Shown here piece by piece: positions 1 to 64,000 of a stretch of DNA of 64,000 nucleotides. The notes under the pieces are model-generated. The model was given only the letters and a program-made list of their open reading frames with translations, searched no databases and was not told where the DNA came from. This stretch comes from Desulfosarcina sp. BuS5 (GTDB taxonomy: Bacteria > Desulfobacterota > Desulfobacteria > Desulfobacterales > BuS5): NCBI RefSeq assembly GCF_028752835.1, contig NZ_CP087952.1:2089041-2153040 (forward strand). Reading direction: 5' to 3'. The translations under genes were made by a program, and so were the position numbers. The first letter of the stretch is position 1; each line of letters opens with the position of its first letter.

Positions 1-1332
1 GATTTAAAAAGCGACAAAGACGCCCTGTCTCTTCTTAAAACAGCCGCCCAGGCAGTTACACCGGCAAGAGATAATAAACTTGCGGTATTAAAAGAGCTGA
101 TAAACAGAAAAATAAAAAATCCGATTAATGAAAATAACAGAAAAATAATTATATTTACAGCATTTGCTGACACTGCAAATTATCTTTATAATAATCTTGA
201 AAATTTTGCGGGTAAAGATTTAAACGTACATATTGCCCTTGTTGCCGGAAGCGGCGCAAATAAAACTACCCTTGGGAAAAGCAGGTTTGACCACATCATA
301 ACCAATTTTTCTCCTGTCTCTAAAAACAGGGATAAAATCAAAGAGATGCCTCAAAATGAAGAGATAGATATTTTAATAGCCACGGATTGTATCTCCGAAG
401 GGCAAAACCTGCAGGATTGCGACTATCTTGTTAATTATGACATCCACTGGAATCCGGTCAAGATAATCCAGCGCTTTGGGCGGATTGACAGACTGGGCAG
501 TAAAAATAAAAAAATTCAGCTTGTAAATTTCTGGCCGACGGATGATCTGAATAATTATATTAATCTTAAAGACAGGGTTGAAGCAAGAATGGCGCTGGTT
601 GATATTGCGGCAACCGGTGAAGAGAACCTTCTTGAAACAGATCAAATCCAGGAGTTAATCGAAGATGACTTGAAATTTAGAAACAGGCAATTGAAAAAAC
701 TGCAAAAAGAGGTTCTTGATTTAGAAGATCTGGATGAAAATATTTCTCTAAGTGAATTTACCCTTGATGATTTCAGGATCGAACTTTCCAATTACATAGA
801 AAATAACAGACAAAAACTTGAAAATGCGCCTTTTGGCCTTTATGCAATAGTTCCGGCGCCTGAAAACCGGCATGTCAATAATGCCGGTTTGTCGGATATA
901 AGCGAGAGCACAAAAAAAATAATTAAACCCGGTGTTATCTATTGCCTTAAACAAAAAGGTAATACAGATGGAAATGAAGCTGTAAACCCCTTATCACCCT
1001 ATTTTCTGGTTTATGTCCGGGATGATGGCACTGTCCGTTTTAATTATACCCATGTTAAACAGATTCTTGAAATTTTCAGGCTTTTAAGTGCAGGAGTTGA
1101 TACGCCTTATGAAAAGTTGTGTGATGTTTTTAATAATGAAACTGATAATGGATCAAAAATGGAAAAATACAGCACATTATTAAAAATCGCTGTCAAAGAG
1201 ATTAATTCCGTATTTAAGAAAAAGGTAAATATAAAACTTACCCAAAGCAGAGGCGCCCTGCTTATTCCAAAAACAAAGCATGCCCGAACAAGCGAACATT
1301 TTGAGCTTATAACCTGGTTGATTATCAGGTAG
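1..1332 (+). CDS. SNF2-like helicase, C-terminal part (cut by window edge)
   Basis: The reading frame is open from the first base, so the gene starts before the window and only about 443 C-terminal codons are seen. The visible part contains the second helicase lobe. Motif V reads ATDCISEGQNLQDCDYLVNY and motif VI reads QRFGRIDRLGS, the arginine-finger motif of superfamily 2 translocases close to SNF2/RapA proteins. A helical C-terminal region of about 250 residues follows and has no motif I recognise. The stop lies 3 bases before the methyltransferase start, so the two genes are almost certainly one operon. The expected role is ATP-driven DNA translocation within a modification/defence complex; this is inferred from neighbours. 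The first helicase lobe (Walker A, DEAH) is outside the window, so I cannot check that it is intact. Confidence 0.85.
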   Translation, partial: DLKSDKDALSLLKTAAQAVTPARDNKLAVLKELINRKIKNPINENNRKIIIFTAFADTANYLYNNLENFAGKDLNVHIALVAGSGANKTTLGKSRFDHIITNFSPVSKNRDKIKEMPQNEEIDILIATDCISEGQNLQDCDYLVNYDIHWNPVKIIQRFGRIDRLGSKNKKIQLVNFWPTDDLNNYINLKDRVEARMALVDIAATGEENLLETDQIQELIEDDLKFRNRQLKKLQKEVLDLEDLDENISLSEFTLDDFRIELSNYIENNRQKLENAPFGLYAIVPAPENRHVNNAGLSDISESTKKIIKPGVIYCLKQKGNTDGNEAVNPLSPYFLVYVRDDGTVRFNYTHVKQILEIFRLLSAGVDTPYEKLCDVFNNETDNGSKMEKYSTLLKIAVKEINSVFKKKVNIKLTQSRGALLIPKTKHARTSEHFELITWLIIR

Positions 1333-1335
1333 GAA

Positions 1336-4300
1336 ATGGAAATGGAGATCAAGCAGAAAATACAAAGTGCAATAAACGGATTCGGCAAGAACAATCTTTT
1401 TGACGGCAGTATCAACCTTTTTAAAATTCTCGGCTACAACACAGAAAGACAAAGCAGGCTTGATAGTCCGACCTTTGAAGGTTTTTGTAATAGTTTTATT
1501 GACGGCAATGATAATATCTCTGATTTAGACAAATTCAAAAAAAAGGCTCTTGCTGCTGACTGGCAGAGAATTGAACTGCTTTTTCAGCTTACAGAAGCTG
1601 AAATGAGCAGTCAGGGATCCCTGTTTGATACCGGCAAGGTTGATAACATTATTATAGAAGCCTACCTCTTTTTTGCAGTAGAATTGAAAAATACAGACTA
1701 CAGCCGGACAAAGCTGGCCGATATTACAAGACAGTTAAACAAGGTCTTTCCAATGCCGGTTATGGTTCTTTTTAAATACGGTGAATATTTGACCCTGTCG
1801 GTGATTAAAAGAAGGCTGCATAAAAAAGATGACACCCGGGATGTACTTGAAAAAGTAACCCTTATTAAAGATATAAATATCAATAATACTCATCGGGCGC
1901 ATATTGAGATACTTTTTGATTTAAGTCTGGAGGAATTAAGAAAAAAATATGCCGTCACAAACTTTGTAGGGCTTTATAATGCATGGCAAAAGACTCTGGA
2001 CAGCTCTGAACTGAACAAAAAATTCTATAAAGAGCTTGCCAACTGGTATTTCTGGGCAGTGCAAAATGTGGGGTTTCCTGATGACGACGAAAAAGACAGG
2101 GATGTCAGAAACGCAACCAATATTATCAGACTGCTTACAAGACTTATTTTTGTCTGGTTTTTGAAAGAGAAAGGACTTGTTCCAAAAGGACTTTTTGACA
2201 GATCAAAACTTGATGGAATATTGAATTTTAATGACAAAAAAGAGAGTACCTTTTATAAGGCAATCCTCCAGAATCTCTTTTTTGCCACCTTGAACCAGAC
2301 ACTGGATAAAAGAGGATTTAGAAGGAACGGTCAAAATTATAATATAACCACCCTTTACAGATATAAAAATCTGTTTGTAATCAACGATAATGAAATTTTA
2401 AGTCTATTTAAAAATATCCCCTTTTTAAACGGAGGGCTTTTTGAGTGTCTGGATAAACCCCACCCAACTCAAAAAACACCTCGCGGCAGTGAAAAAATAG
2501 TCAGGATAGATGGTTTTTCCGACCGGAATGATAACAAACTTAAAGTTCCGGATAACCTTTTTTTTGATGATGAGCATGATTATGATTTAAATGAAGCATA
2601 CGGCACAAAAAATAAAAATTATACAGTAAAAGGAATTATAAAACTTCTTGAAAAATATAAATTTACAATTGCTGAAAATACGCCCATAGAAGAAGAAATA
2701 GCGCTCGACCCTGAATTGCTTGGCAAAGTTTTTGAAAACCTGCTCGCCTCATACAATCCTGAAACACAAACAACAGCCAGAAAACAGACCGGTTCGTTTT
2801 ATACTCCCAGGGAGATAGTCGATTATATGGTGGATGAAAGCCTGAAAGCCGCTTTGTCCGACCTTGTATCAAGAAAAATCGATAATACTGCGACCAAAGA
2901 CGATATTAAAACCGGCCTTGATATTCTTTTTGAATACACGGAAAAGGAGCATGCCTTTAATGAGCTGGAAGTTCTAACAATAGTTAAAGCCATCTCAGAA
3001 CTAAAAATACTTGATCCGGCCTGCGGTTCCGGCGCCTTTCCCATGGGGGTACTCCATAAGCTGGTCTTTATTTTAAATAAACTTGATCACAGCAACAAAA
3101 TCTGGCTGGACCTGCAAAAACAAAAGGCTGTTAAAGATACGGAAGACGCTTATAATTTGGGAGATAAGGAGGAAAGGCATCAGCGGCTCAGGGAGATTGA
3201 AGATGCTTTTGATCTTAATACATCCGATTACGGAAGAAAACTTTTCTTGATAGAAAACTCCATATATGGCGTTGATATTCAGCCGGTTGCCGTGCAGATA
3301 AGTATGCTCAGATTTTTTATTTCACTTGTCGTTGAACAGAATATTGATAAAGAGAAAGAGAATCTTGGCATAAAACCGCTACCGAATCTGGAGACAAAAT
3401 TTGTGGCGGCAAATACGCTGATAGGGATCGATAAGCCAAAACAGGGCAATTTTGCTGATCTTAAAACAAAAGATCTGGAAAAGGAATTATTGAATATAAG
3501 ACATAAGCATTTTAATGCAAAAACCCAGAGAACAAAAAGAAAATATAGAAAAGAAGATAAGGAAATCCGTCATAAAATCGCACAAATCCTTAAAGATTCC
3601 GGTTGGCCGTCTGACACGGCTGAAATGCTCGCAGATTGGGATCCTTATGACCAGAATCATTTTGCCGATTTTTTCGATATGGAGTGGATGTTTGGGATAA
3701 AAAGTGGTTTTGATATTATAATCGGAAATCCGCCCTATGTGCAGATTCAAAAATTCAGCGGCAAGCAGGAACAAAAAAACTGGGAACAGCAGAAATTTGC
3801 AACTTTTGTAAAAACAGGCGATATTTATTGCCTGTTTTATGAAAGGGGCAATATGCTGCTGCGTGATAACGGCGTTCTGGTTTTTATTACCTCAAATAAA
3901 TGGATGCGGGCAAATTACGGCAAAAAAACACGGAAGTATTTTACAGAAAAAACCAACCCGCTGATTCTGATAGATTTTGGCGGCTACAAAGTTTTTGAAA
4001 GCGCAACCGTTGATACAAATATCCTTATATTTAGAAAAAATAAAAACCGACACAGCACAAACGCCTGTGCAATAGGAAAGGATTATTCAGAAAATATCAG
4101 TATATCTGATTATATGACGCAACATTCGATAAAACTTGATAACCTGAACGAAGAGAGCTGGATAATCTCCTCAAAAGAAGAATATGCCATAAAAAAAAGA
4201 ATCGAAAAAATCGGCACACCGCTGAAAGACTGGGATCTTTCTATTAATTATGGAATAAAAACAGGCTTTAATGAAGCCTTTATTATTGACGGCGTTAAAA

Positions 4301-5163
4301 AAGACAAGCTTATAGCGGCTGATCCCAAAAATGCGGAGATTATAAAGCCGATTTTAAGGGGCAGGGATATTAAACGGTATAAGGCTGAGTTTGCGGATTT
4401 GTGGTTGATAAATACAAATAATGGTTATTTCGACGATAAAATTCAAAAAAGAGTTCCGCCAATAGAAATAGATGACTATCCAATAATAAAGAAGTATTTA
4501 GATCAATTCTTGGAAAAACTTGAAAAAAGACAGGATAAAGGAGTGACACCTTATAATTTGAGGAACTGTGCATACATTGAGGAATTTGAAAAAGAAAAAA
4601 TTGCATGGGGCAATCTTGCGCTTCATTCTCAGTTTAATCTTATACAAAAGGGGCAATACATAAATGCTCCAAGCCCCTTTATAACTTCAGGAAGTAAATA
4701 TTTATTGTCCGTTTTAAATTCTTCTATAGGTGACCATTACATTCGTTTAAGAGGTGTAACGAGGAATGGTGGATATTTTGAGTATAAACCCATGTTCATT
4801 GAACATCTTCCCATCCCCAAAATCCCCTCTGAATCCCAAAAACCCTTTGAAATCATCGTTGACTGTATCCTCTTTGCTAAAAAGAATAATTTTGAATCAG
4901 AAGCTTCCACCCTCGAATCCGTAATCGACGGAATGGTTTATGATCTCTATTTTAAAGAAGAAATGAAAAAGGCAAACTGTTATATAACCGACAGGATCAC
5001 AGGGGTAGTGCAGCCCTTTAAAAAAAATGATACGGATGATTTTAAAAAAGAGTATATAGAAAAATTTGTTAAATTCTGCAATGAGGATAAAACGGTTTTT
5101 CGCGGTCTTATCCATAGGCGAACCGTAGAGGTTGTTAAAATTGTAAGCGGAGCAAAAAAATGA
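1336..5163 (+). CDS. Eco57I-like N6-adenine DNA methyltransferase, 1275 aa
   Basis: Very large adenine-specific DNA methyltransferase. The SAM-binding motif I is DPACGSGAFPMG at about residues 560-571 and the catalytic NPPY motif is at about 797-800 (GNPPYVQIQ), the order of gamma-class Eco57I/PglX-type enzymes. A TaqI-type target recognition region begins near residue 1005 (PILRGRDIKRY). The N-terminal ~480 residues are separate and include FAVELK at about 114-119, which could be the E-x-K end of a PD-(D/E)xK nuclease fold; I cannot see a convincing upstream Asp, so nuclease activity is only a possibility. It sits between the helicase and the ATPase, with a 4-base ATGA overlap with the latter. 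It could be a type IIG-like restriction-modification enzyme or the methylase of a multi-gene defence system. ATG at 1342 is an alternative start. Confidence 0.88.
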   Translation: MEMEIKQKIQSAINGFGKNNLFDGSINLFKILGYNTERQSRLDSPTFEGFCNSFIDGNDNISDLDKFKKKALAADWQRIELLFQLTEAEMSSQGSLFDTGKVDNIIIEAYLFFAVELKNTDYSRTKLADITRQLNKVFPMPVMVLFKYGEYLTLSVIKRRLHKKDDTRDVLEKVTLIKDININNTHRAHIEILFDLSLEELRKKYAVTNFVGLYNAWQKTLDSSELNKKFYKELANWYFWAVQNVGFPDDDEKDRDVRNATNIIRLLTRLIFVWFLKEKGLVPKGLFDRSKLDGILNFNDKKESTFYKAILQNLFFATLNQTLDKRGFRRNGQNYNITTLYRYKNLFVINDNEILSLFKNIPFLNGGLFECLDKPHPTQKTPRGSEKIVRIDGFSDRNDNKLKVPDNLFFDDEHDYDLNEAYGTKNKNYTVKGIIKLLEKYKFTIAENTPIEEEIALDPELLGKVFENLLASYNPETQTTARKQTGSFYTPREIVDYMVDESLKAALSDLVSRKIDNTATKDDIKTGLDILFEYTEKEHAFNELEVLTIVKAISELKILDPACGSGAFPMGVLHKLVFILNKLDHSNKIWLDLQKQKAVKDTEDAYNLGDKEERHQRLREIEDAFDLNTSDYGRKLFLIENSIYGVDIQPVAVQISMLRFFISLVVEQNIDKEKENLGIKPLPNLETKFVAANTLIGIDKPKQGNFADLKTKDLEKELLNIRHKHFNAKTQRTKRKYRKEDKEIRHKIAQILKDSGWPSDTAEMLADWDPYDQNHFADFFDMEWMFGIKSGFDIIIGNPPYVQIQKFSGKQEQKNWEQQKFATFVKTGDIYCLFYERGNMLLRDNGVLVFITSNKWMRANYGKKTRKYFTEKTNPLILIDFGGYKVFESATVDTNILIFRKNKNRHSTNACAIGKDYSENISISDYMTQHSIKLDNLNEESWIISSKEEYAIKKRIEKIGTPLKDWDLSINYGIKTGFNEAFIIDGVKKDKLIAADPKNAEIIKPILRGRDIKRYKAEFADLWLINTNNGYFDDKIQKRVPPIEIDDYPIIKKYLDQFLEKLEKRQDKGVTPYNLRNCAYIEEFEKEKIAWGNLALHSQFNLIQKGQYINAPSPFITSGSKYLLSVLNSSIGDHYIRLRGVTRNGGYFEYKPMFIEHLPIPKIPSESQKPFEIIVDCILFAKKNNFESEASTLESVIDGMVYDLYFKEEMKKANCYITDRITGVVQPFKKNDTDDFKKEYIEKFVKFCNEDKTVFRGLIHRRTVEVVKIVSGAKK

Positions 5164-6536
5164 ATGATAAAAGACTGGACAGTCTGAAGGTGGCTGAAGC
5201 ATCGGAAGCATACGGCACACCGCTCAGGATAAGCAGAATAAAGCTTGTAAACTATAAATTTTTTTATGGTGAATTTGAACTTTTGGTTGACGGAGAAAAT
5301 CTTCTTGTTTATGGAGAAAACGGAAGCGGAAAATCATCTATCTATAAGGCTCTTGAACTGCTGACCAGAGAAAAAATCGAAAACCTTGCAGAAGATAGTC
5401 GCAATATCTTCAATGAAACCGGAGAAATAGAAATTGAATTCGGTTTTACAAATGGAACTGAATTTACCATTACCGAAGATACCGAAGAATTGCCTGATTA
5501 TGTGGACTTTCTTAAAGGACTGTCGGTTTTCAGGCCGATGCTTGATTACAAAAAACTGCTGAAAGTTCATTATTCGGAAAAACCGGGTAACAAAGAGATT
5601 AATCTGTATGGTATGTTCAGGCAGCTTTTAAAAGATTATCCAATAGACAACGAGACCGTTCTATCCGATATAAAGGATTTGAATAAATATTTTGACGAAT
5701 TAAAAAAAGTAGTTGACGGTCAGTTGCTGGCAAATGTCAATCATTTGATGCACAGCTATTTTGATAATGATATCAGGATAGACTCCTTTGATTACAAGGT
5801 TATAATTGATGATGAAACCGGCGGAGCCGAGCCGGTTATCAATATGATAATCGATTTTAAAGAGAATCAGATTAAAAATTACCATTCGTTTTTAAACGAG
5901 GCTCGCCTCTCAGCCCTTGCCGTTTCAATCTATTTTGCATCCATAAAAAGACTTATTGGAGGATTGGAGCAAGAGAGCATCAAGCTGCTTGTTCTGGATG
6001 ACCTGCTGATCAGCCTTGATATGAGCAACAGGCTTAAGCTTTTAAACATCCTGAAAGAAGAATTTACGGATTTCCAAATATTTTTCTTTACCCATGACAA
6101 GGAATTGTTTGAGCTGTACAAAAACAAGATGGACTGGAAAAAATTTGAATTATACCTTGATGATTCGGAAGATATTCATAAACCGATTTTAAAATCCGGC
6201 AAATCGGAAATTGAACGGGCAAAGGAGTATTTTGCAAAAAAGGATTACGACTGCTGTGCGCTGCTTTTAAGAAAAGGATTTGAAAAAATCCTGAAATCAT
6301 ATTTAACGCCAAGGGAACAGCTTGACAAAAACTGCAATGATCTGGATCTTGCAAGCCTTGTAGGCAGAACAATTACAAAAAGCTCCGGTGAGAATAAATC
6401 AATACTGGGAAAGCTTAATTCCGACAGAAAGCATATTCTCAACCCCTTAAGCCATAATGACAACAGGCCGGTCTATTCGGAAGAATTAAAACAGGCAATG
6501 ACCGACCTTGCGAAATTGAAAAAACTACTTAAATAG
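5160..6536 (+). CDS. RecF/SMC-like AAA ATPase with C-terminal helical (HEPN-like?) domain
   Basis: ABC-type ATPase head of the RecF/SMC/AAA15 group. Walker A is GENGSGKSS at residues 52-60. Walker B and D-loop are LLVLDDLLISLD at about 277-288, and the H-loop is FFFTHDKE at about 309. The usual long coiled-coil insertion is almost absent: only about 200 residues separate Walker A and B. After the ATPase, residues about 345-458 form an all-helical domain with a repeated basic/aromatic pattern and the sequence LNPLSHND, reminiscent of HEPN-type C-terminal domains on defence ATPases, but without a clean R-x4-6-H motif. Its start overlaps the methyltransferase stop by 4 bases (ATGA), which implies translational coupling. 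Likely role: nucleotide-dependent effector or regulator of the helicase/methyltransferase system. Its function is not established. Confidence 0.8.
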   Translation: MNDKRLDSLKVAEASEAYGTPLRISRIKLVNYKFFYGEFELLVDGENLLVYGENGSGKSSIYKALELLTREKIENLAEDSRNIFNETGEIEIEFGFTNGTEFTITEDTEELPDYVDFLKGLSVFRPMLDYKKLLKVHYSEKPGNKEINLYGMFRQLLKDYPIDNETVLSDIKDLNKYFDELKKVVDGQLLANVNHLMHSYFDNDIRIDSFDYKVIIDDETGGAEPVINMIIDFKENQIKNYHSFLNEARLSALAVSIYFASIKRLIGGLEQESIKLLVLDDLLISLDMSNRLKLLNILKEEFTDFQIFFFTHDKELFELYKNKMDWKKFELYLDDSEDIHKPILKSGKSEIERAKEYFAKKDYDCCALLLRKGFEKILKSYLTPREQLDKNCNDLDLASLVGRTITKSSGENKSILGKLNSDRKHILNPLSHNDNRPVYSEELKQAMTDLAKLKKLLK

Positions 6537-6604
6537 AGAAAATGGCAAAGGAACGAGGTCGCCAACTGAAAAAGTGATGGGCAGATAATAATGAAGGATA
6601 CACT

Positions 6605-7282
6605 TCACTTGCCTGCGACATCCCTTTGACAATGCTTGCATATTTTAGCCATTTTTTTAATTATCTCGGCACAAAAGGGGCATTCCCTGGTAAAAAACCT
6701 TTCGTGTATTTTGGAAATAGCTTCATCAACTTTTTTTTGAATTGGCTCATTGGGAAACTTCAGGTTTCTGATAGGATCTATCGCTTCCAGTTCTCCTATA
6801 TCACCTATCATTTCAGCAGCTTTTAGCCGAACCCTGGCAGGCTCGGTACTATCAAGCAGCATCTTTAAGACAGCAACATAATCTTTCGAAACATAACAAT
6901 CCGCAAGAATGGAAAATCCCTTTTTAATACTCTCCTTTAACATCTCCTGCTGCAAAACAGCCTCATCATCAATAATCTGACCGGTCCCGCCCACTTTACT
7001 GAAAACAGGTATGCATTCAAACTGCTCCGTGCCCGGATAACATATACATCTGTAGGATGCGTTATGCCCGAAGTTTTCCTGAATATTATCCCATCCTTCT
7101 TTATACATGGGACATTCATCATTAAAACATAAAAACAGATACGGGACACCCCATCCCAGGCCGTCGCCAAAGGGGACCGGCGGCACCTCCCAGAGTTTCA
7201 TTTCCATGCCGCAATTGGGACAAACAGGTTTTTTTTCTGATAATATTTTTTCAAGGACTTCTTTTTTTGTTTCAAATGTCAT
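6605..7282 (-). CDS. Double zinc-ribbon protein with HEAT-like middle
   Basis: 225-aa soluble protein with two probable zinc-binding ends. The N-terminal knuckle has CPNCG paired with the CFNDEC cysteines, and the C-terminal ribbon has CPFC paired with CKHC, about 15 residues apart. Between them is a helical stretch with the TEPARVRLKAAEMIGDIGE repeat typical of HEAT/PBS-lyase repeats. No enzymatic motif is visible. A good ribosome binding site (AGGAGA) precedes the ATG at 7282. It lies 23 bases downstream of the small 76-aa gene on the same strand, so the two are probably co-transcribed. It is convergent with the ATPase operon. The fold and arrangement suggest a protein-protein adaptor; the actual role is unknown. 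Confidence 0.7.
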   Translation of the reverse strand: MTFETKKEVLEKILSEKKPVCPNCGMEMKLWEVPPVPFGDGLGWGVPYLFLCFNDECPMYKEGWDNIQENFGHNASYRCICYPGTEQFECIPVFSKVGGTGQIIDDEAVLQQEMLKESIKKGFSILADCYVSKDYVAVLKMLLDSTEPARVRLKAAEMIGDIGELEAIDPIRNLKFPNEPIQKKVDEAISKIHERFFTRECPFCAEIIKKMAKICKHCQRDVAGK

Positions 7283-7305
7283 TAATGTTTCTCCTGTAAA
7301 AATCT

Positions 7306-7536
7306 CTATTGTGGAATCTGCTCATCCGGCTCAACGCCATATTTCATTTTACGGGCGCGTCCCCATGGGCAGCCTCCAAAAGTTACCGCCAGCGCTATAC
7401 GCTGAATAAATTTTGCAAAAGTATTCCCTTTTCTGGCGTTTATGCAAACAGGACAGCCGAATTCACAATAATCCGGATCGTTTAAATTAAAAATAGGCAT
7501 TTTCCATCCGCCCCACCCATATTTTTTTGTTATCAT
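7306..7536 (-). CDS. Small cysteine-containing protein, unknown
   Basis: 76-aa protein with a strong ribosome binding site (AAAGGAGG, 5 bases before the ATG), which supports real expression. It has a CEFGCPVC cluster in the N-terminal half (C-x3-C-x2-C), and GGCPWG later could supply a fourth metal ligand. The middle is mildly hydrophobic (FIQRIALAVTFGG) but too short and polar to be a sure membrane helix. I do not recognise a family. Its position directly upstream of the double zinc-ribbon gene suggests the two act together. The pair is divergent from the rhamnose operon. Confidence 0.55.
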   Translation of the reverse strand: MITKKYGWGGWKMPIFNLNDPDYCEFGCPVCINARKGNTFAKFIQRIALAVTFGGCPWGRARKMKYGVEPDEQIPQ

Positions 7537-7663
7537 GATTCCTCCTTTATTTAATATTTATCATATAGCATAATAGTTCCTGAGACGGAAGATAAAATTA
7601 TTCCTGGAGACACTTTCTATAAAAAAAAACTGACAAAGCGCTGACGTCCCCCATTCCATTTGG

Positions 7664-7692
7664 TTGACTTTAAGATTATTGGTGTATATGCT
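7664..7692 (+). promoter_or_regulatory. Predicted sigma-70-type promoter of the rhamnose operon
   Basis: TTGACT at 7664-7669 and TATGCT at 7687-7692 are separated by exactly 17 bases, close to the housekeeping consensus. They lie 48 bases before the rfbD start. No operator-like palindrome was seen. Confidence 0.5.
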
Positions 7693-7740
7693 AAAAATAT
7701 ATATACACAGGACTCCTGAATTGGCTCAAACGCCAAGATT

Positions 7741-8655
7741 ATGACTCATTACACTAACAAAAAAATGCGGATTATAGTAATCGGATCAAAAGGCCAGTTA
7801 GGTTGGGAGCTTTGCAGAAGAGGGAAACAGCACGGTTTCAACATCATAGCACGAGATCTCCCAATTTTCGATATAACAGACCGAAATGCTATAAGGAAAA
7901 CAATAACCGAATCTAATGCATCTCTGGTCATTAATGCGTCTGCCTATACGGCCGTTGACAAGGCTGAGTCGGAAGCTGAAACAGCTTTTGCCGTGAACCG
8001 TGATGGCCCGGCCTGCCTTGCGTTATCATGTGCTGAAAACAGGTTGCCTCTTATTCATATTTCCACAGACTATGTCTTTGATGGAAGAAAACAGTATCCA
8101 TATTTGGAGTCTGATCCCGTATCTCCCCTGGGAGTCTATGGCAATAGCAAGGCTTCTGGAGAAGAAGAAGTCAGGAAAACCCTGACTGAGCATATTATCC
8201 TGCGCACTTCCTGGCTTTACGGCGTACATGGCTCCAATTTTTTAAAAACAATGCTAAGGGTGGGGAAAGAGAATGAGACATTAAGGGTGGTCGACGATCA
8301 GCATGGTTGCCCGACATATGCAGCTGATCTCGCCGAGGCTATTCTGTCAATCGCAAATCATCTCGGTAAAAAAGGTGTAGAGCCTTGGGGCACATACCAT
8401 TTTTGCGGAAAAGGTAAAACCACCTGGCATGGTTTTACTGAGAAAATTGTCGAACTCGCAAGACCGCATATCTCACTAAAAGTTAAAAGAATAGAACCTG
8501 TCACAACTGCGGAATATCCCACTCCGGCCCGACGCCCTGCAAACTCTGTCCTTGACTGTTCGTCGCTTGCCAATACTTTTGACATCACCCCTCTTCCCTG
8601 GGAGAATAGTCTTTCTCGCGCAATAGACGCCTTGTTAACAAAGGGAACAATTTAA
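7741..8655 (+). CDS. rfbD: dTDP-4-dehydrorhamnose reductase
   Basis: NADPH-dependent short-chain reductase that makes dTDP-L-rhamnose in the last step of the pathway, in the cytoplasm. The Rossmann motif GSKGQLGWEL follows the start, STDYVFDG marks the active-site strand, and YGNSK carries the catalytic Tyr/Lys pair. Length (304 aa) matches the family. ATG at 7741 is taken, but the ATG at 7765 (MRIIVIG) would give a more typical N-terminus; neither has a strong ribosome binding site. First gene of a tight rfbDBAC cluster, ending 2 bases before rfbB. The product sugar feeds O-antigen or other cell-surface glycan, but no rhamnosyltransferase is present in this window. Confidence 0.93.
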   Translation: MTHYTNKKMRIIVIGSKGQLGWELCRRGKQHGFNIIARDLPIFDITDRNAIRKTITESNASLVINASAYTAVDKAESEAETAFAVNRDGPACLALSCAENRLPLIHISTDYVFDGRKQYPYLESDPVSPLGVYGNSKASGEEEVRKTLTEHIILRTSWLYGVHGSNFLKTMLRVGKENETLRVVDDQHGCPTYAADLAEAILSIANHLGKKGVEPWGTYHFCGKGKTTWHGFTEKIVELARPHISLKVKRIEPVTTAEYPTPARRPANSVLDCSSLANTFDITPLPWENSLSRAIDALLTKGTI

Positions 8656-8657
8656 AG

Positions 8658-9740
8658 ATGCCCACAAATACCATATTAGTCACCGGCGGCGCCGGCTTTA
8701 TCGGAACGAATTTTATCCGCAATACACTTTCAAAAAGACCTGACTTGTATATTGTAAATCTGGATGCATTGACATACGCGGGCAATCCGGGCAATTTCAA
8801 TGATCTTGATGCGGCTATGGCAAAACGATACAAATTCGTTCACGGTGATATCAGGGACACGGGATTGCTCCAAAAACTTTTCAAAGAAAATAAATTCAAA
8901 AGCGTTGTTCATTTTGCCGCGGAATCTCACGTTGACAGATCAATCCATGGCCCGGAGGCATTTCTGGAAGCGAATGTTGAAGGGACGTTTCGATTGCTCG
9001 AAGCGGCCGGAAAATATTGGGAGACCTCGGAAAAGCCTGAAGTATTTCGTTTTCTGCATGTCTCAACTGACGAGGTGTACGGGAGCCTGGAAGCTGAGGG
9101 TTACTTTACGGAAAAAACGCCTTATGATCCGTCAAGCCCCTATTCAGCATCAAAAGCTGCGTCAGATCATTTTGTCCGGGCCTATTTCAGAACATATGGC
9201 CTGCCGACCCTGATAACCAACTGTTCCAATAATTACGGGCCATATCAATTCCCTGAAAAGCTGATCCCTTTGATGATTCTGAATATCATTGAAGAAAAAC
9301 CTCTTCCCCTTTACGGAGATGGCAAGAATGTACGTGACTGGCTCTATGTTGCCGACCATTGCGATGCCCTGATCAGAGTTCTTGAAAAAGGCAAGCCCGG
9401 AGAAACGTACAACATCGGTGGGGGCGCCGAGATGAAAAATATCGAGATAGTCCATGGGCTGTGCGACCTGCTGGATGCCCGCCTGAATCGGTCCGTCAAT
9501 GATTCAAGCCGTGGCCTGATCAACTTCGTTGAGGATCGTTTAGGTCATGATCGGCGCTATGCGATTGATGCAACAAAAATCAGGAAGGAACTGGACTGGC
9601 AACCAAAATATCGTTTTGAGGATGCTCTCGAAAAAACAGTGGACTGGTACATGAATAATATGGAATGGATCGATTCTGTCCGAAGCGGCGAATACCGTAA
9701 ATGGATTGAACTTAATTATCAAAGCAGAAAAAAAGAATAA
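8658..9740 (+). CDS. rfbB: dTDP-glucose 4,6-dehydratase
   Basis: NAD+-dependent dehydratase converting dTDP-glucose to dTDP-4-keto-6-deoxyglucose. The N-terminal TGGAGFIGTNF loop binds NAD, HFAAESHVDRS follows, STDEVYGSL carries the catalytic Asp/Glu of this subfamily, and YSASKAASD supplies Tyr and Lys. 360 aa is the usual length. It starts 2 bases after the rfbD stop and lies in the same operon. Nothing is unusual apart from a slightly long C-terminal tail. Confidence 0.95.
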   Translation: MPTNTILVTGGAGFIGTNFIRNTLSKRPDLYIVNLDALTYAGNPGNFNDLDAAMAKRYKFVHGDIRDTGLLQKLFKENKFKSVVHFAAESHVDRSIHGPEAFLEANVEGTFRLLEAAGKYWETSEKPEVFRFLHVSTDEVYGSLEAEGYFTEKTPYDPSSPYSASKAASDHFVRAYFRTYGLPTLITNCSNNYGPYQFPEKLIPLMILNIIEEKPLPLYGDGKNVRDWLYVADHCDALIRVLEKGKPGETYNIGGGAEMKNIEIVHGLCDLLDARLNRSVNDSSRGLINFVEDRLGHDRRYAIDATKIRKELDWQPKYRFEDALEKTVDWYMNNMEWIDSVRSGEYRKWIELNYQSRKKE

Positions 9741-9779
9741 TACGCCAAAAAAATTCGGCCAAAAAATGGAGTTGACACA

Positions 9780-10655
9780 GTGAAAGGAATTATCCTTGCA
9801 GGCGGTTCAGGCACACGCCTGTACCCGATTACAAGAGTGGTAAGCAAACAGTTGCTGCCGGTATATGACAAACCCATGATTTACTACCCGCTTTCGCTGC
9901 TCATGCTTGCAGGCATACGCGAAATTCTTGTTATCTCCACGCCGCACGATCTGCCTTTGTTCAAAGAATTGCTCGGTGACGGCGCCCAATGGGGCCTTGA
10001 TTTCAGCTTTGCCGAACAACCAAGACCGGATGGCCTGGCCCAGGCGTTTATCATCGGTAATGATTTTATCGGAGATGATTATGTTTGTATGGTACTTGGA
10101 GACAATATTTTTTATGGCCACGGGTTTACCTCCCAGCTTTTAGAAGCGGCCGGACTGAAGGATGGTGCAACTGTCTTCGGTTATTGGGTAAAAGACCCGG
10201 GACGATATGGCGTAGTATCCTTTGATGAAAAAGATCGGGCGGTAAATATTGATGAGAAGCCTGTGAACCCCAAATCCAATTATGCGGTCACCGGACTCTA
10301 TTTCTACGATAATCGCGTAAAAGAGATCGCCGCAGGGCTAAAACCCTCTGATCGTGGGGAACTGGAGATCACGGATGTAAATCGTATCTATCTGGAAATG
10401 GGATCTTTGTATGTGAAAAAGATTGGACGCGGCATTGCATGGCTTGACACCGGTACGCAAGAGAGTTTAATGCAGGCGGCAAACTTTATGCAAGTTATCG
10501 AGGAGAGGCAAGGCTTAAAAGTTTCCTGTGTTGAAGAAATTGCATATCGCCTGGGATATATCGATGCAAGCCAATTGGAAGCGCTTGCAAAGCCATTATT
10601 AAAAAATGGATATGGGCGGTATTTAATAGGCTTACTGAAACGAAAGGGACTTTAA
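9780..10655 (+). CDS. rfbA: Glucose-1-phosphate thymidylyltransferase
   Basis: Makes dTDP-glucose from glucose 1-phosphate and dTTP, the first step of the rhamnose pathway. The N-terminus [18 protein letters not shown] is the nucleotidyltransferase signature, [17 protein letters not shown] follows, and VLGDNIFYG contains the metal-binding Asp. The start codon is GTG at 9780, 39 bases after rfbB. The last codon abuts the first codon of rfbC. Length (291 aa) is standard. Feedback inhibition by dTDP-rhamnose is known for the family. Confidence 0.95.
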
Positions 10656-11222
10656 TTGAAAATAACGAATACGCAACTCCCCGGCGTTTTAATCATTGAG
10701 CCGGATCTATTCGAAGATAGTCGCGGCTTTTTTATGGAAACATATCATAAAGAAAGATACAGGACCACCGGTATAGATACGGAATTTGTGCAGGATAACA
10801 TCTCTTTTTCGACAAAGGGAACTCTCAGAGGATTGCATTTTCAATATCCCCACAGTCAAGCCAAGTTGGTGCAAGTGTTCATGGGCGAAGTTTTTGATGT
10901 GGCAATTGACATTCGCAAAGGTTCAGTAACCTTTGGTAAGTGGTTCGGGACCACCCTTTCATCCGACAATAAGCAACAGTTGTTCATACCGGCAGGATTT
11001 GCCCATGGCTTTTGTGTTTTGAGTGAAACCGCATTGTTTTCGTATAAATGCACCGAGTTCTATTCGTCTGCTGATGAAAGAGGGATTCTCTGGTCTGACC
11101 CGGAGATTGGAATAGAATGGCCGATAAATGATCCGCTCCTTTCTGACAATGATGCACAACATCCATGCTTTAAAGATGTGAATCCTGAGCGCTTGCCGCC
11201 CTTTCTCCCTTTGTCGGAATAG
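10656..11222 (+). CDS. rfbC: dTDP-4-dehydrorhamnose 3,5-epimerase
   Basis: Cupin-fold epimerase acting between RfbB and RfbD. The motif SRGFFMETYH and the active-site sequence LRGLHFQYPH (catalytic His) are intact, as is PAGFAHGFCVLS. 188 aa is normal. It starts with TTG at 10656, immediately after the rfbA stop, which implies translational coupling; no ATG exists nearby in frame. Last gene of the operon. Confidence 0.94.
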   Translation: MKITNTQLPGVLIIEPDLFEDSRGFFMETYHKERYRTTGIDTEFVQDNISFSTKGTLRGLHFQYPHSQAKLVQVFMGEVFDVAIDIRKGSVTFGKWFGTTLSSDNKQQLFIPAGFAHGFCVLSETALFSYKCTEFYSSADERGILWSDPEIGIEWPINDPLLSDNDAQHPCFKDVNPERLPPFLPLSE

Positions 11223-11231
11223 ATGGTGAGC

Positions 11232-11311
11232 AAAGTTTTAAGTGGTTAAGTTTATGTTAAGTGTTAAGTGGTGTATTTCTTAAAACTTAACCACTTAAAA
11301 CCTAAAACTTG
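11232..11311. repeat. Inverted repeat after the rhamnose operon
   Basis: The left arm at 11232-11253 and right arm at 11282-11301 pair over about 19 bases (AAGTTTTAAGTGGTTAAG and its complement) around a 28-base loop. No clean T-run follows, so it is a dispersed repeat rather than a typical terminator, though it could still stop transcription. The block AAGTTTTAGGTTTTAAGTG, read from its complement, recurs at 32850-32868. Confidence 0.5.
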
Positions 11312-11384
11312 TATTCCCTAATAGCTCAGTTTAGGAAATATAACATAACTCGTTAAAATTTTAATAAAAACATGGCTTAAGTTA

Positions 11385-12830
11385 ATGATAGACCGTATTT
11401 TCCATTTATCAGAATCTGATACCGACTTCCGTACGGAAATTCTTGCAGGCATTACAACATTCCTTACAATGGCTTATATAATTTTTTTGCAGCCGGCGGT
11501 AATGTCGGGCTACCTGTTCGGCATCGATACGGGAATGGATTTCGGCGCTGTTATGGTAGCCACATGTGGCGCGGCAGCTTTAGCAACATTTATTATGGGG
11601 TTATATGCCGGATACCCTATAGCCCAGGCGCCGGGAATGGGGGAAAACTTTTTTTTCGTCTTTTCCGTAATACCGGCTGCCGCTGCTTTACCGGCCGTCG
11701 TTACTGGTGCGGCATCTGCATGGCAGGTTGCCCTGGGAGTTGTTTTTATTTCAGGCATAGCATTCTTTTTACTCTCTATCACCGGTGTCAGGGAGATGAT
11801 AATCAATGCCATCAGCCCAAATTTAAGAATAGCCATTGCCGTTGGAATAGGCATGTTTATCGCCTTTATCGGTTTGCAGAATGCCGGTGTTATTATTAAA
11901 GATCCATCAACCGGAGTAAAACTGAACAAATTTTTTACCTCTCCTGATTTGGTTATATTTTTTTTCGGACTATTGCTGACGGCCACACTTCTTGCAAGAA
12001 ACGTCAGGGCTGCAATTTTATGGGGAATAGCCGGAGCAACATTATTATCTGTTATACTCAAGCTGTTACTTCCGCATATTTATGATGTGCCGCAGATTGT
12101 TATTATTAAGGATTCGATGCTGATGACAAGATTTACCCTGCCTGAGCCGGGGACAAATTTAATTAGTTGCCTGGTGGACATACCTCCTTCACCATTACCC
12201 ACGTTAATGAAAATGGATATTAAGCATGCCCTTTCCCTTACTATGCTTCCATTTATTATGATATTTATTTTTATGGATGTATTCGACACAATCGGCACAT
12301 TAATAGGAGTAAGCGAGCAGGCCGGGTTCATAAAAGATAACCGGCTGCCGCACGCAAACCGGGTGCTGCTTTCGGATGCGGCCGGAACTGTGGCGGGCGC
12401 TTGCATGGGCACAAGCACGGTTACAAGTTTTATAGAAAGCACCGCCGGAGTTGAGCAGGGTGGTCGTACAGGTCTGACCGCCGTTACCGTGGGAGTGCTG
12501 TTTATCGCGGCGCTCTTTTTCAGTCCTCTTGTGAATATGATAGGGAGTTATCCACCCATTACAGCTCCGGCTCTTATGGTTGTCGGAGCAATGATGTTTA
12601 AAAATATTGTAAACATAGACTGGAAAGATTTGAGTGAATCGATGCCGTGTTTTCTTATTATTTTAGGGATTCCACTCTCATATTCCATAGCGGATGGTCT
12701 TGCCCTGGGCTTTATCTGTTATCCGATAATTAAATTGTTCAGCGGCAGGGGAGGGGAGGTTCAATGGTTTGCTTATGTTCTTGCCATTGTGCTGCTTGGA
12801 TATTTTCTGTTTGTTCGTGTTTTGGTTTAA
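11385..12830 (+). CDS. NCS2-family purine permease (AzgA/PbuG-like)
   Basis: Inner-membrane nucleobase:cation symporter of about 12-14 hydrophobic segments and 481 aa. The N-terminal TEILAGITTFLTMAYIIFLQ and the QAPGMGENFFFVF segment are hallmarks of the AzgA group (adenine, guanine, hypoxanthine). FMDVFDTIGTLIGV and GTSTVTSFIESTAGVEQGGR are the second conserved half. The substrate is probably a purine base; uracil or xanthine cannot be excluded. It overlaps or abuts the MFS gene downstream, so both may form one transcript. Confidence 0.88.
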   Translation: MIDRIFHLSESDTDFRTEILAGITTFLTMAYIIFLQPAVMSGYLFGIDTGMDFGAVMVATCGAAALATFIMGLYAGYPIAQAPGMGENFFFVFSVIPAAAALPAVVTGAASAWQVALGVVFISGIAFFLLSITGVREMIINAISPNLRIAIAVGIGMFIAFIGLQNAGVIIKDPSTGVKLNKFFTSPDLVIFFFGLLLTATLLARNVRAAILWGIAGATLLSVILKLLLPHIYDVPQIVIIKDSMLMTRFTLPEPGTNLISCLVDIPPSPLPTLMKMDIKHALSLTMLPFIMIFIFMDVFDTIGTLIGVSEQAGFIKDNRLPHANRVLLSDAAGTVAGACMGTSTVTSFIESTAGVEQGGRTGLTAVTVGVLFIAALFFSPLVNMIGSYPPITAPALMVVGAMMFKNIVNIDWKDLSESMPCFLIILGIPLSYSIADGLALGFICYPIIKLFSGRGGEVQWFAYVLAIVLLGYFLFVRVLV

Positions 12831-12867
12831 GGAAGGGGTAAACAAAACGAAAATAAAAAACAACAGA

Positions 12868-13965
12868 ATGTATCATTTCCTGATCATGCTTACTATTGCT
12901 TCAACTGTAGGGCTTCAGGCCTGGAGGACCCTGTTTAATAATTTTGCGGTAGAGACAGCGGGCATGGAAGGCAGCCATATCGGAATGCTTCAGTCTGTCA
13001 GGGAGATTCCCGGTTTCCTTGCGTTACTGGCTGTTTATATACTTCTGCTCATAAAAGAATACCGTCTTTCCGCGCTTTCGATTATATTCCTTGGTCTCGG
13101 CGTTGCGATGACAGGCCTCTTTCCGACTTATGAGGGCCTGATTATCACAACCCTGATCATGAGTTTCGGCTTCCATTATTATGAGACCACCAACCAATCC
13201 CTGGTTCTTCAATATTTTGATAAAAAGACATCCCCACATGTATTCGGCAAACAGCGGAGCATAGCGGCGGCGGCCAATATCGGAATCGGAATTTTTATTT
13301 TTTTTATATCGCCATTATTAAATTATACCAGGATTTATCTGATCATTGGAGTTCTTGTTTTTGCAGCGGGAATTTGGGGCTTTTTTCAGAACCCGTCCGA
13401 TAAACATATTATTCCCCAGCGGAAAAGAATGATCTTAAGAAAAAAATACCTCTTATTCTATTTCCTTACCTTTATGGCCGGCGCCCGGCGGCAGATTTTT
13501 GTGGCCTTTGCGGTTTTTCTTATGGTAAAAAAGTTCAATTTTTCAATTCGCGAGATTACGCTGCTCTTTGTTTTGAATAATCTGATCAACTTTTTTCTCA
13601 GTCCTCTGATCGGCAAGGGGATAATCAGATTCGGCGAAAAAAAAATTCTGACATTAGAATATGCAAGTCTTATTTTTATTTTTAGCGGTTATGCCCTGGT
13701 TCATTCCAGGCTGCTGGTGGCGGCTCTTTATATTCTGGATCATGTTTTTTTCAATTTTTCCATTGCCATTAGAACGTATTTCCAGAAAATAGGGGATCCG
13801 AAAGACATTGCACCGAGTATGGCCGCCGGTTTTACTATTAATCATATTGCTGCGGTTGCGCTGCCGTGCGTGGGCGGGCTTTTGTGGATGGTCGATTACC
13901 GGATACCATTTATAGCCGGAGCCTGCCTGAGTTGTATATCTCTTGCGGCAGTGCAAAAAATATGA
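12868..13965 (+). CDS. MFS-type membrane transporter
   Basis: Roughly 365-aa membrane protein with about 10-12 hydrophobic segments arranged in two halves and no other domain. An open frame reaches back to 12769 inside the permease gene, but the first membrane helix begins at the Met at 12868 (MYHFLIMLTIAS), so I chose it. A GGAAGGGG stretch 28 bases upstream is poorly spaced, leaving the start uncertain. Substrate unknown. The sequence resembles the poorly characterised MFS proteins found in sulfate reducers. It is convergent with the NifU-like gene. Confidence 0.7.
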   Translation: MYHFLIMLTIASTVGLQAWRTLFNNFAVETAGMEGSHIGMLQSVREIPGFLALLAVYILLLIKEYRLSALSIIFLGLGVAMTGLFPTYEGLIITTLIMSFGFHYYETTNQSLVLQYFDKKTSPHVFGKQRSIAAAANIGIGIFIFFISPLLNYTRIYLIIGVLVFAAGIWGFFQNPSDKHIIPQRKRMILRKKYLLFYFLTFMAGARRQIFVAFAVFLMVKKFNFSIREITLLFVLNNLINFFLSPLIGKGIIRFGEKKILTLEYASLIFIFSGYALVHSRLLVAALYILDHVFFNFSIAIRTYFQKIGDPKDIAPSMAAGFTINHIAAVALPCVGGLLWMVDYRIPFIAGACLSCISLAAVQKI

Positions 13966-13967
13966 CG

Positions 13968-14003
13968 CGGAGCGGCAATATTCCTTTCAAGCTCCGACTC
14001 TTT
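13968..14003 (+). terminator. Possible Rho-independent terminator after the MFS gene
   Basis: CGGAGC at 13968-13973 pairs with GCTCCG at 13991-13996 across a 17-base loop, followed by ACTCTTTTT. It overlaps the 3' end of the convergent NifU-like gene. Stem is short, so confidence is moderate. Confidence 0.4.
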
Positions 14004-14433
14004 TTGCTTCCTTAATCATATAATCATCGAGAGCTGTATGAAGAGCAGACGCAGATAAAAAGGCACAATGTTGATCCTCCTCAGGCAGGCCCCCTATTTT
14101 TTTTAAGATAGATTCTCCGGTGATATCCGAAATTTCGTCAGGACTCTTTTCAAGGGATAGTTCTGCGGCAAATGATCCGCAGACTGTACTTGACATACAG
14201 CCATTTGTTTCAAATAATGCTTTTTTGACTTTATTATTTTCAAATTTTAAAAAAATTTGTATGGTATCACCGCATGACCCTGTGACGCGCCCATATCCGT
14301 CAGGATTATCTATGGCGCCCATATAGAGCGGCTTAAGCCACCTTTGAAATGCAATGTCGCCATAAACTGCTCTTGTTTCATCAAAAATTTGATCCTGTAA
14401 ATTCTTAACAAAAGCGTCAAGATTATTACTCAT
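13987..14433 (-). CDS. NifU/IscU-like Fe-S cluster scaffold
   Basis: 148-aa protein of the IscU/NifU N-terminal fold, which assembles Fe-S clusters on three conserved cysteines. These are visible at C54 (GSCGD), C79 (TNGCMSS) and C123 (DQHCAFL), with neighbouring acidic and His residues as in the family. It carries an extra ~30-residue N-terminal extension (FDETRAVYGDIAFQRW) that is typical of the variant found in sulfate reducers and is not seen in canonical IscU. No iscS or nifS lies beside it. It overlaps the upstream radical SAM gene by 8 bases, so the two are co-translated, perhaps supplying that enzyme's cluster. Confidence 0.85.
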   Translation of the reverse strand: MSNNLDAFVKNLQDQIFDETRAVYGDIAFQRWLKPLYMGAIDNPDGYGRVTGSCGDTIQIFLKFENNKVKKALFETNGCMSSTVCGSFAAELSLEKSPDEISDITGESILKKIGGLPEEDQHCAFLSASALHTALDDYMIKEAKRVGA

Positions 14434-15379
14434 CAGAATTTTTTCCCTTCATGCTTTCTGCCGCATAATATATAGTGCTGTTTTTACGTTCCATTCTGAT
14501 TTGATCGGTCCGCATCAGCTTTCCGAGATATTTTGAAACCTCATTGAGATGCATACCGAATATATCCGCAATCTGGTCCGCTGTACACGGTCGTCGCTGC
14601 AACATGGAAAAAATGGTTTGTTGGTTCACCTGCAAATGTTCGGCATGCTCTGTACTGAATTCTGCAATAACCTCCGCCGGAGGTTGAAACAGATGGGTTA
14701 GCGCCTCCATACGTTCTTTAGACAAGGCTGCGGCGAAATCCTCAGCCGGCGGACGAACAGCCGTATTCAGATTAATTCGATCCGGGCTGATTTCCTTTGC
14801 CAAAGCGGCAATTTTTCGGACATCGTCCGGGGTTGAGTTCATACCTTCCACCAAAAAAACCTCTATCCATAGCTCGCCATTGAATTGCGCACGAAAAGCC
14901 TTTTGACCTTCCAGAAGCTGATCGAACCGGGCTCGAGTATGGGGGCGGTTCACCAGCTCGTAGGAGTCCTGATCCCAGGCGCTAAGGGAAACCTTCACAA
15001 TGTCGGCAAAAGATGCCGCGTCGCGCACTTCCGGAAGATGCAGCATTGTTCCATTGGTCAATAGGAGGGCAGGTATTTTGCTGTTTCTTTGAATAAATTG
15101 AAGCACCTCCCCAAAGCGTGAGTGGAGCGTAGGCTCTCCGGAACCGGAAAGTGTGATATAATCCGCTTTACCGCTGTTTTTAAGCCAATCTTCAAGCTCG
15201 GCCAATACCATATCCGTAGGAACATATTCTTGCCTGGTTATTGTTTTTTCAGTGGTTCGTCCTAACTGGCAAAAAACACAATCAAGACTGCATTTTTTGT
15301 AAATATTCAAATCAACGCCCAAAGACCGTCCGAAACGGCGAGACGGAACCGGGCCAAACAGATATTTATAATCTCCCAT
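14426..15379 (-). CDS. Radical SAM protein with C-terminal winged helix
   Basis: 317-aa radical SAM enzyme. The [4Fe-4S] motif is C30-x3-C34-x2-C37 (KKCSLDCVFCQLG), preceded by FGPVPSRRFGRSLGVD, which is characteristic of a widespread uncharacterised family in anaerobes. SGSGEPTLHS provides the SAM-binding GGE-like motif. The last ~70 residues look like a winged-helix DNA-binding or protein-binding module (DQIADIFGMHLNEVSKYLGKL). This combination suggests either a regulator or a modifying enzyme; the substrate is unknown. It is the first gene of the pair with the NifU-like scaffold. Confidence 0.82.
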   Translation of the reverse strand: MGDYKYLFGPVPSRRFGRSLGVDLNIYKKCSLDCVFCQLGRTTEKTITRQEYVPTDMVLAELEDWLKNSGKADYITLSGSGEPTLHSRFGEVLQFIQRNSKIPALLLTNGTMLHLPEVRDAASFADIVKVSLSAWDQDSYELVNRPHTRARFDQLLEGQKAFRAQFNGELWIEVFLVEGMNSTPDDVRKIAALAKEISPDRINLNTAVRPPAEDFAAALSKERMEALTHLFQPPAEVIAEFSTEHAEHLQVNQQTIFSMLQRRPCTADQIADIFGMHLNEVSKYLGKLMRTDQIRMERKNSTIYYAAESMKGKNSDE

Positions 15380-15474
15380 TGATCACTTTTCCTTATTTTT
15401 TTACCAACTCCAATATCTCGTTAATAATTATTACGTCTGATAATGGATATTATGTAAACTTTTATTAAAATCGA

Positions 15475-15759
15475 TTATCCCGCATTTCCCTTGCTGTCTC
15501 CCACCCTTACAATCAGTTCTCTCACAGCAGGAACAACAAAAATATTATCATGTTTCATTTTGCTGAGGCATGAAGCAAGGATCTTGTTTTTTTTCTGAAT
15601 CGTTTTATGTTTATCCATTATGAAAAAATATTTTCCTTTAACTTTACATAGCCCGCTTTTCACATTGATTCCAGTGTTTTTAAAATTTTTTTCCGTAACA
15701 TCAATATCAAGCTTTTCTGCAAGATTTTTTAATTCCTGATAGATTTGTTCCGGTTTCAT
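15475..15759 (-). CDS. Small conserved-looking protein, unknown
   Basis: 94 aa, basic and soluble. It has a regular alternation of helix (first 25 residues) and strand-like segments (VKGKYFFIMD, IFVVPAVRELIVRV) and no cysteine pair or membrane segment. A weak AAGG sequence precedes the ATG at 15759. I do not recognise a named family. It stands alone between the radical SAM gene and the rearranged block. Confidence 0.45.
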   Translation of the reverse strand: MKPEQIYQELKNLAEKLDIDVTEKNFKNTGINVKSGLCKVKGKYFFIMDKHKTIQKKNKILASCLSKMKHDNIFVVPAVRELIVRVGDSKGNAG

Positions 15760-15847
15760 ATATATAACCTTAATGGTTAGGTGTAAATGATGTATAAATT
15801 TTCAGAATGAGGGGTAACTATAATCACAGAGTTCACTCTATTTGCCA

Positions 15848-16282
15848 TTAGTGGTGCACGAGCATGGCCCTTGTCATAAGTAGAAAACGAAATAAACTTT
15901 CTGTAGATAGCTTTTTAGATTTAAAATTACAGGTATTACGGTTTAAAATGTTCGGCAGACACTGAGGTTTACTGGAAATTTTATTCATCCCCCATTGGGC
16001 AAAAACAAAGTTTCCATCAATATCTTCAAAAGATGATCTGGATAGTTTATTTTTATATTTCAGGTATTTTTTAGTTTTGGCAATTAAAATTATATTGTTT
16101 TCTTTTGATAATTTATTGAAATTATTGATTGTAAGCAAACGCGAATGGGAATCATTATAGTTAAGCCCATACGATAATTCTCCTGCGCTGTTTAGTAATG
16201 CGACATTATTTCTTTTATAACCAGCATGCCCTGTCGGGCACAACAAAGAATGAAACAGTTGCATTTTAGTGATAAAGGTCAT
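15848..16282 (-). pseudogene. Remnant, possibly the C-terminus of a membrane glycosyltransferase
   Basis: The frame encodes GELSYGLNYND followed by ENNIILIAKTKKYLKYKN and FVFAQW, spaced like the periplasmic tail of GT39/ArnT-type mannosyltransferases. The preceding ~25 residues and the last ~45 residues do not fit, and no membrane helices are present, so only a fragment of a gene survives. It lies directly against the 5'-truncated IS copy, which suggests it was brought in or cut by the same rearrangement. The family assignment is from pattern only. Confidence 0.3.
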
Positions 16283-16985
16283 AACTATTCATTTTTTTTT
16301 ATTACCATATAAATTCAAAAGGATAATTATGACCAAGCCAATGGATGAACTATGGTCTTACCTTAAAAATAAAAGTCAACAATTATGGGTTTTTATCGCT
16401 CTTGAATCCACAACAAAATTCTGGATCGGTTTCGAGTTGGGTTCAAGAACAACTTACACTGCAAACCGTTTAGTAAAGGGCATTAAAAAGTTGGGCAAAT
16501 GGGGAAAAGATAATATATTAAAGGTCGCTACAGATAAATTAGCGGCTTACAAAAATGCGCTCGAAAACATTATGTCTGAAATTCCTTATGCTTACCTGCA
16601 AATTGTTAAGCGCCGAATAAAGCGTCGGCTTGTAACAGTTAAAAAATATTTTGTAAAAGGTACTGTAAAAGATTTCCCCGGAAAAAGCCAAAACACCTCA
16701 TTTATTGAGAGACTGAACCTTACCCTAAGGCAACATATCTCCTATCTTCAGAGAAAAACCCTGGGGTATTGCAAGAACAAGCTGAATTTTAGTAATGTAA
16801 TGTGGATTAACTTATTCAACTATAATTACATACAATTTCATAAGAGCTTACGAATACGAATTAACAATGAAAACGAGAAATTTATAAAAAAGTATAACCA
16901 TAATACACCGGCAATGCAGATGGGACTTACGAATTCTCCACTAAACTGGAGATATCTCATTACAGTCCCAATACCTTGTAAGTAG
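16269..16985 (+). pseudogene. IS1-like transposase, C-terminal part
   Basis: From the codon at 16340 onward the protein (MDELWSYLKN to VPIPCK) is the DDE catalytic half of an IS1-type transposase. It includes DELWSYLK and TDKLAAYKNALE, then the C-terminal region RLNLTLRQHISYLQRKTLGY. The first ~24 residues of the open frame come from unrelated flanking DNA. The zinc-finger and HTH N-terminus is absent, so it should not be functional alone. Taken with the other copy, the full transposase would be roughly 345 aa. Confidence 0.75.
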
Positions 16986-17023
16986 CTGATTTTTCGAACC
17001 TGCATTGTTTTGTAGGGACTACC
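16340..17023 (+). mobile_element. IS1-like element, 5'-truncated copy
   Basis: The right end at 17023 carries the terminal repeat (complement of GGTAGTCCCTACAAAACAAT). From 16340 to about 16601 it is identical by eye to the copy at 21133-22010, in the opposite orientation. The left part, including the left terminal repeat and the first ~45% of the transposase gene, is missing. It retains about 343 bp (16602-16945) that the other copy has lost. The right end cuts a response regulator gene. Confidence 0.8.
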
Positions 17024-17341
17024 GAAAAATGCAAAAGGTTTGGTTAAATAATCATCACTTCCCCTCTGAAAACCCTTTACACGATCCTGTACCGATCGTT
17101 TGGCGCTTAAAATAATAATAGGTGTATTGATTCCGTTCCGTCTTAACTGATCAATTACACTCAAGCCGTCAAGTTTGGGCAGCATTAAATCTAAAACAAT
17201 GGTATCATATGATAAGATACCGGCCATATGAAGAGCATCCTCACCATTTTCAACATGATCAACTGAAAAACCTTCCTCCTGAAAACCTTTTTTTATAAAA
17301 GAGGCAATTTTTACATCATCTTCAACGAGTAAAATTTTCAT
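17024..17341 (-). pseudogene. OmpR-type response regulator, cut by IS
   Basis: A complete receiver start (MKILLVEDDVKIASFIKKGF) with the phosphorylated Asp in IVLDLMLPKLDG and the conserved Lys in LTKPFAF. The frame then runs straight into the IS end at 17023, so the DNA-binding domain is lost and the last codons of the open frame are antisense IS sequence. Start ATG at 17341, with GGGAGC upstream. It is the last gene of the EIIA-CLC-Usp operon, 20 bases after usp. No histidine kinase is left beside it. Confidence 0.85.
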
Positions 17342-17361
17342 AATCGATTTTTTGCTCCCGC

Positions 17362-18201
17362 TCAAGCTGATAATCTATTTGCCACATAGTTGGGGCCTAC
17401 AATCAAAAGATTGTTGTAGATAGTCGAATGAAGCAGCTCCATTTTACTGCCGAACAGAATATCCCGAATCATGCCATGACCATATGCGCCTAGAACCACA
17501 AGAGAATCATGGGGAACATCGTAAAGGTTCTCTTCAAATTTTCCTTTGTCGAAAAACAGCCATTTGTTCAGGTGGCGGTTCAAGCGGTCATCCATATTTT
17601 GATCCTGAACCATTTTTTCATAATCGCTGCGGGTGTTTTTCTTTTCAAGCCGGGTTACTATATTCAGCGGCATCCCTGAGCTTTCACTGACCCGCAATCC
17701 AAGCCGAAGTGCATTCACAGCATTGGCCGATCCACCGAAAAAGACGGTTATGCTGTGCCATTCCTTAAAGACCGGACTTGTCAAAAGAACGGGAAAAGAT
17801 GCTGATTTTACAATATTTCTTACCTTGGTACCTATGTTGCCAAGACTAAGCCTTGAAGTTGTGTCACTAATACTGCGAGGACAGCACATATAGTCAAATT
17901 CAGTATTAATATCAGGCAGGGTTGAGGCGGTATAGTGTTTCGGTGTATAGAATCTTGCTTTGAAACCACCCTGCTCAACAAGTTCCGTAGCGTGTTGCAC
18001 GGATGTGTCCGGCGCAGTCAGGTATGAGTTGTCAAGATCGATCTGTGCGACTTCATTTTCAAAGTACATCAAGAATTTGGTATGTTTGGGAACGTAAATC
18101 ACAGGAGCTATCCCGACCTGGTTACAGAAATAGATGGATTGCAGCAGGGTCTCCCTTCCTACGGGAGAGTTTCTAAAAATATGAAATAGTTGATGATTCA
18201 T
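17362..18201 (-). CDS. Universal stress protein, tandem Usp domains
   Basis: About 279-aa cytoplasmic protein with two Usp-like halves. The second half ends in GAYGHGMIRDILFGS, an exact G-x2-G-x9-G-S ATP-binding signature; the first half is degenerate. An AAGGAG site 6 bases before ATG 18201 decides the start over the upstream in-frame codons. It is encoded directly after the CLC channel gene (33 bases from its stop to the chosen ATG), so it probably senses nucleotide or stress state for the same operon. Confidence 0.85.
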   Translation of the reverse strand: MNHQLFHIFRNSPVGRETLLQSIYFCNQVGIAPVIYVPKHTKFLMYFENEVAQIDLDNSYLTAPDTSVQHATELVEQGGFKARFYTPKHYTASTLPDINTEFDYMCCPRSISDTTSRLSLGNIGTKVRNIVKSASFPVLLTSPVFKEWHSITVFFGGSANAVNALRLGLRVSESSGMPLNIVTRLEKKNTRSDYEKMVQDQNMDDRLNRHLNKWLFFDKGKFEENLYDVPHDSLVVLGAYGHGMIRDILFGSKMELLHSTIYNNLLIVGPNYVANRLSA

Positions 18202-18234
18202 TTTATACTCCTTCCGGTTTATCCCAGAGCACAC

Positions 18235-19959
18235 TCAGTCCAGGGTTTGAACCATGAGTTCTTTGCGGTATTTATCTAAAAGAGTCGCTTTGGATATCAT
18301 GCCGATAAACCTGTTATTGGCCACCACCGGTATACTAAACAGGTTCTTTCTATCCATTATATTAAGTACTTCTGCCAGGTCATCATCCGGAAAAACTCTA
18401 TCCACATTACTATCCATTATCTGCCATAAAAATACCGCGTTGTGCATACCACTATTGAATAGATAGGTTCTTATCTCGCTAAGATTGATCAATCCTAAAA
18501 AACGACCTGTTTTTTCATCTTCAACAGGAAAAAAGTTTCTTTTCGATTTTTTAATAATATTGATAAATTCGCCAAGCAGCATATTTTGATTTACTGTTAT
18601 ACAATCCCTCTCAAGCAGTTCAGGCACGCTTAAATCCGACAACACTCTTGCATCCGTGCCAGGCCTGAGAAGCTGTCCCTTGGCCACCAGGGCTTTAAGA
18701 TAAAACGAGGCCGGCTCAATATAATGGCATACTGTGGTGGAGAGAGATGATACTATTAAAAGAGGCAGGATTACATTATAGCCTCCTGTTATTTCGACTA
18801 TAAGAAAAATTCCTGTCAGGGGCGCCTGCAGCATACCGCTGATGAGTCCTGCCATGCCGAGGAGCGCATAACAACCTTCGTTAATCCATGACAGCGAAGG
18901 CCATATTACGGTAAGCGCGCGATAATATGTCAGTCCTGCAAGGCTTCCTATGACAAGGCAGGGGGCAAATATACCGCCTGATCCCCCTGCGCCGAGAGTA
19001 AGGGATGTGGCAAAAATTTTGGCCAAAAGAGCTATTGCTGCAAATAAAGTTCCTTTTGCGAATGTTCCGTTTATCATATTCCCTGTGGAATGATAGCCCT
19101 CACCAAGAACAACAGGCAAAAATATTCCTATTATTCCGACTGCACATCCTCCGGCGGCCGCACGCAGCCATAAAGGGATTTTGATTTTTCCGGAAACTCC
19201 TCGAACGGTTTTTAAACATCGGGTGAGAAAAATCGATGCGCCGGCAGTAAAAACGGCAAGACCGAAAGATGCCCCAATGTCAAAAAAGCTTATATCAAAG
19301 TTGTAATGGGCAAATGCGATATTATTCCCCTGGAGTAACCGGCTGATCTCGGTTCCTGCAACTGAAGCAATTGCTATGGGAACAATGTTGCCGGCTTTCC
19401 ATTCACCCAGGATGACCTCTATTGAAAAGACAAGTCCGGCCACCGGCGCATTAAAAATGGATGATATGGCCCCTGCCGCCCCGCATCCGACTATGATTAT
19501 TCTTTGCCGGTCATTAAGGGAAAAAAAACTGGCAATATTCGACCCTATAGCGGCTCCGCTCATCACAACCGGAGCTTCAGGTCCTGCCGATCCGCCGCTG
19601 CCGATTGTCAAACAGCTTGATATAATCCTTGAAAAGCTTGAACGGAAGCGTAATAAACCACCATAGCGGGAGACGCTGTAAACGACCTCCGGCACACCGT
19701 GGCCCGCGCCTTCATTAACTATCTTTTCCAGAAACAAAGATGAAAGTGCGGCTCCGAATGCAGGTAATGTGAACGCCCACCAGTAGTGACGGAAAGAATG
19801 AAGCCGGTCGAACAAGGTCGCAATAGACCAGTTCAGCGCTACGGCAGCCAGACCGCTGCAGCTTCCAACAATAACCGCTATCAATATCAGGAAAAGACGG
19901 TCGTCTGAACGGAAAACATTCCATCTTAAAGGATTGTGCCATGATCTGAAAATGCTCAT
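18235..19959 (-). CDS. CLC-family chloride channel/transporter with CBS pair
   Basis: Inner-membrane CLC protein, about 574 aa from ATG 19959. The three anion-path motifs are present: GAGHGVPEV (84-92), GSGGSAGPEAP (120-130) and GAGGSGGIFAP further on. Two CBS domains follow the membrane part. In CLC-ec1 the gating glutamate sits in GREGP; the matching position here is Ala125 (GSAGP), with a Glu three residues later. Loss of this glutamate uncouples transport from protons in characterised members, so a passive channel is possible. The start was chosen 10 bases after the EIIA gene rather than inside it. Usp follows directly. Confidence 0.88.
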   Translation of the reverse strand: MSIFRSWHNPLRWNVFRSDDRLFLILIAVIVGSCSGLAAVALNWSIATLFDRLHSFRHYWWAFTLPAFGAALSSLFLEKIVNEGAGHGVPEVVYSVSRYGGLLRFRSSFSRIISSCLTIGSGGSAGPEAPVVMSGAAIGSNIASFFSLNDRQRIIIVGCGAAGAISSIFNAPVAGLVFSIEVILGEWKAGNIVPIAIASVAGTEISRLLQGNNIAFAHYNFDISFFDIGASFGLAVFTAGASIFLTRCLKTVRGVSGKIKIPLWLRAAAGGCAVGIIGIFLPVVLGEGYHSTGNMINGTFAKGTLFAAIALLAKIFATSLTLGAGGSGGIFAPCLVIGSLAGLTYYRALTVIWPSLSWINEGCYALLGMAGLISGMLQAPLTGIFLIVEITGGYNVILPLLIVSSLSTTVCHYIEPASFYLKALVAKGQLLRPGTDARVLSDLSVPELLERDCITVNQNMLLGEFINIIKKSKRNFFPVEDEKTGRFLGLINLSEIRTYLFNSGMHNAVFLWQIMDSNVDRVFPDDDLAEVLNIMDRKNLFSIPVVANNRFIGMISKATLLDKYRKELMVQTLD

Positions 19960-19969
19960 ATAATTCCGT

Positions 19970-20659
19970 TTAAAAATTGCCGGCCAGGTCGAGTTCTTCC
20001 TCATAATCAGATATTTTTGCGTAAAATGCATCCGGAGCAGGAGATGTTTTCAGAAATTCTATAAACAGCTTATTGCGAACACAAAAAGATAATCGTGAAA
20101 GAAGATGAAGGTGTGTTTTAACTGATATACTTAAAAGCATGAACATTATAAAAACAGGTTTATTATCTATTGCTTCAAAGTCTACAGGTTTTTCAAGAAA
20201 ACAGGTTATTATTGCGGAATTTTTCCGCAGTTCTGATAATGGAGTGCGTGGATGTGGAATGGCAACCCCATTTCCAATGGCTGTTGAAGCAAGGGACTCT
20301 CGTTCAATCAATGTTACAAATAGTTCTTCTTTATTTTTTATTAACGAATCATGTATATTATCTGTTGCATCTTTAAGTACTTCTTCAACAGTTTGTCCCT
20401 TAATACCATATAGTATGGATCCACGCTGCATTGCAGGCAGTAAATTTCCCGGCACGAGATTTTTATCTTGATTATCCTCTTTTTTTGATAAAAAAAATGA
20501 CAGGTTATGGCTGTCAGCCCATTTTTTTATTACAGCTTCGCTTATAATATAAATACTACCACTTTTTTGGATGGGAATTTTGCCCTGTCTGATCCACCGT
20601 TCTATGGTGTTCATTGGCAGGTTCAGACTTTTGGCAACTTCGTATATAGTTAGTTTCAT
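19970..20659 (-). CDS. HTH (excisionase-like) fused to PTS EIIA domain
   Basis: 229 aa. Residues 1-55 form a MerR/excisionase-type helix-turn-helix (YEVAKSLNLPMNTIERWIRQ). Residues about 80-225 are a fructose/mannitol-type EIIA domain with the phosphorylatable His136 in GNGVAIPHPRTP. No EIIB or EIIC is nearby, so this is probably a regulator of the EIIANtr kind rather than a sugar-uptake subunit. It is the first gene of the operon with the CLC channel, Usp protein and response regulator, and may control their expression. Confidence 0.82.
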   Translation of the reverse strand: MKLTIYEVAKSLNLPMNTIERWIRQGKIPIQKSGSIYIISEAVIKKWADSHNLSFFLSKKEDNQDKNLVPGNLLPAMQRGSILYGIKGQTVEEVLKDATDNIHDSLIKNKEELFVTLIERESLASTAIGNGVAIPHPRTPLSELRKNSAIITCFLEKPVDFEAIDNKPVFIMFMLLSISVKTHLHLLSRLSFCVRNKLFIEFLKTSPAPDAFYAKISDYEEELDLAGNF

Positions 20660-20728
20660 GGTCTCAATATATATCCAGTTATTTTAGAGTACGCTGTTTG
20701 AGTACATCTATTTCATGTGCAGAGCAAT

Positions 20729-20756
20729 AAAAAAAAGGCACAAAATTTTGTGCCCT
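20729..20756 (-). terminator. Rho-independent terminator of the small ferredoxin gene
   Basis: The perfect palindrome GGCACAAAATTTTGTGCC (20738-20755) is followed, on the - strand, by TTTTTTTT. It lies about 47 bases downstream of the ferredoxin stop. Confidence 0.75.
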
Positions 20757-20802
20757 TGGGAAAGAGAGAAGGATTAAAAATTGAGCATGGCGTAAACAGG
20801 CA

Positions 20803-21099
20803 CTAACTAATATGTTTAATTTGAATAGCATCTAATTGACAGGCCTCAATACAGTCCCAGCACCCCATGCACATATCCTGAAATAAAATTGGCGGTTCAA
20901 AAACTCCGTCTATCTGTTTGATAATTTTATGTGAACATTCCAACACTGCTCCACAAAAAATCTCATCAGGATTACATTCTTTTGGACTGCATATTTCATA
21001 ATTTATTAAAGTAAATGACTTTTTTGTCTGCATTGCATTCGCGCCGCCCTGTGCGCTCTTTAAGGTTTTTTTAAGGTTTTTGCAGCAGGCTTCCTTCAT
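20803..21099 (-). CDS. Small one-cluster ferredoxin-like protein
   Basis: 98 aa. The C-terminus CMGCWDCIEACQLDAI is a single [4Fe-4S] motif (C-x2-C-x2-C-x3-C). Four further cysteines lie upstream (ICSPKECN, FCGAVLEC) and may bind a second metal, in an order unlike a classical 2[4Fe-4S] ferredoxin. ATG at 21033 is an alternative start that would drop a Cys-Cys-containing N-terminus. Soluble, presumably an electron carrier. It ends in a clear terminator and lies 33 bases from the IS copy. Confidence 0.65.
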   Translation of the reverse strand: MKEACCKNLKKTLKSAQGGANAMQTKKSFTLINYEICSPKECNPDEIFCGAVLECSHKIIKQIDGVFEPPILFQDMCMGCWDCIEACQLDAIQIKHIS

Positions 21100-21132
21100 T
21101 TACCGGTTTATATTTTAGTCCTCGCGAAATTT

Positions 21133-22010
21133 GGTAGTCCCTACAAAACAATGCAGGTTCGAAAAATCAGCTACTTACAAGGTATTGGGACTGTAATGAG
21201 ATATCTCCAGTTGCAGGTAAGCATAAGGAATTTCAGACATAATGTTTTCGAGCGCATTTTTGTAAGCCGCTAATTTATCTGTAGCGACCTTTAATATATT
21301 ATCTTTTCCCCATTTGCCCAACTTTTTAATGCCCTTTACTAAACGGTTTGCAGTGTAAGTTGTTCTTGAACCCAACTCGAAACCGATCCAGAATTTTGTT
21401 GTGGATTCAAGAGCGATAAAAACCCATAATTGTTGACTTTTATTTTTAAGGTAAGACCATAGTTCATCCATCTGGAGAAATATAATGGTAAGTCCGATAG
21501 TAAAACAAAGAAATAGGTGAAATTGCTGGCCTTTTTGCCCAATAGTTTTTTGCCGTTGTTCAATTGTCCTTCGATCTTTTTGAAGTACATCGGCAATTGC
21601 ATCAGTGCCAAGGCCGTAAGAGTTTAGCTTTGCCGTTTGCTCATATTCTTTAAAACTGCCATGCTTTCCAAAAAGATCGGAATATCCTGTTTCTGAGAAT
21701 CTATGTTTGCCACCATTGCAGTAAAACATTTGTCTTGGCTCAAAATCGGATTTTGTTATGTAAACTCCATCCTTGGTGATTTTGTTCTCGGTTGATTGAT
21801 AACATTTGCAGCTTTTCCTGGGACAAAAAAGTGTTAGGGCTGTATTTGCTGTATTTTGCATGGTTGCGATCCTTTGAATAGAGTTTTAACCGTGCTCTAC
21901 AAAATATATTGCTTTTAGTCTATAGCAATCTTAATTTTTAGTAAAAATCTTTTTTATTCATGTTTTCAGAGACACTTTTTAATCACCTGCATTGTTTTGT
22001 AGAGACTACC
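21133..22010 (-). mobile_element. IS1-like element, internally deleted copy
   Basis: 878 bp bounded by 26-bp terminal inverted repeats beginning GGTAGTCCCTACAAAACAAT (left, 21133) and GGTAGTCTCTACAAAACAAT (right end, complement at 22010), with one mismatch. No matching target duplication is visible (left flank GCGAAATTT, right flank GAAGAAAGA). About 343 bp are missing from the middle of the transposase gene compared with the copy at 16340. Confidence 0.85.
21175..21861 (-). pseudogene. IS1-like transposase with internal deletion
   Basis: The N-terminus CPRKSCKCYQS is the IS1-type zinc finger, followed by the HTH TDAIADVLQKDRRTIEQRQK and the first part of the DDE domain (MDELWSYLKN...). After AYLQ the frame jumps, through the 343-bp deletion, to the last few codons and ends out of frame (LEISHYSPNTL). 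Residues from MDELWSYL to AYLQ (about 88) are identical to the other copy. Unlikely to be active. Confidence 0.75.
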
Positions 22011-22265
22011 GAAGAAAGATATTACTGAGCACAGGGAAAATTACTTCTCCCTGTGGAGTGCCCGTTTCAGAGTACGTCAGGTTGCCTTCCTCCATTCAAA
22101 GGGTCAAACGTAAACCCCTTTTAATGTATTTTACTATCACCCCGCTCAATCCATCAAAAATCAAATGCGGTTATCCTGTCACCCTGAATGAATAGGGTTG
22201 ATATACTCTCCTCAAGAAGATAAAGTCATTTAGCATTCGAAGGATTTGTCAAAAGGAGGATAACC

Positions 22266-24104
22266 ATGCTCATAAATAGTTGGTCCAAAAGGATCTCTGA
22301 CTGGTCCGAATATTGTCAGGACGCCGCTCAACGGTCAGTACTCTTCATGGATATTATTCGCAAACGCGGTAACGTTTACCTGGAGCACCTGCAGAAAGGC
22401 CAGCCACCGGTGCTGGTATTCGATTACGACATAGTTTTGGATGGACGGACGTTTGAACGGCCGGTCAACTATGCCCTGGTGCGCATTTTAAGTCGACGCG
22501 ACGAGAGCAAAGCAGACAGACGCCAATCCCCGAAGCCCCCCGTAGCAGGCCAACCAAATCACAGGGACAAAAGAAAGCCACGGCGTCACCGGACAAGTGT
22601 CGCAACCGAAGCTCCGGAAGCCATTAGCCGCCCTGTCATCATCTTCGATCCCCGGGCTGGACACGGTCCCGGTATCGGCGGCTCAAAAGCTGATTCACAA
22701 ATCGGCATGGCCATGGATGCCGGCCATCCAGTCTATTTTTTGATCTTTTTCACGTCGCCTATGCCCGGCCAGACGCTGACGGATGTACGCAATGCTCAGA
22801 TCCAATTTGTTGAAGAGGTTCGCCGTCTGCATCCCGATGCGCCCCAACCAGCTATCATCGGCAATTGTCAGGGGGGATGGGCAGCAGCCCTGGTCGGCGT
22901 GAAGCGGCCGGATCTGGTGGGCCCAATGGTATTTAACGGCTCTCCTCTCTCCTATTGGGCCGGTGTGGAAGGCGTCAGTCCAATACGCTATATGGGTGGA
23001 TTGCTGGGCGGCGTATGGATAACGTCTCTGCTCAGCGACCTGGGTGACGGCATTTTCGACGGTGCCCACCTGGTGGCCAATTTCGAGAATCTCAATCCAG
23101 CCAACACCCTGTGGACCAAACAATACCACCTCTACGCCAATGTGGACACCGAGGAACAACGCTATCTCGATTTTGAGAAATGGTGGGGCGGTTTTTTTCT
23201 CATGACCAAAGCGGAAATTCATCAGATCGTCGACGGTCTTTTCATCGGCAACCGATTGGAGCGGGGAGAATTCCAACTCGAAGGCAATCGGGCAGTCGAT
23301 CTCAAGAAAAACACCAATCCAGTAGTGGTTTTCACTTCCTTCGGTGATAACATCACACCTCCCCAGCAAGCCCTCAACTGGATTATCAAAACTTATGGAT
23401 ACGTCGATGAAATAAAACGACGCGGCCAGGTTATAGTGTATGTCATCCATTCAAGCATCGGCCACTTAGGAATTTTTGTTTCCGCCAAAATTGCCCGCAA
23501 ACAGCATAAGAGCATTATCGCCAGTTTTGACTTGCTCTACAAACTGGAGCCCGGTCTTTACGAAATGCGAATCGAGGAGGACCCAAACCAGTATGGAGAA
23601 TATCATTTTCAATATGAGGAAAAAACCATGGGTGATATTATGGCTTTTGACGATGGCTTAGAGGATGAGGAAACCTTCATGTCAGTCAGGCAAATGTCCG
23701 AGGCCACGGATCTGGTTTATCATACGACGGTCTCACCCTGGATCAGGATGGTCACCACGCCGGTTACCGCCGAAGCGCTTCGCCAGCTTCATCCCTTGAG
23801 GATCTCCCGCTACCTCTTCTCCGACCTCAATCCTTGGATGTGGCCGGTCCAGTTCTGGGCCGATCAAATCAAAGAAAAGAGGGCCTATGAAACGCTGGCC
23901 GACGAAGATAATATGTTTGTCAGTTGGGAGAAAAACATGTCGAGAATGATAATCGATGGGCTGGACAATTTCCGGGTCATCCGCGATAACTGGGGGGAAT
24001 TGATGTTCAAAACGATTTATGGAGCAAAATGGGGTCACCCATTAAAGGTTAAGTCAAGAAAAAAAACACCTCTCCTGTCAAAAAAATATTGTTTTTTTTT
24101 GTAA
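22266..24104 (+). CDS. DUF3141 protein (PHA-synthase-like alpha/beta hydrolase), C-terminus lost
   Basis: 612-aa alpha/beta-hydrolase of the DUF3141 family, related to class III polyhydroxyalkanoate synthases. The nucleophile elbow is GNCQGGW (Cys about 201), the Asp lies in SFGDN (about 361) and the His in SIGHLG (about 400), giving a Cys-His-Asp triad. A strong AAAGGAGG site precedes ATG 22266. The last ~18 residues (VKSRKKTPLLSKKYCFFL) do not fit the family and read into an AT-rich stretch, so the natural C-terminal region seems to be lost. In other genomes these genes usually neighbour phosphotransacetylase or ketoreductase genes; none is here. Its GC content looks higher than its surroundings, hinting at transfer. 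Confidence 0.75.
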   Translation: MLINSWSKRISDWSEYCQDAAQRSVLFMDIIRKRGNVYLEHLQKGQPPVLVFDYDIVLDGRTFERPVNYALVRILSRRDESKADRRQSPKPPVAGQPNHRDKRKPRRHRTSVATEAPEAISRPVIIFDPRAGHGPGIGGSKADSQIGMAMDAGHPVYFLIFFTSPMPGQTLTDVRNAQIQFVEEVRRLHPDAPQPAIIGNCQGGWAAALVGVKRPDLVGPMVFNGSPLSYWAGVEGVSPIRYMGGLLGGVWITSLLSDLGDGIFDGAHLVANFENLNPANTLWTKQYHLYANVDTEEQRYLDFEKWWGGFFLMTKAEIHQIVDGLFIGNRLERGEFQLEGNRAVDLKKNTNPVVVFTSFGDNITPPQQALNWIIKTYGYVDEIKRRGQVIVYVIHSSIGHLGIFVSAKIARKQHKSIIASFDLLYKLEPGLYEMRIEEDPNQYGEYHFQYEEKTMGDIMAFDDGLEDEETFMSVRQMSEATDLVYHTTVSPWIRMVTTPVTAEALRQLHPLRISRYLFSDLNPWMWPVQFWADQIKEKRAYETLADEDNMFVSWEKNMSRMIIDGLDNFRVIRDNWGELMFKTIYGAKWGHPLKVKSRKKTPLLSKKYCFFL

Positions 24105-24477
24105 TTTTCTACGTAGAATAAAAGCACAAAAAAATTTATATTCACATCTGTTACTTCTTTTTGTTGGTTCACGGTATGTTAATCCGCACCAGTCACCCAT
24201 CAGGATTCAGGCTTATTATGCTCCAAGCAAATGCTTAAGAAACATTGCCCTCGCTGCCATTTCAGCAGCCCAGAAAATCTTCAGTTCCGTATCGTGTCCA
24301 ATTGTTTGTTTTCAAATCTTATGGTTATTAGCCAACCCCATTATAGGTTCACGACACAGGCGAATTAAAAGATATTTTGAGATTTTATTCTGTTATATTT
24401 TTAAAGGAACAGAAGCTGCCAATCAAGTCTTATGAATTAAAATCAACCCCAATTCCGGTTCACTTCTGTTCCCAAAC
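24105..24477. other. Non-coding stretch with degenerate direct repeats
   Basis: No credible gene. Two imperfect direct repeats of about 40 bases share CTTATG and CAACCCC then GGTTCAC (about 24319-24351 and 24429-24462). They may be leftovers of IS ends. Confidence 0.3.
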
Positions 24478-24576
24478 TTATTTTCTAAAAAGATACTCTA
24501 CGTCATAATCCACCTGATCTCGCATTACATAATATGAAGCTCTTGCAATTTTATTGCTTAATGCTTTGATTGCCAC
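24478..24576 (-). pseudogene. IS110-type transposase, C-terminal relic
   Basis: The - strand frame reads ALSNKIARASYYVMRDQVDY and ends at 24478, the pattern of the C-terminus of IS110-family transposases. Only about 32 codons remain, and they overlap the 3' end of the zinc protein gene in another frame. Confidence 0.5.
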
Positions 24577-25030
24577 TATTCCATTTCTCTTTCAATTGTT
24601 GCAAACCACGGAGGGTATTTACAATGTCATCTTGTAACGCATTTCCGGTAATATTGGCTATTAAGCCAAGCAAAACAGCAGGTTGCATTATTAAGGCATC
24701 TTGTAACGCAAAGCCTGTGTTTTGAGGATTATCGTCTTTGTTTTCAGATGGTTGAGCCGTTAAGGAATCTTGTAACGCATCCCGTTTTTTTGCTGATCGC
24801 CGCCAGTACCCCGGATTTCTTTTTCGCCACTCCTGAACCCGCTGGACATTCTCCGGCCCGCTAAAATAATTTTGATTCTCAGGTTTACTCAGCCATTTCT
24901 TCTGACTTGCAACCTTACTGGCTTTTCGACACGCAGGATTAAAACAGTGCTTCTGCCGACTTCTATTGCGAGCATCGGGTATGAACAACTTGCCGCAATG
25001 ACAACATTTAGTTTGTTTTATGGATTTCAT
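24551..25030 (-). CDS. Zinc-finger protein with ALQD repeats, mobile-element associated
   Basis: 159 aa. The N-terminus CCHCGKLFIPDARN and HCFNPACRKASK form a zinc-finger-like start. Then come SQKKWLSKPENQNYF, a sequence I know from proteins associated with mobile DNA in sulfate reducers, and VQRVQEWRKRNPGYWRRS. The C-terminal half has three copies of an ALQD unit, encoded by repeated TCTTGTAACGC blocks at about 24632, 24710 and 24770. The last residues lie over the IS110 relic, so the natural end may be altered. Function unknown. Confidence 0.55.
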   Translation of the reverse strand: MKSIKQTKCCHCGKLFIPDARNRSRQKHCFNPACRKASKVASQKKWLSKPENQNYFSGPENVQRVQEWRKRNPGYWRRSAKKRDALQDSLTAQPSENKDDNPQNTGFALQDALIMQPAVLLGLIANITGNALQDDIVNTLRGLQQLKEKWNSGNQSIKQ

Positions 25031-25212
25031 TCACAAAGCACCCCCTTACGGTGACAATATGAATAATTTTGAAATTCAGAAATGGGAAATATGAAAAAAA
25101 TACAAGGAAGAAGATGGAAGAATAGTTTGAAAATAATGAATGGATTGGAAGAAAATCACACGAAAGAAAAATACATTTTTAAACCGCCAGTTTTATGGCA
25201 CTTTTAAGTTAC

Positions 25213-25357
25213 CGCTGACAAACCAAACGCTGAAAGAGACTGGGCAGATGCTCCGCATTTTCGGAAGGCAATTTTTTAACGACATTTTACAATTTTACAA
25301 TTTAATCAGCGCTGTAGGGTTGGCTCTGCCCAGCCAGCCCCTCAGCTCAGCGTTTCA
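25213..25357. repeat. attC-like integron recombination site A
   Basis: A bipartite imperfect palindrome. The left part is GCTGACAAACC then AAACGCTGAAAGAGACTGGG. The right part begins TCTGCCCAGCCAGCCCCTC and ends CAGCGTTTCAGC. The outer arms pair as GCTGA-AAAC with GTTTCAGC, and the inner arms CTGGGCAGA/TCTGCCCAG pair exactly. Order and sequence resemble Vibrio-type attC sites (AACAAACGCC...GACTG / GCCAGCCCCT...GCGTT). The spacer is about 77 bases. No gene is credible across it. Confidence 0.6.
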
Positions 25358-25411
25358 GCGATTGGATTAATTAAAAAATAAACTTATTGCTTGTCTTTTG
25401 TAATCTTGTGC

Positions 25412-25424
25412 GTTACATTGTAAC
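25412..25424. promoter_or_regulatory. Probable higBA operator
   Basis: GTTACATTGTAAC is a perfect 6+1+6 palindrome ending one base before the higB ATG, where HigA-type antitoxins bind. TTACAT inside it may also be the -10 box. Confidence 0.5.
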
Positions 25425-25425
25425 T

Positions 25426-25722
25426 ATGATTAAGAATTTTCGTGATAATTGGCTACGAAAGTTTTTCGTGGAGGACATTCAGGCAAAAAAAATACCCGCT
25501 GATATTCGTTCACGATTGTTTAGGAAATTACAACTGTTGGATGATGCAACGAATGATGCTGACTTGAGAAGTCCACCCAGCAATCATTTTGAAAAATTAT
25601 CTGGCAAATTAAAAGATAAATGCTCCATACGTGTCAATGACCAATGGCGTTTAATTTTTACTTGGGATGATGAACACGGGGAGGCGAATGACATTTATAT
25701 TGATGATCATTCATATAAATGA
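25426..25722 (+). CDS. higB: HigB-type toxin (RelE superfamily mRNA interferase)
   Basis: 98 aa from ATG 25426 (MIKNFRDNWLRKFF), exactly how this family begins; the frame is open further upstream but through promoter DNA. KLQLLDDATNDADLRSPPSN, LSGKLKDKCSIRVNDQWRL and DIYIDDHSYK follow, giving the full RelE fold with its basic active-site region. Expected role: ribosome-dependent mRNA cleavage, blocked by HigA. Toxin precedes antitoxin, as in higBA loci, 8 bases apart. The pair sits between two attC-like sites, as toxin-antitoxin cassettes do in chromosomal integrons, where they stabilise arrays. Confidence 0.9.
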   Translation: MIKNFRDNWLRKFFVEDIQAKKIPADIRSRLFRKLQLLDDATNDADLRSPPSNHFEKLSGKLKDKCSIRVNDQWRLIFTWDDEHGEANDIYIDDHSYK

Positions 25723-25730
25723 GGTATAAA

Positions 25731-26042
25731 ATGATTATAACTAAACGTAAACCCGTCAGTGTCGGTGAAATGATTAATGAAGAATTTATTGCACCTTTGG
25801 GAATTACTCAGGGGCAACTATCTTCTGCAATGGGCGTCAGTCGAAGAACTGTAAATGAACTTTGCACTGGTAAGAGATCTATAACCGTTGATACTGCTTT
25901 AATGTTAGCTAAAGTATTTGGAAATACAGCGAATTTTTGGCTTAATTTACAGCAACGAAATGATATATGGGCTGCACTACATTCCCCGAAGCGAATGGAA
26001 AAAATTGAGCGTGTTAGTCCAATTCGTGAAGCAATTGCATAG
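25731..26042 (+). CDS. higA: HigA-type antitoxin (XRE family)
   Basis: 103 aa from ATG 25731, with GAGG seven bases upstream. HTH residues GITQGQLSSAMGVSRRTVNE are followed by the family-specific GKRSITVDTALMLAKVFGN and FWLNLQQRND. It binds and neutralises HigB and represses the operon. The frame could start at 25719, but that start lacks a ribosome binding site. Confidence 0.9.
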   Translation: MIITKRKPVSVGEMINEEFIAPLGITQGQLSSAMGVSRRTVNELCTGKRSITVDTALMLAKVFGNTANFWLNLQQRNDIWAALHSPKRMEKIERVSPIREAIA

Positions 26043-26090
26043 AAAATTATCGGCCATTTCTATCATAAAATCAGCATATTAAATATAAAA

Positions 26091-26226
26091 GCACCGAACA
26101 AGACGCCTGAGAGGGGCCGGGCAAAGCCGTGCCGTTTTTTGAAAGATGGTATTGGACCGGTAATTCTTACCTTTATCATAGTTTTTCGGTTATCGTTGCC
26201 CAGCCACTCAGCTTTACGTTGGAGCT
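26091..26226. repeat. attC-like integron recombination site B
   Basis: The left half has CCGAACAAGACGCCTGAGAG then GGGCCGGGCAA. The right half has TTGCCCAGCCACTCAGC then TTTACGTTGGAGC. The outer AAC/GTT, CTGAG/CTCAG and GGGCAA/TTGCCC boxes pair. The 3' core GTTGGAG is one base from the GTTRRRY consensus. It starts 49 bases after higA, so the cassette A-to-B is about 860 bp. Confidence 0.65.
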
Positions 26227-26237
26227 AAAGGAAATGA

Positions 26238-26492
26238 TCAGTAGTGGTAGCGCAACTGGGCGATATGAATTGCATTTTCAGATACTTTATAAACGAACCT
26301 GTGTCATCAGTGATTCGTCGAGACCAGTAGCCGGAAAGAGCATGTTTAAGCGGTTCAGGTTTCCCAACACCCTCAAATGGATTTCGTTTCATTTCTTTGA
26401 TGAGGGTATTGATACGACGAAGAACTTTTTTTATCGGTGTTCTGCCAAAAGAGATAATCATCCCAAGCGTGGTCAGAAAAGATGAGCTTCAC
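26238..26492 (-). pseudogene. yoeB: Frameshifted YoeB toxin gene
   Basis: Read across frames it gives [16 protein letters not shown], then [20 protein letters not shown] and [15 protein letters not shown], then HRFVYKV and AQLRYHY, an almost complete YoeB. Two frameshifts break it: an extra A in the AAAAAAA run near 26424, and one in GATGACAC near 26312. Start GTG overlaps the yefM stop, the normal coupling. It sits just after attC site B, facing the other way from higBA. Confidence 0.8.
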
Positions 26493-26733
26493 TCTAAAAG
26501 TTCCTTTTCGGTCCCTTTGCCGTTTTCAAGTTGGGCGATAGATTCAATCAAACGCCTGGTGTTTTTTGGTGACCTTAAGAGATAAGCCGTTTCTTCAAGG
26601 GCTTCATAGTCCTCAAGTGACATAATGACCACAGAGTTAGAGGTGTTACGATTACCGGCGCACGGTCTTTACATACTTTTTCCATTGTTTTTGCAAGGTC
26701 TTGCCTGGCGGCTGTATAGGTTATAGCTTCCAT
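26489..26733 (-). pseudogene. yefM: Frameshifted YefM antitoxin gene
   Basis: MEAITYTAARQDLAKTMEKV and APVIVT, then in another frame SNSVVIMSLEDYEALEETAY and ending EKELLE. One base is lost near 26645 (ACACCTCTAAC). Start ATG 26733 has GGGGGTG upstream. With yoeB it is a complete but dead toxin-antitoxin pair. Confidence 0.8.
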
Positions 26734-26778
26734 AAAGCACCCCCTGTACAGATTGTTGTACATATAAAAATGGTGTTG

Positions 26779-27032
26779 TCAAGCGCATATTTTATTGTAA
26801 CAGGCCACACACCTTGAAAAATCAATCCTTTCATTATGCAAATCAATACAACTGGCTTTGCATACTTTTTCACATGCCTTGCACTTGTGATACACTCTGA
26901 CGGATTTAATTTTATTTTAAATAGCGAATACCTGGATAAAAAACCTAAAAACGTCCCCACCGGACAAATGGTATTGCAATACAATCTGCCGCATTTCAGG
27001 CTCATAAATAAGATGAGTCCGAAAATTGCCAT
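26779..27032 (-). pseudogene. NapH-like 4Fe-4S membrane ferredoxin fragment
   Basis: KCGRLYCNTICPVGTFLGFL is the membrane-edge CxxxCP motif of NapH/RdxA-type ferredoxins. After a frameshift near 26907 the frame gives KCKACEKVC and CVACYN, the [4Fe-4S] motifs. It is cut at both ends: a stop precedes it, and the 3' end stops at 26779, 46 bases before the yefM gene start (26733). The coding frame extends slightly upstream to about 27068. Confidence 0.6.
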
Positions 27033-27117
27033 ACTGAAAATAAACGAAGTTCGTGTTTTTTTCCAATATCAATTAAGTGCTCTTTTTACTAAATCATTAT
27101 AGAAGAGCTTGCCCCTT

Positions 27118-28440
27118 CTACAAGTTCCCCACTGCTCGCTTTAAACGCAGGGTGGCAAGGACAAAATCGTAAACAGCATTATCATAATTACTATGACTTT
27201 TGGTTCGCAGGGTCTCTGCATCAAGGACTTCAGTGTTGGTCGACAAGCCTTCCTGATATCTGTCTTTGGCGACCCTGAGATTCTCTTCGGCTTGGGAGAG
27301 CGCCGCTTCCGTAACATTTGCACGTTCGCGGCTCTCCTCCACATCAAGCCATACCTTGCGCACCTGCAAGGCGATGATTGTTTTTAATTCCGCATAGTGT
27401 TCAAGCAAGGCTGCTGCTTTACATTTTAAAGCGCTGCTACGGTTCCTGGCGATGCCTCCATCAAAAATCTTCCATTTAACACCAAACATGGCTGACCAGG
27501 CCCCTTCCTCGGCATGGTATTCATTTTCATTAAAATTGTATCCCCCGCTGATTCCTATATATGGCCGGCATGATGCACGTTCCATAGCCGCCTTGTGTCG
27601 CAGTGCCTCTATCTGTTTATCAATACTTTTTAATTCCGAACGCTGTTGCAGTGCTTTTACAGTAAGATCAGCAAGACTCTCCGCGGGTCTGTCCGATTTC
27701 AAATCATCCAGCTCCACCTTTTGCTCAAGAGGACGAACAAGCAGCCTGTTATATCCTGCTTTAGCTATATCGAGGCGGTTCATGGCCTGTAGCTCATGCT
27801 GCCTTGCATCGGCCAGTGAAACTTTTGCAGCCAGCAAGTCGTTAGCCGCGACAAATCCCTGGGTAAATTTATTCTCTACATCTTCGGCATGTGAGAAAAG
27901 ATTTTTTACATGACTTTCAGCTACGGCAACGTCGCTGAAAGACCTTAAAACTGAAACATAGGCTTCGGCAACCTTCATTTTAAGATTTTGCACCATACTG
28001 GCTTGATTATTACGGGCTGCTTTAAGAGATGATTTAGTGGCATTTACACCATTTGTTATCATACCGCCAGTGTAAATGGGAAGTTCCATTACAGCCTGAT
28101 ACGAAAGGCTTTTATCCTCCATGACAGGCAGTTGAGCACCCATAAGATCCGGTGGCATCTCTTGACTGTTTATTATAAGGGATTGTTGATATTCCCGAAT
28201 AGTATAACCACTCCCAAGGTTGAGATTCGGCATGCGAGCCGCCCTGGCGGCCTTTAGAGAATAGGAAGCTGCGTTTATATCTTGGTATGTGGCCATCAGG
28301 CTGTGATTTGATTGCATCGCCGTTTGCCATGCTTGCTCTATATTTTCAGGGAAACAATGGCAGGGTATGCAAAAAAACAAAAATAGTATAACAGGCCCAA
28401 GGTGTAATCGGTTCAAATTATATTTCCTCTTTATTCGCAT
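27118..28440 (-). CDS. TolC-family outer membrane efflux protein
   Basis: 440 aa with an N-terminal signal sequence (GPVILFLFFCIPCHC). Two TolC repeats follow: the helical pair around AWQTAMQSNHSLMATYQDIN, and the second around RSELKSIDKQIEALRHKAAM, ending in the conserved AKDRYQEGLSTNTEVLDA. It forms the trimeric exit channel for the RND pump encoded just upstream, with which it overlaps by 23 bases, so coupled translation is likely. Confidence 0.9.
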   Translation of the reverse strand: MRIKRKYNLNRLHLGPVILFLFFCIPCHCFPENIEQAWQTAMQSNHSLMATYQDINAASYSLKAARAARMPNLNLGSGYTIREYQQSLIINSQEMPPDLMGAQLPVMEDKSLSYQAVMELPIYTGGMITNGVNATKSSLKAARNNQASMVQNLKMKVAEAYVSVLRSFSDVAVAESHVKNLFSHAEDVENKFTQGFVAANDLLAAKVSLADARQHELQAMNRLDIAKAGYNRLLVRPLEQKVELDDLKSDRPAESLADLTVKALQQRSELKSIDKQIEALRHKAAMERASCRPYIGISGGYNFNENEYHAEEGAWSAMFGVKWKIFDGGIARNRSSALKCKAAALLEHYAELKTIIALQVRKVWLDVEESRERANVTEAALSQAEENLRVAKDRYQEGLSTNTEVLDAETLRTKSHSNYDNAVYDFVLATLRLKRAVGNL

Positions 28441-31400
28441 AATCTTTAAAACTCTTTGTTTTAAAAAGTAGATAGATTAATACCGGTATGGTCGCTATCG
28501 TAAGGATTGTGGAGGCAATGGTGCCGAAAATAAGTGTAATTGCAAGCCCTCCAAAAACAGGATCCGTCAGCATAATGGCAATTCCAAGGACTACCGCCAA
28601 AGCGGTAAGAAAAATGGGGCGAAGACGAATAGCACATGCTTCACAAACAGCATCATGCAAAGGAAGTCCCATTTTTAAATAATCAATTACAAAATCGATC
28701 AGCAGGAGTGAATTACGTACAACAACACCTGCCAGAGCTATGGCGCCAATCATGGAAGCTCCGGTAAACTGCTGTCCCATAAGCCAGTGCCCTGGAAAAA
28801 TACCTGCTATACCAAGTGGTACGGCAGCCATCGCAACAATGGGCAGGGTAAAAGATTTATAATAACCTACCAACAGCAGGTAGATAAATAAAAGAGCTAC
28901 AGCCAAAGCAGCGGATAAATCTCTGAACATGTCAAGAGTCAAACGGATTTCACCATCCCATAAAAGCTTGTACCCGTCTATTGTATCAGGCACAACTGAT
29001 TGCAGTCTGAGGTTTGCTGTTGATAACCTCGAACCATTTTCGATCTCCAGGCGATCAAGCCTTTTATCAAGATCCAGAACAGCATAAACAGGAGCTGTTC
29101 CGGCCAACTCTGCTCCAACATAGACAACCTGTTCATTATCTTTATGAAATATTGGTCTGTCCCGTCTGGATATGATGACTTTAGTCAATTCTGACAGAGG
29201 AATCATTTTTCCATCTTTATTTGTAAGAAAAATTTTGGCCAGCAAAACAGGATCTACCTGATATTTTCGGGGAACATGAAGCTTGATAGGGACTAAATTT
29301 TTTTCACCAGACATATGAACCCTGCCAAGGAGTTCTCCATCTATCAACCTGCGCAACGCATTTCCCACCTGGGCGGTGTTTATTCCTGATAAGGCAGATT
29401 TTTCCTTATCTATGACCACCCTGTATTGAGGCACATCCTCAATCTCTGAGTCATGTACTTCCACAATATCATAGGTTTTGCGGAACTCTTCTTTCACCTG
29501 CCCGGCAAGCTTACGTAACACATCGGAATCGGAGCCGTATATTTCTGCCAGAACCATTGCCTTTACCGGGGGCCCCGCTGGATCTTCAACCAGTTGAACT
29601 ACGCTTTCCGGATATTTTTTTTGCAGGTTTTCAATTAATGGACGCAGATCCCGGACAATTTTTATTGAAGTTTTATGCCTTTTGATTTTATTAATTAGAT
29701 TGACCCTGATCTCAGCAATATGCGGTCCCTTTTTATTACCTGTACCACGAAACAGGCCGGTAAAGTCTACAACACCCGACATTCCGATATATGTCTGATA
29801 ATTCATTATATATTTGTTGGTTCGAAGCAGTTCCCCGATCTCTCTTGACAGCCGGTCTGTAACTTCCACCGGTGTATATTCAGGCATATCTATAGTAATG
29901 TTGAAAGTATTCTTGTCATCTTTGGGAAGAAATATCAGGGAAACAGCTCCAGTGGAAAGGGCACCGCCAGGGCCTTGGGGCCTGACAAACTGCCAAACAG
30001 ACTGGAATATGGAGAATGTAATCAGGAGAATTACCACGATGAACAGGGAGATATACCGTTTTGGTCGATCAAGTATAAGCATAAGAAAACGTTTGTACGT
30101 ATCTTGTAAAACGTTTCTGCTATCATCTTTTTTATGTTTGGCCTTTGGCGCAAGCCACCTGTTTGAAGCCCATGGTATTACAATATAAGCCATCAGCAAA
30201 GAAATAAACATTGCCACCGGAACAGTGAATGCGATGGGATAAAAATATCTTCCGATCATACCTGTGACGACCATCAGTGACCACATAACCAGCATTATGG
30301 CAATAGTTGCCAAAATGGTTGGATTTCCTATTTCATTTGTAGCCAGCACCGCAGACAATCGTCTATCGCCACTATGGATATTCTCATAATGCCGGTGAAT
30401 ATTCTCAACAACCACAATAGCACCATCCACAAGCATACCCATAGAGAGTAATAATCCGAACAAAGTAAGCCTGTTAATGGTTGGACCGCAAAGAAAATTC
30501 ACACCAAAAGTCAGGCCTAAAACCAGGGGAATCATTGTGCTGATAAGAATGGCTTCCTTAATCCCGAGAAAAAAAGCTATAATCAGAAAAACCGAAAAGA
30601 TGGCGATCCCCAAATGCTCTATAAGCAGATTAACCGCAGCATTAGCCTTGTCGCCGTCATTTCTGGTGACAACAAGATTAATACCTTCCGGAACCAGATT
30701 TTTTCGCATCCTTTCAACCCGTTCAACTATATCCCGAGCAACTGTAACAGCGTTTGTATTTGGCTTTTTTGAAACCGCCAGGGTTACGGCAGCCATTTCA
30801 ATATCCCGGCTTTTGCCGAATCTGTTATCGGCCGGACCGAATGCAAACCTCGAAAGGATCTCCCGTTCCCTGGGCGGCCCGTCAATTACATCGGCCACAT
30901 CTTCCAGGTATATGGGACGTCCCTCATAAATCCCGACAACAAGACGGGCAACCTCATTCACAGACGTAAAGAATCCGTCCATGAATATTGAACGATTTTT
31001 ACCATTCTTTACCGTGGACCCCATAGGCCCGGCAAGATTACCGGACAGGAGCATGCTTCTAATCTGATCCAGGGTAACGCCGAAGGCCTGCAAACGTTCC
31101 GGATCCAGCTCCACCCGGATTTCCCGGTCAGCCCCGCCCTTGATATATGTAAGGGAGACCTCTTCTATACTGCGCAGACGCTCCATTATGCGGTCAGCCA
31201 GACGCTTGAGAGCATAATCATCATATTCTTCCGATGACAGGGTAAGCGTAACTATCGGCACATCATCAACATCTAAACTCTTTACAACCGGATCGCTTGC
31301 ATCCTTTGGAAGACGGGACCTGCTCCAGAATACTTTATCGTAAAGTTTGACCAGGGAGTCCTCCTTATCCTCACCCACATCAAACTGTACGGTAACCATT

Positions 31401-31687
31401 CCAAAGGAATTCATGGCCATACCATAGGTATGATCAACTCCGGGTATTTCGCTCAGAATACCTTCCAGGGGAGTTACTACCAGTTCTTCTACCTCTTTTG
31501 CTGATGCCCCAGGCATTGTCACAAAAACATCTGCGCCGGGCACGATTATTTGAGGATTTTCTTCCCTTGGAGTAAATTTAAGCGCAAAGGCTCCGATAAG
31601 GATGCAGGCAATTACAAATAAAATGGTAAGCTTGGAGACAACAAAGGTTTCAGCAATCCGGCCGGCTATATTCAGTCGATTATTCAT
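28418..31687 (-). CDS. RND efflux transporter, AcrB/HAE-1-like
   Basis: About 1089-aa inner-membrane pump, start chosen at ATG 31687, which overlaps the adaptor stop by 8 bases. Twelve membrane helices in two halves with large periplasmic loops. The proton-relay segment reads GMLVDGAIVVVENI where AcrB has a double Asp, so the second Asp is Gly here, as in many HAE variants. VTRNDGDKANAAVNLLIEHL and PLGIAGIFPGHWLMGQQ are typical. Expected export of hydrophobic compounds or solvents out of the periplasm. Substrate not predictable. Confidence 0.92.
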   Translation of the reverse strand: MNNRLNIAGRIAETFVVSKLTILFVIACILIGAFALKFTPREENPQIIVPGADVFVTMPGASAKEVEELVVTPLEGILSEIPGVDHTYGMAMNSFGMVTVQFDVGEDKEDSLVKLYDKVFWSRSRLPKDASDPVVKSLDVDDVPIVTLTLSSEEYDDYALKRLADRIMERLRSIEEVSLTYIKGGADREIRVELDPERLQAFGVTLDQIRSMLLSGNLAGPMGSTVKNGKNRSIFMDGFFTSVNEVARLVVGIYEGRPIYLEDVADVIDGPPREREILSRFAFGPADNRFGKSRDIEMAAVTLAVSKKPNTNAVTVARDIVERVERMRKNLVPEGINLVVTRNDGDKANAAVNLLIEHLGIAIFSVFLIIAFFLGIKEAILISTMIPLVLGLTFGVNFLCGPTINRLTLFGLLLSMGMLVDGAIVVVENIHRHYENIHSGDRRLSAVLATNEIGNPTILATIAIMLVMWSLMVVTGMIGRYFYPIAFTVPVAMFISLLMAYIVIPWASNRWLAPKAKHKKDDSRNVLQDTYKRFLMLILDRPKRYISLFIVVILLITFSIFQSVWQFVRPQGPGGALSTGAVSLIFLPKDDKNTFNITIDMPEYTPVEVTDRLSREIGELLRTNKYIMNYQTYIGMSGVVDFTGLFRGTGNKKGPHIAEIRVNLINKIKRHKTSIKIVRDLRPLIENLQKKYPESVVQLVEDPAGPPVKAMVLAEIYGSDSDVLRKLAGQVKEEFRKTYDIVEVHDSEIEDVPQYRVVIDKEKSALSGINTAQVGNALRRLIDGELLGRVHMSGEKNLVPIKLHVPRKYQVDPVLLAKIFLTNKDGKMIPLSELTKVIISRRDRPIFHKDNEQVVYVGAELAGTAPVYAVLDLDKRLDRLEIENGSRLSTANLRLQSVVPDTIDGYKLLWDGEIRLTLDMFRDLSAALAVALLFIYLLLVGYYKSFTLPIVAMAAVPLGIAGIFPGHWLMGQQFTGASMIGAIALAGVVVRNSLLLIDFVIDYLKMGLPLHDAVCEACAIRLRPIFLTALAVVLGIAIMLTDPVFGGLAITLIFGTIASTILTIATIPVLIYLLFKTKSFKDYANKEEI

Positions 31688-32792
31688 TGATTGCGATCCC
31701 TGAATTAATAAGATCGGGATTGACAAGGTCGTGGTTCCGCAAATCAGGCTGAGCAATAGCTACAATCCGTTCACCCGGGCGCAGGCCGGCCTTGACCTCC
31801 AGGTAGCCGTTCAACTGACGTGCTGTTCGCAGCCATCTGAAACTGATCCTGTTATCCCCGGCAAGCACAAAAACACCATCAAGGCCGCCGCGGCAGATCA
31901 GAGACTTTTTAGGAACAAGCATAACTTGTTCTTCACCTATTATAAAATGAACGCGTCCGAACATGCCCGGGAAAAGTCTCAGGGCTTCAGGAAGGGCGAT
32001 TTTGACCTGATAACGCCGGGTGACAGGATCACCGGAGGGGACTATCCGGATTACTGTTCCGGCCAAAGCATCATCGAGAGCGTCAATTATAACTTCGACC
32101 TTATCGCCTATATGGATATCCCCTACCCTGGCTTCAGCCACATAAGTTTCAAAGAGCAGCCCCCGGGCCGATTCCACGGTCAGGATCGGAGCGCCGGGAG
32201 TGGCAAGGTCGCCGTTCCTCTTTTGCCTTGCTATAACAACACCGTCCACCGGGCAGGTGATATTAATATAATTGCGTTGGGACAACGCGGTTTGAAAAGC
32301 CGCCTGGGCCTCATTGAGGCTGTCCCCGGCCATATCACGCTGCAATTTGGCTTTTCGCAAGGCATTATCCGAAGCGCTTCCGCGTTTGAAAAGCGCGGAA
32401 AAACGTTCCGCATCCGTTTTGGCATCCTCCAGGGCGGCTGCAGCTTTATCCACCGCGGCCTTCGCCTTTCGTATAGCGCCTTCAACGTCGGCGCTGTCCA
32501 GGGTCACCAGGAGCCGGCCTTTTTGCACGACCTCCCCTTCCCGGACTGTAATATTTTGAATAAATCCGCTAATGCGGGAAGCTATCTCAATGGAAATATC
32601 CGAAACTACCGAACCGGTGGTTGTGTAGGTAGAAGGTATCAGTTTGTTTCGCACCTCTATGACCGGCAGGGAATATGTTTTGGAAGGGGGCCTGGAATAG
32701 ACTGTATGATCATCGGAACAGCCCCCGGAAAATAAAATTGTAATAAAAAAAATAAAATATAAAAAGAAATCGGAATATTTTTTTATAATCAT
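31680..32792 (-). CDS. RND periplasmic adaptor (membrane fusion) lipoprotein
   Basis: 370 aa. The N-terminal hydrophobic segment ends in the lipobox FSGGC (Cys25), so it is a lipoprotein. It then has the barrel-sandwich halves (SGFIQNITVREGEVVQKGRL and INITCPVDGVVIARQKRNGD) flanking a helical hairpin, and a beta-barrel/MP domain at the C-terminus. It bridges the RND pump and TolC partner encoded downstream. First gene of the operon. No regulator gene lies beside it. Confidence 0.92.
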   Translation of the reverse strand: MIIKKYSDFFLYFIFFITILFSGGCSDDHTVYSRPPSKTYSLPVIEVRNKLIPSTYTTTGSVVSDISIEIASRISGFIQNITVREGEVVQKGRLLVTLDSADVEGAIRKAKAAVDKAAAALEDAKTDAERFSALFKRGSASDNALRKAKLQRDMAGDSLNEAQAAFQTALSQRNYINITCPVDGVVIARQKRNGDLATPGAPILTVESARGLLFETYVAEARVGDIHIGDKVEVIIDALDDALAGTVIRIVPSGDPVTRRYQVKIALPEALRLFPGMFGRVHFIIGEEQVMLVPKKSLICRGGLDGVFVLAGDNRISFRWLRTARQLNGYLEVKAGLRPGERIVAIAQPDLRNHDLVNPDLINSGIAINE

Positions 32793-32946
32793 AAATAGAT
32801 CTTATACCTTGAAACGGAAGTTATTGTATCCCCGTTCCTTTTATATGAAGTTTTAGGTTTTAAGTGTTAAAGGAACAACAGAACATTTTTAAGGAGATAA
32901 CTCCTGTTTAGTTTAACCAACAGCCTTCCATCTTCCATCTTCAATT

Positions 32947-33981
32947 CTATACATTGAAACGGAAGTTAATAATATCTCCATCCTTAACCGGATAGGTCTT
33001 GCCTTCCAGTCGTACAGTCCCTTTTTTTCTGGCTTCCTGGTATGTGCCGGCATCCATCAGGTCATCGTATGCGAGCACCTCCGCACGGATAAATCCTTTT
33101 TTGATATCGGAATGAATTACTTCCGCTGCATCGACTGCCGCAGTGCTGTGTTTGATGGTCCAGGCCCGGACCTCATCCTCTCCTACCGTAAAAAAGGATA
33201 TCAGACCAAGGAGTCTGTATGACTCCTCAATTACCCTGTTCATGGCCGAAACAGATATATTGAACTCCGAGAGGAATTCCGCTGCCTCTTCTTCCGACAT
33301 TTGGGCCAGTTCCTGCTCCAGTTTGCCCCGGATGACCATAAGGATGTCATTAATTTCATTACCGTCCGTTTCCGGCAATAAATCATTCTCATCATCATTA
33401 TTAAAGAGGATCAGCACAGGTTTGGCAGAGAGGAAGGCATATCCTCTCAAAGGCCGGGCCGCAGCAAGCTCGGACTTTTTTCTAATCGGCGTTTCGTTCT
33501 CAAGCATAACCAGGCATTCTTCAAGCAGGGGCAACTCTTCCTGATCTATATTTCTACCTCTCTGTTTGTCAAGCCGCAGCCGTTCCAGCCTTTTTTCCAC
33601 CACCATCAGATCGGCTATGATAAGTTCCTGGTCCAGAGCAAGAATATCCTTGTATGGGTCGGGTTTATCCGAACCGAAATTCTCATAATTTTTAACCACA
33701 TGAATCAAAGCGTCACAATCTCTTACCTTGACCCATTGATCCTGCTCTTTGCCGCTCTGCTTTTCCCGTTCCGGCATACCTGGCAGAAAATACTCGACCT
33801 GGGCGTAAATAGTCTTTTTCGGCTTGTACATGCCGCTTAAAATATCAACCCTGCTGTCAGGCACCTGCACTGTGCCGATCCGGCCCTCTTTTTTATGGGC
33901 GTCATCCTGAATATTCCTGGTTAATGCCTCGAATACAGTAGATTTCCCTGCTCCTGCCAGTCCAATAATACCAAGTTTCAT
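32947..33981 (-). CDS. YchF-like P-loop GTPase, divergent
   Basis: 344 aa, organised as YchF/OLA1: an N-terminal G domain (GLAGAGKSTVFEALT), a helical insertion (residues about 130-210), and the C-terminal TGS-like domain ending VKDGDIINFRFNV. It departs from canonical YchF in several places: GLAGAGKS replaces GLPNVGKS, the G3 DxxG is not visible (FLPGMPE), and G4 reads FNNDDEND. It is therefore a paralogue, probably with altered nucleotide specificity. It stands alone, 154 bases downstream of the start of the RND operon (both on the - strand). Confidence 0.75.
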   Translation of the reverse strand: MKLGIIGLAGAGKSTVFEALTRNIQDDAHKKEGRIGTVQVPDSRVDILSGMYKPKKTIYAQVEYFLPGMPEREKQSGKEQDQWVKVRDCDALIHVVKNYENFGSDKPDPYKDILALDQELIIADLMVVEKRLERLRLDKQRGRNIDQEELPLLEECLVMLENETPIRKKSELAAARPLRGYAFLSAKPVLILFNNDDENDLLPETDGNEINDILMVIRGKLEQELAQMSEEEAAEFLSEFNISVSAMNRVIEESYRLLGLISFFTVGEDEVRAWTIKHSTAAVDAAEVIHSDIKKGFIRAEVLAYDDLMDAGTYQEARKKGTVRLEGKTYPVKDGDIINFRFNV

Positions 33982-34371
33982 ATTTTTTCAAATCCTCTAT
34001 CTATTGCTTGAACTAAAACTATCTATCATGTTGATAAAACAACTATTCCAAGTTTTTTTTCTAAATGAAAATTTAAAGCTATTAGCTGTTAGGCGTTAAG
34101 TATGAGCTCTAAAAGTTGTATTTCTAGTAACCGTTCACGGTTATAGGTTCACAGTTAACGGTTGAAAAATACAGCGGGTTTCGGTGGATTCGCTTCGCTT
34201 AATCCACCCTACAAACTTACGTTGCTCTTGAACCGTAGGGTGGATTAAGGAGCGTAAGCGACGAATCCACCAAAGTAGCTGTCCCGCCTTACGTTGATGG
34301 CCTGAGATTCAATTTATAAACAGGAAATTATGCCGCTTGTAACCGTGAACGGTTACTTTTATTTTAACACT
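33982..34371. repeat. Repeat-rich intergenic region with 98-base inverted repeat
   Basis: No gene. GGTGGATTCGCTTCGCTTAA at 34181-34200 and its near complement GTGGATTAAGGAGCGTAAGCGACGA (34240 on) form the arms of an inverted repeat spanning 34178-34275. Another palindrome, GTAACCGTGAACGGTTAC (34339-34356), echoes GTAACCGTTCACGGTTA at 34129-34145. Confidence 0.5.
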
Positions 34372-34475
34372 TATAGATTTTCAGATAATTAATTGCACAA
34401 GGCCAGAGGGAGGAAGGCGTATTGTAATACTCCGACGACCGATAACGCAGTGAAATTATTTATGTGGAAATCTAT
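34372..34475. repeat. MITE-like element, copy A
   Basis: About 104 bp with imperfect terminal arms TATAGATTTTCAGATAATTA and TAATTATTTATG-type complement at the right end. The core CCGACGACCGATAACGCAGT is shared with copies B (55528) and C (59889). No coding potential. Confidence 0.65.
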
Positions 34476-34552
34476 AAAACCTAAAATTTTACTTAAACAC
34501 ACATACAATAACATCTTGTTTTATTTTGATTAATGGAGTTTTCATTCAAGCA

Positions 34553-34948
34553 CTATCTGCACAGCTTCTGAACAAATGCCACAACATCTTCCATTATAGT
34601 TCCATATCCGAACACCCCTTTGACTCCTATTTCCAGTAAGGCGGGGATATTATCTTTCGGAATAACCCCGCCCACGACAACAGGGATATTTTCAAGCTGC
34701 CGCGTATGCATCAAATCTATCATCATCGGTACCAGGGTCAAATGTTCGCCACTGTGACAGCTTACCCCTATAAGATCAGCATCTTCCTGCACAGCAGTAT
34801 CGATGATACTTTCAGGTGTTTGAAAACTGCCCAGATAGATAACTTCCATACCTGCGTTTCTGAGTACGGATGCCACCAGTTTGGCGCCCCTTTCATGGGA
34901 ATCAAGGCCTATTTTAGTAATAACAGCTTTTATTTTTCCGGCTGTCAT
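34553..34948 (-). CDS. B12-binding small subunit of acyl-CoA mutase
   Basis: About 131 aa from ATG 34948 (MTAGKIKAVITKIGLDSHER), the usual start of this family. The cobalamin signature DSHERGA (DxHxxG) and the later GVSCHSGEH and VVGGVIP are intact. It binds the adenosylcobalamin tail of the mutase. The start overlaps the large-subunit stop by one base (TAATG), so the two subunits are translationally coupled. Separate subunits are the layout of isobutyryl/2-hydroxyisobutyryl-CoA mutases rather than most methylmalonyl-CoA mutases. Confidence 0.9.
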   Translation of the reverse strand: MTAGKIKAVITKIGLDSHERGAKLVASVLRNAGMEVIYLGSFQTPESIIDTAVQEDADLIGVSCHSGEHLTLVPMMIDLMHTRQLENIPVVVGGVIPKDNIPALLEIGVKGVFGYGTIMEDVVAFVQKLCR

Positions 34949-36621
34949 TATAGATCCCCTGAAAAAGGTGATTGGCGATAGCCCCAGGGGTCCCATGTCA
35001 GGCCCCTTGATGTTCTTATAGTTCCCATTATCTCTTCCACGGTAGCTTTGGCTTCAACGGCTTCTATTATATAAGGCATAAAATTATGATTATCTCCAAT
35101 TATTACGCCCTCCCGTAGTTTTTTTATGGTCGCTTCCAGCTTTTTATGATCCCTGTTGGCCTTCATCCTGTTAACTCTTGCAACCTGCCTATGCTCCGCG
35201 TCAGGAGGTATCTCAAGCAGACCTCCGGGCAGCAGGGTATCCTCCTCTGGCGGAATAGCCATATAATTTTGACCGACAATCAGGCGTTCCCCATCTTCTA
35301 TTTCCTGGTGATAACGCTGATTACCTTCGTCAATCATCTGCTGGACCCAACCTGTTTTCAAGGCTTTAATAAAGCCCCCCATTTTTTCAATTTTTTTCAT
35401 TATTCCGGCAGCCTTATCTTCAATCTCATCTGTCAAATGCTCTACATAATAAGAGCCGCCCAGCGGATCGACCACCGTTGCTGCTCCAGTTTCATGGGCT
35501 ACAATGCCTTGAATCGACAAGGCATTTCTTTGAGCATCCTCAGTGGGAAGACAGACCGGTTCAACAAAGGTGGTGGTAAAAACCGACTGTGCGCCGGAGA
35601 GTACCGCCGCAAGTGTTTCAAATGATGTCCGAGCAATATTATTTAAGGGCTGCTGCGGAATAAGAGAGTGTCCCGCACATTGAACTGCAAATTTAAACTG
35701 CATCGAAGCCGGCTTTTTGGCACTGTATTTGTCGCGTATCATGAAAGCCCACATCCTGCGCATGGCCCTGAATTTGGCGACCTCTTCGAAAATATCGATA
35801 CCGGCAGAACAGTAAAAGGACATTCTGGCAGCCACATTATCGATTTTCATTCCCCTTTCAAGACAGGTTTCAATAAAAAGGGCGGCGATCATCAACCCAA
35901 AAGCGATTTCCTGGGGAGCATCAAGGCCGTACTCTCTCATGTTATAGCATGATGAAACATAAGCTGCGTGCCAGACAGGCATTGTTTCATAACAGTACTC
36001 AACCAAATCGCCCCATATCTTTACACCAAGATCAGGCGGATTGGCAACATCAGAATAACATACATGGCTCATGATCGGATCATTACTGATCGTGCCTCTC
36101 AATTTTGAGATATCCAACCCTCGTCTTTTTGCCACCCCAAGATACTGGGCCAAAATTACAGGGCTGACAACCGAGGCGCAAAGCAACGTAACACTGACAT
36201 CCTCGAGAGGTATTCCCTCAAATAGATCCTCCATATCCTCAATCGAAACAAGGGGGACGCCGCTAACGCCCACTTCCCCCTTTGCCAGGGGATGATCCGA
36301 ATCAAGCCCGTGCATGGTCGGCTGATCACGAAACACCATTAAACCGGTATTCCCGTGCTCGATTAAATATTTCATCTGTTTGTTTGTATCTTCAGAGGTT
36401 CCGAATCCCCACGGCTGGCGCCTGGTCCAGAGCTTGCCGCGGTACATGTTCTGATGAATTCCACGGGTATAAGGGAAGTCACCGGGATTACCGATTTTAT
36501 TCTTATACCCGGCCGGCTTTGAGTCTTTAGGCGTATAAACTTCTTTAAGATCAATGCCTGACCATGTCTTTGTCCTTCTTATCTTCTCCCTGTATCCTGA
36601 TTCTGCGTGTTTTTTTTTCAT
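34948..36621 (-). CDS. Acyl-CoA mutase large subunit, atypical active site
   Basis: 557-aa TIM-barrel subunit of an adenosylcobalamin acyl-CoA mutase. FPYTRGIHQNMY (49-60) and SDHPLAKGEVGVSG match the family. By alignment from memory with methylmalonyl-CoA mutase, Tyr89 (RQYAGF) becomes Pro70 (RQPWGF), Arg207 becomes Tyr189 (SHVCYSDV), and His244 (GYHMQEAG) becomes Asn227 (CYNMREYG); these are the specificity and catalytic residues. AFDLPT is FRDQPT (97-102). The enzyme is therefore unlikely to act on methylmalonyl-CoA. A role on branched or alkylsuccinyl-type CoA esters is speculation. No mutase chaperone GTPase (MeaB) gene is adjacent. Confidence 0.85.
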   Translation of the reverse strand: MKKKHAESGYREKIRRTKTWSGIDLKEVYTPKDSKPAGYKNKIGNPGDFPYTRGIHQNMYRGKLWTRRQPWGFGTSEDTNKQMKYLIEHGNTGLMVFRDQPTMHGLDSDHPLAKGEVGVSGVPLVSIEDMEDLFEGIPLEDVSVTLLCASVVSPVILAQYLGVAKRRGLDISKLRGTISNDPIMSHVCYSDVANPPDLGVKIWGDLVEYCYETMPVWHAAYVSSCYNMREYGLDAPQEIAFGLMIAALFIETCLERGMKIDNVAARMSFYCSAGIDIFEEVAKFRAMRRMWAFMIRDKYSAKKPASMQFKFAVQCAGHSLIPQQPLNNIARTSFETLAAVLSGAQSVFTTTFVEPVCLPTEDAQRNALSIQGIVAHETGAATVVDPLGGSYYVEHLTDEIEDKAAGIMKKIEKMGGFIKALKTGWVQQMIDEGNQRYHQEIEDGERLIVGQNYMAIPPEEDTLLPGGLLEIPPDAEHRQVARVNRMKANRDHKKLEATIKKLREGVIIGDNHNFMPYIIEAVEAKATVEEIMGTIRTSRGLTWDPWGYRQSPFSGDL

Positions 36622-36905
36622 AATCTAATTCCTGTTTAATAAATGGAAGAGAATAATCCAGTCTATTCTCAACTCCTATACCTGACTTTATTTATTAGTA
36701 CAACAATATTGTCGACATTAGCAATATAAAGTTTGGACAATTGTTTAAGGTGTGTAAGCGGTAAATTAAAAATGCCATAAAACTGTCGGATTAAAAGGCA
36801 GAGGGATAGGGAGAGGGGTCAGGTCTACTTTTGACCCTTATTAATTTCTTATTAATTTTGAGCAAGGGTCAAACGTAAACTTGACCCCATTTCTTCTATT
36901 TCGAG
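36622..36905. repeat. Intergenic region with GGGTCA-type palindromic element
   Basis: The core, 36814-36889, has GGGGTCAGGTCTACTTTTGACCC and, after an AT-rich loop, GGGTCAAACGTAAACTTGACCCC-like complement. The same GGGTCA unit occurs at 22102 and 44870. It may be a REP/RAYT-type repeat. No gene is seen. Confidence 0.4.
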
Positions 36906-37487
36906 CTATGGTTCAATCTTCGTTCCCAGCACTTGCAGGAATTTGGCGAGCCAATCAGGATGAGCAGGCCATGCCGGTGCGGTGACCAACTTGTCGTCCA
37001 CGTGAGCCTTGTCCACTGGAATATCTACATACTTGCCGCCCGCGCGAGTTACATCCGGCCCCACCGCCGGATAAGCGGAGCAGGCTTTGCCTTCAATGAC
37101 TCCGGCTGCGGCCAGAACCTGTGCGCCGTGGCAGATGGATGCAATGGGCTTGTTTGCTTGCGAAAAGTGCCGCACCATCTTCAGCACGGCCTCGTTAAGT
37201 CGAATGTATTCCGGTGCACGCCCACCGGGGATAACCAGCGCATCGTATTCTTCAGCCTTAACCTCTGCAAAAGTAGCATTCAGAGCAAAGTTGTGACCGG
37301 GCTTTTCGCTGTAGGTCTGATCTCCCTCGAAATCGTGTACTGCGGTGCGCACATTCTCGCCTGCCTTCTTGTCGGGGCAAACCGCATGGACGGTATGACC
37401 CACCATCAAAAGTGCCTGGAAGGGTACCATTGCCTCGTAGTCTTCCACGTAGTCGCCGACGAGCATCAAAATTTTCTTTGCACTCAT
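36906..37487 (-). CDS. DJ-1/PfpI family protein
   Basis: About 193 aa from ATG 37487, with AAAGGAG eight bases upstream. The nucleophile elbow [10 protein letters not shown] has Cys119 and His120, and Glu18 (VEDYEA) is the typical acidic partner of class I glutamine-amidotransferase-like PfpI/YhbO. Expected role: glyoxalase, deglycase or protease-like stress protection; the precise activity is not readable from sequence. It follows vapC with 29 bases between them but probably has its own promoter. Confidence 0.88.
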
Positions 37488-37516
37488 AGTGAACTCCTTT
37501 CTGTAAAAATTTGACA

Positions 37517-37939
37517 TTAATCAGCCAACATAATAGAAACATTGCTTCGCTTTGCGGCTGATATTAAACGATTATCCAAGGTAGCAATTGGAATACCTTT
37601 TTTCATTGCAAGATCAAGATATGATGCATCATAAGATGAAAGGTTATGTTCTCGTGCCAACGCAAATATTTCTTTGGTCATTCTTTCCGGTGGTTCCTGA
37701 TCTACTGATATGGGCAGTTCAGATAGGAGAGCAACAAATCGTATACTGGCAGCCTCGCTGAGGCGGTCTTTACGTTCAGCTACCAATAGAACATTGCCAA
37801 CTTCTAACGGCCAAATGGACGGTGCTATTGCTGTAAAATGTTCCAAACTATCCAAAACAAAGTCTGCATACTGGCTGACCTCATCCTTAAAACACCAAGT
37901 CATCACAACTGAAGTGTCAATAACAAAACTTTTATTCAT
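37517..37939 (-). CDS. vapC: VapC-type PIN ribonuclease toxin
   Basis: 140 aa. Conserved acidic residues of the PIN active site are visible: Asp8 in FVIDTSV, the Glu in PLEVGN, Asp in [11 protein letters not shown], and the last in LATLDNRLI-type sequence. Cuts tRNA or rRNA when not bound by VapB. It starts immediately at the vapB stop, so translation is coupled. Together with vapB it makes an intact toxin-antitoxin locus. Confidence 0.88.
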
Positions 37940-38179
37940 CTATCGTCTTCCTTCTTCGATCATTTTTTGTAAGCATAAGCCATTAAGACGATTTTGATTA
38001 CGGAAGTTGCGCAATGCAGAAATAATTTTTTTAGGTTCAGCCTTACGCTGAGATTCTGGAGGATGCAATACTGCTACCGGCACCCCGTGTTTTGTGATAG
38101 TAATTCGTTCTCCCTGGCTTACCCGCTCAAGTAATTTCGGAAGATGTGTTTTAGCCTCATATGCACCAACTGTTTTCAT
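37940..38179 (-). CDS. vapB: VapB/Phd-type antitoxin
   Basis: 79 aa. The N-terminal half MKTVGAYEAKTHLPKLLERV and ITITKHGVPVAVL is the Phd/YefM DNA-binding fold. The C-terminal part wraps the toxin. A GGAGGGG site precedes ATG 38179. It neutralises VapC and represses its own promoter through the palindrome just upstream. Confidence 0.88.
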   Translation of the reverse strand: MKTVGAYEAKTHLPKLLERVSQGERITITKHGVPVAVLHPPESQRKAEPKKIISALRNFRNQNRLNGLCLQKMIEEGRR

Positions 38180-38199
38180 TTTTCCACCCCTCCAACTAG

Positions 38200-38217
38200 T
38201 TTTAGACCAGTCTAAAA
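38200..38217. promoter_or_regulatory. Probable VapB operator
   Basis: TTTTAGACCAGTCTAAAA is a perfect 8-2-8 palindrome, 20 bases upstream of the vapB start, where the VapBC complex is expected to repress. Confidence 0.55.
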
Positions 38218-38233
38218 TAGATATGCCGCGATG

Positions 38234-38416
38234 TCAAGCCGTAAAGTACTGATAAAACCCTCGCAGTTTACTGCAAAGAATCTCATACAGCTCAATCATT
38301 GGCCTGTGACGGTTATCATTACACCATATCCATTGGTTCTGCAATCTTGCTCCGTCCAGCTTCAGACTTCCGTTACCGGGTTTACCTGTGAACTTAGCTA
38401 AGGGTATATCAATCAA
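38234..38416 (-). other. Short open frame of unclear status
   Basis: 60 codons with a plausible protein-like pattern (NQWIWCNDNRHRPMIELYEI and LRGFYQYF). There is no ATG or ribosome binding site, only TTG at 38416. It may be a C-terminal scrap of a lost gene or a small unrecognised protein. Its 5' end abuts the stop of the gene at 38427 in another frame. Confidence 0.2.
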
Positions 38417-38426
38417 GTCTTTGGCA

Positions 38427-38978
38427 CTAATCTCCCAGCAGGATTTTAAGCGGGATCAGGCTGTCAGTATCGCCGGTCTTTTTCAGTACGCCCATGATTG
38501 ATCGGAAACACTCCCGGATGATGGCTGTTTTAGAATTGGGAGAGGACATTTGTGCATCGATGGATTTTAAATCGGCCATCAACTCAGACAAAGAATCAAA
38601 ATCCAATCTTTTTTCACCCATGTTGTTTTTTAAATCCGCGGTAATTTTTTCCACGGCCTGACAGGCGGCTTCATTCAAAACCGGGGTATTCCCGAGCACG
38701 AGTCCGGAATCGCCCTTGCTGGTGATCGAGGCTCCTAATTGTTGCGCTTCGGCCACGCCGTCAGCAGTAATTCCTATGCCGCCGCTAAGGGTCTTAATTT
38801 CAGCAAGTCCGGTAGCGAAAAGATTTTCGGCCGTCATGGTGGATGCTTCTCGATCCAGCCCCAGCGTCTCACCGATATCGAACCAGGAAACCGTGACTGA
38901 CGGATCTCCCTGGGTTTGAAGATAGAGTTCGACAAGAAACAGGGGCGACTTTTCTGTGACATCATCCAAAGTAAACAT
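38427..38978 (-). CDS. Hypothetical protein, 183 aa
   Basis: AAAGGTG precedes ATG 38978. The N-terminal half has a winged-helix-like pattern (VSWFDIGETLGLDREASTMT then ATGLAEIKTLSGGIGITADG), typical of small regulators of the MarR-like or archaeal wHTH sort. The C-terminal half is helical (LNEAACQAVEKITADLKN) and ends in a short hydrophobic helix (SLIPLKILLG). No catalytic motif. Family unknown. It may be a regulator, but with no target visible. Confidence 0.5.
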   Translation of the reverse strand: MFTLDDVTEKSPLFLVELYLQTQGDPSVTVSWFDIGETLGLDREASTMTAENLFATGLAEIKTLSGGIGITADGVAEAQQLGASITSKGDSGLVLGNTPVLNEAACQAVEKITADLKNNMGEKRLDFDSLSELMADLKSIDAQMSSPNSKTAIIRECFRSIMGVLKKTGDTDSLIPLKILLGD

Positions 38979-39141
38979 TAAATTTACACCTTTCAGTTTA
39001 AATGGTCGATAAAATTTGCCTGTGGATCAGGAACAATGAAATTATCGTCCGGATTCATTTATTAAATTAATCGTAATAGTTATTGGTGTTCAAACCTTGA
39101 TTATTGACTTAATAAGACGGTATTTCCGCTTGTAAAACCGG

Positions 39142-39453
39142 TTAAACAAACCAGACGCCAGTAGTTAATTGACAATCTAATGAATCCAAGAGCATATGAA
39201 TTACCAACCCAATGCCGACATAGCGTGACTTTGGGATAAAACAAAGTGACACATATAGCGCTATGGGCAAAAAACCATGCAAAGGATGGAAACCTATACT
39301 ACAGCGCCCCGGATCATACACAGGATTTGCCATGAGATGGTCGATGTCAACGAGCATTGTGGATATCATGACCAAATAAACGAATTTCCAATCTCGCCGG
39401 AAGAACAAACCAACTACAATTGCCGGAATGATAAAATGTAACGATATATGCAT
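39142..39453 (-). CDS. DUF6122-type membrane protein
   Basis: 103 aa with four hydrophobic segments. The family hallmarks STMLVDIDHLMANPVYDPGR and FHPLHGFLPIA are intact; the Asp/His-rich loop between helices resembles membrane metal-dependent hydrolases of the YdjM/DUF457 type. Function is unknown. It stands alone, 164 bases after the 183-aa gene. Confidence 0.75.
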   Translation of the reverse strand: MHISLHFIIPAIVVGLFFRRDWKFVYLVMISTMLVDIDHLMANPVYDPGRCSIGFHPLHGFLPIALYVSLCFIPKSRYVGIGLVIHMLLDSLDCQLTTGVWFV

Positions 39454-39796
39454 AATCTACTCCTTATCATTATCTTACCATTTGCATCAGGGAGCACTTG
39501 GGGCGTCCATTTGTAATTCAGTAATTATTCAATCATTTGAAGATTGTTAGTAAATCCAATTACTTTTATCATGATTATTGCCAATTTGCATGTCAAATAT
39601 CACGCAGCCAAGACCTTTCTGTTCAACCATATCTCCTGCAAAATAGATATAGCAAATAAAATCTAATAGTTGTATTTTATGGATGGACGGGTGACGGAGG
39701 GATGTTCTTTGATATGTTGAACAATTTATAGCATAAGGTAGACTGTTGTAAAATAAGTAATCAATCTATCAAGGAACGTCCTCTGCGGCGCAACTT
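39454..39796. other. AT-rich intergenic region
   Basis: About 340 bases with no credible gene, RNA or strong palindrome. Confidence 0.5.
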
Positions 39797-40288
39797 TTAT
39801 GTGATTTCGATAAATTTTACATCAATATCCAACCCGTTTATATAAATAAGAGCAACCGAGGCACTGGTTTTGGCGGGGGGATAAGTGGCACTGCCGGGAT
39901 TCAAGAAGAGAACATTGTTTTGCATTTCCGCAGAGGGGAGATGTGTGTGACCATAAATTACGACATTAAAGATACCCGCCGGAGCAAGATCGAGCTTTTC
40001 AAGATTATGCAGAATATATATTGATATTTCTCCGACTTCTATAGTTTCCGCGGCCTTCAAATTTTGAGCCCATTCACCAAAATCAACATTCCCTTTAACC
40101 GCGGTAACAGGCGATATCTTACGTAATTTTTTCAACACATCCTCTTTATCTATATCGCCGGCATGAATGATAAGATCGGTTTCTTTAAAAATTTCAGATA
40201 CCAAAGGGGAAAGTGTGCCGTGAGTATCTGAAATAACACCTATTTCAAAGGTATGATCTTTAGAGGTTGGCGAATCGTCCCCGTTCAT
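39797..40288 (-). CDS. YfcE/MJ0936-type phosphodiesterase
   Basis: 163-aa metallophosphoesterase. The two-metal motifs are in order: GVISDTHG (D-x-H), HAGDID, VKGNVDFG, HNLE and YGHTHLP. Known members hydrolyse cyclic nucleotides or phosphodiesters. It begins on the last base of minE (TGATG), so it is coupled to the min operon; no functional link is established. The substrate is not predictable. Confidence 0.85.
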   Translation of the reverse strand: MNGDDSPTSKDHTFEIGVISDTHGTLSPLVSEIFKETDLIIHAGDIDKEDVLKKLRKISPVTAVKGNVDFGEWAQNLKAAETIEVGEISIYILHNLEKLDLAPAGIFNVVIYGHTHLPSAEMQNNVLFLNPGSATYPPAKTSASVALIYINGLDIDVKFIEIT

Positions 40289-40560
40289 CAGGAGGTCCTC
40301 TTCTCTTTGGCAGACAAAATTGGTGTATTAAACGTAAGCGCAGATAAATCTCTTGATTTGTTAATATTCAACTGCAAAGCATCTTTATCAATTTCAAAAT
40401 ATCGGGATATGACTTCAACTATATCGTGCTGTAAATTTTTTAAAATTTCATCTGAAATTTCAAGTTTATCGTATATGAGAGCAAATTTAAGCCTATTTTT
40501 TGCGGTTGCACTACTGTTTTTTTTCTTTCCAAACAGTTTTTTAACTATTCCATCAAGCAT
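40288..40560 (-). CDS. minE: Cell division topological factor MinE
   Basis: About 90 aa from ATG 40560 (MLDGIVKKLFGKK), the amphipathic membrane helix that begins MinE proteins. The anti-MinCD region (TAKNRLKFALIYDKLEISDE) and dimerisation domain follow. It releases MinD from the membrane by stimulating its ATPase, giving pole-to-pole oscillation. Part of the minCDE operon, 13 bases after minD. Confidence 0.9.
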   Translation of the reverse strand: MLDGIVKKLFGKKKNSSATAKNRLKFALIYDKLEISDEILKNLQHDIVEVISRYFEIDKDALQLNINKSRDLSALTFNTPILSAKEKRTS

Positions 40561-40573
40561 TTTAACTCCCAAT

Positions 40574-41371
40574 TTATTTAAAACCTAATTTGTTGCCGAT
40601 TTTTTTCCAGAGACTACTGCCGTTTTGCGGCACTTGAATCGGAAGATCTACATGACCGTCAAGTCGCATTGCAATGCGCCTGAACGCCTGGCCCGCTTTG
40701 GAATCATCAATCATAACAAGGGGCTTGCCTAAATTAGATGCAACAATGACATTATCGTCAACTTCTACCAGCCCGATAAGGTCTATCGACAGTACATCAG
40801 TAACATCTTCATGGCTTAACATATCTCCCTTGGCCGTCATCGCAGGATTAATTCTGTTGACAATAAGTTGTGGAGTGATCGAGCGTGCGTAAAGGAGACC
40901 GATGATCCTGTCCGCGTCACGAACTGATGAAACTTCAGGGGTACATATAACCAGTGCTTCATCAGCAGCGGCAACAGCATTTTCAAAACCACGTTCAATC
41001 CCGGCCGGACAGTCCATTAAAACTATATCGAATTCTTTCTTGAGTCTTTTTCCAAGGCTGACCATATCTTCAGGTTTAAGAACATCCTTATTATCACTTT
41101 GGGAAGCTGGAATAAGAAACAAGTTATTAATCCTTCTATCTTTAATAGCAGCCTGGCTAAGCTTACATTTACCTTGAACAACATCTACTATGTTAAATAC
41201 AATCCGGTTTTCCAGACCCATTACTACGTCAAGATTTCTGAGCCCTATATCCATGTCTACCACGGCTACCCGTTTTCCTACCATGGCCAGAGCCGCTCCT
41301 ATTGAGGAGGTTGCTGTTGTTTTACCGACTCCACCCTTACCAGAAGTTATGACAAAAATTTTTCCTTCCAC
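40574..41371 (-). CDS. minD: Septum-site ATPase MinD
   Basis: 265 aa. The deviant Walker A GKGGVGKTT (residues 11-19), switch I GLRNLDVVMG and Walker B IVLMDCPAGI are complete. The C-terminal amphipathic helix SLWKKIGNKLGFK anchors it to the membrane. Recruits MinC and is regulated by MinE. Flanked by minC (45 bases upstream) and minE. Confidence 0.95.
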   Translation of the reverse strand: MEGKIFVITSGKGGVGKTTATSSIGAALAMVGKRVAVVDMDIGLRNLDVVMGLENRIVFNIVDVVQGKCKLSQAAIKDRRINNLFLIPASQSDNKDVLKPEDMVSLGKRLKKEFDIVLMDCPAGIERGFENAVAAADEALVICTPEVSSVRDADRIIGLLYARSITPQLIVNRINPAMTAKGDMLSHEDVTDVLSIDLIGLVEVDDNVIVASNLGKPLVMIDDSKAGQAFRRIAMRLDGHVDLPIQVPQNGSSLWKKIGNKLGFK

Positions 41372-41416
41372 TGTATCCCTCTTTAAATAAATTTTAATTT
41401 ATTTTTGGGTAACCCC

Positions 41417-42109
41417 TTACCGTTTGTCGGGCCAGGGCATGTTTCCGAAAGGATTAGCTTTAAGATAATCCTCGACTACTATCGTATTGTTTTTCACATG
41501 GGCAAATTCGGCTATTTTTAATTTGGAAGGCCCTGTGCCAGTACCCACAAAACCACCTATCTGGATCAGTGATGGACAAAAATCAAGGGCAAAGACGATA
41601 GCATCTTCCTTGTCAGGTTGCCCGGCAAACGCTGTTCCACGCAGCGAGCCCATAATGAGTATATCACCGCCGGCAATGATCTCCGCGCCGGGGTTGACAT
41701 CCCCCATAATGATAAGATGTCTCCTGGTACTCACTTTTTGGCCGGAGCGTATACGACCGGCCAGCATTAATACATCGCTGCGATAATGCTCCCAGGAATG
41801 GTTTATATCATGCTGTCTTATCCGCTCTTCAGGAGCAGATCGTTTTGGAGAAAGCCCGGAAACCGAACCTACGTCAAAGGTGTTTTTCAGGTATTTCCCG
41901 AGAGTACTTATCAGTTCTTTATGGGTTCCATTCTCTCCCGGATCGATGACGACCTTGGCATTGATCGCCAAATGCCCTAAATTTTTAAAAATTTTTCCTA
42001 TATCATTTTTCAACAGCTCAATTGATTGTGTTGGATCAATTGTTACCCTCAGGCCGTCGCCAACACCTTTTAACTTAACCGGCATAGTTTCGTTTGTGGT
42101 ATAGTTCAT
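41417..42109 (-). CDS. minC: Septum-site inhibitor MinC
   Basis: About 230 aa from ATG 42109. The N-terminal SpoA-like domain (residues 1-105) binds FtsZ. The C-terminal beta-helix holds RSGQKVSTRRHLIIMGDVNP and GGDILIMGSLRGTAFAG, the typical MinD-binding repeats. First gene of minCDE. No dicB-like partner seen. Confidence 0.92.
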   Translation of the reverse strand: MNYTTNETMPVKLKGVGDGLRVTIDPTQSIELLKNDIGKIFKNLGHLAINAKVVIDPGENGTHKELISTLGKYLKNTFDVGSVSGLSPKRSAPEERIRQHDINHSWEHYRSDVLMLAGRIRSGQKVSTRRHLIIMGDVNPGAEIIAGGDILIMGSLRGTAFAGQPDKEDAIVFALDFCPSLIQIGGFVGTGTGPSKLKIAEFAHVKNNTIVVEDYLKANPFGNMPWPDKR

Positions 42110-42281
42110 CAAGAAAAAAATCCTTTTTTCCCCAAGCAGATTTCAAAACGCCCTCCTTTTGTTTAATCCATGTTAACCGTTGCAAAGCTGGCTATGACTG
42201 TAGCATCTTGAAATTAATTATCTGAAAATTTATAATAAAATAGTATTTATTTAAAGCACATAATGTTTATTCCGTCAAATT

Positions 42282-43109
42282 CTATTCATTGGGAGGGTTC
42301 TTTACTTCAAACTCTACTTGTTTCAATATTGTGCCATCCTCCAACGAAATTTCTACCTTCCATAAACCGGCCTTGGTCTCATTAGTAAGTGTTATTTTGC
42401 TCCAGGTTCTCATTCTGATATATTTAATCTTTAATGGGACCGTATATTTTTTCTCACCATTAAGGTAATATGTATGGTAAATAGTTGTTGGGAAAGATTC
42501 CGCCCATATTTCAGTCCATACAAAGGCAAACCTGTCATGTTTAATATAAAATATTTTTTTTGGACCTTGGGGGTTTCTATTTTTTATATCACTGCAAACA
42601 GAACATCCGGATATCCGCAATAAAGAATTCCCTGTTTTTATGTTTACTTTAATATCTTCTATTATAGTGCCTGAATTACTGGCTACTGTTTTATTGTCCG
42701 CCGGTTTTTTTTGTACGGCGGTTACAACAGGTAAAATATTTTTTTCGGCGGCAAGATCAAAGCCTGTTTCTTGTTGAAAAGTAACATTGTCAGATTTCGT
42801 ATCGATTTTTTGCTCAAAATTAACCTGACGCGTAACATTATCGGCATTTGCTGAAAACCTATTTTTTTTCAAAACATCTTGGTTATCGGCATTGGATGTA
42901 ACTTTAAAATTTTCCTGGATAATGGAATTTTGAACGATACCGTTTTTTTTTACAGCGGCATATAATGATAAAATTATTATTATCGATATTGAAGTAAAAA
43001 AAAATATCTTGTGAGTCGTTTTTCTTCCTGACGCTATATTTTTTTTTCTTATTTTATCTATTTTTTTTAACAGTTCACGATCACGTTTATCAATTTCTTC
43101 TTTTTTCAT
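42282..43109 (-). CDS. DUF2914 membrane-anchored protein
   Basis: About 275 aa. A short basic cytoplasmic start, one membrane helix (IFFFTSISIIIILSLYAAV, residues about 36-54), then a low-complexity linker. The C-terminal ~100 residues form the DUF2914 domain (FAFVWTEIW, IYHTYYLNGEKKY, RTWSKITLTNET). The domain is periplasmic or extracytoplasmic and probably binds something, but its role is unknown. Start ATG 43109 is preferred over the upstream frame. Separated from minC by about 170 bases. Confidence 0.7.
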   Translation of the reverse strand: MKKEEIDKRDRELLKKIDKIRKKNIASGRKTTHKIFFFTSISIIIILSLYAAVKKNGIVQNSIIQENFKVTSNADNQDVLKKNRFSANADNVTRQVNFEQKIDTKSDNVTFQQETGFDLAAEKNILPVVTAVQKKPADNKTVASNSGTIIEDIKVNIKTGNSLLRISGCSVCSDIKNRNPQGPKKIFYIKHDRFAFVWTEIWAESFPTTIYHTYYLNGEKKYTVPLKIKYIRMRTWSKITLTNETKAGLWKVEISLEDGTILKQVEFEVKNPPNE

Positions 43110-43156
43110 TATTGCCACGCTTGCTATTAGGGGTCGCACAAAAATAAGTTAGCAAT

Positions 43157-43486
43157 TTTAAGTGTTGAGGCGCCTGGCTGGCAAGACGCGAAAGTGTAGG
43201 AATATCAAGATATTTCGGCATCCTTCAAATTTAGTTTACACTTTAGTCAAAAACCCTGTAGGGGTTAGACATACCAGCCCAGGGCAGCGCCCTGGGCTGG
43301 TATGTAACACCCTTTCAGGGCTAAAATGCTTACTCCATCAAATTTATTATAATTCAGTAAATAGTTAATAAAATCAAATATCATTTTCGAAAAGTGTAAA
43401 CTACTTTTGGCCTTTCATGAAGGATGTCGATATTTCTACGCTTTCGTCACGCAGCCAGGCAGGATGCATCGACGCTTAAAATGTGA
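43157..43486. repeat. Three nested palindromes
   Basis: The outermost arms, about 50 bases (43157-43206 and 43430-43486), share GCCTGGCTG and a CGAAAG-TGTAG-AATATC stretch. A middle pair is TAGTTTACACTTT with AAAGTGTAAACTA (about 43232 and 43392). The core CATACCAGCCCAGGGC-AGC and its 16-base complement (43270-43304) is a near-perfect hairpin. The region is non-coding. Confidence 0.65.
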
Positions 43487-43565
43487 AATTATTTTTACGC
43501 GAGCCCTTATACCCCGAAAGGCCATAGATTGGATTATATGGGGAGGTCCTTTCCTATTCACTTGT

Positions 43566-44696
43566 TTAATCCAAGAGTTTTCGGCTTGTCCCTTTCTTTG
43601 TGATACCTTGATAAATAATAAGCTTTTTCCCTAAACATATCCCGTCTTGCATTACGTGTTTATCCTCCCGCAAGATCTTGCCCCTGACCTTGGAAATGTA
43701 CGGATACCTATAATCAATATGTTCTTGCAATAAAGGATCCCGGATTTTGATAAGCGAAAGATTGCTTTTAATATTGTTTTGCTGCTTGTTTTGCTTTTGG
43801 GTTTGCAATTGCAGTTTTAAACTAAACCCCTCTATTACACCAAGTGCAAAATCTGTCTTACGATATCTATTCAAGCCTTTTTCCTGGTTGTATATATCCC
43901 ATTGGGAGTCAATAAAATGTTTAACGAAATCGTATACATAACTTGCTATTCTTAGATTCTGGAGAGTTCCGCTGATCTCCAATACGCGTCCCATTTTACC
44001 TTTTTCCATTACATAAGCGGAAACCCATATTCCATACACAAAATAAAAATCCTGTATTAAACGAGAAAGATGGTAGTCTTCGCGGAAATGGCGCAGAGCA
44101 GGGCTGCCGACAAAAACGCTGACAAACTTACGGTGTTCATGCCTGGTCAAAAGATCCAGATTATATTTTGCTATGAATTCATGGGCCTTTGCCATGGCTG
44201 CTTCTGCTTCATGTTGATTCCGGCTCTGGGCCAGCGCCATGAGCTTCTTGACCCGCAGCAGAATTTTATCTTCAGTACCTGCCGAATCTTGCGATATCAG
44301 TTCATCCAATGGCTTGTAATTCCCTGAAGCCTTTGGATCGGCAATCAGCAAGTAACAGGCCCTTTTGAACTTTGGACCGTGAGGAGGTTCATTGCGTGCA
44401 CCAAGAACTTGCCCGGCAAACTGATGGGCCATTTCATGCAAAAGAATCTCACGCACAGCGTCCCATGAATGGTTAAGAACAAGATTGCGACTTACGGCTA
44501 TCTCATTTTTTTCTTCGGACCAGTATCCCCACCTGCCATTCATATCCCGGATGCTGAACAAGGGCTTCCGCATCTTCTCCCTGTCAAAAGAGCTTAGAAT
44601 CGACAAGGCGTTTTCCCATTCACATACAAGCCCATGCAGGATACAATGTTCCAGTTCCTCTTGAATAAGAATTTTTTTAGGTTTTGCTAAAGACAT
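43566..44696 (-). CDS. SprT-like metallopeptidase with DUF2786-like region
   Basis: 376 aa. Residues about 15-125 are a SprT-like domain with the zinc motif HEMAH (H87, E88, H91) and a following HGPKFKRAC. A DUF2786 region follows (KLMALAQSRNQHEAEAAMAK, about residues 145-180), then a C-terminal part with no known motif. The two domains often occur together in this family, which is poorly characterised. It may be a DNA-protein crosslink protease like SprT/Spartan, but that is only by analogy. Stands alone. ATG 44696 lacks a good ribosome binding site. Confidence 0.75.
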   Translation of the reverse strand: MSLAKPKKILIQEELEHCILHGLVCEWENALSILSSFDREKMRKPLFSIRDMNGRWGYWSEEKNEIAVSRNLVLNHSWDAVREILLHEMAHQFAGQVLGARNEPPHGPKFKRACYLLIADPKASGNYKPLDELISQDSAGTEDKILLRVKKLMALAQSRNQHEAEAAMAKAHEFIAKYNLDLLTRHEHRKFVSVFVGSPALRHFREDYHLSRLIQDFYFVYGIWVSAYVMEKGKMGRVLEISGTLQNLRIASYVYDFVKHFIDSQWDIYNQEKGLNRYRKTDFALGVIEGFSLKLQLQTQKQNKQQNNIKSNLSLIKIRDPLLQEHIDYRYPYISKVRGKILREDKHVMQDGICLGKKLIIYQGITKKGTSRKLLD

Positions 44697-44926
44697 GCGT
44701 AAAAATCAAACCCGGCCAGGCTCACTTCCTGAGACCTTTGCAAAATGCCCCCTTTCGCCCAATTTCGGCGTCAGGCTTAAATTTTAATCCTCAAAATACT
44801 CAATGTATTCCTGCGGTTAAATTTTTCCCCTTCCTTGAACTTGAACGAAATTGAACATTTTTTAAAACGAGAAAGGGTCAGGTCTTCATTATTGACAGGT
44901 TTATGGATTTTATGCATACAATAAAC
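44697..44926. other. Intergenic region with GGGTCAGGT repeat unit
   Basis: Contains GAAAGGGTCAGGTCTTC near 44866-44882, the same unit as at 36816, and a CCTTTGCAAAATGCCCCCTT segment that I think recurs in related genomes. No gene. Confidence 0.35.
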
Positions 44927-46471
44927 TTATCTGTCAACAATGGAGATCTGCCCCCCTGTAGTCATTTTTTTGATTTTTTCTTTTAAAATTTTGCCCATAT
45001 TGTTGCGCGGCAGGCTGCTTAAAAAAATAATTTTTTTTGGGCATTTATAGCCGGCCAGATCTTTTTTGCAGAATTCCTTCAAATCATGTTCATCAACTTC
45101 AGAGCCTGTTTTTTTTACAACAGCCGCAACAACCATTTCACCCAAGTCCCTGTCAGGAGATGGTATCACAGCCGCCTCCATAACCCCATTATGCCTTTCC
45201 AGCCTTGTTTCCACTTCTTTGGGATATACATTATAACCGCCGCTGATTATCATCTCCCCTGCCCTTCCCACCAGGAACAACCTGCAATTATCGTCAGGGT
45301 CCTGATACCCGAGATCCCCGGATTTAAACCACTCCCCTGTAAATGATTCTTCTGTTTTTTCCGGATCATGCCGGTAACCATTAAAGAGATAATCGCCTTT
45401 CACGCAGACTTCGCCGGTTTCTCCCGGATTTACGGCCCGATTTTTTGATCCGATAATTCGGACTGCAATTCGCGGGAGAGGGAATCCGACACTCCCGGGT
45501 TTTCTTAATCCTGATTCATACGGATTCGAGGCAATCACAAGTGTTTCGGTAAGTCCGTATCTTTCCAGGATTGTATATCCGGTGCTATCCCTGAAGCCGT
45601 AAAACAGATCCTTGGATAAGGGCGCTGAACCGCAGGTAAAAAGCCGCATGGAACCGATATCCGGGTTTTGGGGCATTTCCTTCCATGTGTCCAGTAACCT
45701 TTGGTACATGGTCGGCACGCCCATAAAAAGAGTACACTTTTTATCTGCAATGGTTTTCCAGACCTGTTCAGGATCAAATTTTTTATGCATAATAGTGGTT
45801 GCGCCGGCATACAAGGCCCCCTGAAATGCAAGAAGCAAACCATGTCCATGCACAAGTGGCAAAGTGTGAAGAGAAATATCACGGGAGGATAACCTCCAGA
45901 GATTGTGCAGGTCTTTCATGTTGGCGATAAGCGCACTGTGACTGATTACAGCGCCTTTTGATTCTCCGGTTGTGCCGGATGTATATAAAATAACTGCAGG
46001 GTCGTCATCCCCGGCAGCAAAAACCGGGGTAGATATATCGACTCTATCCAGCTCTTCAGGATAAAAAAGCAGGTCTTCAATCCGGTTGTCGATGGTCATT
46101 ATTTGCAGGTTCGCAGCCTGATGAAGAGCTTCTTTTGATTTGATATAGTTCGGATAATCCGTAATAAACAGAGCGGCCCCGGAATCCTTGAGCAGGTATG
46201 CAACTTCATCCTGCTTGTACGCATCATTTATATGGATAACCACAGCGTCCGCTGCCAGGCATCCTATATGAAAGCATGCGATTTCCGGACATTTGGCAAG
46301 CTGCACAGCCACGCGGTCACCCTTTTTGATACCAATTTTATCTAATAAACAGGCAATACCGCTTGTTATTTTTTCAAGTTGACCATACGTCAACCTGCGG
46401 CCTTCAAATATAACAGCCTCTTTTTCCGAATACTTTTTAAATTTTAGTTTTAATATTTCTGCAAGATTCAT
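44927..46471 (-). CDS. AMP-forming acyl-CoA synthetase
   Basis: 514-aa ANL-family ligase. The P-loop ILYTSGTTGESKG (about 165-178), YGLTET (A5), the GDLGYQD hinge (A8), SGGYNVYPKEVE and the catalytic Lys in NNMGKILK are all present. Converts a carboxylic acid to its CoA ester with ATP. The length and the MIISGGYN-type A8 region resemble malonyl/medium-chain types, but the substrate is not predictable. It could feed the acyl-CoA mutase seen at 34948, though they are 8 kb apart. 11 bases after dinB, so co-transcription is possible. Confidence 0.85.
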   Translation of the reverse strand: MNLAEILKLKFKKYSEKEAVIFEGRRLTYGQLEKITSGIACLLDKIGIKKGDRVAVQLAKCPEIACFHIGCLAADAVVIHINDAYKQDEVAYLLKDSGAALFITDYPNYIKSKEALHQAANLQIMTIDNRIEDLLFYPEELDRVDISTPVFAAGDDDPAVILYTSGTTGESKGAVISHSALIANMKDLHNLWRLSSRDISLHTLPLVHGHGLLLAFQGALYAGATTIMHKKFDPEQVWKTIADKKCTLFMGVPTMYQRLLDTWKEMPQNPDIGSMRLFTCGSAPLSKDLFYGFRDSTGYTILERYGLTETLVIASNPYESGLRKPGSVGFPLPRIAVRIIGSKNRAVNPGETGEVCVKGDYLFNGYRHDPEKTEESFTGEWFKSGDLGYQDPDDNCRLFLVGRAGEMIISGGYNVYPKEVETRLERHNGVMEAAVIPSPDRDLGEMVVAAVVKKTGSEVDEHDLKEFCKKDLAGYKCPKKIIFLSSLPRNNMGKILKEKIKKMTTGGQISIVDR

Positions 46472-46482
46472 CGTAATATGCT

Positions 46483-47643
46483 TCAGAGTGGTCCCCGTCT
46501 TATAATTTCCTTGCCGAAAGCATCCCTTATTCTGTCGATTGTTTGATCAAGCCTTGCCTGCTTTTCGTCTTTTTTATCGGTAAACAGCGCAAGTTGTCGG
46601 ACGCCCCGGGTTAAATTTGATACGCCCACTCCCACCAGCCGAATTTTCCGGTTTATTCCAAGTTCATCCAGCAGACTTGATGCTGTCTCGAAAATGGTTC
46701 CTGTAGTAAATGTGGAAACCTGAAGAGTGCGGCTGCGGGTTATTATTTTAAAATCCGCAAATTTAATTTTAAGAGTAATGGTACGCCCCATGTATTTACG
46801 TTTTCTTAATTCTCTCCCCACTCTTTCCACCTGGTCAAACAGATATTTTTTAAGTTCCGTTATATCGCCGACGTCATGAGAGAATGTTTTTTCAGCGCTA
46901 AAGGATTTCGGCTCGGAGCCGGAGAGCACAGGGGAATGATCAATGCCCCCGGCATGGTCAAAAAAGTCTTTTCCCGCCTTGCCGAACCGGTCAGTCCAGA
47001 ATTTTTCCGAAAAGTTCAAAATATCCGATGCGGTCCTGATTCCATAAGTTTGCAGAATATTAAGTGTTTTAGCACCTACCCCCGGAATCTTCTTAGCCGG
47101 CAGCAGGCGCATAAATTTCTGAACTTCATTTTCAGCGATAATTACCAGACCACTCGGTTTTTGAAGATCAGAGGCAATCTTGGCCAGAAATTTGTTGGGA
47201 GCAATACCGACCGAGCAGGTCAGGCCGGTTTTTTTTAAAATGTTACGTTTGATCTTTTTTGCGACTGTTTTCGGACAGCCAAGCAGATTGGCTGTTCCGG
47301 TGATATCAAGGTAAGCCTCATCTACTGAGGCCTGCTCCACAAGGGGGGAATAGCGCATCAGGATTTTCATAATCTGTCGGGATACCTGTTTGTAGCGCTG
47401 CATGCGTACCGGCAGATATATCCCGTCAGGGCACAATTGCCTGGCTTTAAAAATCGGCATGGCTGAATGAACCCCATAATCCCTGGCTTCATAAGACGCA
47501 GCCGATACAACGCTCCTGTTACCGCCACCCCCGACAATTACCGGTTTGCCTGCCAGTTCCGGCCTGTCAACACGTTCAACAGAGGCATAAAAGGCATCCA
47601 TGTCAACATGCAGGATATTTCTTTTTACAGGTTTCTCACCCAT
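46483..47643 (-). CDS. dinB: DNA polymerase IV (Y family)
   Basis: About 387 aa from ATG 47643 (MGEKPVKRNILHVDMDAFYA). The open frame reaches 47760, and ATG 47709 is a possible start, but only the codons from about 47628 resemble the family. The catalytic HVDMDAFYASVE and SVDEAYLDI motifs, VVSAASYEARDYGV and the little-finger domain with TFSHDVGD are intact. Error-prone translesion synthesis, often LexA-controlled; no LexA-like box is obvious. Confidence 0.92.
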   Translation of the reverse strand: MGEKPVKRNILHVDMDAFYASVERVDRPELAGKPVIVGGGGNRSVVSAASYEARDYGVHSAMPIFKARQLCPDGIYLPVRMQRYKQVSRQIMKILMRYSPLVEQASVDEAYLDITGTANLLGCPKTVAKKIKRNILKKTGLTCSVGIAPNKFLAKIASDLQKPSGLVIIAENEVQKFMRLLPAKKIPGVGAKTLNILQTYGIRTASDILNFSEKFWTDRFGKAGKDFFDHAGGIDHSPVLSGSEPKSFSAEKTFSHDVGDITELKKYLFDQVERVGRELRKRKYMGRTITLKIKFADFKIITRSRTLQVSTFTTGTIFETASSLLDELGINRKIRLVGVGVSNLTRGVRQLALFTDKKDEKQARLDQTIDRIRDAFGKEIIRRGPL

Positions 47644-47843
47644 TTTTGAAATTTTAACAACTTTAATCTGTTTTTGCAAGTGTTCAGCATTCTTGACAGA
47701 TAAGTTCATTTGATGTATAAAATAAAAATTCGGCAAAAATGCAGACCTACCCCATTCCACCTGACTAATCCGGCGTGACTTTTAAAAATCAAAATTAAAA
47801 ATCAAAATTTTTTGTAGAATAATTATAAAATTCTTATAACATT

Positions 47844-48923
47844 ATGAATAAAAACAACATAAAAACAATAGAACAACTCGAGCAGTATATTTCGTTAACT
47901 CCGCATGAAAGACGTAAAACTAAAGAGATCATCGGAAGCCATCTGATGTCGGTCAATCAATATTATATGGATTTAATTAACTGGAATGATCCGAATGATC
48001 CGATTCGTAAAATGGCAATTCCTTCGATAGAAGAAAAAAACCTTGAGGGGAGTTTTGATACCAGTGGAGAACATGAATCCACCAAAGTTTGTGGCTTACA
48101 ACATAAGTATTCGCAAACAGCCTTGATATTATGCACAAATCACTGCGCAACCTATTGCCGTTACTGTTTTAGAAAAAGATTTGTAGGCATATCTACCGAC
48201 GAAATAGTAAAAGACTGGGATAAAGTAGTTGAATACATTTGCGAACATAGGGAAATCACAAACGTCCTTTTAAGCGGAGGTGATCCATTTACATTACCAA
48301 CCGACAGGATAGTAAACATTTTGCAAAAGCTCTCGGGTATTCAACATCTGAGGTTTATTCGATTCGGAACACGAATTCCTGTGGTTTTTCCCGAAAGAAT
48401 AATAAATGACGATGAACTAATAAACGTGCTAAAAAAGTATTCTTGCAACAATAAACGATTATACGTTACAACGCATTTTAATCATCCGAAAGAAATCACT
48501 CCCGATAGCATTGAAGCTATACACAAATTGCTTGACGCACAGATCATAGTTAACAATCAGACTGTATTATTAAAAGGCGTCAATGATAATCCTGCTGTAA
48601 TGGCTGAATTACAAAGTTTAATAACAAAGATCGGTGTCGTGCCATACTATATTTTTCAATGTCGCCCGGTAAAAAAAGTAAAAAATATTTTTCAAGTCCC
48701 CTTGTACAAAGCCTTTAAAATTATAGAAGGGACAAGGTCAATGCTTGATGGACTTAGTAAGAGATTCCGATTTGTTATGTCCCATGAAACCGGCAAAATT
48801 GAAATGATCGGTTGCATGGATGATCACTTATACTTCAAATACCATCAAGCCAAAGATAAACTTCTTTCAGGCAAACTATTCCACAAAAAACTCCACAAAG
48901 ATGATGCCTGGTTGGACCTTTAA
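47844..48923 (+). CDS. KamA-family radical SAM aminomutase
   Basis: 359 aa. The cluster motif is C101-x3-C105-x2-C108 (CATYCRYCFRKR), with SGGDPFTLP following, the PLP/SAM-dependent lysine 2,3-aminomutase fold. It is shorter than clostridial lysine aminomutases (about 415 aa) and could instead be an EpmB-like enzyme. The substrate is unclear; lysine or glutamate are the usual ones. It reads away from the dinB gene with no obvious ribosome binding site, and convergent with clpA. Confidence 0.88.
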   Translation: MNKNNIKTIEQLEQYISLTPHERRKTKEIIGSHLMSVNQYYMDLINWNDPNDPIRKMAIPSIEEKNLEGSFDTSGEHESTKVCGLQHKYSQTALILCTNHCATYCRYCFRKRFVGISTDEIVKDWDKVVEYICEHREITNVLLSGGDPFTLPTDRIVNILQKLSGIQHLRFIRFGTRIPVVFPERIINDDELINVLKKYSCNNKRLYVTTHFNHPKEITPDSIEAIHKLLDAQIIVNNQTVLLKGVNDNPAVMAELQSLITKIGVVPYYIFQCRPVKKVKNIFQVPLYKAFKIIEGTRSMLDGLSKRFRFVMSHETGKIEMIGCMDDHLYFKYHQAKDKLLSGKLFHKKLHKDDAWLDL

Positions 48924-48935
48924 AAGGGTAAAGTA

Positions 48936-51176
48936 TCAGTGATAAGCAAAGATGAGCTTGTTATCATTGAGATCTATATGAACTTCGCCGCCTTTTTCCA
49001 ACCTGCCGAAAAGAATCTGATCTGATAGGATATCCTTGATTTCGGTCTGAAGCAGCCTGTCAAGAGGTCTGGCTCCGTAGCGCGGGTTATGGCCATTTTT
49101 CGCAAGCCACCTTCTGGCGCTGTTGGAGAGACTTATGGAAACTTTTTTGGCCGCAAGCTGATCCTTGATCTCGGCAATAAATTTATCCACGACTCTTTCC
49201 ATTATTTCCACGTCCAGAGGATTAAAATTAATGATACCATCAAGGCGGTTCCTGAACTCGGGGGTGAAAAAACCTTCAATCGCCTTTTTACCCTTACCTT
49301 CAATATCGAACTTTGAGTCACCGAAACCTATTGTGTGTGAGGCCATTTCCCTGGAGCCCACATTGGAGGTCATAATAATTATGACTTTTCTGAAATCTGC
49401 TTCCTTGCCGTTGTTATCTGTAAGCGTGGCATGATCCAGAACTTGAAGCATAATGTTAAAAAGATCCGGATGGGCCTTTTCCATTTCATCAAGAAGCAGA
49501 ACGCTGTAAGGCTGTTTTCTTATGCCGTCGGTTAAGAGACCGCCCTGATCAAATCCTATGTAACCGGGAGGCGCGCCTATAAGCCGTGCTACAGCATGCT
49601 TCTCCATATATTCGCTCATGTCGAAACGCAAAAATTTAACACCCAGCATAATTGCAAGCTGCCTGGCCATTTCGGTTTTACCGACTCCGGTAGGGCCGGT
49701 GAATAGAAATGATCCTGTAGGGCTGTTCGGCCTGCCAAGGCCGGCGCGTGAACGTTTTATGGAAGTTACAAGGAGTTTAACAGCCTCATTCTGTCCAAAC
49801 ACAACCCCGGTCAAGCGGTCTTCTAAACTTTCAAGGTCTGTCTTATCCGAAGTAGAAACACTTAAAGACGGAATCCTGGCCATTTTGACAATAATATTTT
49901 CTATATCTTTGGTATGTATCCTTTTTCTTCTGGAAGATCCCTTAAGCCTTAAATAAGCTCCGGCTTCATCGATAACATCTATGGCCTTATCAGGTAAATA
50001 GCGATCATTCAGATATTTGGCGGAAAGCTCTGAGGCCGCCTTAAGAGACGAGTCGGTATAAGATATCCCGTGATGTTCCTCATATACTTTGCGTAAACCT
50101 TTTAATATCTTGAAAGTCTGATTCACAGACGGTTCAGCAATCTCTATTTTTTCAAAACGCCTCGAGAGAGCACGGTCTTTTTCAAAATGATTTTTATACT
50201 CCTCATAGGTTGTTGATCCGATACAACGCAACTCACCTGTTGAAAGAGACGGTTTCAGTATATTCGATGCATCCATTGAACCGCTGCTTGTAGCGCCTGC
50301 TCCGACTATAGTATGTATTTCATCTATAAAAAGGATCGCATTGTTCTTTTTTTCAAGCGAATCGAGAATGTCTTTCAAACGTTTCTCAAAATCACCCCTG
50401 AATTTGGTTCCAGCCAGCAATGCTCCAAGGTCAAGAGAATATATACTCATATCCTCCAGTAAATCGGGAACTCTGCCTGAAGATATTTTAAGGGCCAGGC
50501 CTTCAGCCATTGCTGTTTTTCCTACCCCGGGATCTCCCACAAAAACCGGATTGTTCTTGCGCCTTCTGCATAGTACCTGGATGGTTCGTCCCAGTTCAGC
50601 GTCACGGCCTATTAAGGGGTCCAGTTTACCAAGGGCCGCTCTGCTTACAAGATCAATTGTAAACAGCTCAAGAGGATCTCTCTTCTTTTGCTTTGTTTTA
50701 CCCTTTTCGGTTTTAGCAAAATCGGGATGTACGGCTTTGGTAAAATCTTTAGTTGTCCCGTGGGAGAGGTAATATAAAATATTGATACGACTCAGACCCT
50801 CTGATTTTAAGAAATATGCAGCATGAGAATCCTTTTCAGACAAGATCGACACCAGGATATCCGATACGCAAACATCCTGTTTCTCTGATGAACGCGCATG
50901 ATTCACAGCTCTTTGTATAACCCGCTGAAAACCTATAGTCTGCTGCAGGAGATAATCAATATCTTCGGGAAGAGGATCCAGCCTGGTTTTAAAAAATTTT
51001 TCCAGAGTCTCTTTCAGATGGTCAACACTCCCGCCGCAATTTTCGATAATATCGATACCTGCAGAATCGTGAAGAATTGCAAAAAGCAAATGTTCAATAC
51101 AAACATATTCATGGCGCCTTTTCTTGGCATCTCTAACTGCAAAGCCCAGCGTAGCGCTAAGTTCCTTATTTATCAT
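48936..51176 (-). CDS. clpA: ATP-dependent Clp protease ATP-binding subunit
   Basis: 746 aa. An N-terminal double Clp-N repeat (residues 1-150), then two AAA+ modules: Walker A FVGDPGVGKTAMAEGLA (about 210) and FTGPTGVGKTEMARQLA (about 490), with the Walker B pairs IHTIVGAG-type and LLLDEMEKAHPDL. The C-terminal end has the LFGRLEKGG-type ClpP interaction region of this group. Unfolds N-degron and ssrA-tagged substrates for ClpP. clpS ends 4 bases before it, forming clpSA. Confidence 0.95.
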   Translation of the reverse strand: MINKELSATLGFAVRDAKKRRHEYVCIEHLLFAILHDSAGIDIIENCGGSVDHLKETLEKFFKTRLDPLPEDIDYLLQQTIGFQRVIQRAVNHARSSEKQDVCVSDILVSILSEKDSHAAYFLKSEGLSRINILYYLSHGTTKDFTKAVHPDFAKTEKGKTKQKKRDPLELFTIDLVSRAALGKLDPLIGRDAELGRTIQVLCRRRKNNPVFVGDPGVGKTAMAEGLALKISSGRVPDLLEDMSIYSLDLGALLAGTKFRGDFEKRLKDILDSLEKKNNAILFIDEIHTIVGAGATSSGSMDASNILKPSLSTGELRCIGSTTYEEYKNHFEKDRALSRRFEKIEIAEPSVNQTFKILKGLRKVYEEHHGISYTDSSLKAASELSAKYLNDRYLPDKAIDVIDEAGAYLRLKGSSRRKRIHTKDIENIIVKMARIPSLSVSTSDKTDLESLEDRLTGVVFGQNEAVKLLVTSIKRSRAGLGRPNSPTGSFLFTGPTGVGKTEMARQLAIMLGVKFLRFDMSEYMEKHAVARLIGAPPGYIGFDQGGLLTDGIRKQPYSVLLLDEMEKAHPDLFNIMLQVLDHATLTDNNGKEADFRKVIIIMTSNVGSREMASHTIGFGDSKFDIEGKGKKAIEGFFTPEFRNRLDGIINFNPLDVEIMERVVDKFIAEIKDQLAAKKVSISLSNSARRWLAKNGHNPRYGARPLDRLLQTEIKDILSDQILFGRLEKGGEVHIDLNDNKLIFAYH

Positions 51177-51179
51177 GAT

Positions 51180-51494
51180 CTAATCCTTCTCCATGGTACA
51201 TTTAAGCGGGAAATCTTGTTCTCTGGCCATGGCTTGAACGGTTTTCACTTTTGTTTCAGCTACATCATAAGTATATATTCCGCATAAACCGATCCCTTGC
51301 CTGTGAACATTCAGCATAATGATTACAGCATTTTCAGGAGATTTGTTGAAAACAGAGACAAGGATATGCACAACAAACTCCATTGTAGTGTAGTCATCAT
51401 TATGGAGCAATACTTTATACATGGAAGGCTCATGGAGCTTTTCTTCTATTTTGGAGTCTACACTCTCATTTGTTTCTGAATTATAATTATTCAT
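51180..51494 (-). CDS. clpS: ATP-dependent Clp adaptor
   Basis: 104 aa. The N-degron-binding loop LLHNDDYTTMEFVVHIL and the AVIIMLNVHRQGIG, VCGIY-type segments are typical of ClpS. Delivers N-end-rule substrates to ClpA. Directly upstream of clpA, 3 bases apart. Confidence 0.95.
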   Translation of the reverse strand: MNNYNSETNESVDSKIEEKLHEPSMYKVLLHNDDYTTMEFVVHILVSVFNKSPENAVIIMLNVHRQGIGLCGIYTYDVAETKVKTVQAMAREQDFPLKCTMEKD

Positions 51495-51590
51495 AATAAA
51501 AGTTAATTATAAAATTAAAAAGTCTCATATTCTTGCCTAGGTTTCCCTGTAAATTTTTATTACAATTCGGCTAATGTTCATTTAATTTCT

Positions 51591-52397
51591 CTATAATTTC
51601 CTTACCTTTATTTTATCATATTTGGAAGCATTAAAAAAATCTTTAGCGCTGCCGCAATTAACCGCTATTTCAAGACATCCACGGCTTCCAATAATGGCAA
51701 GCGGTATTTTTGATTTTACACTATTATAACTTTTCGATAAACCTGTAACTGTTCTGTCTCCAATAATAAACTTAATCTTTTTAAGGCCGCAAGCTGCGCA
51801 ACTAATTTTTTTCAGTATCGCACAATCAATATTTGTTATCAAATTGCCAAAACGGTCTATGGAGACTATAATTCCTGAAAGCTCACCATTATCTGCAATA
51901 AACGGCTTTTCCACAGATAATCGCGCCAGACTTTTTATATCTCCCGGTCTGCCTAACCCCATTATTCCGATCCCTTTTGATATGTGGGCCGCAACCGGAG
52001 CGAAAATATCCCTGCCATGGAAAGTCTGGCTGACGGATTCAAGGAAATATTCGGAATTCTCAACAAAAACAAGAGCATCGATATCCCCATCGTCCAACAA
52101 AGGGGTAAGTATACCGTTATCAGGAGCCAAAAAATAATGGCCCTGTATTTTTGCTGCAAGAATAGGTCTTGCGCTTCCCACACCAGGATCGACTATAACA
52201 AGATGGACTGTCTTTTCGGGAAAATATTTATAGGAAAATTTTATTCTGTAAGCTGCATCTATGATATCCTGGGGAGCGATCTTATGCGTAATATCAACAA
52301 TTGTCGAAGAGGGATTTATGGAAAGGATAACTCCTTTCATAATTCCGACATACTCATCTTCAATGCCGAAATCAGTAAGAAGAGTAATTACAGACAT
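51591..52397 (-). CDS. SAM hydroxide adenosyltransferase (DUF62)
   Basis: About 269 aa from ATG 52397 (MSVITLLTDFGIEDEYVG), with AGGATA upstream; the frame is open earlier but that part is out of pattern. The family motif LTDFG, HLVIVDPGVGS and FHGRDIFAPVAA are intact, as is the C-terminal barrel with SIDRFGNLITN. Cleaves S-adenosylmethionine to adenosine and methionine using hydroxide. A recycling or detoxifying role is likely; the reason for its place between ruvB and clpS is not known. Confidence 0.88.
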   Translation of the reverse strand: MSVITLLTDFGIEDEYVGIMKGVILSINPSSTIVDITHKIAPQDIIDAAYRIKFSYKYFPEKTVHLVIVDPGVGSARPILAAKIQGHYFLAPDNGILTPLLDDGDIDALVFVENSEYFLESVSQTFHGRDIFAPVAAHISKGIGIMGLGRPGDIKSLARLSVEKPFIADNGELSGIIVSIDRFGNLITNIDCAILKKISCAACGLKKIKFIIGDRTVTGLSKSYNSVKSKIPLAIIGSRGCLEIAVNCGSAKDFFNASKYDKIKVRKL

Positions 52398-52487
52398 CGA
52401 GATATCCTGTAAAAAATAGCCACCATATATAGCATTACCACTCACATTAAACACTAGTACCGGTTATTGAACACACAATTTTGCACT

Positions 52488-53504
52488 TTATTTTAAATGT
52501 TTATATGCAGCTTCAGGCGCCACCCGGCCTGATGATGTTCTCATAACCATACCTATTTTTAACAGGTATGGTTCAACCAGATCAACAAGCGTGTCTGTCT
52601 CTTCCTGAAGTGTTGCGGATATTGCCTCAATTCCTACAGGTCCACCATTATAAAAATCGATAATTGTTTTAAGATAACGTCTGTCCAGGCTTGTTAATCC
52701 CTTTTTATCAACTCCTTCAAGAAAGAGAGCGGCTTCCACTATATCTTTGGTAATAAAGCCGTTTGCTCGTACCTGTGTATAATCACGGACACGTTTAAGA
52801 AGCCTGTTTACTATTCTAGGAGTACCCCTTGACCTTTTTGCGAGTTCCACAGCGCCGGCATCATCGATTTTTACATCAAGGAGATAGGAAGACCGTTTTG
52901 TAATCTTGATCAGATCATCATTGCTGTAAAAATCAAGATTACGCAAAATTCCGAACCTGTCCCTTAAAGGAGATGAAATCAACCCAACTCTGGTAGTTGC
53001 TCCCACAAGTGTAAAACGTTTTAAACGGTATCTATGGCTTCTGGCATGAACGCCTTTGTCAAAAATAAAATCTACTGCAAAATCCTCCATTGCAGGATAG
53101 AGGAATTCCTCTACAACTTTAGGGGTGCGGTGTATTTCGTCCACAAAAAGGACATCCCCCTCTTTAAGATGGGTCAGTATGCCTAGCAGATCTCCACCTT
53201 TTTCAAGCGCAGGTCCTGACGTAACAGTTAAATTGTTACCCATCTCATTCACAATAATATGGGCAAGGGTCGTTTTGCCAAGTCCGGGTGGTCCATAAAA
53301 GAGAAGATGCTCCAGCGGTTCCCGGCGTAATAAGGCAGCTTCTATGGCAATTTTTAGAGTTTCAACAACTTCCGGCTGTCCCACATATTCTAAAAGACGT
53401 TCAGGCCGCAGTGAAAGGATTTCAGGTTCCTGATCGACCGGTTGTCCGGAACCTTCCATAAGTTCGTTATCTTTGGAAGAATATGTCAATACATCATCAG
53501 TCAT
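52488..53504 (-). CDS. ruvB: Holliday junction branch-migration ATPase RuvB
   Basis: 338 aa. Walker [16 protein letters not shown], Walker [10 protein letters not shown], sensor and C-terminal winged helix present. Works with RuvA to move Holliday junctions. Overlaps ruvA by 4 bases (ATGA), so translation is coupled. Confidence 0.96.
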
Positions 53505-54121
53505 GCTGTCTTCTCGTTACGGTATACTTCTTCAAACAATTCCTCCGGTGTAGAAATAGAGCTGTTATTGCTCATAGCCCCTGCTATCATTTTTACGGCA
53601 TCAGCATGTTTATGCCCGAGCTGGTTAACAAGAACATCGAGTACCTGCTGTTCAAAGTCTTTCTGAACCGTAACTGTTTTTTCTTCGTCGGCTTTATGGA
53701 TTAAGGCAAATTTATTCATCCTGCCGGCAAGGGATGCAATTATTTTTTGAGCCGTTCTTTTTCCTATCCCTTTTAACTGTGTTAATCCGGCGGCATCCTT
53801 TGTTTCTATGGCGCGTGCTATCTCCCTGACAGGGATACTAAGAGCTTTTACGGCCTTTAATGGGCCAATATCTTCAACTGAAATAAAATACTGAAAAAAT
53901 TCTTTCTCAACCTCATGATTAAAACCTATTAATACAGGCTTTGGCTGTCGTTCGGTCTGCTGGTAATAAATATAGAGTGATACTTCACTGCCGATATCCT
54001 TTATTTTCAGTCTATCCATTACAACCGCAGGAACCAGAACCTCGTATCCGATCTGGTTTGCAAGAAGGAGAATTCTGTCGTCTTCTTTTTTTAACAATCT
54101 GCCTTCTAAATAACCGATCAT
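53501..54121 (-). CDS. ruvA: Holliday junction recognition protein RuvA
   Basis: 206 aa. N-terminal OB fold ([20 protein letters not shown]), two helix-hairpin-helix motifs (the clear one is [20 protein letters not shown]), and the C-terminal domain III that activates RuvB. Tetramer holds the junction. Between ruvC and ruvB. Confidence 0.95.
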
Positions 54122-54139
54122 ACCCCTCTATAACCCTCT

Positions 54140-54622
54140 TTATATAGCTCCATACCGAAACAGACCAATAAGCGCCATCCCAAGCGCATCTGAAGCATGA
54201 AAAGGCCTTATGGGTTTTGCAAGATTTAAAAACTCCCGCACCGCTTTTTCCAATTGCGCCTTGTCTGCATTACCATTTCCAGTCAAAATCAGTTTTGCTT
54301 CACGAACGGGAATCTCCACTATTGAGATATCAGCCCGGCAGCCTGCAAGCAGTATAACACCAGCAACTTTCCCTAAAATAATCCCCGACTTCGGATACTT
54401 TTCAAGAGAAAACACATCTTCAACAACCATTAAATCCGGTTTTTCATCTTCTAATACAAGGGTAATTTTGGAAAAAATATGATGGAGGCGCTGGGGAAGG
54501 GACTTTTTTTTTGAAGTATTAATACTGCCGTAAGAAAAAGATTTGACTTTAATATCTATTCCGCAAACCACACCTACACCTGTGGCGGCCAGACCCGGAT
54601 CTATACCGACAATTTTCACCAT
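54140..54622 (-). CDS. ruvC: Holliday junction resolvase RuvC
   Basis: 160 aa. The four catalytic acidic residues are present: Asp7 (VGIDPGLAATG), the Glu in VVEDVF, Asp in HASDALGMAL, and one between them. Cuts junctions bound by RuvAB. 18 bases upstream of ruvA. Confidence 0.95.
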   Translation of the reverse strand: MVKIVGIDPGLAATGVGVVCGIDIKVKSFSYGSINTSKKKSLPQRLHHIFSKITLVLEDEKPDLMVVEDVFSLEKYPKSGIILGKVAGVILLAGCRADISIVEIPVREAKLILTGNGNADKAQLEKAVREFLNLAKPIRPFHASDALGMALIGLFRYGAI

Positions 54623-54632
54623 ACGACGCTAA

Positions 54633-55475
54633 CTAAAAAGCCTTTAACTTATTTCTAGCAATTTCAGATTCACTCGATTTGGGGTATTTTTTTATCAATT
54701 TCTTAAAAATTAAACGAGCATTGGCAGTATCTCCCAGCCTTAAAAAAGCAAAACTCTGCTTTAAAAGGGCAGATTTAGCTTTATTCCCTTCAGGATATTT
54801 TTCAATGACTTTTTGATACTCAAGAATAGCCTTTTGAAACCACTTCTCCCTATAATAGATTTCACCGATCCAGAACTGCGCATTATCCGCATTGTTCGAA
54901 TTAGGATACAGCTTTAATAAAGATGAAAAGCCCTCCCGCGCTGACTTAAAATTGCCCTTGTCAAACGCCTCTTTGGCCTTTTCATATATCAGATTAGCAG
55001 GATTTTGCTTTTTTGTCTTTCTGTCTATTACTTTTTTGTCGGTTACCGGTGGTGATTTAACAGCAGGATACCATGCCGGCCGGACAACACGACTTTTATT
55101 TGAACGTACATTCTTTTCCAGCCCGTCAAAGCCTGCCTGCATCTTATTAATCGATTCTTCAAAAGCCTTTATCCTGCTATCCAATAAATATTCGGTCTCT
55201 TCAAAACGGCCGGAGAGAAGCCGGACTTCATCCCTGAGACTGTCAAGCTCGGCACGCATCCTTGCAAAATTATCTTTTAGCTTACTGTCTTCATTCGTAC
55301 TTATTTTGCTAAAACCATGAACCGTTGCAGCCAGTTGTTTATTTCTGTTCTCAGCTTTTGAATAACGTCTTTCAAGCGAGGCAAGCCTGTTATCAAGATT
55401 ATAAACATCCTCTCTTAAGGCACACCCCGATATTAAGATAAAACAAACTATAAAAAATAAAAGAATCGATTTCAT
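54633..55475 (-). CDS. cpoB: Tol-Pal cell division coordinator CpoB (YbgF)
   Basis: 280 aa. The lipobox-like ILISGC (Cys18) makes it a lipoprotein, unlike the soluble E. coli CpoB. A trimerisation coiled coil follows (residues 25-110), and three TPR-like repeats at the C-terminus (AFDKGNFKSAREGFSSLLKL, AILEYQKVIEKYP). Coordinates PBP1B and Tol during constriction. Downstream of pal in the same operon, although a MITE-like element lies between them. Confidence 0.85.
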   Translation of the reverse strand: MKSILLFFIVCFILISGCALREDVYNLDNRLASLERRYSKAENRNKQLAATVHGFSKISTNEDSKLKDNFARMRAELDSLRDEVRLLSGRFEETEYLLDSRIKAFEESINKMQAGFDGLEKNVRSNKSRVVRPAWYPAVKSPPVTDKKVIDRKTKKQNPANLIYEKAKEAFDKGNFKSAREGFSSLLKLYPNSNNADNAQFWIGEIYYREKWFQKAILEYQKVIEKYPEGNKAKSALLKQSFAFLRLGDTANARLIFKKLIKKYPKSSESEIARNKLKAF

Positions 55476-55527
55476 AAGTGATTATTTTTTTAAACCTGGA
55501 ACAAAGCTGTGATGCCCTTCAGACTTC

Positions 55528-55649
55528 TATAGACCATCACATAAATAATAATTTCACTGTGTTATCGGTCGTCGGAATATTATAATACGCCTTCCTCCAT
55601 CTGGCCTTGTGCCAAATTTTAAAATCGGGTTATTATCTGACGGTCTATA
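55528..55649. repeat. MITE-like element, copy B
   Basis: About 122 bp between pal and cpoB. The outer arms TATAGACC and GGTCTATA pair, and the inner arms hold ATAAATAATAATTTCAC and its near complement. The core GTTATCGGTCGTCGGAATAT is the complement of copy A's core with about one change. It lies inside the tol-pal operon. Confidence 0.65.
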
Positions 55650-55659
55650 ACCCAAAACA

Positions 55660-56244
55660 CTATTCCAGTGTAAAATGAGCCCGCCTGTTTATAGCCCAGG
55701 CCGCTTCATTCTTTGCCGGGTCTAATGGACGTTCTTCTCCGTAACTGATTGTTGTTAATCGTTCGGGGGCAACACCAAGGTCTACTATGAATTGCTTTGC
55801 GCTATCTGCGCGTCTGTCGCCCAAAGCTATATTATATTCACTGGTGCCGCGTTCATCACAATGCCCTTCAACAATAACCGAAACCCCGGGATTGTTCAGC
55901 ATCCATGCTCCTTTAAGTTTAAGGATGTCCTGTGCCGATGATGAAAGAACAGCGCTGTCAAACTCAAAATGTATATCTGCACTGACAAACATTTCTCTGG
56001 CAGCTTTTTCCTGGGCAGCTTTTTCCTGGGCAGCTAAAGCCTCCGCCTTCATCAGGTCAGACTCTGTGATACTGCTTTCATCCACAACTACGTCGGTTAC
56101 TTCAGAGAGTTGATCTGTATCACCCTCGATCATCTGATCAGTTGTCGGTTCAGTACTGACAACTTTTTTAGCGCACGAAGCAGTAAAAAGCATTGCTGGC
56201 AAAATAAAACAGAACATTAGGTTAATCCATAATCTTTTTTGCAT
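55660..56244 (-). CDS. pal: Peptidoglycan-associated lipoprotein Pal
   Basis: 194 aa. Lipobox FTASC (Cys24). A low-complexity linker holds two in-phase repeats of AAQEK. The OmpA-like domain has [21 protein letters not shown] with the peptidoglycan-binding Asp and Arg. Anchors the outer membrane to peptidoglycan. 10 bases after tolB. Confidence 0.95.
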
Positions 56245-56253
56245 TTTTCCTCC

Positions 56254-57576
56254 TTAATTAATATTAGCTGACCATGCGGGATCAGTCTGAACGCCTGGCA
56301 TGGACAGTAAACGCCTCTGGTCAGTTCCATAAGCAGTCATTACATATATCCCGGCATGGCCTTCGCGAGTTGAGCTGAATAAAATCAGGCTGCCGTCCGG
56401 AGACCAGGAGGGAGATTCATTATCGGCGGAAGAACCTGTCAACTGCGTAAGATTCCCACCGTCAACACCAATAACAAATATATTTATTTCACCCCCGCCC
56501 ATAGATGAATAAGCTATTTTATCACCCATAGGCGACCAATTCGGCTCGGTATTATATTGTCCTTGAAATGTAAGTCTGTTTACATTCCCTGATCTAAAAT
56601 CCTTAATATAAATTTGCGGAGTTCCTGATCTTTTTGAAACAAATGCCATCCTTCTCCCACCCGGAGAGAATGATGGGGATGAATCTATTCCCTTGTTTAC
56701 AGTTAATCTTTTAGTTATTTTACCGTTTCCGGTCAACATATAAATTTCCTGGTCACCGGAAAATGAAAATGTCGCTGCAAGCTCAAATTTGCCTGGAACC
56801 CATGCAGGAGTAATGTTGATTCCTTTTTTAGCGACAATGGAACCTCTTTTTTGTGTTAAATTTTTTATATAAAGATCAGGATGGCCTTTTAAGTATGAAG
56901 TAAAAGCCAACCATCGGCCATCGGATGACCAGGCAGGGGACAGGGTTATGTTATTATTAAAGGTAAATCGTTTAAGATTGTAACCGTCAAAGTCACAGAT
57001 ATAGATCTCCTTATGACCTGAAGCCTTTGATACAAATGCAATCCTGCTGTTAAATATGCCCCTGTTGCCTGTGAGATGATATATAATTTCGCTGCAAAAC
57101 CGACGTACTATCCGCCTCTGGTCTCCCCGCTTGCTTTTATAACGCTTGCCCACTATCAGTTTGCACTTAAATGTATCATACAATCTCAGTTCCATTTCAA
57201 GCAGATCTGCGTTTTTAAGGATCATGCCTGTTATCAACAGCTCCGCACCTATAGATGTCCAATTATGAAATTTAATATTTGACGCAGTAATGCCTGACTG
57301 ATGAGGATCTTCCAAAAATGCCGCCCTGTCCAGCATTTTGAAATAGCCGGTAAACTCCAGCATTGAAGAAAACAGATCTGATGTTTTCAGGGCGGCTTGC
57401 CTCTCTGCCGGATTTCCTGAAAATGTTTTAAAATAAGAGACTGCAACAGGAATTTTTCGTAAAAAAGGATTTGTTATATCTATATAATCATATCCCGCAA
57501 ATGAGATTTGCGATCCGGTAAAAAAAAATATCACCGCGAAATAACATATTATTCTTACAAATAAAGCTCTTAGCAT
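56254..57576 (-). CDS. tolB: Tol-Pal periplasmic protein TolB
   Basis: 440 aa. N-terminal signal (IICYFAVIFFFTGSQISFAG). N-terminal alpha/beta domain, then six WD40-like beta-propeller repeats visible as SPAWSSDGRWLAF, SPSFSPGGRRMAF, EPNWSPMGDKIAY and SPSWSPDGSLILF. Binds Pal at the outer membrane. 42 bases downstream of tolA. Confidence 0.95.
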   Translation of the reverse strand: MLRALFVRIICYFAVIFFFTGSQISFAGYDYIDITNPFLRKIPVAVSYFKTFSGNPAERQAALKTSDLFSSMLEFTGYFKMLDRAAFLEDPHQSGITASNIKFHNWTSIGAELLITGMILKNADLLEMELRLYDTFKCKLIVGKRYKSKRGDQRRIVRRFCSEIIYHLTGNRGIFNSRIAFVSKASGHKEIYICDFDGYNLKRFTFNNNITLSPAWSSDGRWLAFTSYLKGHPDLYIKNLTQKRGSIVAKKGINITPAWVPGKFELAATFSFSGDQEIYMLTGNGKITKRLTVNKGIDSSPSFSPGGRRMAFVSKRSGTPQIYIKDFRSGNVNRLTFQGQYNTEPNWSPMGDKIAYSSMGGGEINIFVIGVDGGNLTQLTGSSADNESPSWSPDGSLILFSSTREGHAGIYVMTAYGTDQRRLLSMPGVQTDPAWSANIN

Positions 57577-57617
57577 GTATGCACCCGGAAATTTGGAAAC
57601 TCCTTCATCATATCCCG

Positions 57618-58451
57618 CTACCTGATACCCTCAGGAGTAAATCTCAAACCGACAATAACATAAGATTTCTTTATCCCTTTCGGATGCGGTCTAACAGGAT
57701 TGGCCTTCATAATTGCTTTTCTGGCGGATTCGTCCAGATAAATATTACCTGACCTTTTATCAAACCATATATCATGGATTTGACCATCCGGCATAATTTT
57801 AAACGCAATTTCAGCCATCAAATCGTTACGCCCCCCCGCCAGTTGTTCGGAGAATGCCCAGTTTTTTTGAACCTGATAAGCAACCTCAACTCTATAAATA
57901 TTGATTAACTCAAGTCTCTTTTTTTCTGCAATTCCGCTAAAGTTCTCTGACCTGATATTATTTTCAGATTTTTTATTACCCTGTTTGCCGGTCTCCGCCT
58001 TTTTGATTTCCCGTCTTAGACGCTCAAAAGCCTCGGCAAGTGGGTCGGCTTTTTCCTGTTTAACTTTTGGTTCTATATGCTTGATTGCATTTTTTCGTAC
58101 CAAAGCCGATTTATAAGTCCTCTTTTTAAGAGACCTTTTAACTTTTTTTTTCTTTTTTACTATCGAAACAGTTTTTATTGATTTTTTTGTAGTATTTTCG
58201 GCTACTTTTGGGATAGGTTTTAAATTTGTCTTTTCCTGCTGAACCTGTTCCGGCAAAATTTTTTTTTCAGGTAATGAAACAATACTGACATCTATTACAG
58301 ATGTTAAGGGGTTGCTATGTGATGTAAATCTTGGCGTAAATATAAATAAACATATAATACAAAGATGACAAAGAATTGAAATTAAATAAACGATGAAGAC
58401 TGTTTTGGGATCGTTATCTATCCCTTTATATAATTGAACAGTAGAATACAT
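57618..58451 (-). CDS. tolA: TolA-like energy-transducing protein
   Basis: 277 aa. One N-terminal membrane helix (VFIVYLISILCHLCIICLFIF), a Lys/Glu-rich periplasmic linker and a C-terminal TonB/TolA-like domain ending in SYVIVGLRFTPEGIR. Links inner-membrane TolQR to TolB-Pal. Between tolR and tolB in the canonical order. Confidence 0.88.
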   Translation of the reverse strand: MYSTVQLYKGIDNDPKTVFIVYLISILCHLCIICLFIFTPRFTSHSNPLTSVIDVSIVSLPEKKILPEQVQQEKTNLKPIPKVAENTTKKSIKTVSIVKKKKKVKRSLKKRTYKSALVRKNAIKHIEPKVKQEKADPLAEAFERLRREIKKAETGKQGNKKSENNIRSENFSGIAEKKRLELINIYRVEVAYQVQKNWAFSEQLAGGRNDLMAEIAFKIMPDGQIHDIWFDKRSGNIYLDESARKAIMKANPVRPHPKGIKKSYVIVGLRFTPEGIR

Positions 58452-58524
58452 GTTTTATCAAAGCCTGATTCAGATTCTATCAATTTCCACATAAATACTT
58501 TCACTGGTTATTGGAAAATCTATA

Positions 58525-58953
58525 TTATGCTTTTTTTCTGTTTTTTTTAGTGCTGGCAGGCTCTGTAACCATCCCGATCTTTTCAACTCCAGCGTTCTTA
58601 ATTTCCGACATTACCCGAACAACCATCCCATAAGATATCTCTTTATCAGCTTTTAGAAAAACCTCTCGATCCTTGCGTCCACCCATAATTTTGGACAATT
58701 TTTCCTGCAGGAAATTGAATTCCACTTGATAATCGTTGATATAAATCCCACCGTTTTTAGCGATAGTAATGACCAGGTTCTCGGCCTGCGCAGGGAGAGA
58801 TTTGGCAGCCGCCTCAGGCAGGGATACATTAACCCCTTGAACCATCATAGGCGCTGTAACCATAAAAATAATAAGGAGAACAAGCATAACATCAACAAAG
58901 GGAGTCACATTGATGTCGGACATAAGGTTATCATTATTTCCTTTATATATCAT
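58525..58953 (-). CDS. tolR: Tol-Pal proton channel subunit TolR
   Basis: 142 aa. ExbD/TolR type: NVTPFVDVMLVLLIIFMVT is the transmembrane helix with the proton-conducting Asp. Periplasmic domain follows. Overlaps tolQ by 4 bases (ATGA). Confidence 0.95.
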   Translation of the reverse strand: MIYKGNNDNLMSDINVTPFVDVMLVLLIIFMVTAPMMVQGVNVSLPEAAAKSLPAQAENLVITIAKNGGIYINDYQVEFNFLQEKLSKIMGGRKDREVFLKADKEISYGMVVRVMSEIKNAGVEKIGMVTEPASTKKNRKKA

Positions 58954-59690
58954 TTGGCGCTCCTGTCCGCGCTTAGAACGTCTCTTTCTATTATATTTAA
59001 AAAATCAGCAGAAAAACTCTGCAGTTCGGACTCTATCCTCCTGATCTTCTGCATGAAATAATTAAAGGCTATCACTGCCGGTATTGCTGCGGCTAAGCCC
59101 GCGGCGGTAGCGACAAGAGCCTCTGAGATACCGGGCGCCACAACAGCCAGAGTGGCAGAGCCACGCAAACCGATTCCATGAAAAGAATTCATTATCCCCC
59201 ATACAGTGCCGAAAAGTCCGATAAAAGGAGTTGTATTCCCTGTCGTAGCCAGAAAGGGGACCATTTGTATCATTCTGGTTGTCTCTGTGTTGATAGCCCG
59301 TCTTAGCGCCCTTTGCAGATTATCTGTTCCTGCAAATTTTGAGCTCAAAGATGGTATATCGGATTCCTGTTTTTTTTGCGTCTCCGGGTTTACGGAAACC
59401 CCTGACAAGCTCAACTTCTTTAATTCAAGATATCCGACACGAAAAGTTCTGGCAACAGGGCTTCCGGAAAGCTCCTTGGCTTTTTTAAAGGCATTTGAAA
59501 AATCCCTGCTCGTCCAGAAAAAGTCTGTAAAAAGGATCGATTCTTTTATTGCTTTTCTCAAGTATCTATATTTAATAATGATGATTGCCCATGAGGTTAT
59601 CGAAAAAAAAAGCAACAGCAAAAGCACAAACTGAACCATGAGCCCTGCATTGGTTACCATGTGTAATAAGTCAATATCTGAACCGGACAT
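58950..59690 (-). CDS. tolQ: Tol-Pal proton channel subunit TolQ
   Basis: About 247 aa from ATG 59690 (MSGSDIDLL), with GGAGTT upstream; the frame runs further but in a less typical sequence. Three membrane helices, the second and third containing TGNTTPFIGLFGTVWGIMNS and AATAAGLAAAIPAVI-type segments of the MotA/TolQ/ExbB family. First gene of the operon. Its upstream region carries MITE copy C and tRNA-Arg. Confidence 0.93.
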   Translation of the reverse strand: MSGSDIDLLHMVTNAGLMVQFVLLLLLFFSITSWAIIIIKYRYLRKAIKESILFTDFFWTSRDFSNAFKKAKELSGSPVARTFRVGYLELKKLSLSGVSVNPETQKKQESDIPSLSSKFAGTDNLQRALRRAINTETTRMIQMVPFLATTGNTTPFIGLFGTVWGIMNSFHGIGLRGSATLAVVAPGISEALVATAAGLAAAIPAVIAFNYFMQKIRRIESELQSFSADFLNIIERDVLSADRSAK

Positions 59691-59888
59691 AAATAACTCC
59701 GTAAAGTTTATTGGAAATTGTATAGTACCGCTTTGCTTTAAAAGCTGTATCAAAAATTTGAACTATACTGAAATATATAGCAGTGTCAAGGAATTTGATT
59801 TGAGCTTGACTTTTAGTGGAAATTTATTTAAACGATGCTTCAGTCTTTTTGATTCAGTCTTTTTGATTTTTTTAAAAAAATGTTACCC

Positions 59889-59998
59889 ATATAGAGCTTC
59901 ACATAATTAATTTCACAAGGCTATAGTGAGGAGATAATACAAAATAGTATATCTCCGACCGATAACGCAGTGAAATTATTTATGTGACGTTTCATATA
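59889..59998. repeat. MITE-like element, copy C
   Basis: About 110 bp. CACATAATTAATTTCAC (59900-59916) pairs with GTGAAATTATTTATGTG (59970-59986), with two mismatches. The core CCGACCGATAACGCAGTGAA is shared with copies A and B. It ends 2 bases before tRNA-Arg. Confidence 0.65.
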
Positions 59999-60000
59999 AA

Positions 60001-60076
60001 GCCCCCGTAGCTCAGTGGATAGAGCAATGGATTCCTAATCCATGTGCCGCATGTTCGATTCATGCCGGGGGCACCA
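60001..60076 (+). tRNA. tRNA-Arg (anticodon CCU)
   Basis: The acceptor GCCCCCG pairs with CGGGGGC, followed by A and an encoded CCA. D-arm GCTC-GAGC, anticodon stem ATGGA/TCCAT with loop TTCCTAA, T-arm GCATG/CATGC. Reads AGG codons. Confidence 0.95.
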
Positions 60077-60087
60077 ACAATTTCAAT

Positions 60088-60118
60088 GGGTTATCCGAAT
60101 ACGGGTAACCCTTTTTTT
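60088..60118 (+). terminator. Terminator after tRNA-Arg
   Basis: GGGTTA-TCCGAATACGGG-TAACCC hairpin followed by seven T's. Confidence 0.7.
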
Positions 60119-60146
60119 ATGCTGTGTGAGAATCTGTGTGAGAATT

Positions 60147-60245
60147 TTAGGAAGTTTCATTTTTCAGCACATCAATCGCATCTCGCTCAGCTTCTCCGAT
60201 GGAATGTAAATAGTATTTGGCGAAAGGAACATGCAAGGATATTTT
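60147..60245 (-). pseudogene. Tyrosine integrase C-terminal relic
   Basis: About 33 codons ending YLHSIGEAERDAIDVLKNET, resembling the tail of phage and island integrases after the catalytic Tyr. An in-frame stop cuts it at 60246. Located just behind the tRNA 3' end, where such genes usually sit. The assignment rests on this short stretch and its position. Confidence 0.4.
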
Positions 60246-60249
60246 TCAT

Positions 60250-61284
60250 TCACCATCGCTCCGGTCCTCCCCCATTGGACGAGGGAGCATGTGAACTTTT
60301 TAGCCATTCATATTTACTCTTTGAAAAATATGTGGATAATGTATGTTTCGCGCCTTTGGCGCATCCCAGATTGCATCCGAAATAACAGCCGTCAGGGATT
60401 TTTTTACTGAAATATTTTTCCAGAAAAACATCAGAAAACAGCCTGTGAGATTCCGGGTGCTGCCCGAACTGATAATTTTTGATTGGAAATATATGAAATT
60501 TATCCATATATTCGGATAAAACAGTAGTACCCCAGGCAGACAGGTGCAGTTGATCCGGGTCATTGCTTCTCAAAATTTTTCTAAATTCGGTTCCTGCCCC
60601 GCGAACGCCCTTGGGATCGACAGCATTGTTACCATTCGCCTTGGAAAGGCTTGAGCGGATAATGATGCCACTTAAACCTTTGCAGCGCATTACAGTTCCG
60701 GTGCCGCCCCGCCCCGCCTGCTTGGAGCGGATGCGATTACGTATTTTATCATAATAAAGACTGTTGATTATACCGAATCTTGCGTTACAGGCCCCCTTCC
60801 CTGCCGTAACCGCCGCGACAGAAGCATTGTACTGACCTTCGCAAAACTCCTGCAGAAGAGCCTCTCCAAAAAAAATGGAGCCGTCGTCAATATCTTGCTC
60901 GTAAACCGGAGCCGAAACAATGCTGATAGTCCCTGAATCAGCATCAATTATTATAACGACCTCCTGCTCGGATATCCCCTTAACGGCCAGAGCGTCAAAA
61001 CCGGCCAGCTTCATCAGGAAAGCAAAGTGGCCGCCCACATTTGAATCTATAAATGTATCCGTCAAAGCAGAAATTGTGCCCACAATGAATTTACCTGTTC
61101 CGGGAAACCCAGGTTCATTACAAAGCGGCCCCCCGGCCATGACCAGTATGTTCTCCCGGCTGTCATAAACCGTTTCTTTTGTCGTTTCATCCCATATAAG
61201 CTTTAGGGCATAACCACGGCCTCCTATATACTTGTCCTTAAAATCGGCAGCCAATTTTACAATATTAATATCCCGCCTGCTCAA
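60250..61284 (-). pseudogene. Aldehyde:ferredoxin oxidoreductase, N-terminal part only
   Basis: DRILKIDL-type start, GGRGYALKLIWDE, and GTGKFIVGTISALTDTFIDS with GGHFAFLMKLAGFDALAVKG are the tungstopterin-binding N-terminal domain of AOR. It ends with the cysteine cluster CYFGCNLGCAKGAKH. The remaining half of the usual ~600 aa is missing; codons after about 60335 are unrelated. Its true start is unclear: coding sequence continues upstream to about 61330 without ATG. Probably cut by the same event as the integrase relic. Confidence 0.65.
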
Positions 61285-61522
61285 GTCTATCTTAAGGATC
61301 CTGTCCGTATATCCTCCGGTGACTTCTGCAGGTTCATAAATATTTTACTTCAATATATTCATACAGTAAATACTCCGTTTAAGCTGAAAAGTTAACCCTT
61401 TATACATTTTTCGATAGTTGTAAGCTTCATACTATATCACGTCAATTGATGCCAGTCTTTTTCGCATGGTAAATGCATTTGACAAACTGCATCCACGAAA
61501 AAAAGTGGAGATTTCAATGGCA
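61285..61522. other. Intergenic region
   Basis: Nothing recognisable apart from the possible 5' extension of the truncated AOR frame up to about 61330. Confidence 0.4.
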
Positions 61523-61936
61523 TTACCCGGTGACTGGCGCTGGTGATTTTGGAAGCTTGAAATTAATCGGAAGAGAAACCCCAGGATACTCATCTAAGAG
61601 TTTCCGGGGATCTTTCTTAAGATGATCCCAGAACGGGAACGTTCTACACTGCTTGGGCCTGCTTTGATAGATGGCACATTGACAATCGATGAGGTCAAAA
61701 AAGCAGCAGAAATGTTCGCCATTGATAACGCGCTCTTGCAATGAAAGCCTACCTTGAACCTGCCGTACATATTGCTTAGAAAATAAGGCCACATCCATTT
61801 TTCTTGCGCCTGCCATTTTCTCCAGCTCTTCCATACTGATCCAAACATAACCTCCAAAACCCCGACAGCATTTTCCGCCACATGTTTTGCAAGTATTGCT
61901 ATCAAAATGATAGGGGGAATTGTTTTGATTATCCAT
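61523..61936 (-). CDS. YkgJ-family cysteine cluster protein
   Basis: 137 aa. The N-terminal CKTCGGKCCRGFG and the C-terminal CQCAIYQSRPKQCRTFPFW cysteine patterns are those of the YkgJ (PF03692) Zn/Fe-cluster family. Role unknown, possibly Fe-S related. No ribosome binding site is strong. Confidence 0.8.
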   Translation of the reverse strand: MDNQNNSPYHFDSNTCKTCGGKCCRGFGGYVWISMEELEKMAGARKMDVALFSKQYVRQVQGRLSLQERVINGEHFCCFFDLIDCQCAIYQSRPKQCRTFPFWDHLKKDPRKLLDEYPGVSLPINFKLPKSPAPVTG

Positions 61937-61952
61937 TAGTTTATAATCCTCT

Positions 61953-61977
61953 CATGCCGGGTCACCAATAATTTCAA
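61953..61977 (+). repeat. Second copy of the tRNA-Arg 3' end (attachment-site relic)
   Basis: CATGCCGGGTCACCAATAATT and the following TCAA match 60061-60086 (tRNA 3' end and beyond) with one deletion and two changes. It marks the likely far end of a 1.9-kb decayed island inserted at tRNA-Arg. Confidence 0.55.
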
Positions 61978-62017
61978 CGAATTGTTTGACATATTATACC
62001 TCGGTATATTTTGAAAT

Positions 62018-64000
62018 TTAAACAGGAAATATAACCGTCAATTTTATTCTGCATCCCCCTTTAACGGGTGGGAAAAGCAAGCCTTCAAGATTATTGATAA
62101 TGCAACCTTCAAGCCTGCTGTTTCCGAGATCCTTGCTTTCTGTTCGCACCCTGGTAACGCGTCCGCTGGAATCGACCGATAAAATAACTATCGTTTCTTT
62201 ATATGCGCCGCTTCTTTTTTTTGAAAACTTGTTATAACATAAATTAATTTTTAAAATCCCCTTTTCCAAAACCTTCAAAGCCGCCTGCTTTACCAATTTT
62301 CCTGTGACGGCTACATTCTTAATCCGTATGTCATTCATATCTTCAGAGTCAGATACGAGTTCAGACTCAACAGAGAGATCCCCCTTAGCTTCTTTTCTCC
62401 CCACTGCTTTTTGACGTACTAAAAATCCGCCGGAACTTGGTATGGCAGGTTGCGCTGAAAACATTTTATTAGAAAAATTCATTTTCCCCACAGCATAATT
62501 CGAAACCCCCCGAGGCAGCGGAAGAGGCTGTTTTACAATGGTTGCTTTTCCATTCTTTAAACGTTTATGGGAATCAACGGCAAGAAATGATGTATATGCT
62601 GTCAACAGGTTATATGATAGGCCCAGGCTTGTAACCTCTTTGATCCGCTCATCATTCGGCCTGAGGAGGTTATAATCGGCAAGCAGGGCTATGCGATGCC
62701 GGGCCCACAAATATCGAAGCGCTGCGCCGGCCTTGATCGGCTTTATTCCGGATAAAGCAATATTTCTGTTGAACAGCCCCTCACCTGTGACACCTTTTAA
62801 TTTGATAATCCCTTTAGGTTTGCCGCGATACTTGCCGAAGATTATAACCGGCCGGTCTGTCAGCAGATCCGTAATACAGGGAGGTTCCACGTCAAATACT
62901 TTGAATTTTCCAAAATCGATCTTAATATTAGTCAGTACCGGGGTCATTATCATATTCCTGAACTTTTCCGCTTTTTCAGCCGCTTCTTCCGGTCGGGTTA
63001 TGATAAAAGGCTGTCCCATCCCCACCCTTGCCATTCCTTCGATAAGATGACGGTTCACACTCGATCCTATGCCAAAAGAAAAAAAGTTGGCATCTCCCAG
63101 GCTGTTACGTATAAGATCAAAAGCCTCTTCCTTAACCGTCACATATCCATCCGTAGCTATAATAATGCTGCGTGAAGAGCCTTCGGTTCCAGGCATTGCC
63201 AGGCCCTTTTTCAGCGCCGGCAAAAGATTGGTCCCCCCTCCCCCGCGCTGCCGCTCGATAATATCAATTGCCTTCCTGATATTATCCTGGGTTGCAGGCA
63301 GAGACTTTTCCGACATAACGGATGAACCTCCGGCAAAGAGCAGCAGATTAAATCTATCCTCAGCCCGCAGGCCGCTTATAAGATCTTTAAGAAGTTTTTT
63401 TGATATATCCAGAGGAAATCCATGCATGGAACCGGAGACATCTACAATAAAAATATATTCCCGCGGGGGAATAAGGGAAGCCTGAACTTTTTTGGGGGGC
63501 TGGAGCATTACCAGGAAAAAATTTTCCTTTTCACCTTCATAAAGAAGCATACCGGATTCGATTTTACCCCCTGCAAGCCGATATTTTAAAATAAAATCCC
63601 TGTTTGAAGCATGTTTTTCGGTGGCAGACAGATTGATCGATGCGGAATTTAAACCATTATAGCCTATATCAACCTTATGGGAGTTACAGACTATTTCATC
63701 TATCGGAAGCCCTGCGTTCAGAGTCAGATCTATATTAAACAATTCTGCAGGGGCTTCCCCTTCGCGGAGATAAGGATTTTCCACCCATTGCTCCGAGGGA
63801 CTCATCTCACCTGCCCTTTTATCAGAGTATCGCGGCCCGACTACCGTAGGATAAACAAACTCGTATATCCGGTCAACCGGAATCAGGAGTTCGGTATATC
63901 TGAGTTCAACCTTTATAATATCGGAAGGTAGAATATTGGCCACATTCATCTGGAAAACGTTGGGTCTCTGCTGCTCCAGCAGAGAAGCAGACCGGCCCGA
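62018..64000 (-). CDS. VIT/von Willebrand factor A protein with AgmX-like C-terminus (cut by window edge)
   Basis: The frame continues past 64000. The visible 660 codons begin inside a VIT domain (SLLEQQRPNVFQMNVANILP). Then a vWA domain follows with the MIDAS motif FIVDVSGSMHG and IIATDGYVTV, so it binds a metal and a partner protein. The C-terminal ~80 residues (LKVLEKGILKINLCYNKF to FPPVKGGCRIKLTVIFP) resemble the AgmX/PglI TonB-like domain, so the protein is probably surface-linked or energy-coupled. The N-terminus with any signal peptide lies outside the window. Confidence 0.8.
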   Translation of the reverse strand, partial: SGRSASLLEQQRPNVFQMNVANILPSDIIKVELRYTELLIPVDRIYEFVYPTVVGPRYSDKRAGEMSPSEQWVENPYLREGEAPAELFNIDLTLNAGLPIDEIVCNSHKVDIGYNGLNSASINLSATEKHASNRDFILKYRLAGGKIESGMLLYEGEKENFFLVMLQPPKKVQASLIPPREYIFIVDVSGSMHGFPLDISKKLLKDLISGLRAEDRFNLLLFAGGSSVMSEKSLPATQDNIRKAIDIIERQRGGGGTNLLPALKKGLAMPGTEGSSRSIIIATDGYVTVKEEAFDLIRNSLGDANFFSFGIGSSVNRHLIEGMARVGMGQPFIITRPEEAAEKAEKFRNMIMTPVLTNIKIDFGKFKVFDVEPPCITDLLTDRPVIIFGKYRGKPKGIIKLKGVTGEGLFNRNIALSGIKPIKAGAALRYLWARHRIALLADYNLLRPNDERIKEVTSLGLSYNLLTAYTSFLAVDSHKRLKNGKATIVKQPLPLPRGVSNYAVGKMNFSNKMFSAQPAIPSSGGFLVRQKAVGRKEAKGDLSVESELVSDSEDMNDIRIKNVAVTGKLVKQAALKVLEKGILKINLCYNKFSKKRSGAYKETIVILSVDSSGRVTRVRTESKDLGNSRLEGCIINNLEGLLFPPVKGGCRIKLTVIFPV

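Follow-up and report, generated by a model that had tools for sequence, protein, structure and literature searches.

A higBA cassette between two attC sites in Desulfosarcina sp. BuS5, probably a decaying remnant of an integron cassette array

Are two palindromes that flank a toxin-antitoxin pair, with no integrase gene beside them, integron attC sites, and how did such a unit come to stand alone? The question is raised by a locus of Desulfosarcina sp. BuS5, whose genome comprises 4.18 Mb in two contigs (C1 and C2 in what follows). The window, meaning the whole 64-kb stretch of DNA analysed, is C1:2089041-2153040; positions without a contig name are window positions. The original prediction, made from the sequence alone, had described two attC-like palindromes around a cassette-sized unit and had called them Vibrio-type.

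Site 1 (25217-25358, + strand) is the 3' site of a cassette formerly to its left, and site 2 (26093-26224, + strand) is the 3' site of the higBA cassette. Both have AAC at the end of the R'' box and GTT at the start of the R' core, at the edges of the palindrome, while the remaining box bases are degraded. The R'' of site 1 is shortened to AAC (25221-25223) and its R' core is GTTTCAG (25352-25358, with GTT at 25352-25354). Site 2 has the R'' ACCGAAC (26093-26099, with AAC at 26097-26099) and the R' core GTTGGAG (26218-26224, with GTT at 26218-26220). Inner and outer arms pair in both sites, just as had been predicted.

A covariance model, R1, was prepared from ten other attC sites of the same genome, deliberately excluding the families of both sites. 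The training sites belong to the array at the intI gene C1:3966820-3967764, to a group at 807-819 kb and to a group at 2.98 Mb; a palindrome scan by duplex energy was the source of array attCs for training. An alignment of 15 rows, three of which had wrong edges, was dropped, and one of 12 was reduced to 10 by removing two with an extra arm base. In the final alignment both partners vary in 15 of the 19 arm pairs, and pairing holds in 89.5% of cells; sliding the partner brings this down to 47.6% at most. Run unfiltered on both strands of the 64 kb, R1 gave 12 matches up to an E-value of 10, with site 1 ranked first (24.3 bits, E 0.0013) and site 2 second (18.4 bits, E 0.035). By these ranks, both sites have the paired arms with spacer and bulges that are common to known attCs. 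The third-ranked match in the window reached 11.9 bits (E 1.3), and in a control search, also unfiltered, of 80 kb taken from elsewhere in the genome the best of four matches had 14.7 bits. Scaled by length to the whole genome, the E-values become about 0.08 for site 1 and about 2 for site 2, and neither is among the 77 matches listed from a genome-wide R1 search in which the best 150 of 1593 candidates were scored. In the window, Rfam models at gathering scores matched just one tRNA, and no attC.

Both palindromes are genuine attC sites, since they have sequence relatives among the array attCs of the genome. For site 1, the array attC at C1:4007957 shows 80.6% identity across 134 nt (E 4e-27), and others show 76-78%. 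Two attCs of the same genome resemble site 2, one at C1:853543 with 87.1% identity across 124 nt and one at 2974869 with 83.1%, and an attC in locus L070, from a Desulfobacterales MAG, reaches 89.0% across 127 nt. The two attC-like palindromes therefore hold up, on the R1 ranks and on homology. The Vibrio-type label does not: the closest relatives are attCs of the same genome and the same order. The occurrence of the same palindromes in unrelated contexts had been counted in advance against an attC identity. Such copies trivially exist, as relatives of both sites adjoin other cassettes, which is normal for attC sites.

A fold of the bottom strand had also been suggested as a check, and energy alone does not set the sites apart. 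Site 1 gave a z-score of -2.43 (3 of 200 shuffles as stable), or -1.96 when trimmed (7 of 200), and site 2 one of -0.53 (53 of 200), or -1.32 when trimmed (22 of 200). Four array attCs gave -3.76, -1.28, -2.13 and -2.23. Since the z-scores of array attCs and of both sites overlap, folding energy has no discriminating power here and was rejected as proof. The duplex-energy scan for AAC...GTT palindromes was likewise rejected as evidence for the sites; it is noisy, since at its threshold even one shuffle gives 7 matches where the window gives 17, and site 1 is absent from the 17.

Between the cleavage points of the two sites lies a unit of 866 bp (25353-26218, + strand), close to the roughly 860 bp estimated before. 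As foreseen, it holds one toxin-antitoxin pair. The 98-aa product of higB (25426-25722, +) is a HigB-type toxin of the RelE superfamily (PF05015, 107 bits, cut-off 27). The 103-aa product of higA (25731-26042, +) is a HigA antitoxin by TIGR02607 (101.4 bits, cut-off 47.7) that also matches HTH_3 (41.9 bits, cut-off 23). Both reading frames are open and full-length, and the genes have the HigBA order, with the toxin gene first in one operon and 8 nt between them. On these matches higBA is a predicted type II toxin-antitoxin pair.

The toxin is 93% identical over 98 of 98 residues to one in locus L062, and the body of the unit is identical at 713 of 741 positions (96%) to locus L063 of a Desulfobacteraceae MAG. 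There the body is bounded by GTTCGGC and GCCGAAC, exact reverse complements, followed by an attC (R1 match at 928-1045). We therefore identify the higBA unit, by comparison with this near-identical body and its matching ends, as a putative integron cassette. A gene cassette begins with the reverse complement of its R''. This correspondence is complete in L063 (7 of 7 bases) and is lost in the window, where the start GTTTCAG matches the R'' ACCGAAC at 3 of 7; the window R'' still matches 6 of 7 bases of the start of the L063 orthologue.

How unusual such a mismatch is can be judged from the arrays of the genome. The sample was 38 + strand attCs from two regions of the 77 matches, 33 of which have a left boundary within 3 kb. 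Start and R'' agree at six or more of seven bases in 32 of these 33 cassettes and at all seven in 28; shuffled pairings give a mean of 6.4 and a maximum of 14 against the 32 of 33. The five array attCs excluded for a left boundary beyond 3 kb score 4, 7, 4, 5 and 5 of 7. We take the mismatch in the window as a sign that a former cassette has decayed, and not as grounds for placing the unit outside the kind.

Damage, on which the original prediction was silent, is present on both sides of the fragment. On the left, the AAC of the site 1 R'' directly abuts the terminus of an IS21-type insertion sequence (24593-25220, - strand), of which only this end, including a portion of the first ORF, is left at the locus. 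These 628 bp are 100% identical at two other places in the genome. All three copies share the end that lies at 25220 in the window, and only the window copy has its left side cut, at 24593. A fuller copy encodes an IS21 transposase (NF033546, 280 bits, cut-off 160) and IstB (NF038214, 261.5 bits, cut-off 200). That site 1 might be part of the insertion sequence was considered and rejected, because the bases past the shared end differ among the three places. Read by eye, the right arm of site 1 has four extra bases relative to its array relatives, and site 2 has a G at an A that is invariant in the ten R1 sequences.

Debris of insertion sequences abounds to the left of the cassette, including a remnant of an IS1-type transposase (21178-21861, PF03400) and a segment of 493 bp (24100-24592) that is 99% identical to C1:1186011-1186503. 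Inside the IS-borne ORF is a 69-nt tandem repeat in three copies (24607-24779).

On the right, the start of the next cassette follows directly: a yefM-yoeB remnant (26219-26791, - strand), in reverse orientation, with both frames broken and its own attC missing. Its pieces match PF06769 (69.5 bits) and, below the cut-off of 29.8, PF02604 (26.6 bits). No third attC lies beyond it, and the window has no further R1 match above 12 bits. The remnant is 81% identical over 577 nt to locus L017, in which the pair is bounded (by eye) by GTTGGGG and CCCCAAC, with an R1 match about 0.5 kb off; to judge by these ends, the L017 relative is likely to be a cassette. A fragment of a NapH-like ferredoxin-type protein (26724-27032; TIGR02163, 27 bits against a cut-off of 213) is apparently cut by the cassette remnant.

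The absence of an integrase, as originally stated, is true of the window and not of the genome. The intI model has no match inside the 64 kb. Elsewhere there are three full-length intI genes (TIGR02249, 436, 428 and 426 bits against a curated cut-off of 265) and a broken fourth with two stops (C1:1259560-1260042, L004). The full intI closest to the cassette (C1:2180843-2181787, L001) is 65.6 kb to the right. This gene looks cassette-less, since no R1 match within the surrounding 40 kb (L009, L010) exceeds 10.2 bits. With no intI within 65 kb, the two sites are indeed an orphan attC pair.

The advice to look for intI and further attC sites in the genome proved fruitful. In addition to the three full intI genes, the genome-wide R1 search, with the best 150 of 1593 candidates scored, yielded at least 77 attC matches; several groups are seen, with or without an intI beside them, as well as solitary matches. 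A large array lies upstream of the intI at C1:3966820-3967764, and among the matches listed two large groups adjoin an intI. Among these same matches the closest other attC is about 222 kb to the left of the locus and about 175 kb to the right. Groups are found at C1:3966820-4043325, 789-854 kb, 896-1048 kb and 2966-2980 kb, and on contig C2. One stretch of the large array region (C1:4004337-4008551, L048) has tandem near-identical cassettes of about 340 bp, with bodies 92-99% and attCs 87-100% identical, which suggests recent duplication.

A further repeat in this genome is a 201-nt element with several hairpins and no ORF. At least 32 near-full copies (91-100% identity) and at least five partial ones were found, 40 of 48 candidates having been scored; examples are at C1:3967972-3968172, 3968918, 789476, 1541463 and 2851003 (L011, L012, L028-L049). 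Among the 28 full copies with flanks, 27 lie directly before GTT and one before GAT. The sites are behind attCs, at two attI-like places next to an intI gene or the intI remnant, and at two places that lack an attC. The first bases of the element, GATAAGT, recur inside it in reverse complement as ACTTATC, as in the gene-cassette rule. The element may thus be a cassette that carries no ORF, has an unusual core (GAT) and became amplified; the rival reading is a miniature transposon that targets attC. Matches to it occur in 8 of 96 genomes, this one included.

How does the locus compare with known systems? It is a CALIN with a toxin-antitoxin cassette, an ordinary kind of genome fossil. As in other CALINs there are at least two attCs close together (here two, about 0.9 kb apart), no nearby intI (the closest full one being that at 65.6 kb) and a degraded look. 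Nothing places it outside the kind; it is of the smallest size, with both ends damaged, and CALINs of two attCs fall within the reporting rule of IntegronFinder 2 as given in PMC9024848. With the toxin-antitoxin cassettes of sedentary chromosomal integrons it shares the arrangement of both genes of a type II pair within a single cassette, and such pairs are described as commonly reported cassette cargo (PMC8618304, PMC11023631). The window cassette differs from these in lying outside an array, so that there is no array for higBA to stabilise here. The attC families of the sedentary integron of the same genome, at intI C1:3966820-3967764, are homologous to the window sites, but its intact cassettes keep the match of start and R'', which the window cassette does not.

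We conclude that the locus is very probably a decaying remnant of an integron cassette array, isolated in a chromosome with working-looking integrons. Parts of three successive cassettes are present (site 1, higBA with site 2, and the start of yefM-yoeB), which argues for a remnant, not one stray cassette. Folded attC bottom strands are recombined by IntI and cut in R', with R'' also needed, according to PMC2727003. By such reactions IntI would have joined the cassettes, cutting single-stranded folded attCs at the R' core. A piece of the array would then have been parted from the integrase and the rest by rearrangement or loss, and would have decayed: the IS21-type insertion would have removed the cassette to which site 1 belonged, and the remaining recombination boxes would have drifted. 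Retention by addiction has been proposed for toxin-antitoxin cassettes. The higBA frames are open and those of the neighbouring pair broken, so addiction, making loss of the antitoxin costly, may have kept higBA in place. The weak points of the remnant reading are the modest score of site 2 (18.4 bits) and the absence of both sites from the matches listed genome-wide.

Off-target insertion by a resident IntI into a non-integron site, with no array ever present, is an unlikely alternative. It is one of three origins proposed for CALINs in PMC8618304, the others being loss of intI and rearrangement, and it would suit a genome with three full intI genes and single attC matches scattered over the chromosome. 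A single insertion, however, does not yield an upstream attC of another family together with two successive cassettes; the three partial cassettes in succession favour loss of intI or rearrangement. Somewhat less probable again is that the cassette pair is still mobile, served in trans by IntI from elsewhere. Intact intI genes at three places, the pairing arms of both sites and the open higBA frames are in keeping with such mobility, and the three resident IntI could act in trans. Against it, the R'' of site 1 is cut by the insertion sequence, the cassette start no longer matches its R'', and the genome has no second close copy of higB (a single match at E 1e-25 or better), so that mobility appears to have been lost. 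That the palindromes are chance matches or belong to another repeat family resembling attC (REP-like, terminators) is very improbable: the fold energy of site 2 is unexceptional (z -0.53 and -1.32), but the two sites lead the window with a model from which their families were left out, they are 76-81% (site 1) and 83-87% (site 2) identical to array attCs of the genome, and cassette ends are present in orthologous loci.

The remnant reading concerns this locus; the family of its toxin extends further. HigB relatives were found in 3 of 395 genomes of the phylum and in 20 of 389 genomes of the order. Among 80 loci with such relatives, R1 matches are found in six (L063, L064, L065, L067, L070 and L127), with attCs on both sides of higBA in L065 and L127. 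The other 74 have no R1 match, so higBA is not necessarily a cassette everywhere. As far as can be told within the reach of R1 and the flanks examined, much of the HigB family lies outside cassettes.

Where higBA is followed by an attC, the boundary between body and site is sharp. An R'' of the form [AG]CCGAAC stands behind higA in six of 21 HigB loci: the window, L063, L065, L067, L070 and L127 (labelled L162, L166, L168, L171, L173 and L179 in the sample of 389 genomes). Two of the 21 end before the R'' point, and one duplicates another. Behind the R'' of the six loci are five attC cores, only L065 and L070 sharing one (93%). The remaining 14 core comparisons are at the level of shuffled sequence. 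Shuffles reach the observed identity in 2 of 100 cases for the window and L063, 3 of 100 for the window and L067 and 4 of 100 for L063 and L127, a slight excess that could come from shared short attC motifs. The attC of L067 is weak (22 bits with R1). The contrast is sharpest between the window and L063, whose 96% identity stops at R'', the sequences being unrelated immediately past it: over the 60 nt that lead up to AAC identity is 93%, and over the attC that follows it is 53%, against 47% for shuffles. Free movement of attCs between bodies within this genome was considered and rejected, since in a comparison of 36 cassettes 25 of 26 pairs with similar bodies have attCs at least 87% identical, the exception being the pair of the window and L063.

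It is conceivable, though we hold it doubtful, that cassette bodies and attC cores are exchangeable separately and that the crossover falls precisely at the R'' core. For the segment between R'' and R' to be exchanged, recombination would have to occur at R''. PMC2727003 gives R' as the normal crossover in assays and reads recombination at R'' as use of the top strand. A rare IntI event at R'', by top-strand use of a folded attC, followed by an ordinary one at R' would produce the exchange. Alternatively, the body may be of common descent and its attC may have been replaced repeatedly and independently by homologous recombination. A search of the literature by title found no paper on attC exchange at R''.

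The locus thus matters mainly through its relatives, with their 96% identical body, unrelated cores and break at the R'' core. How genes came to be associated with attC sites is called an outstanding question in PMC8618304. If real, exchange at R'' would be a visible route by which genes gain an attC and so a part of cassette making, and the break between body and core at R'' makes one possible answer on attC acquisition countable in genomes, and testable.
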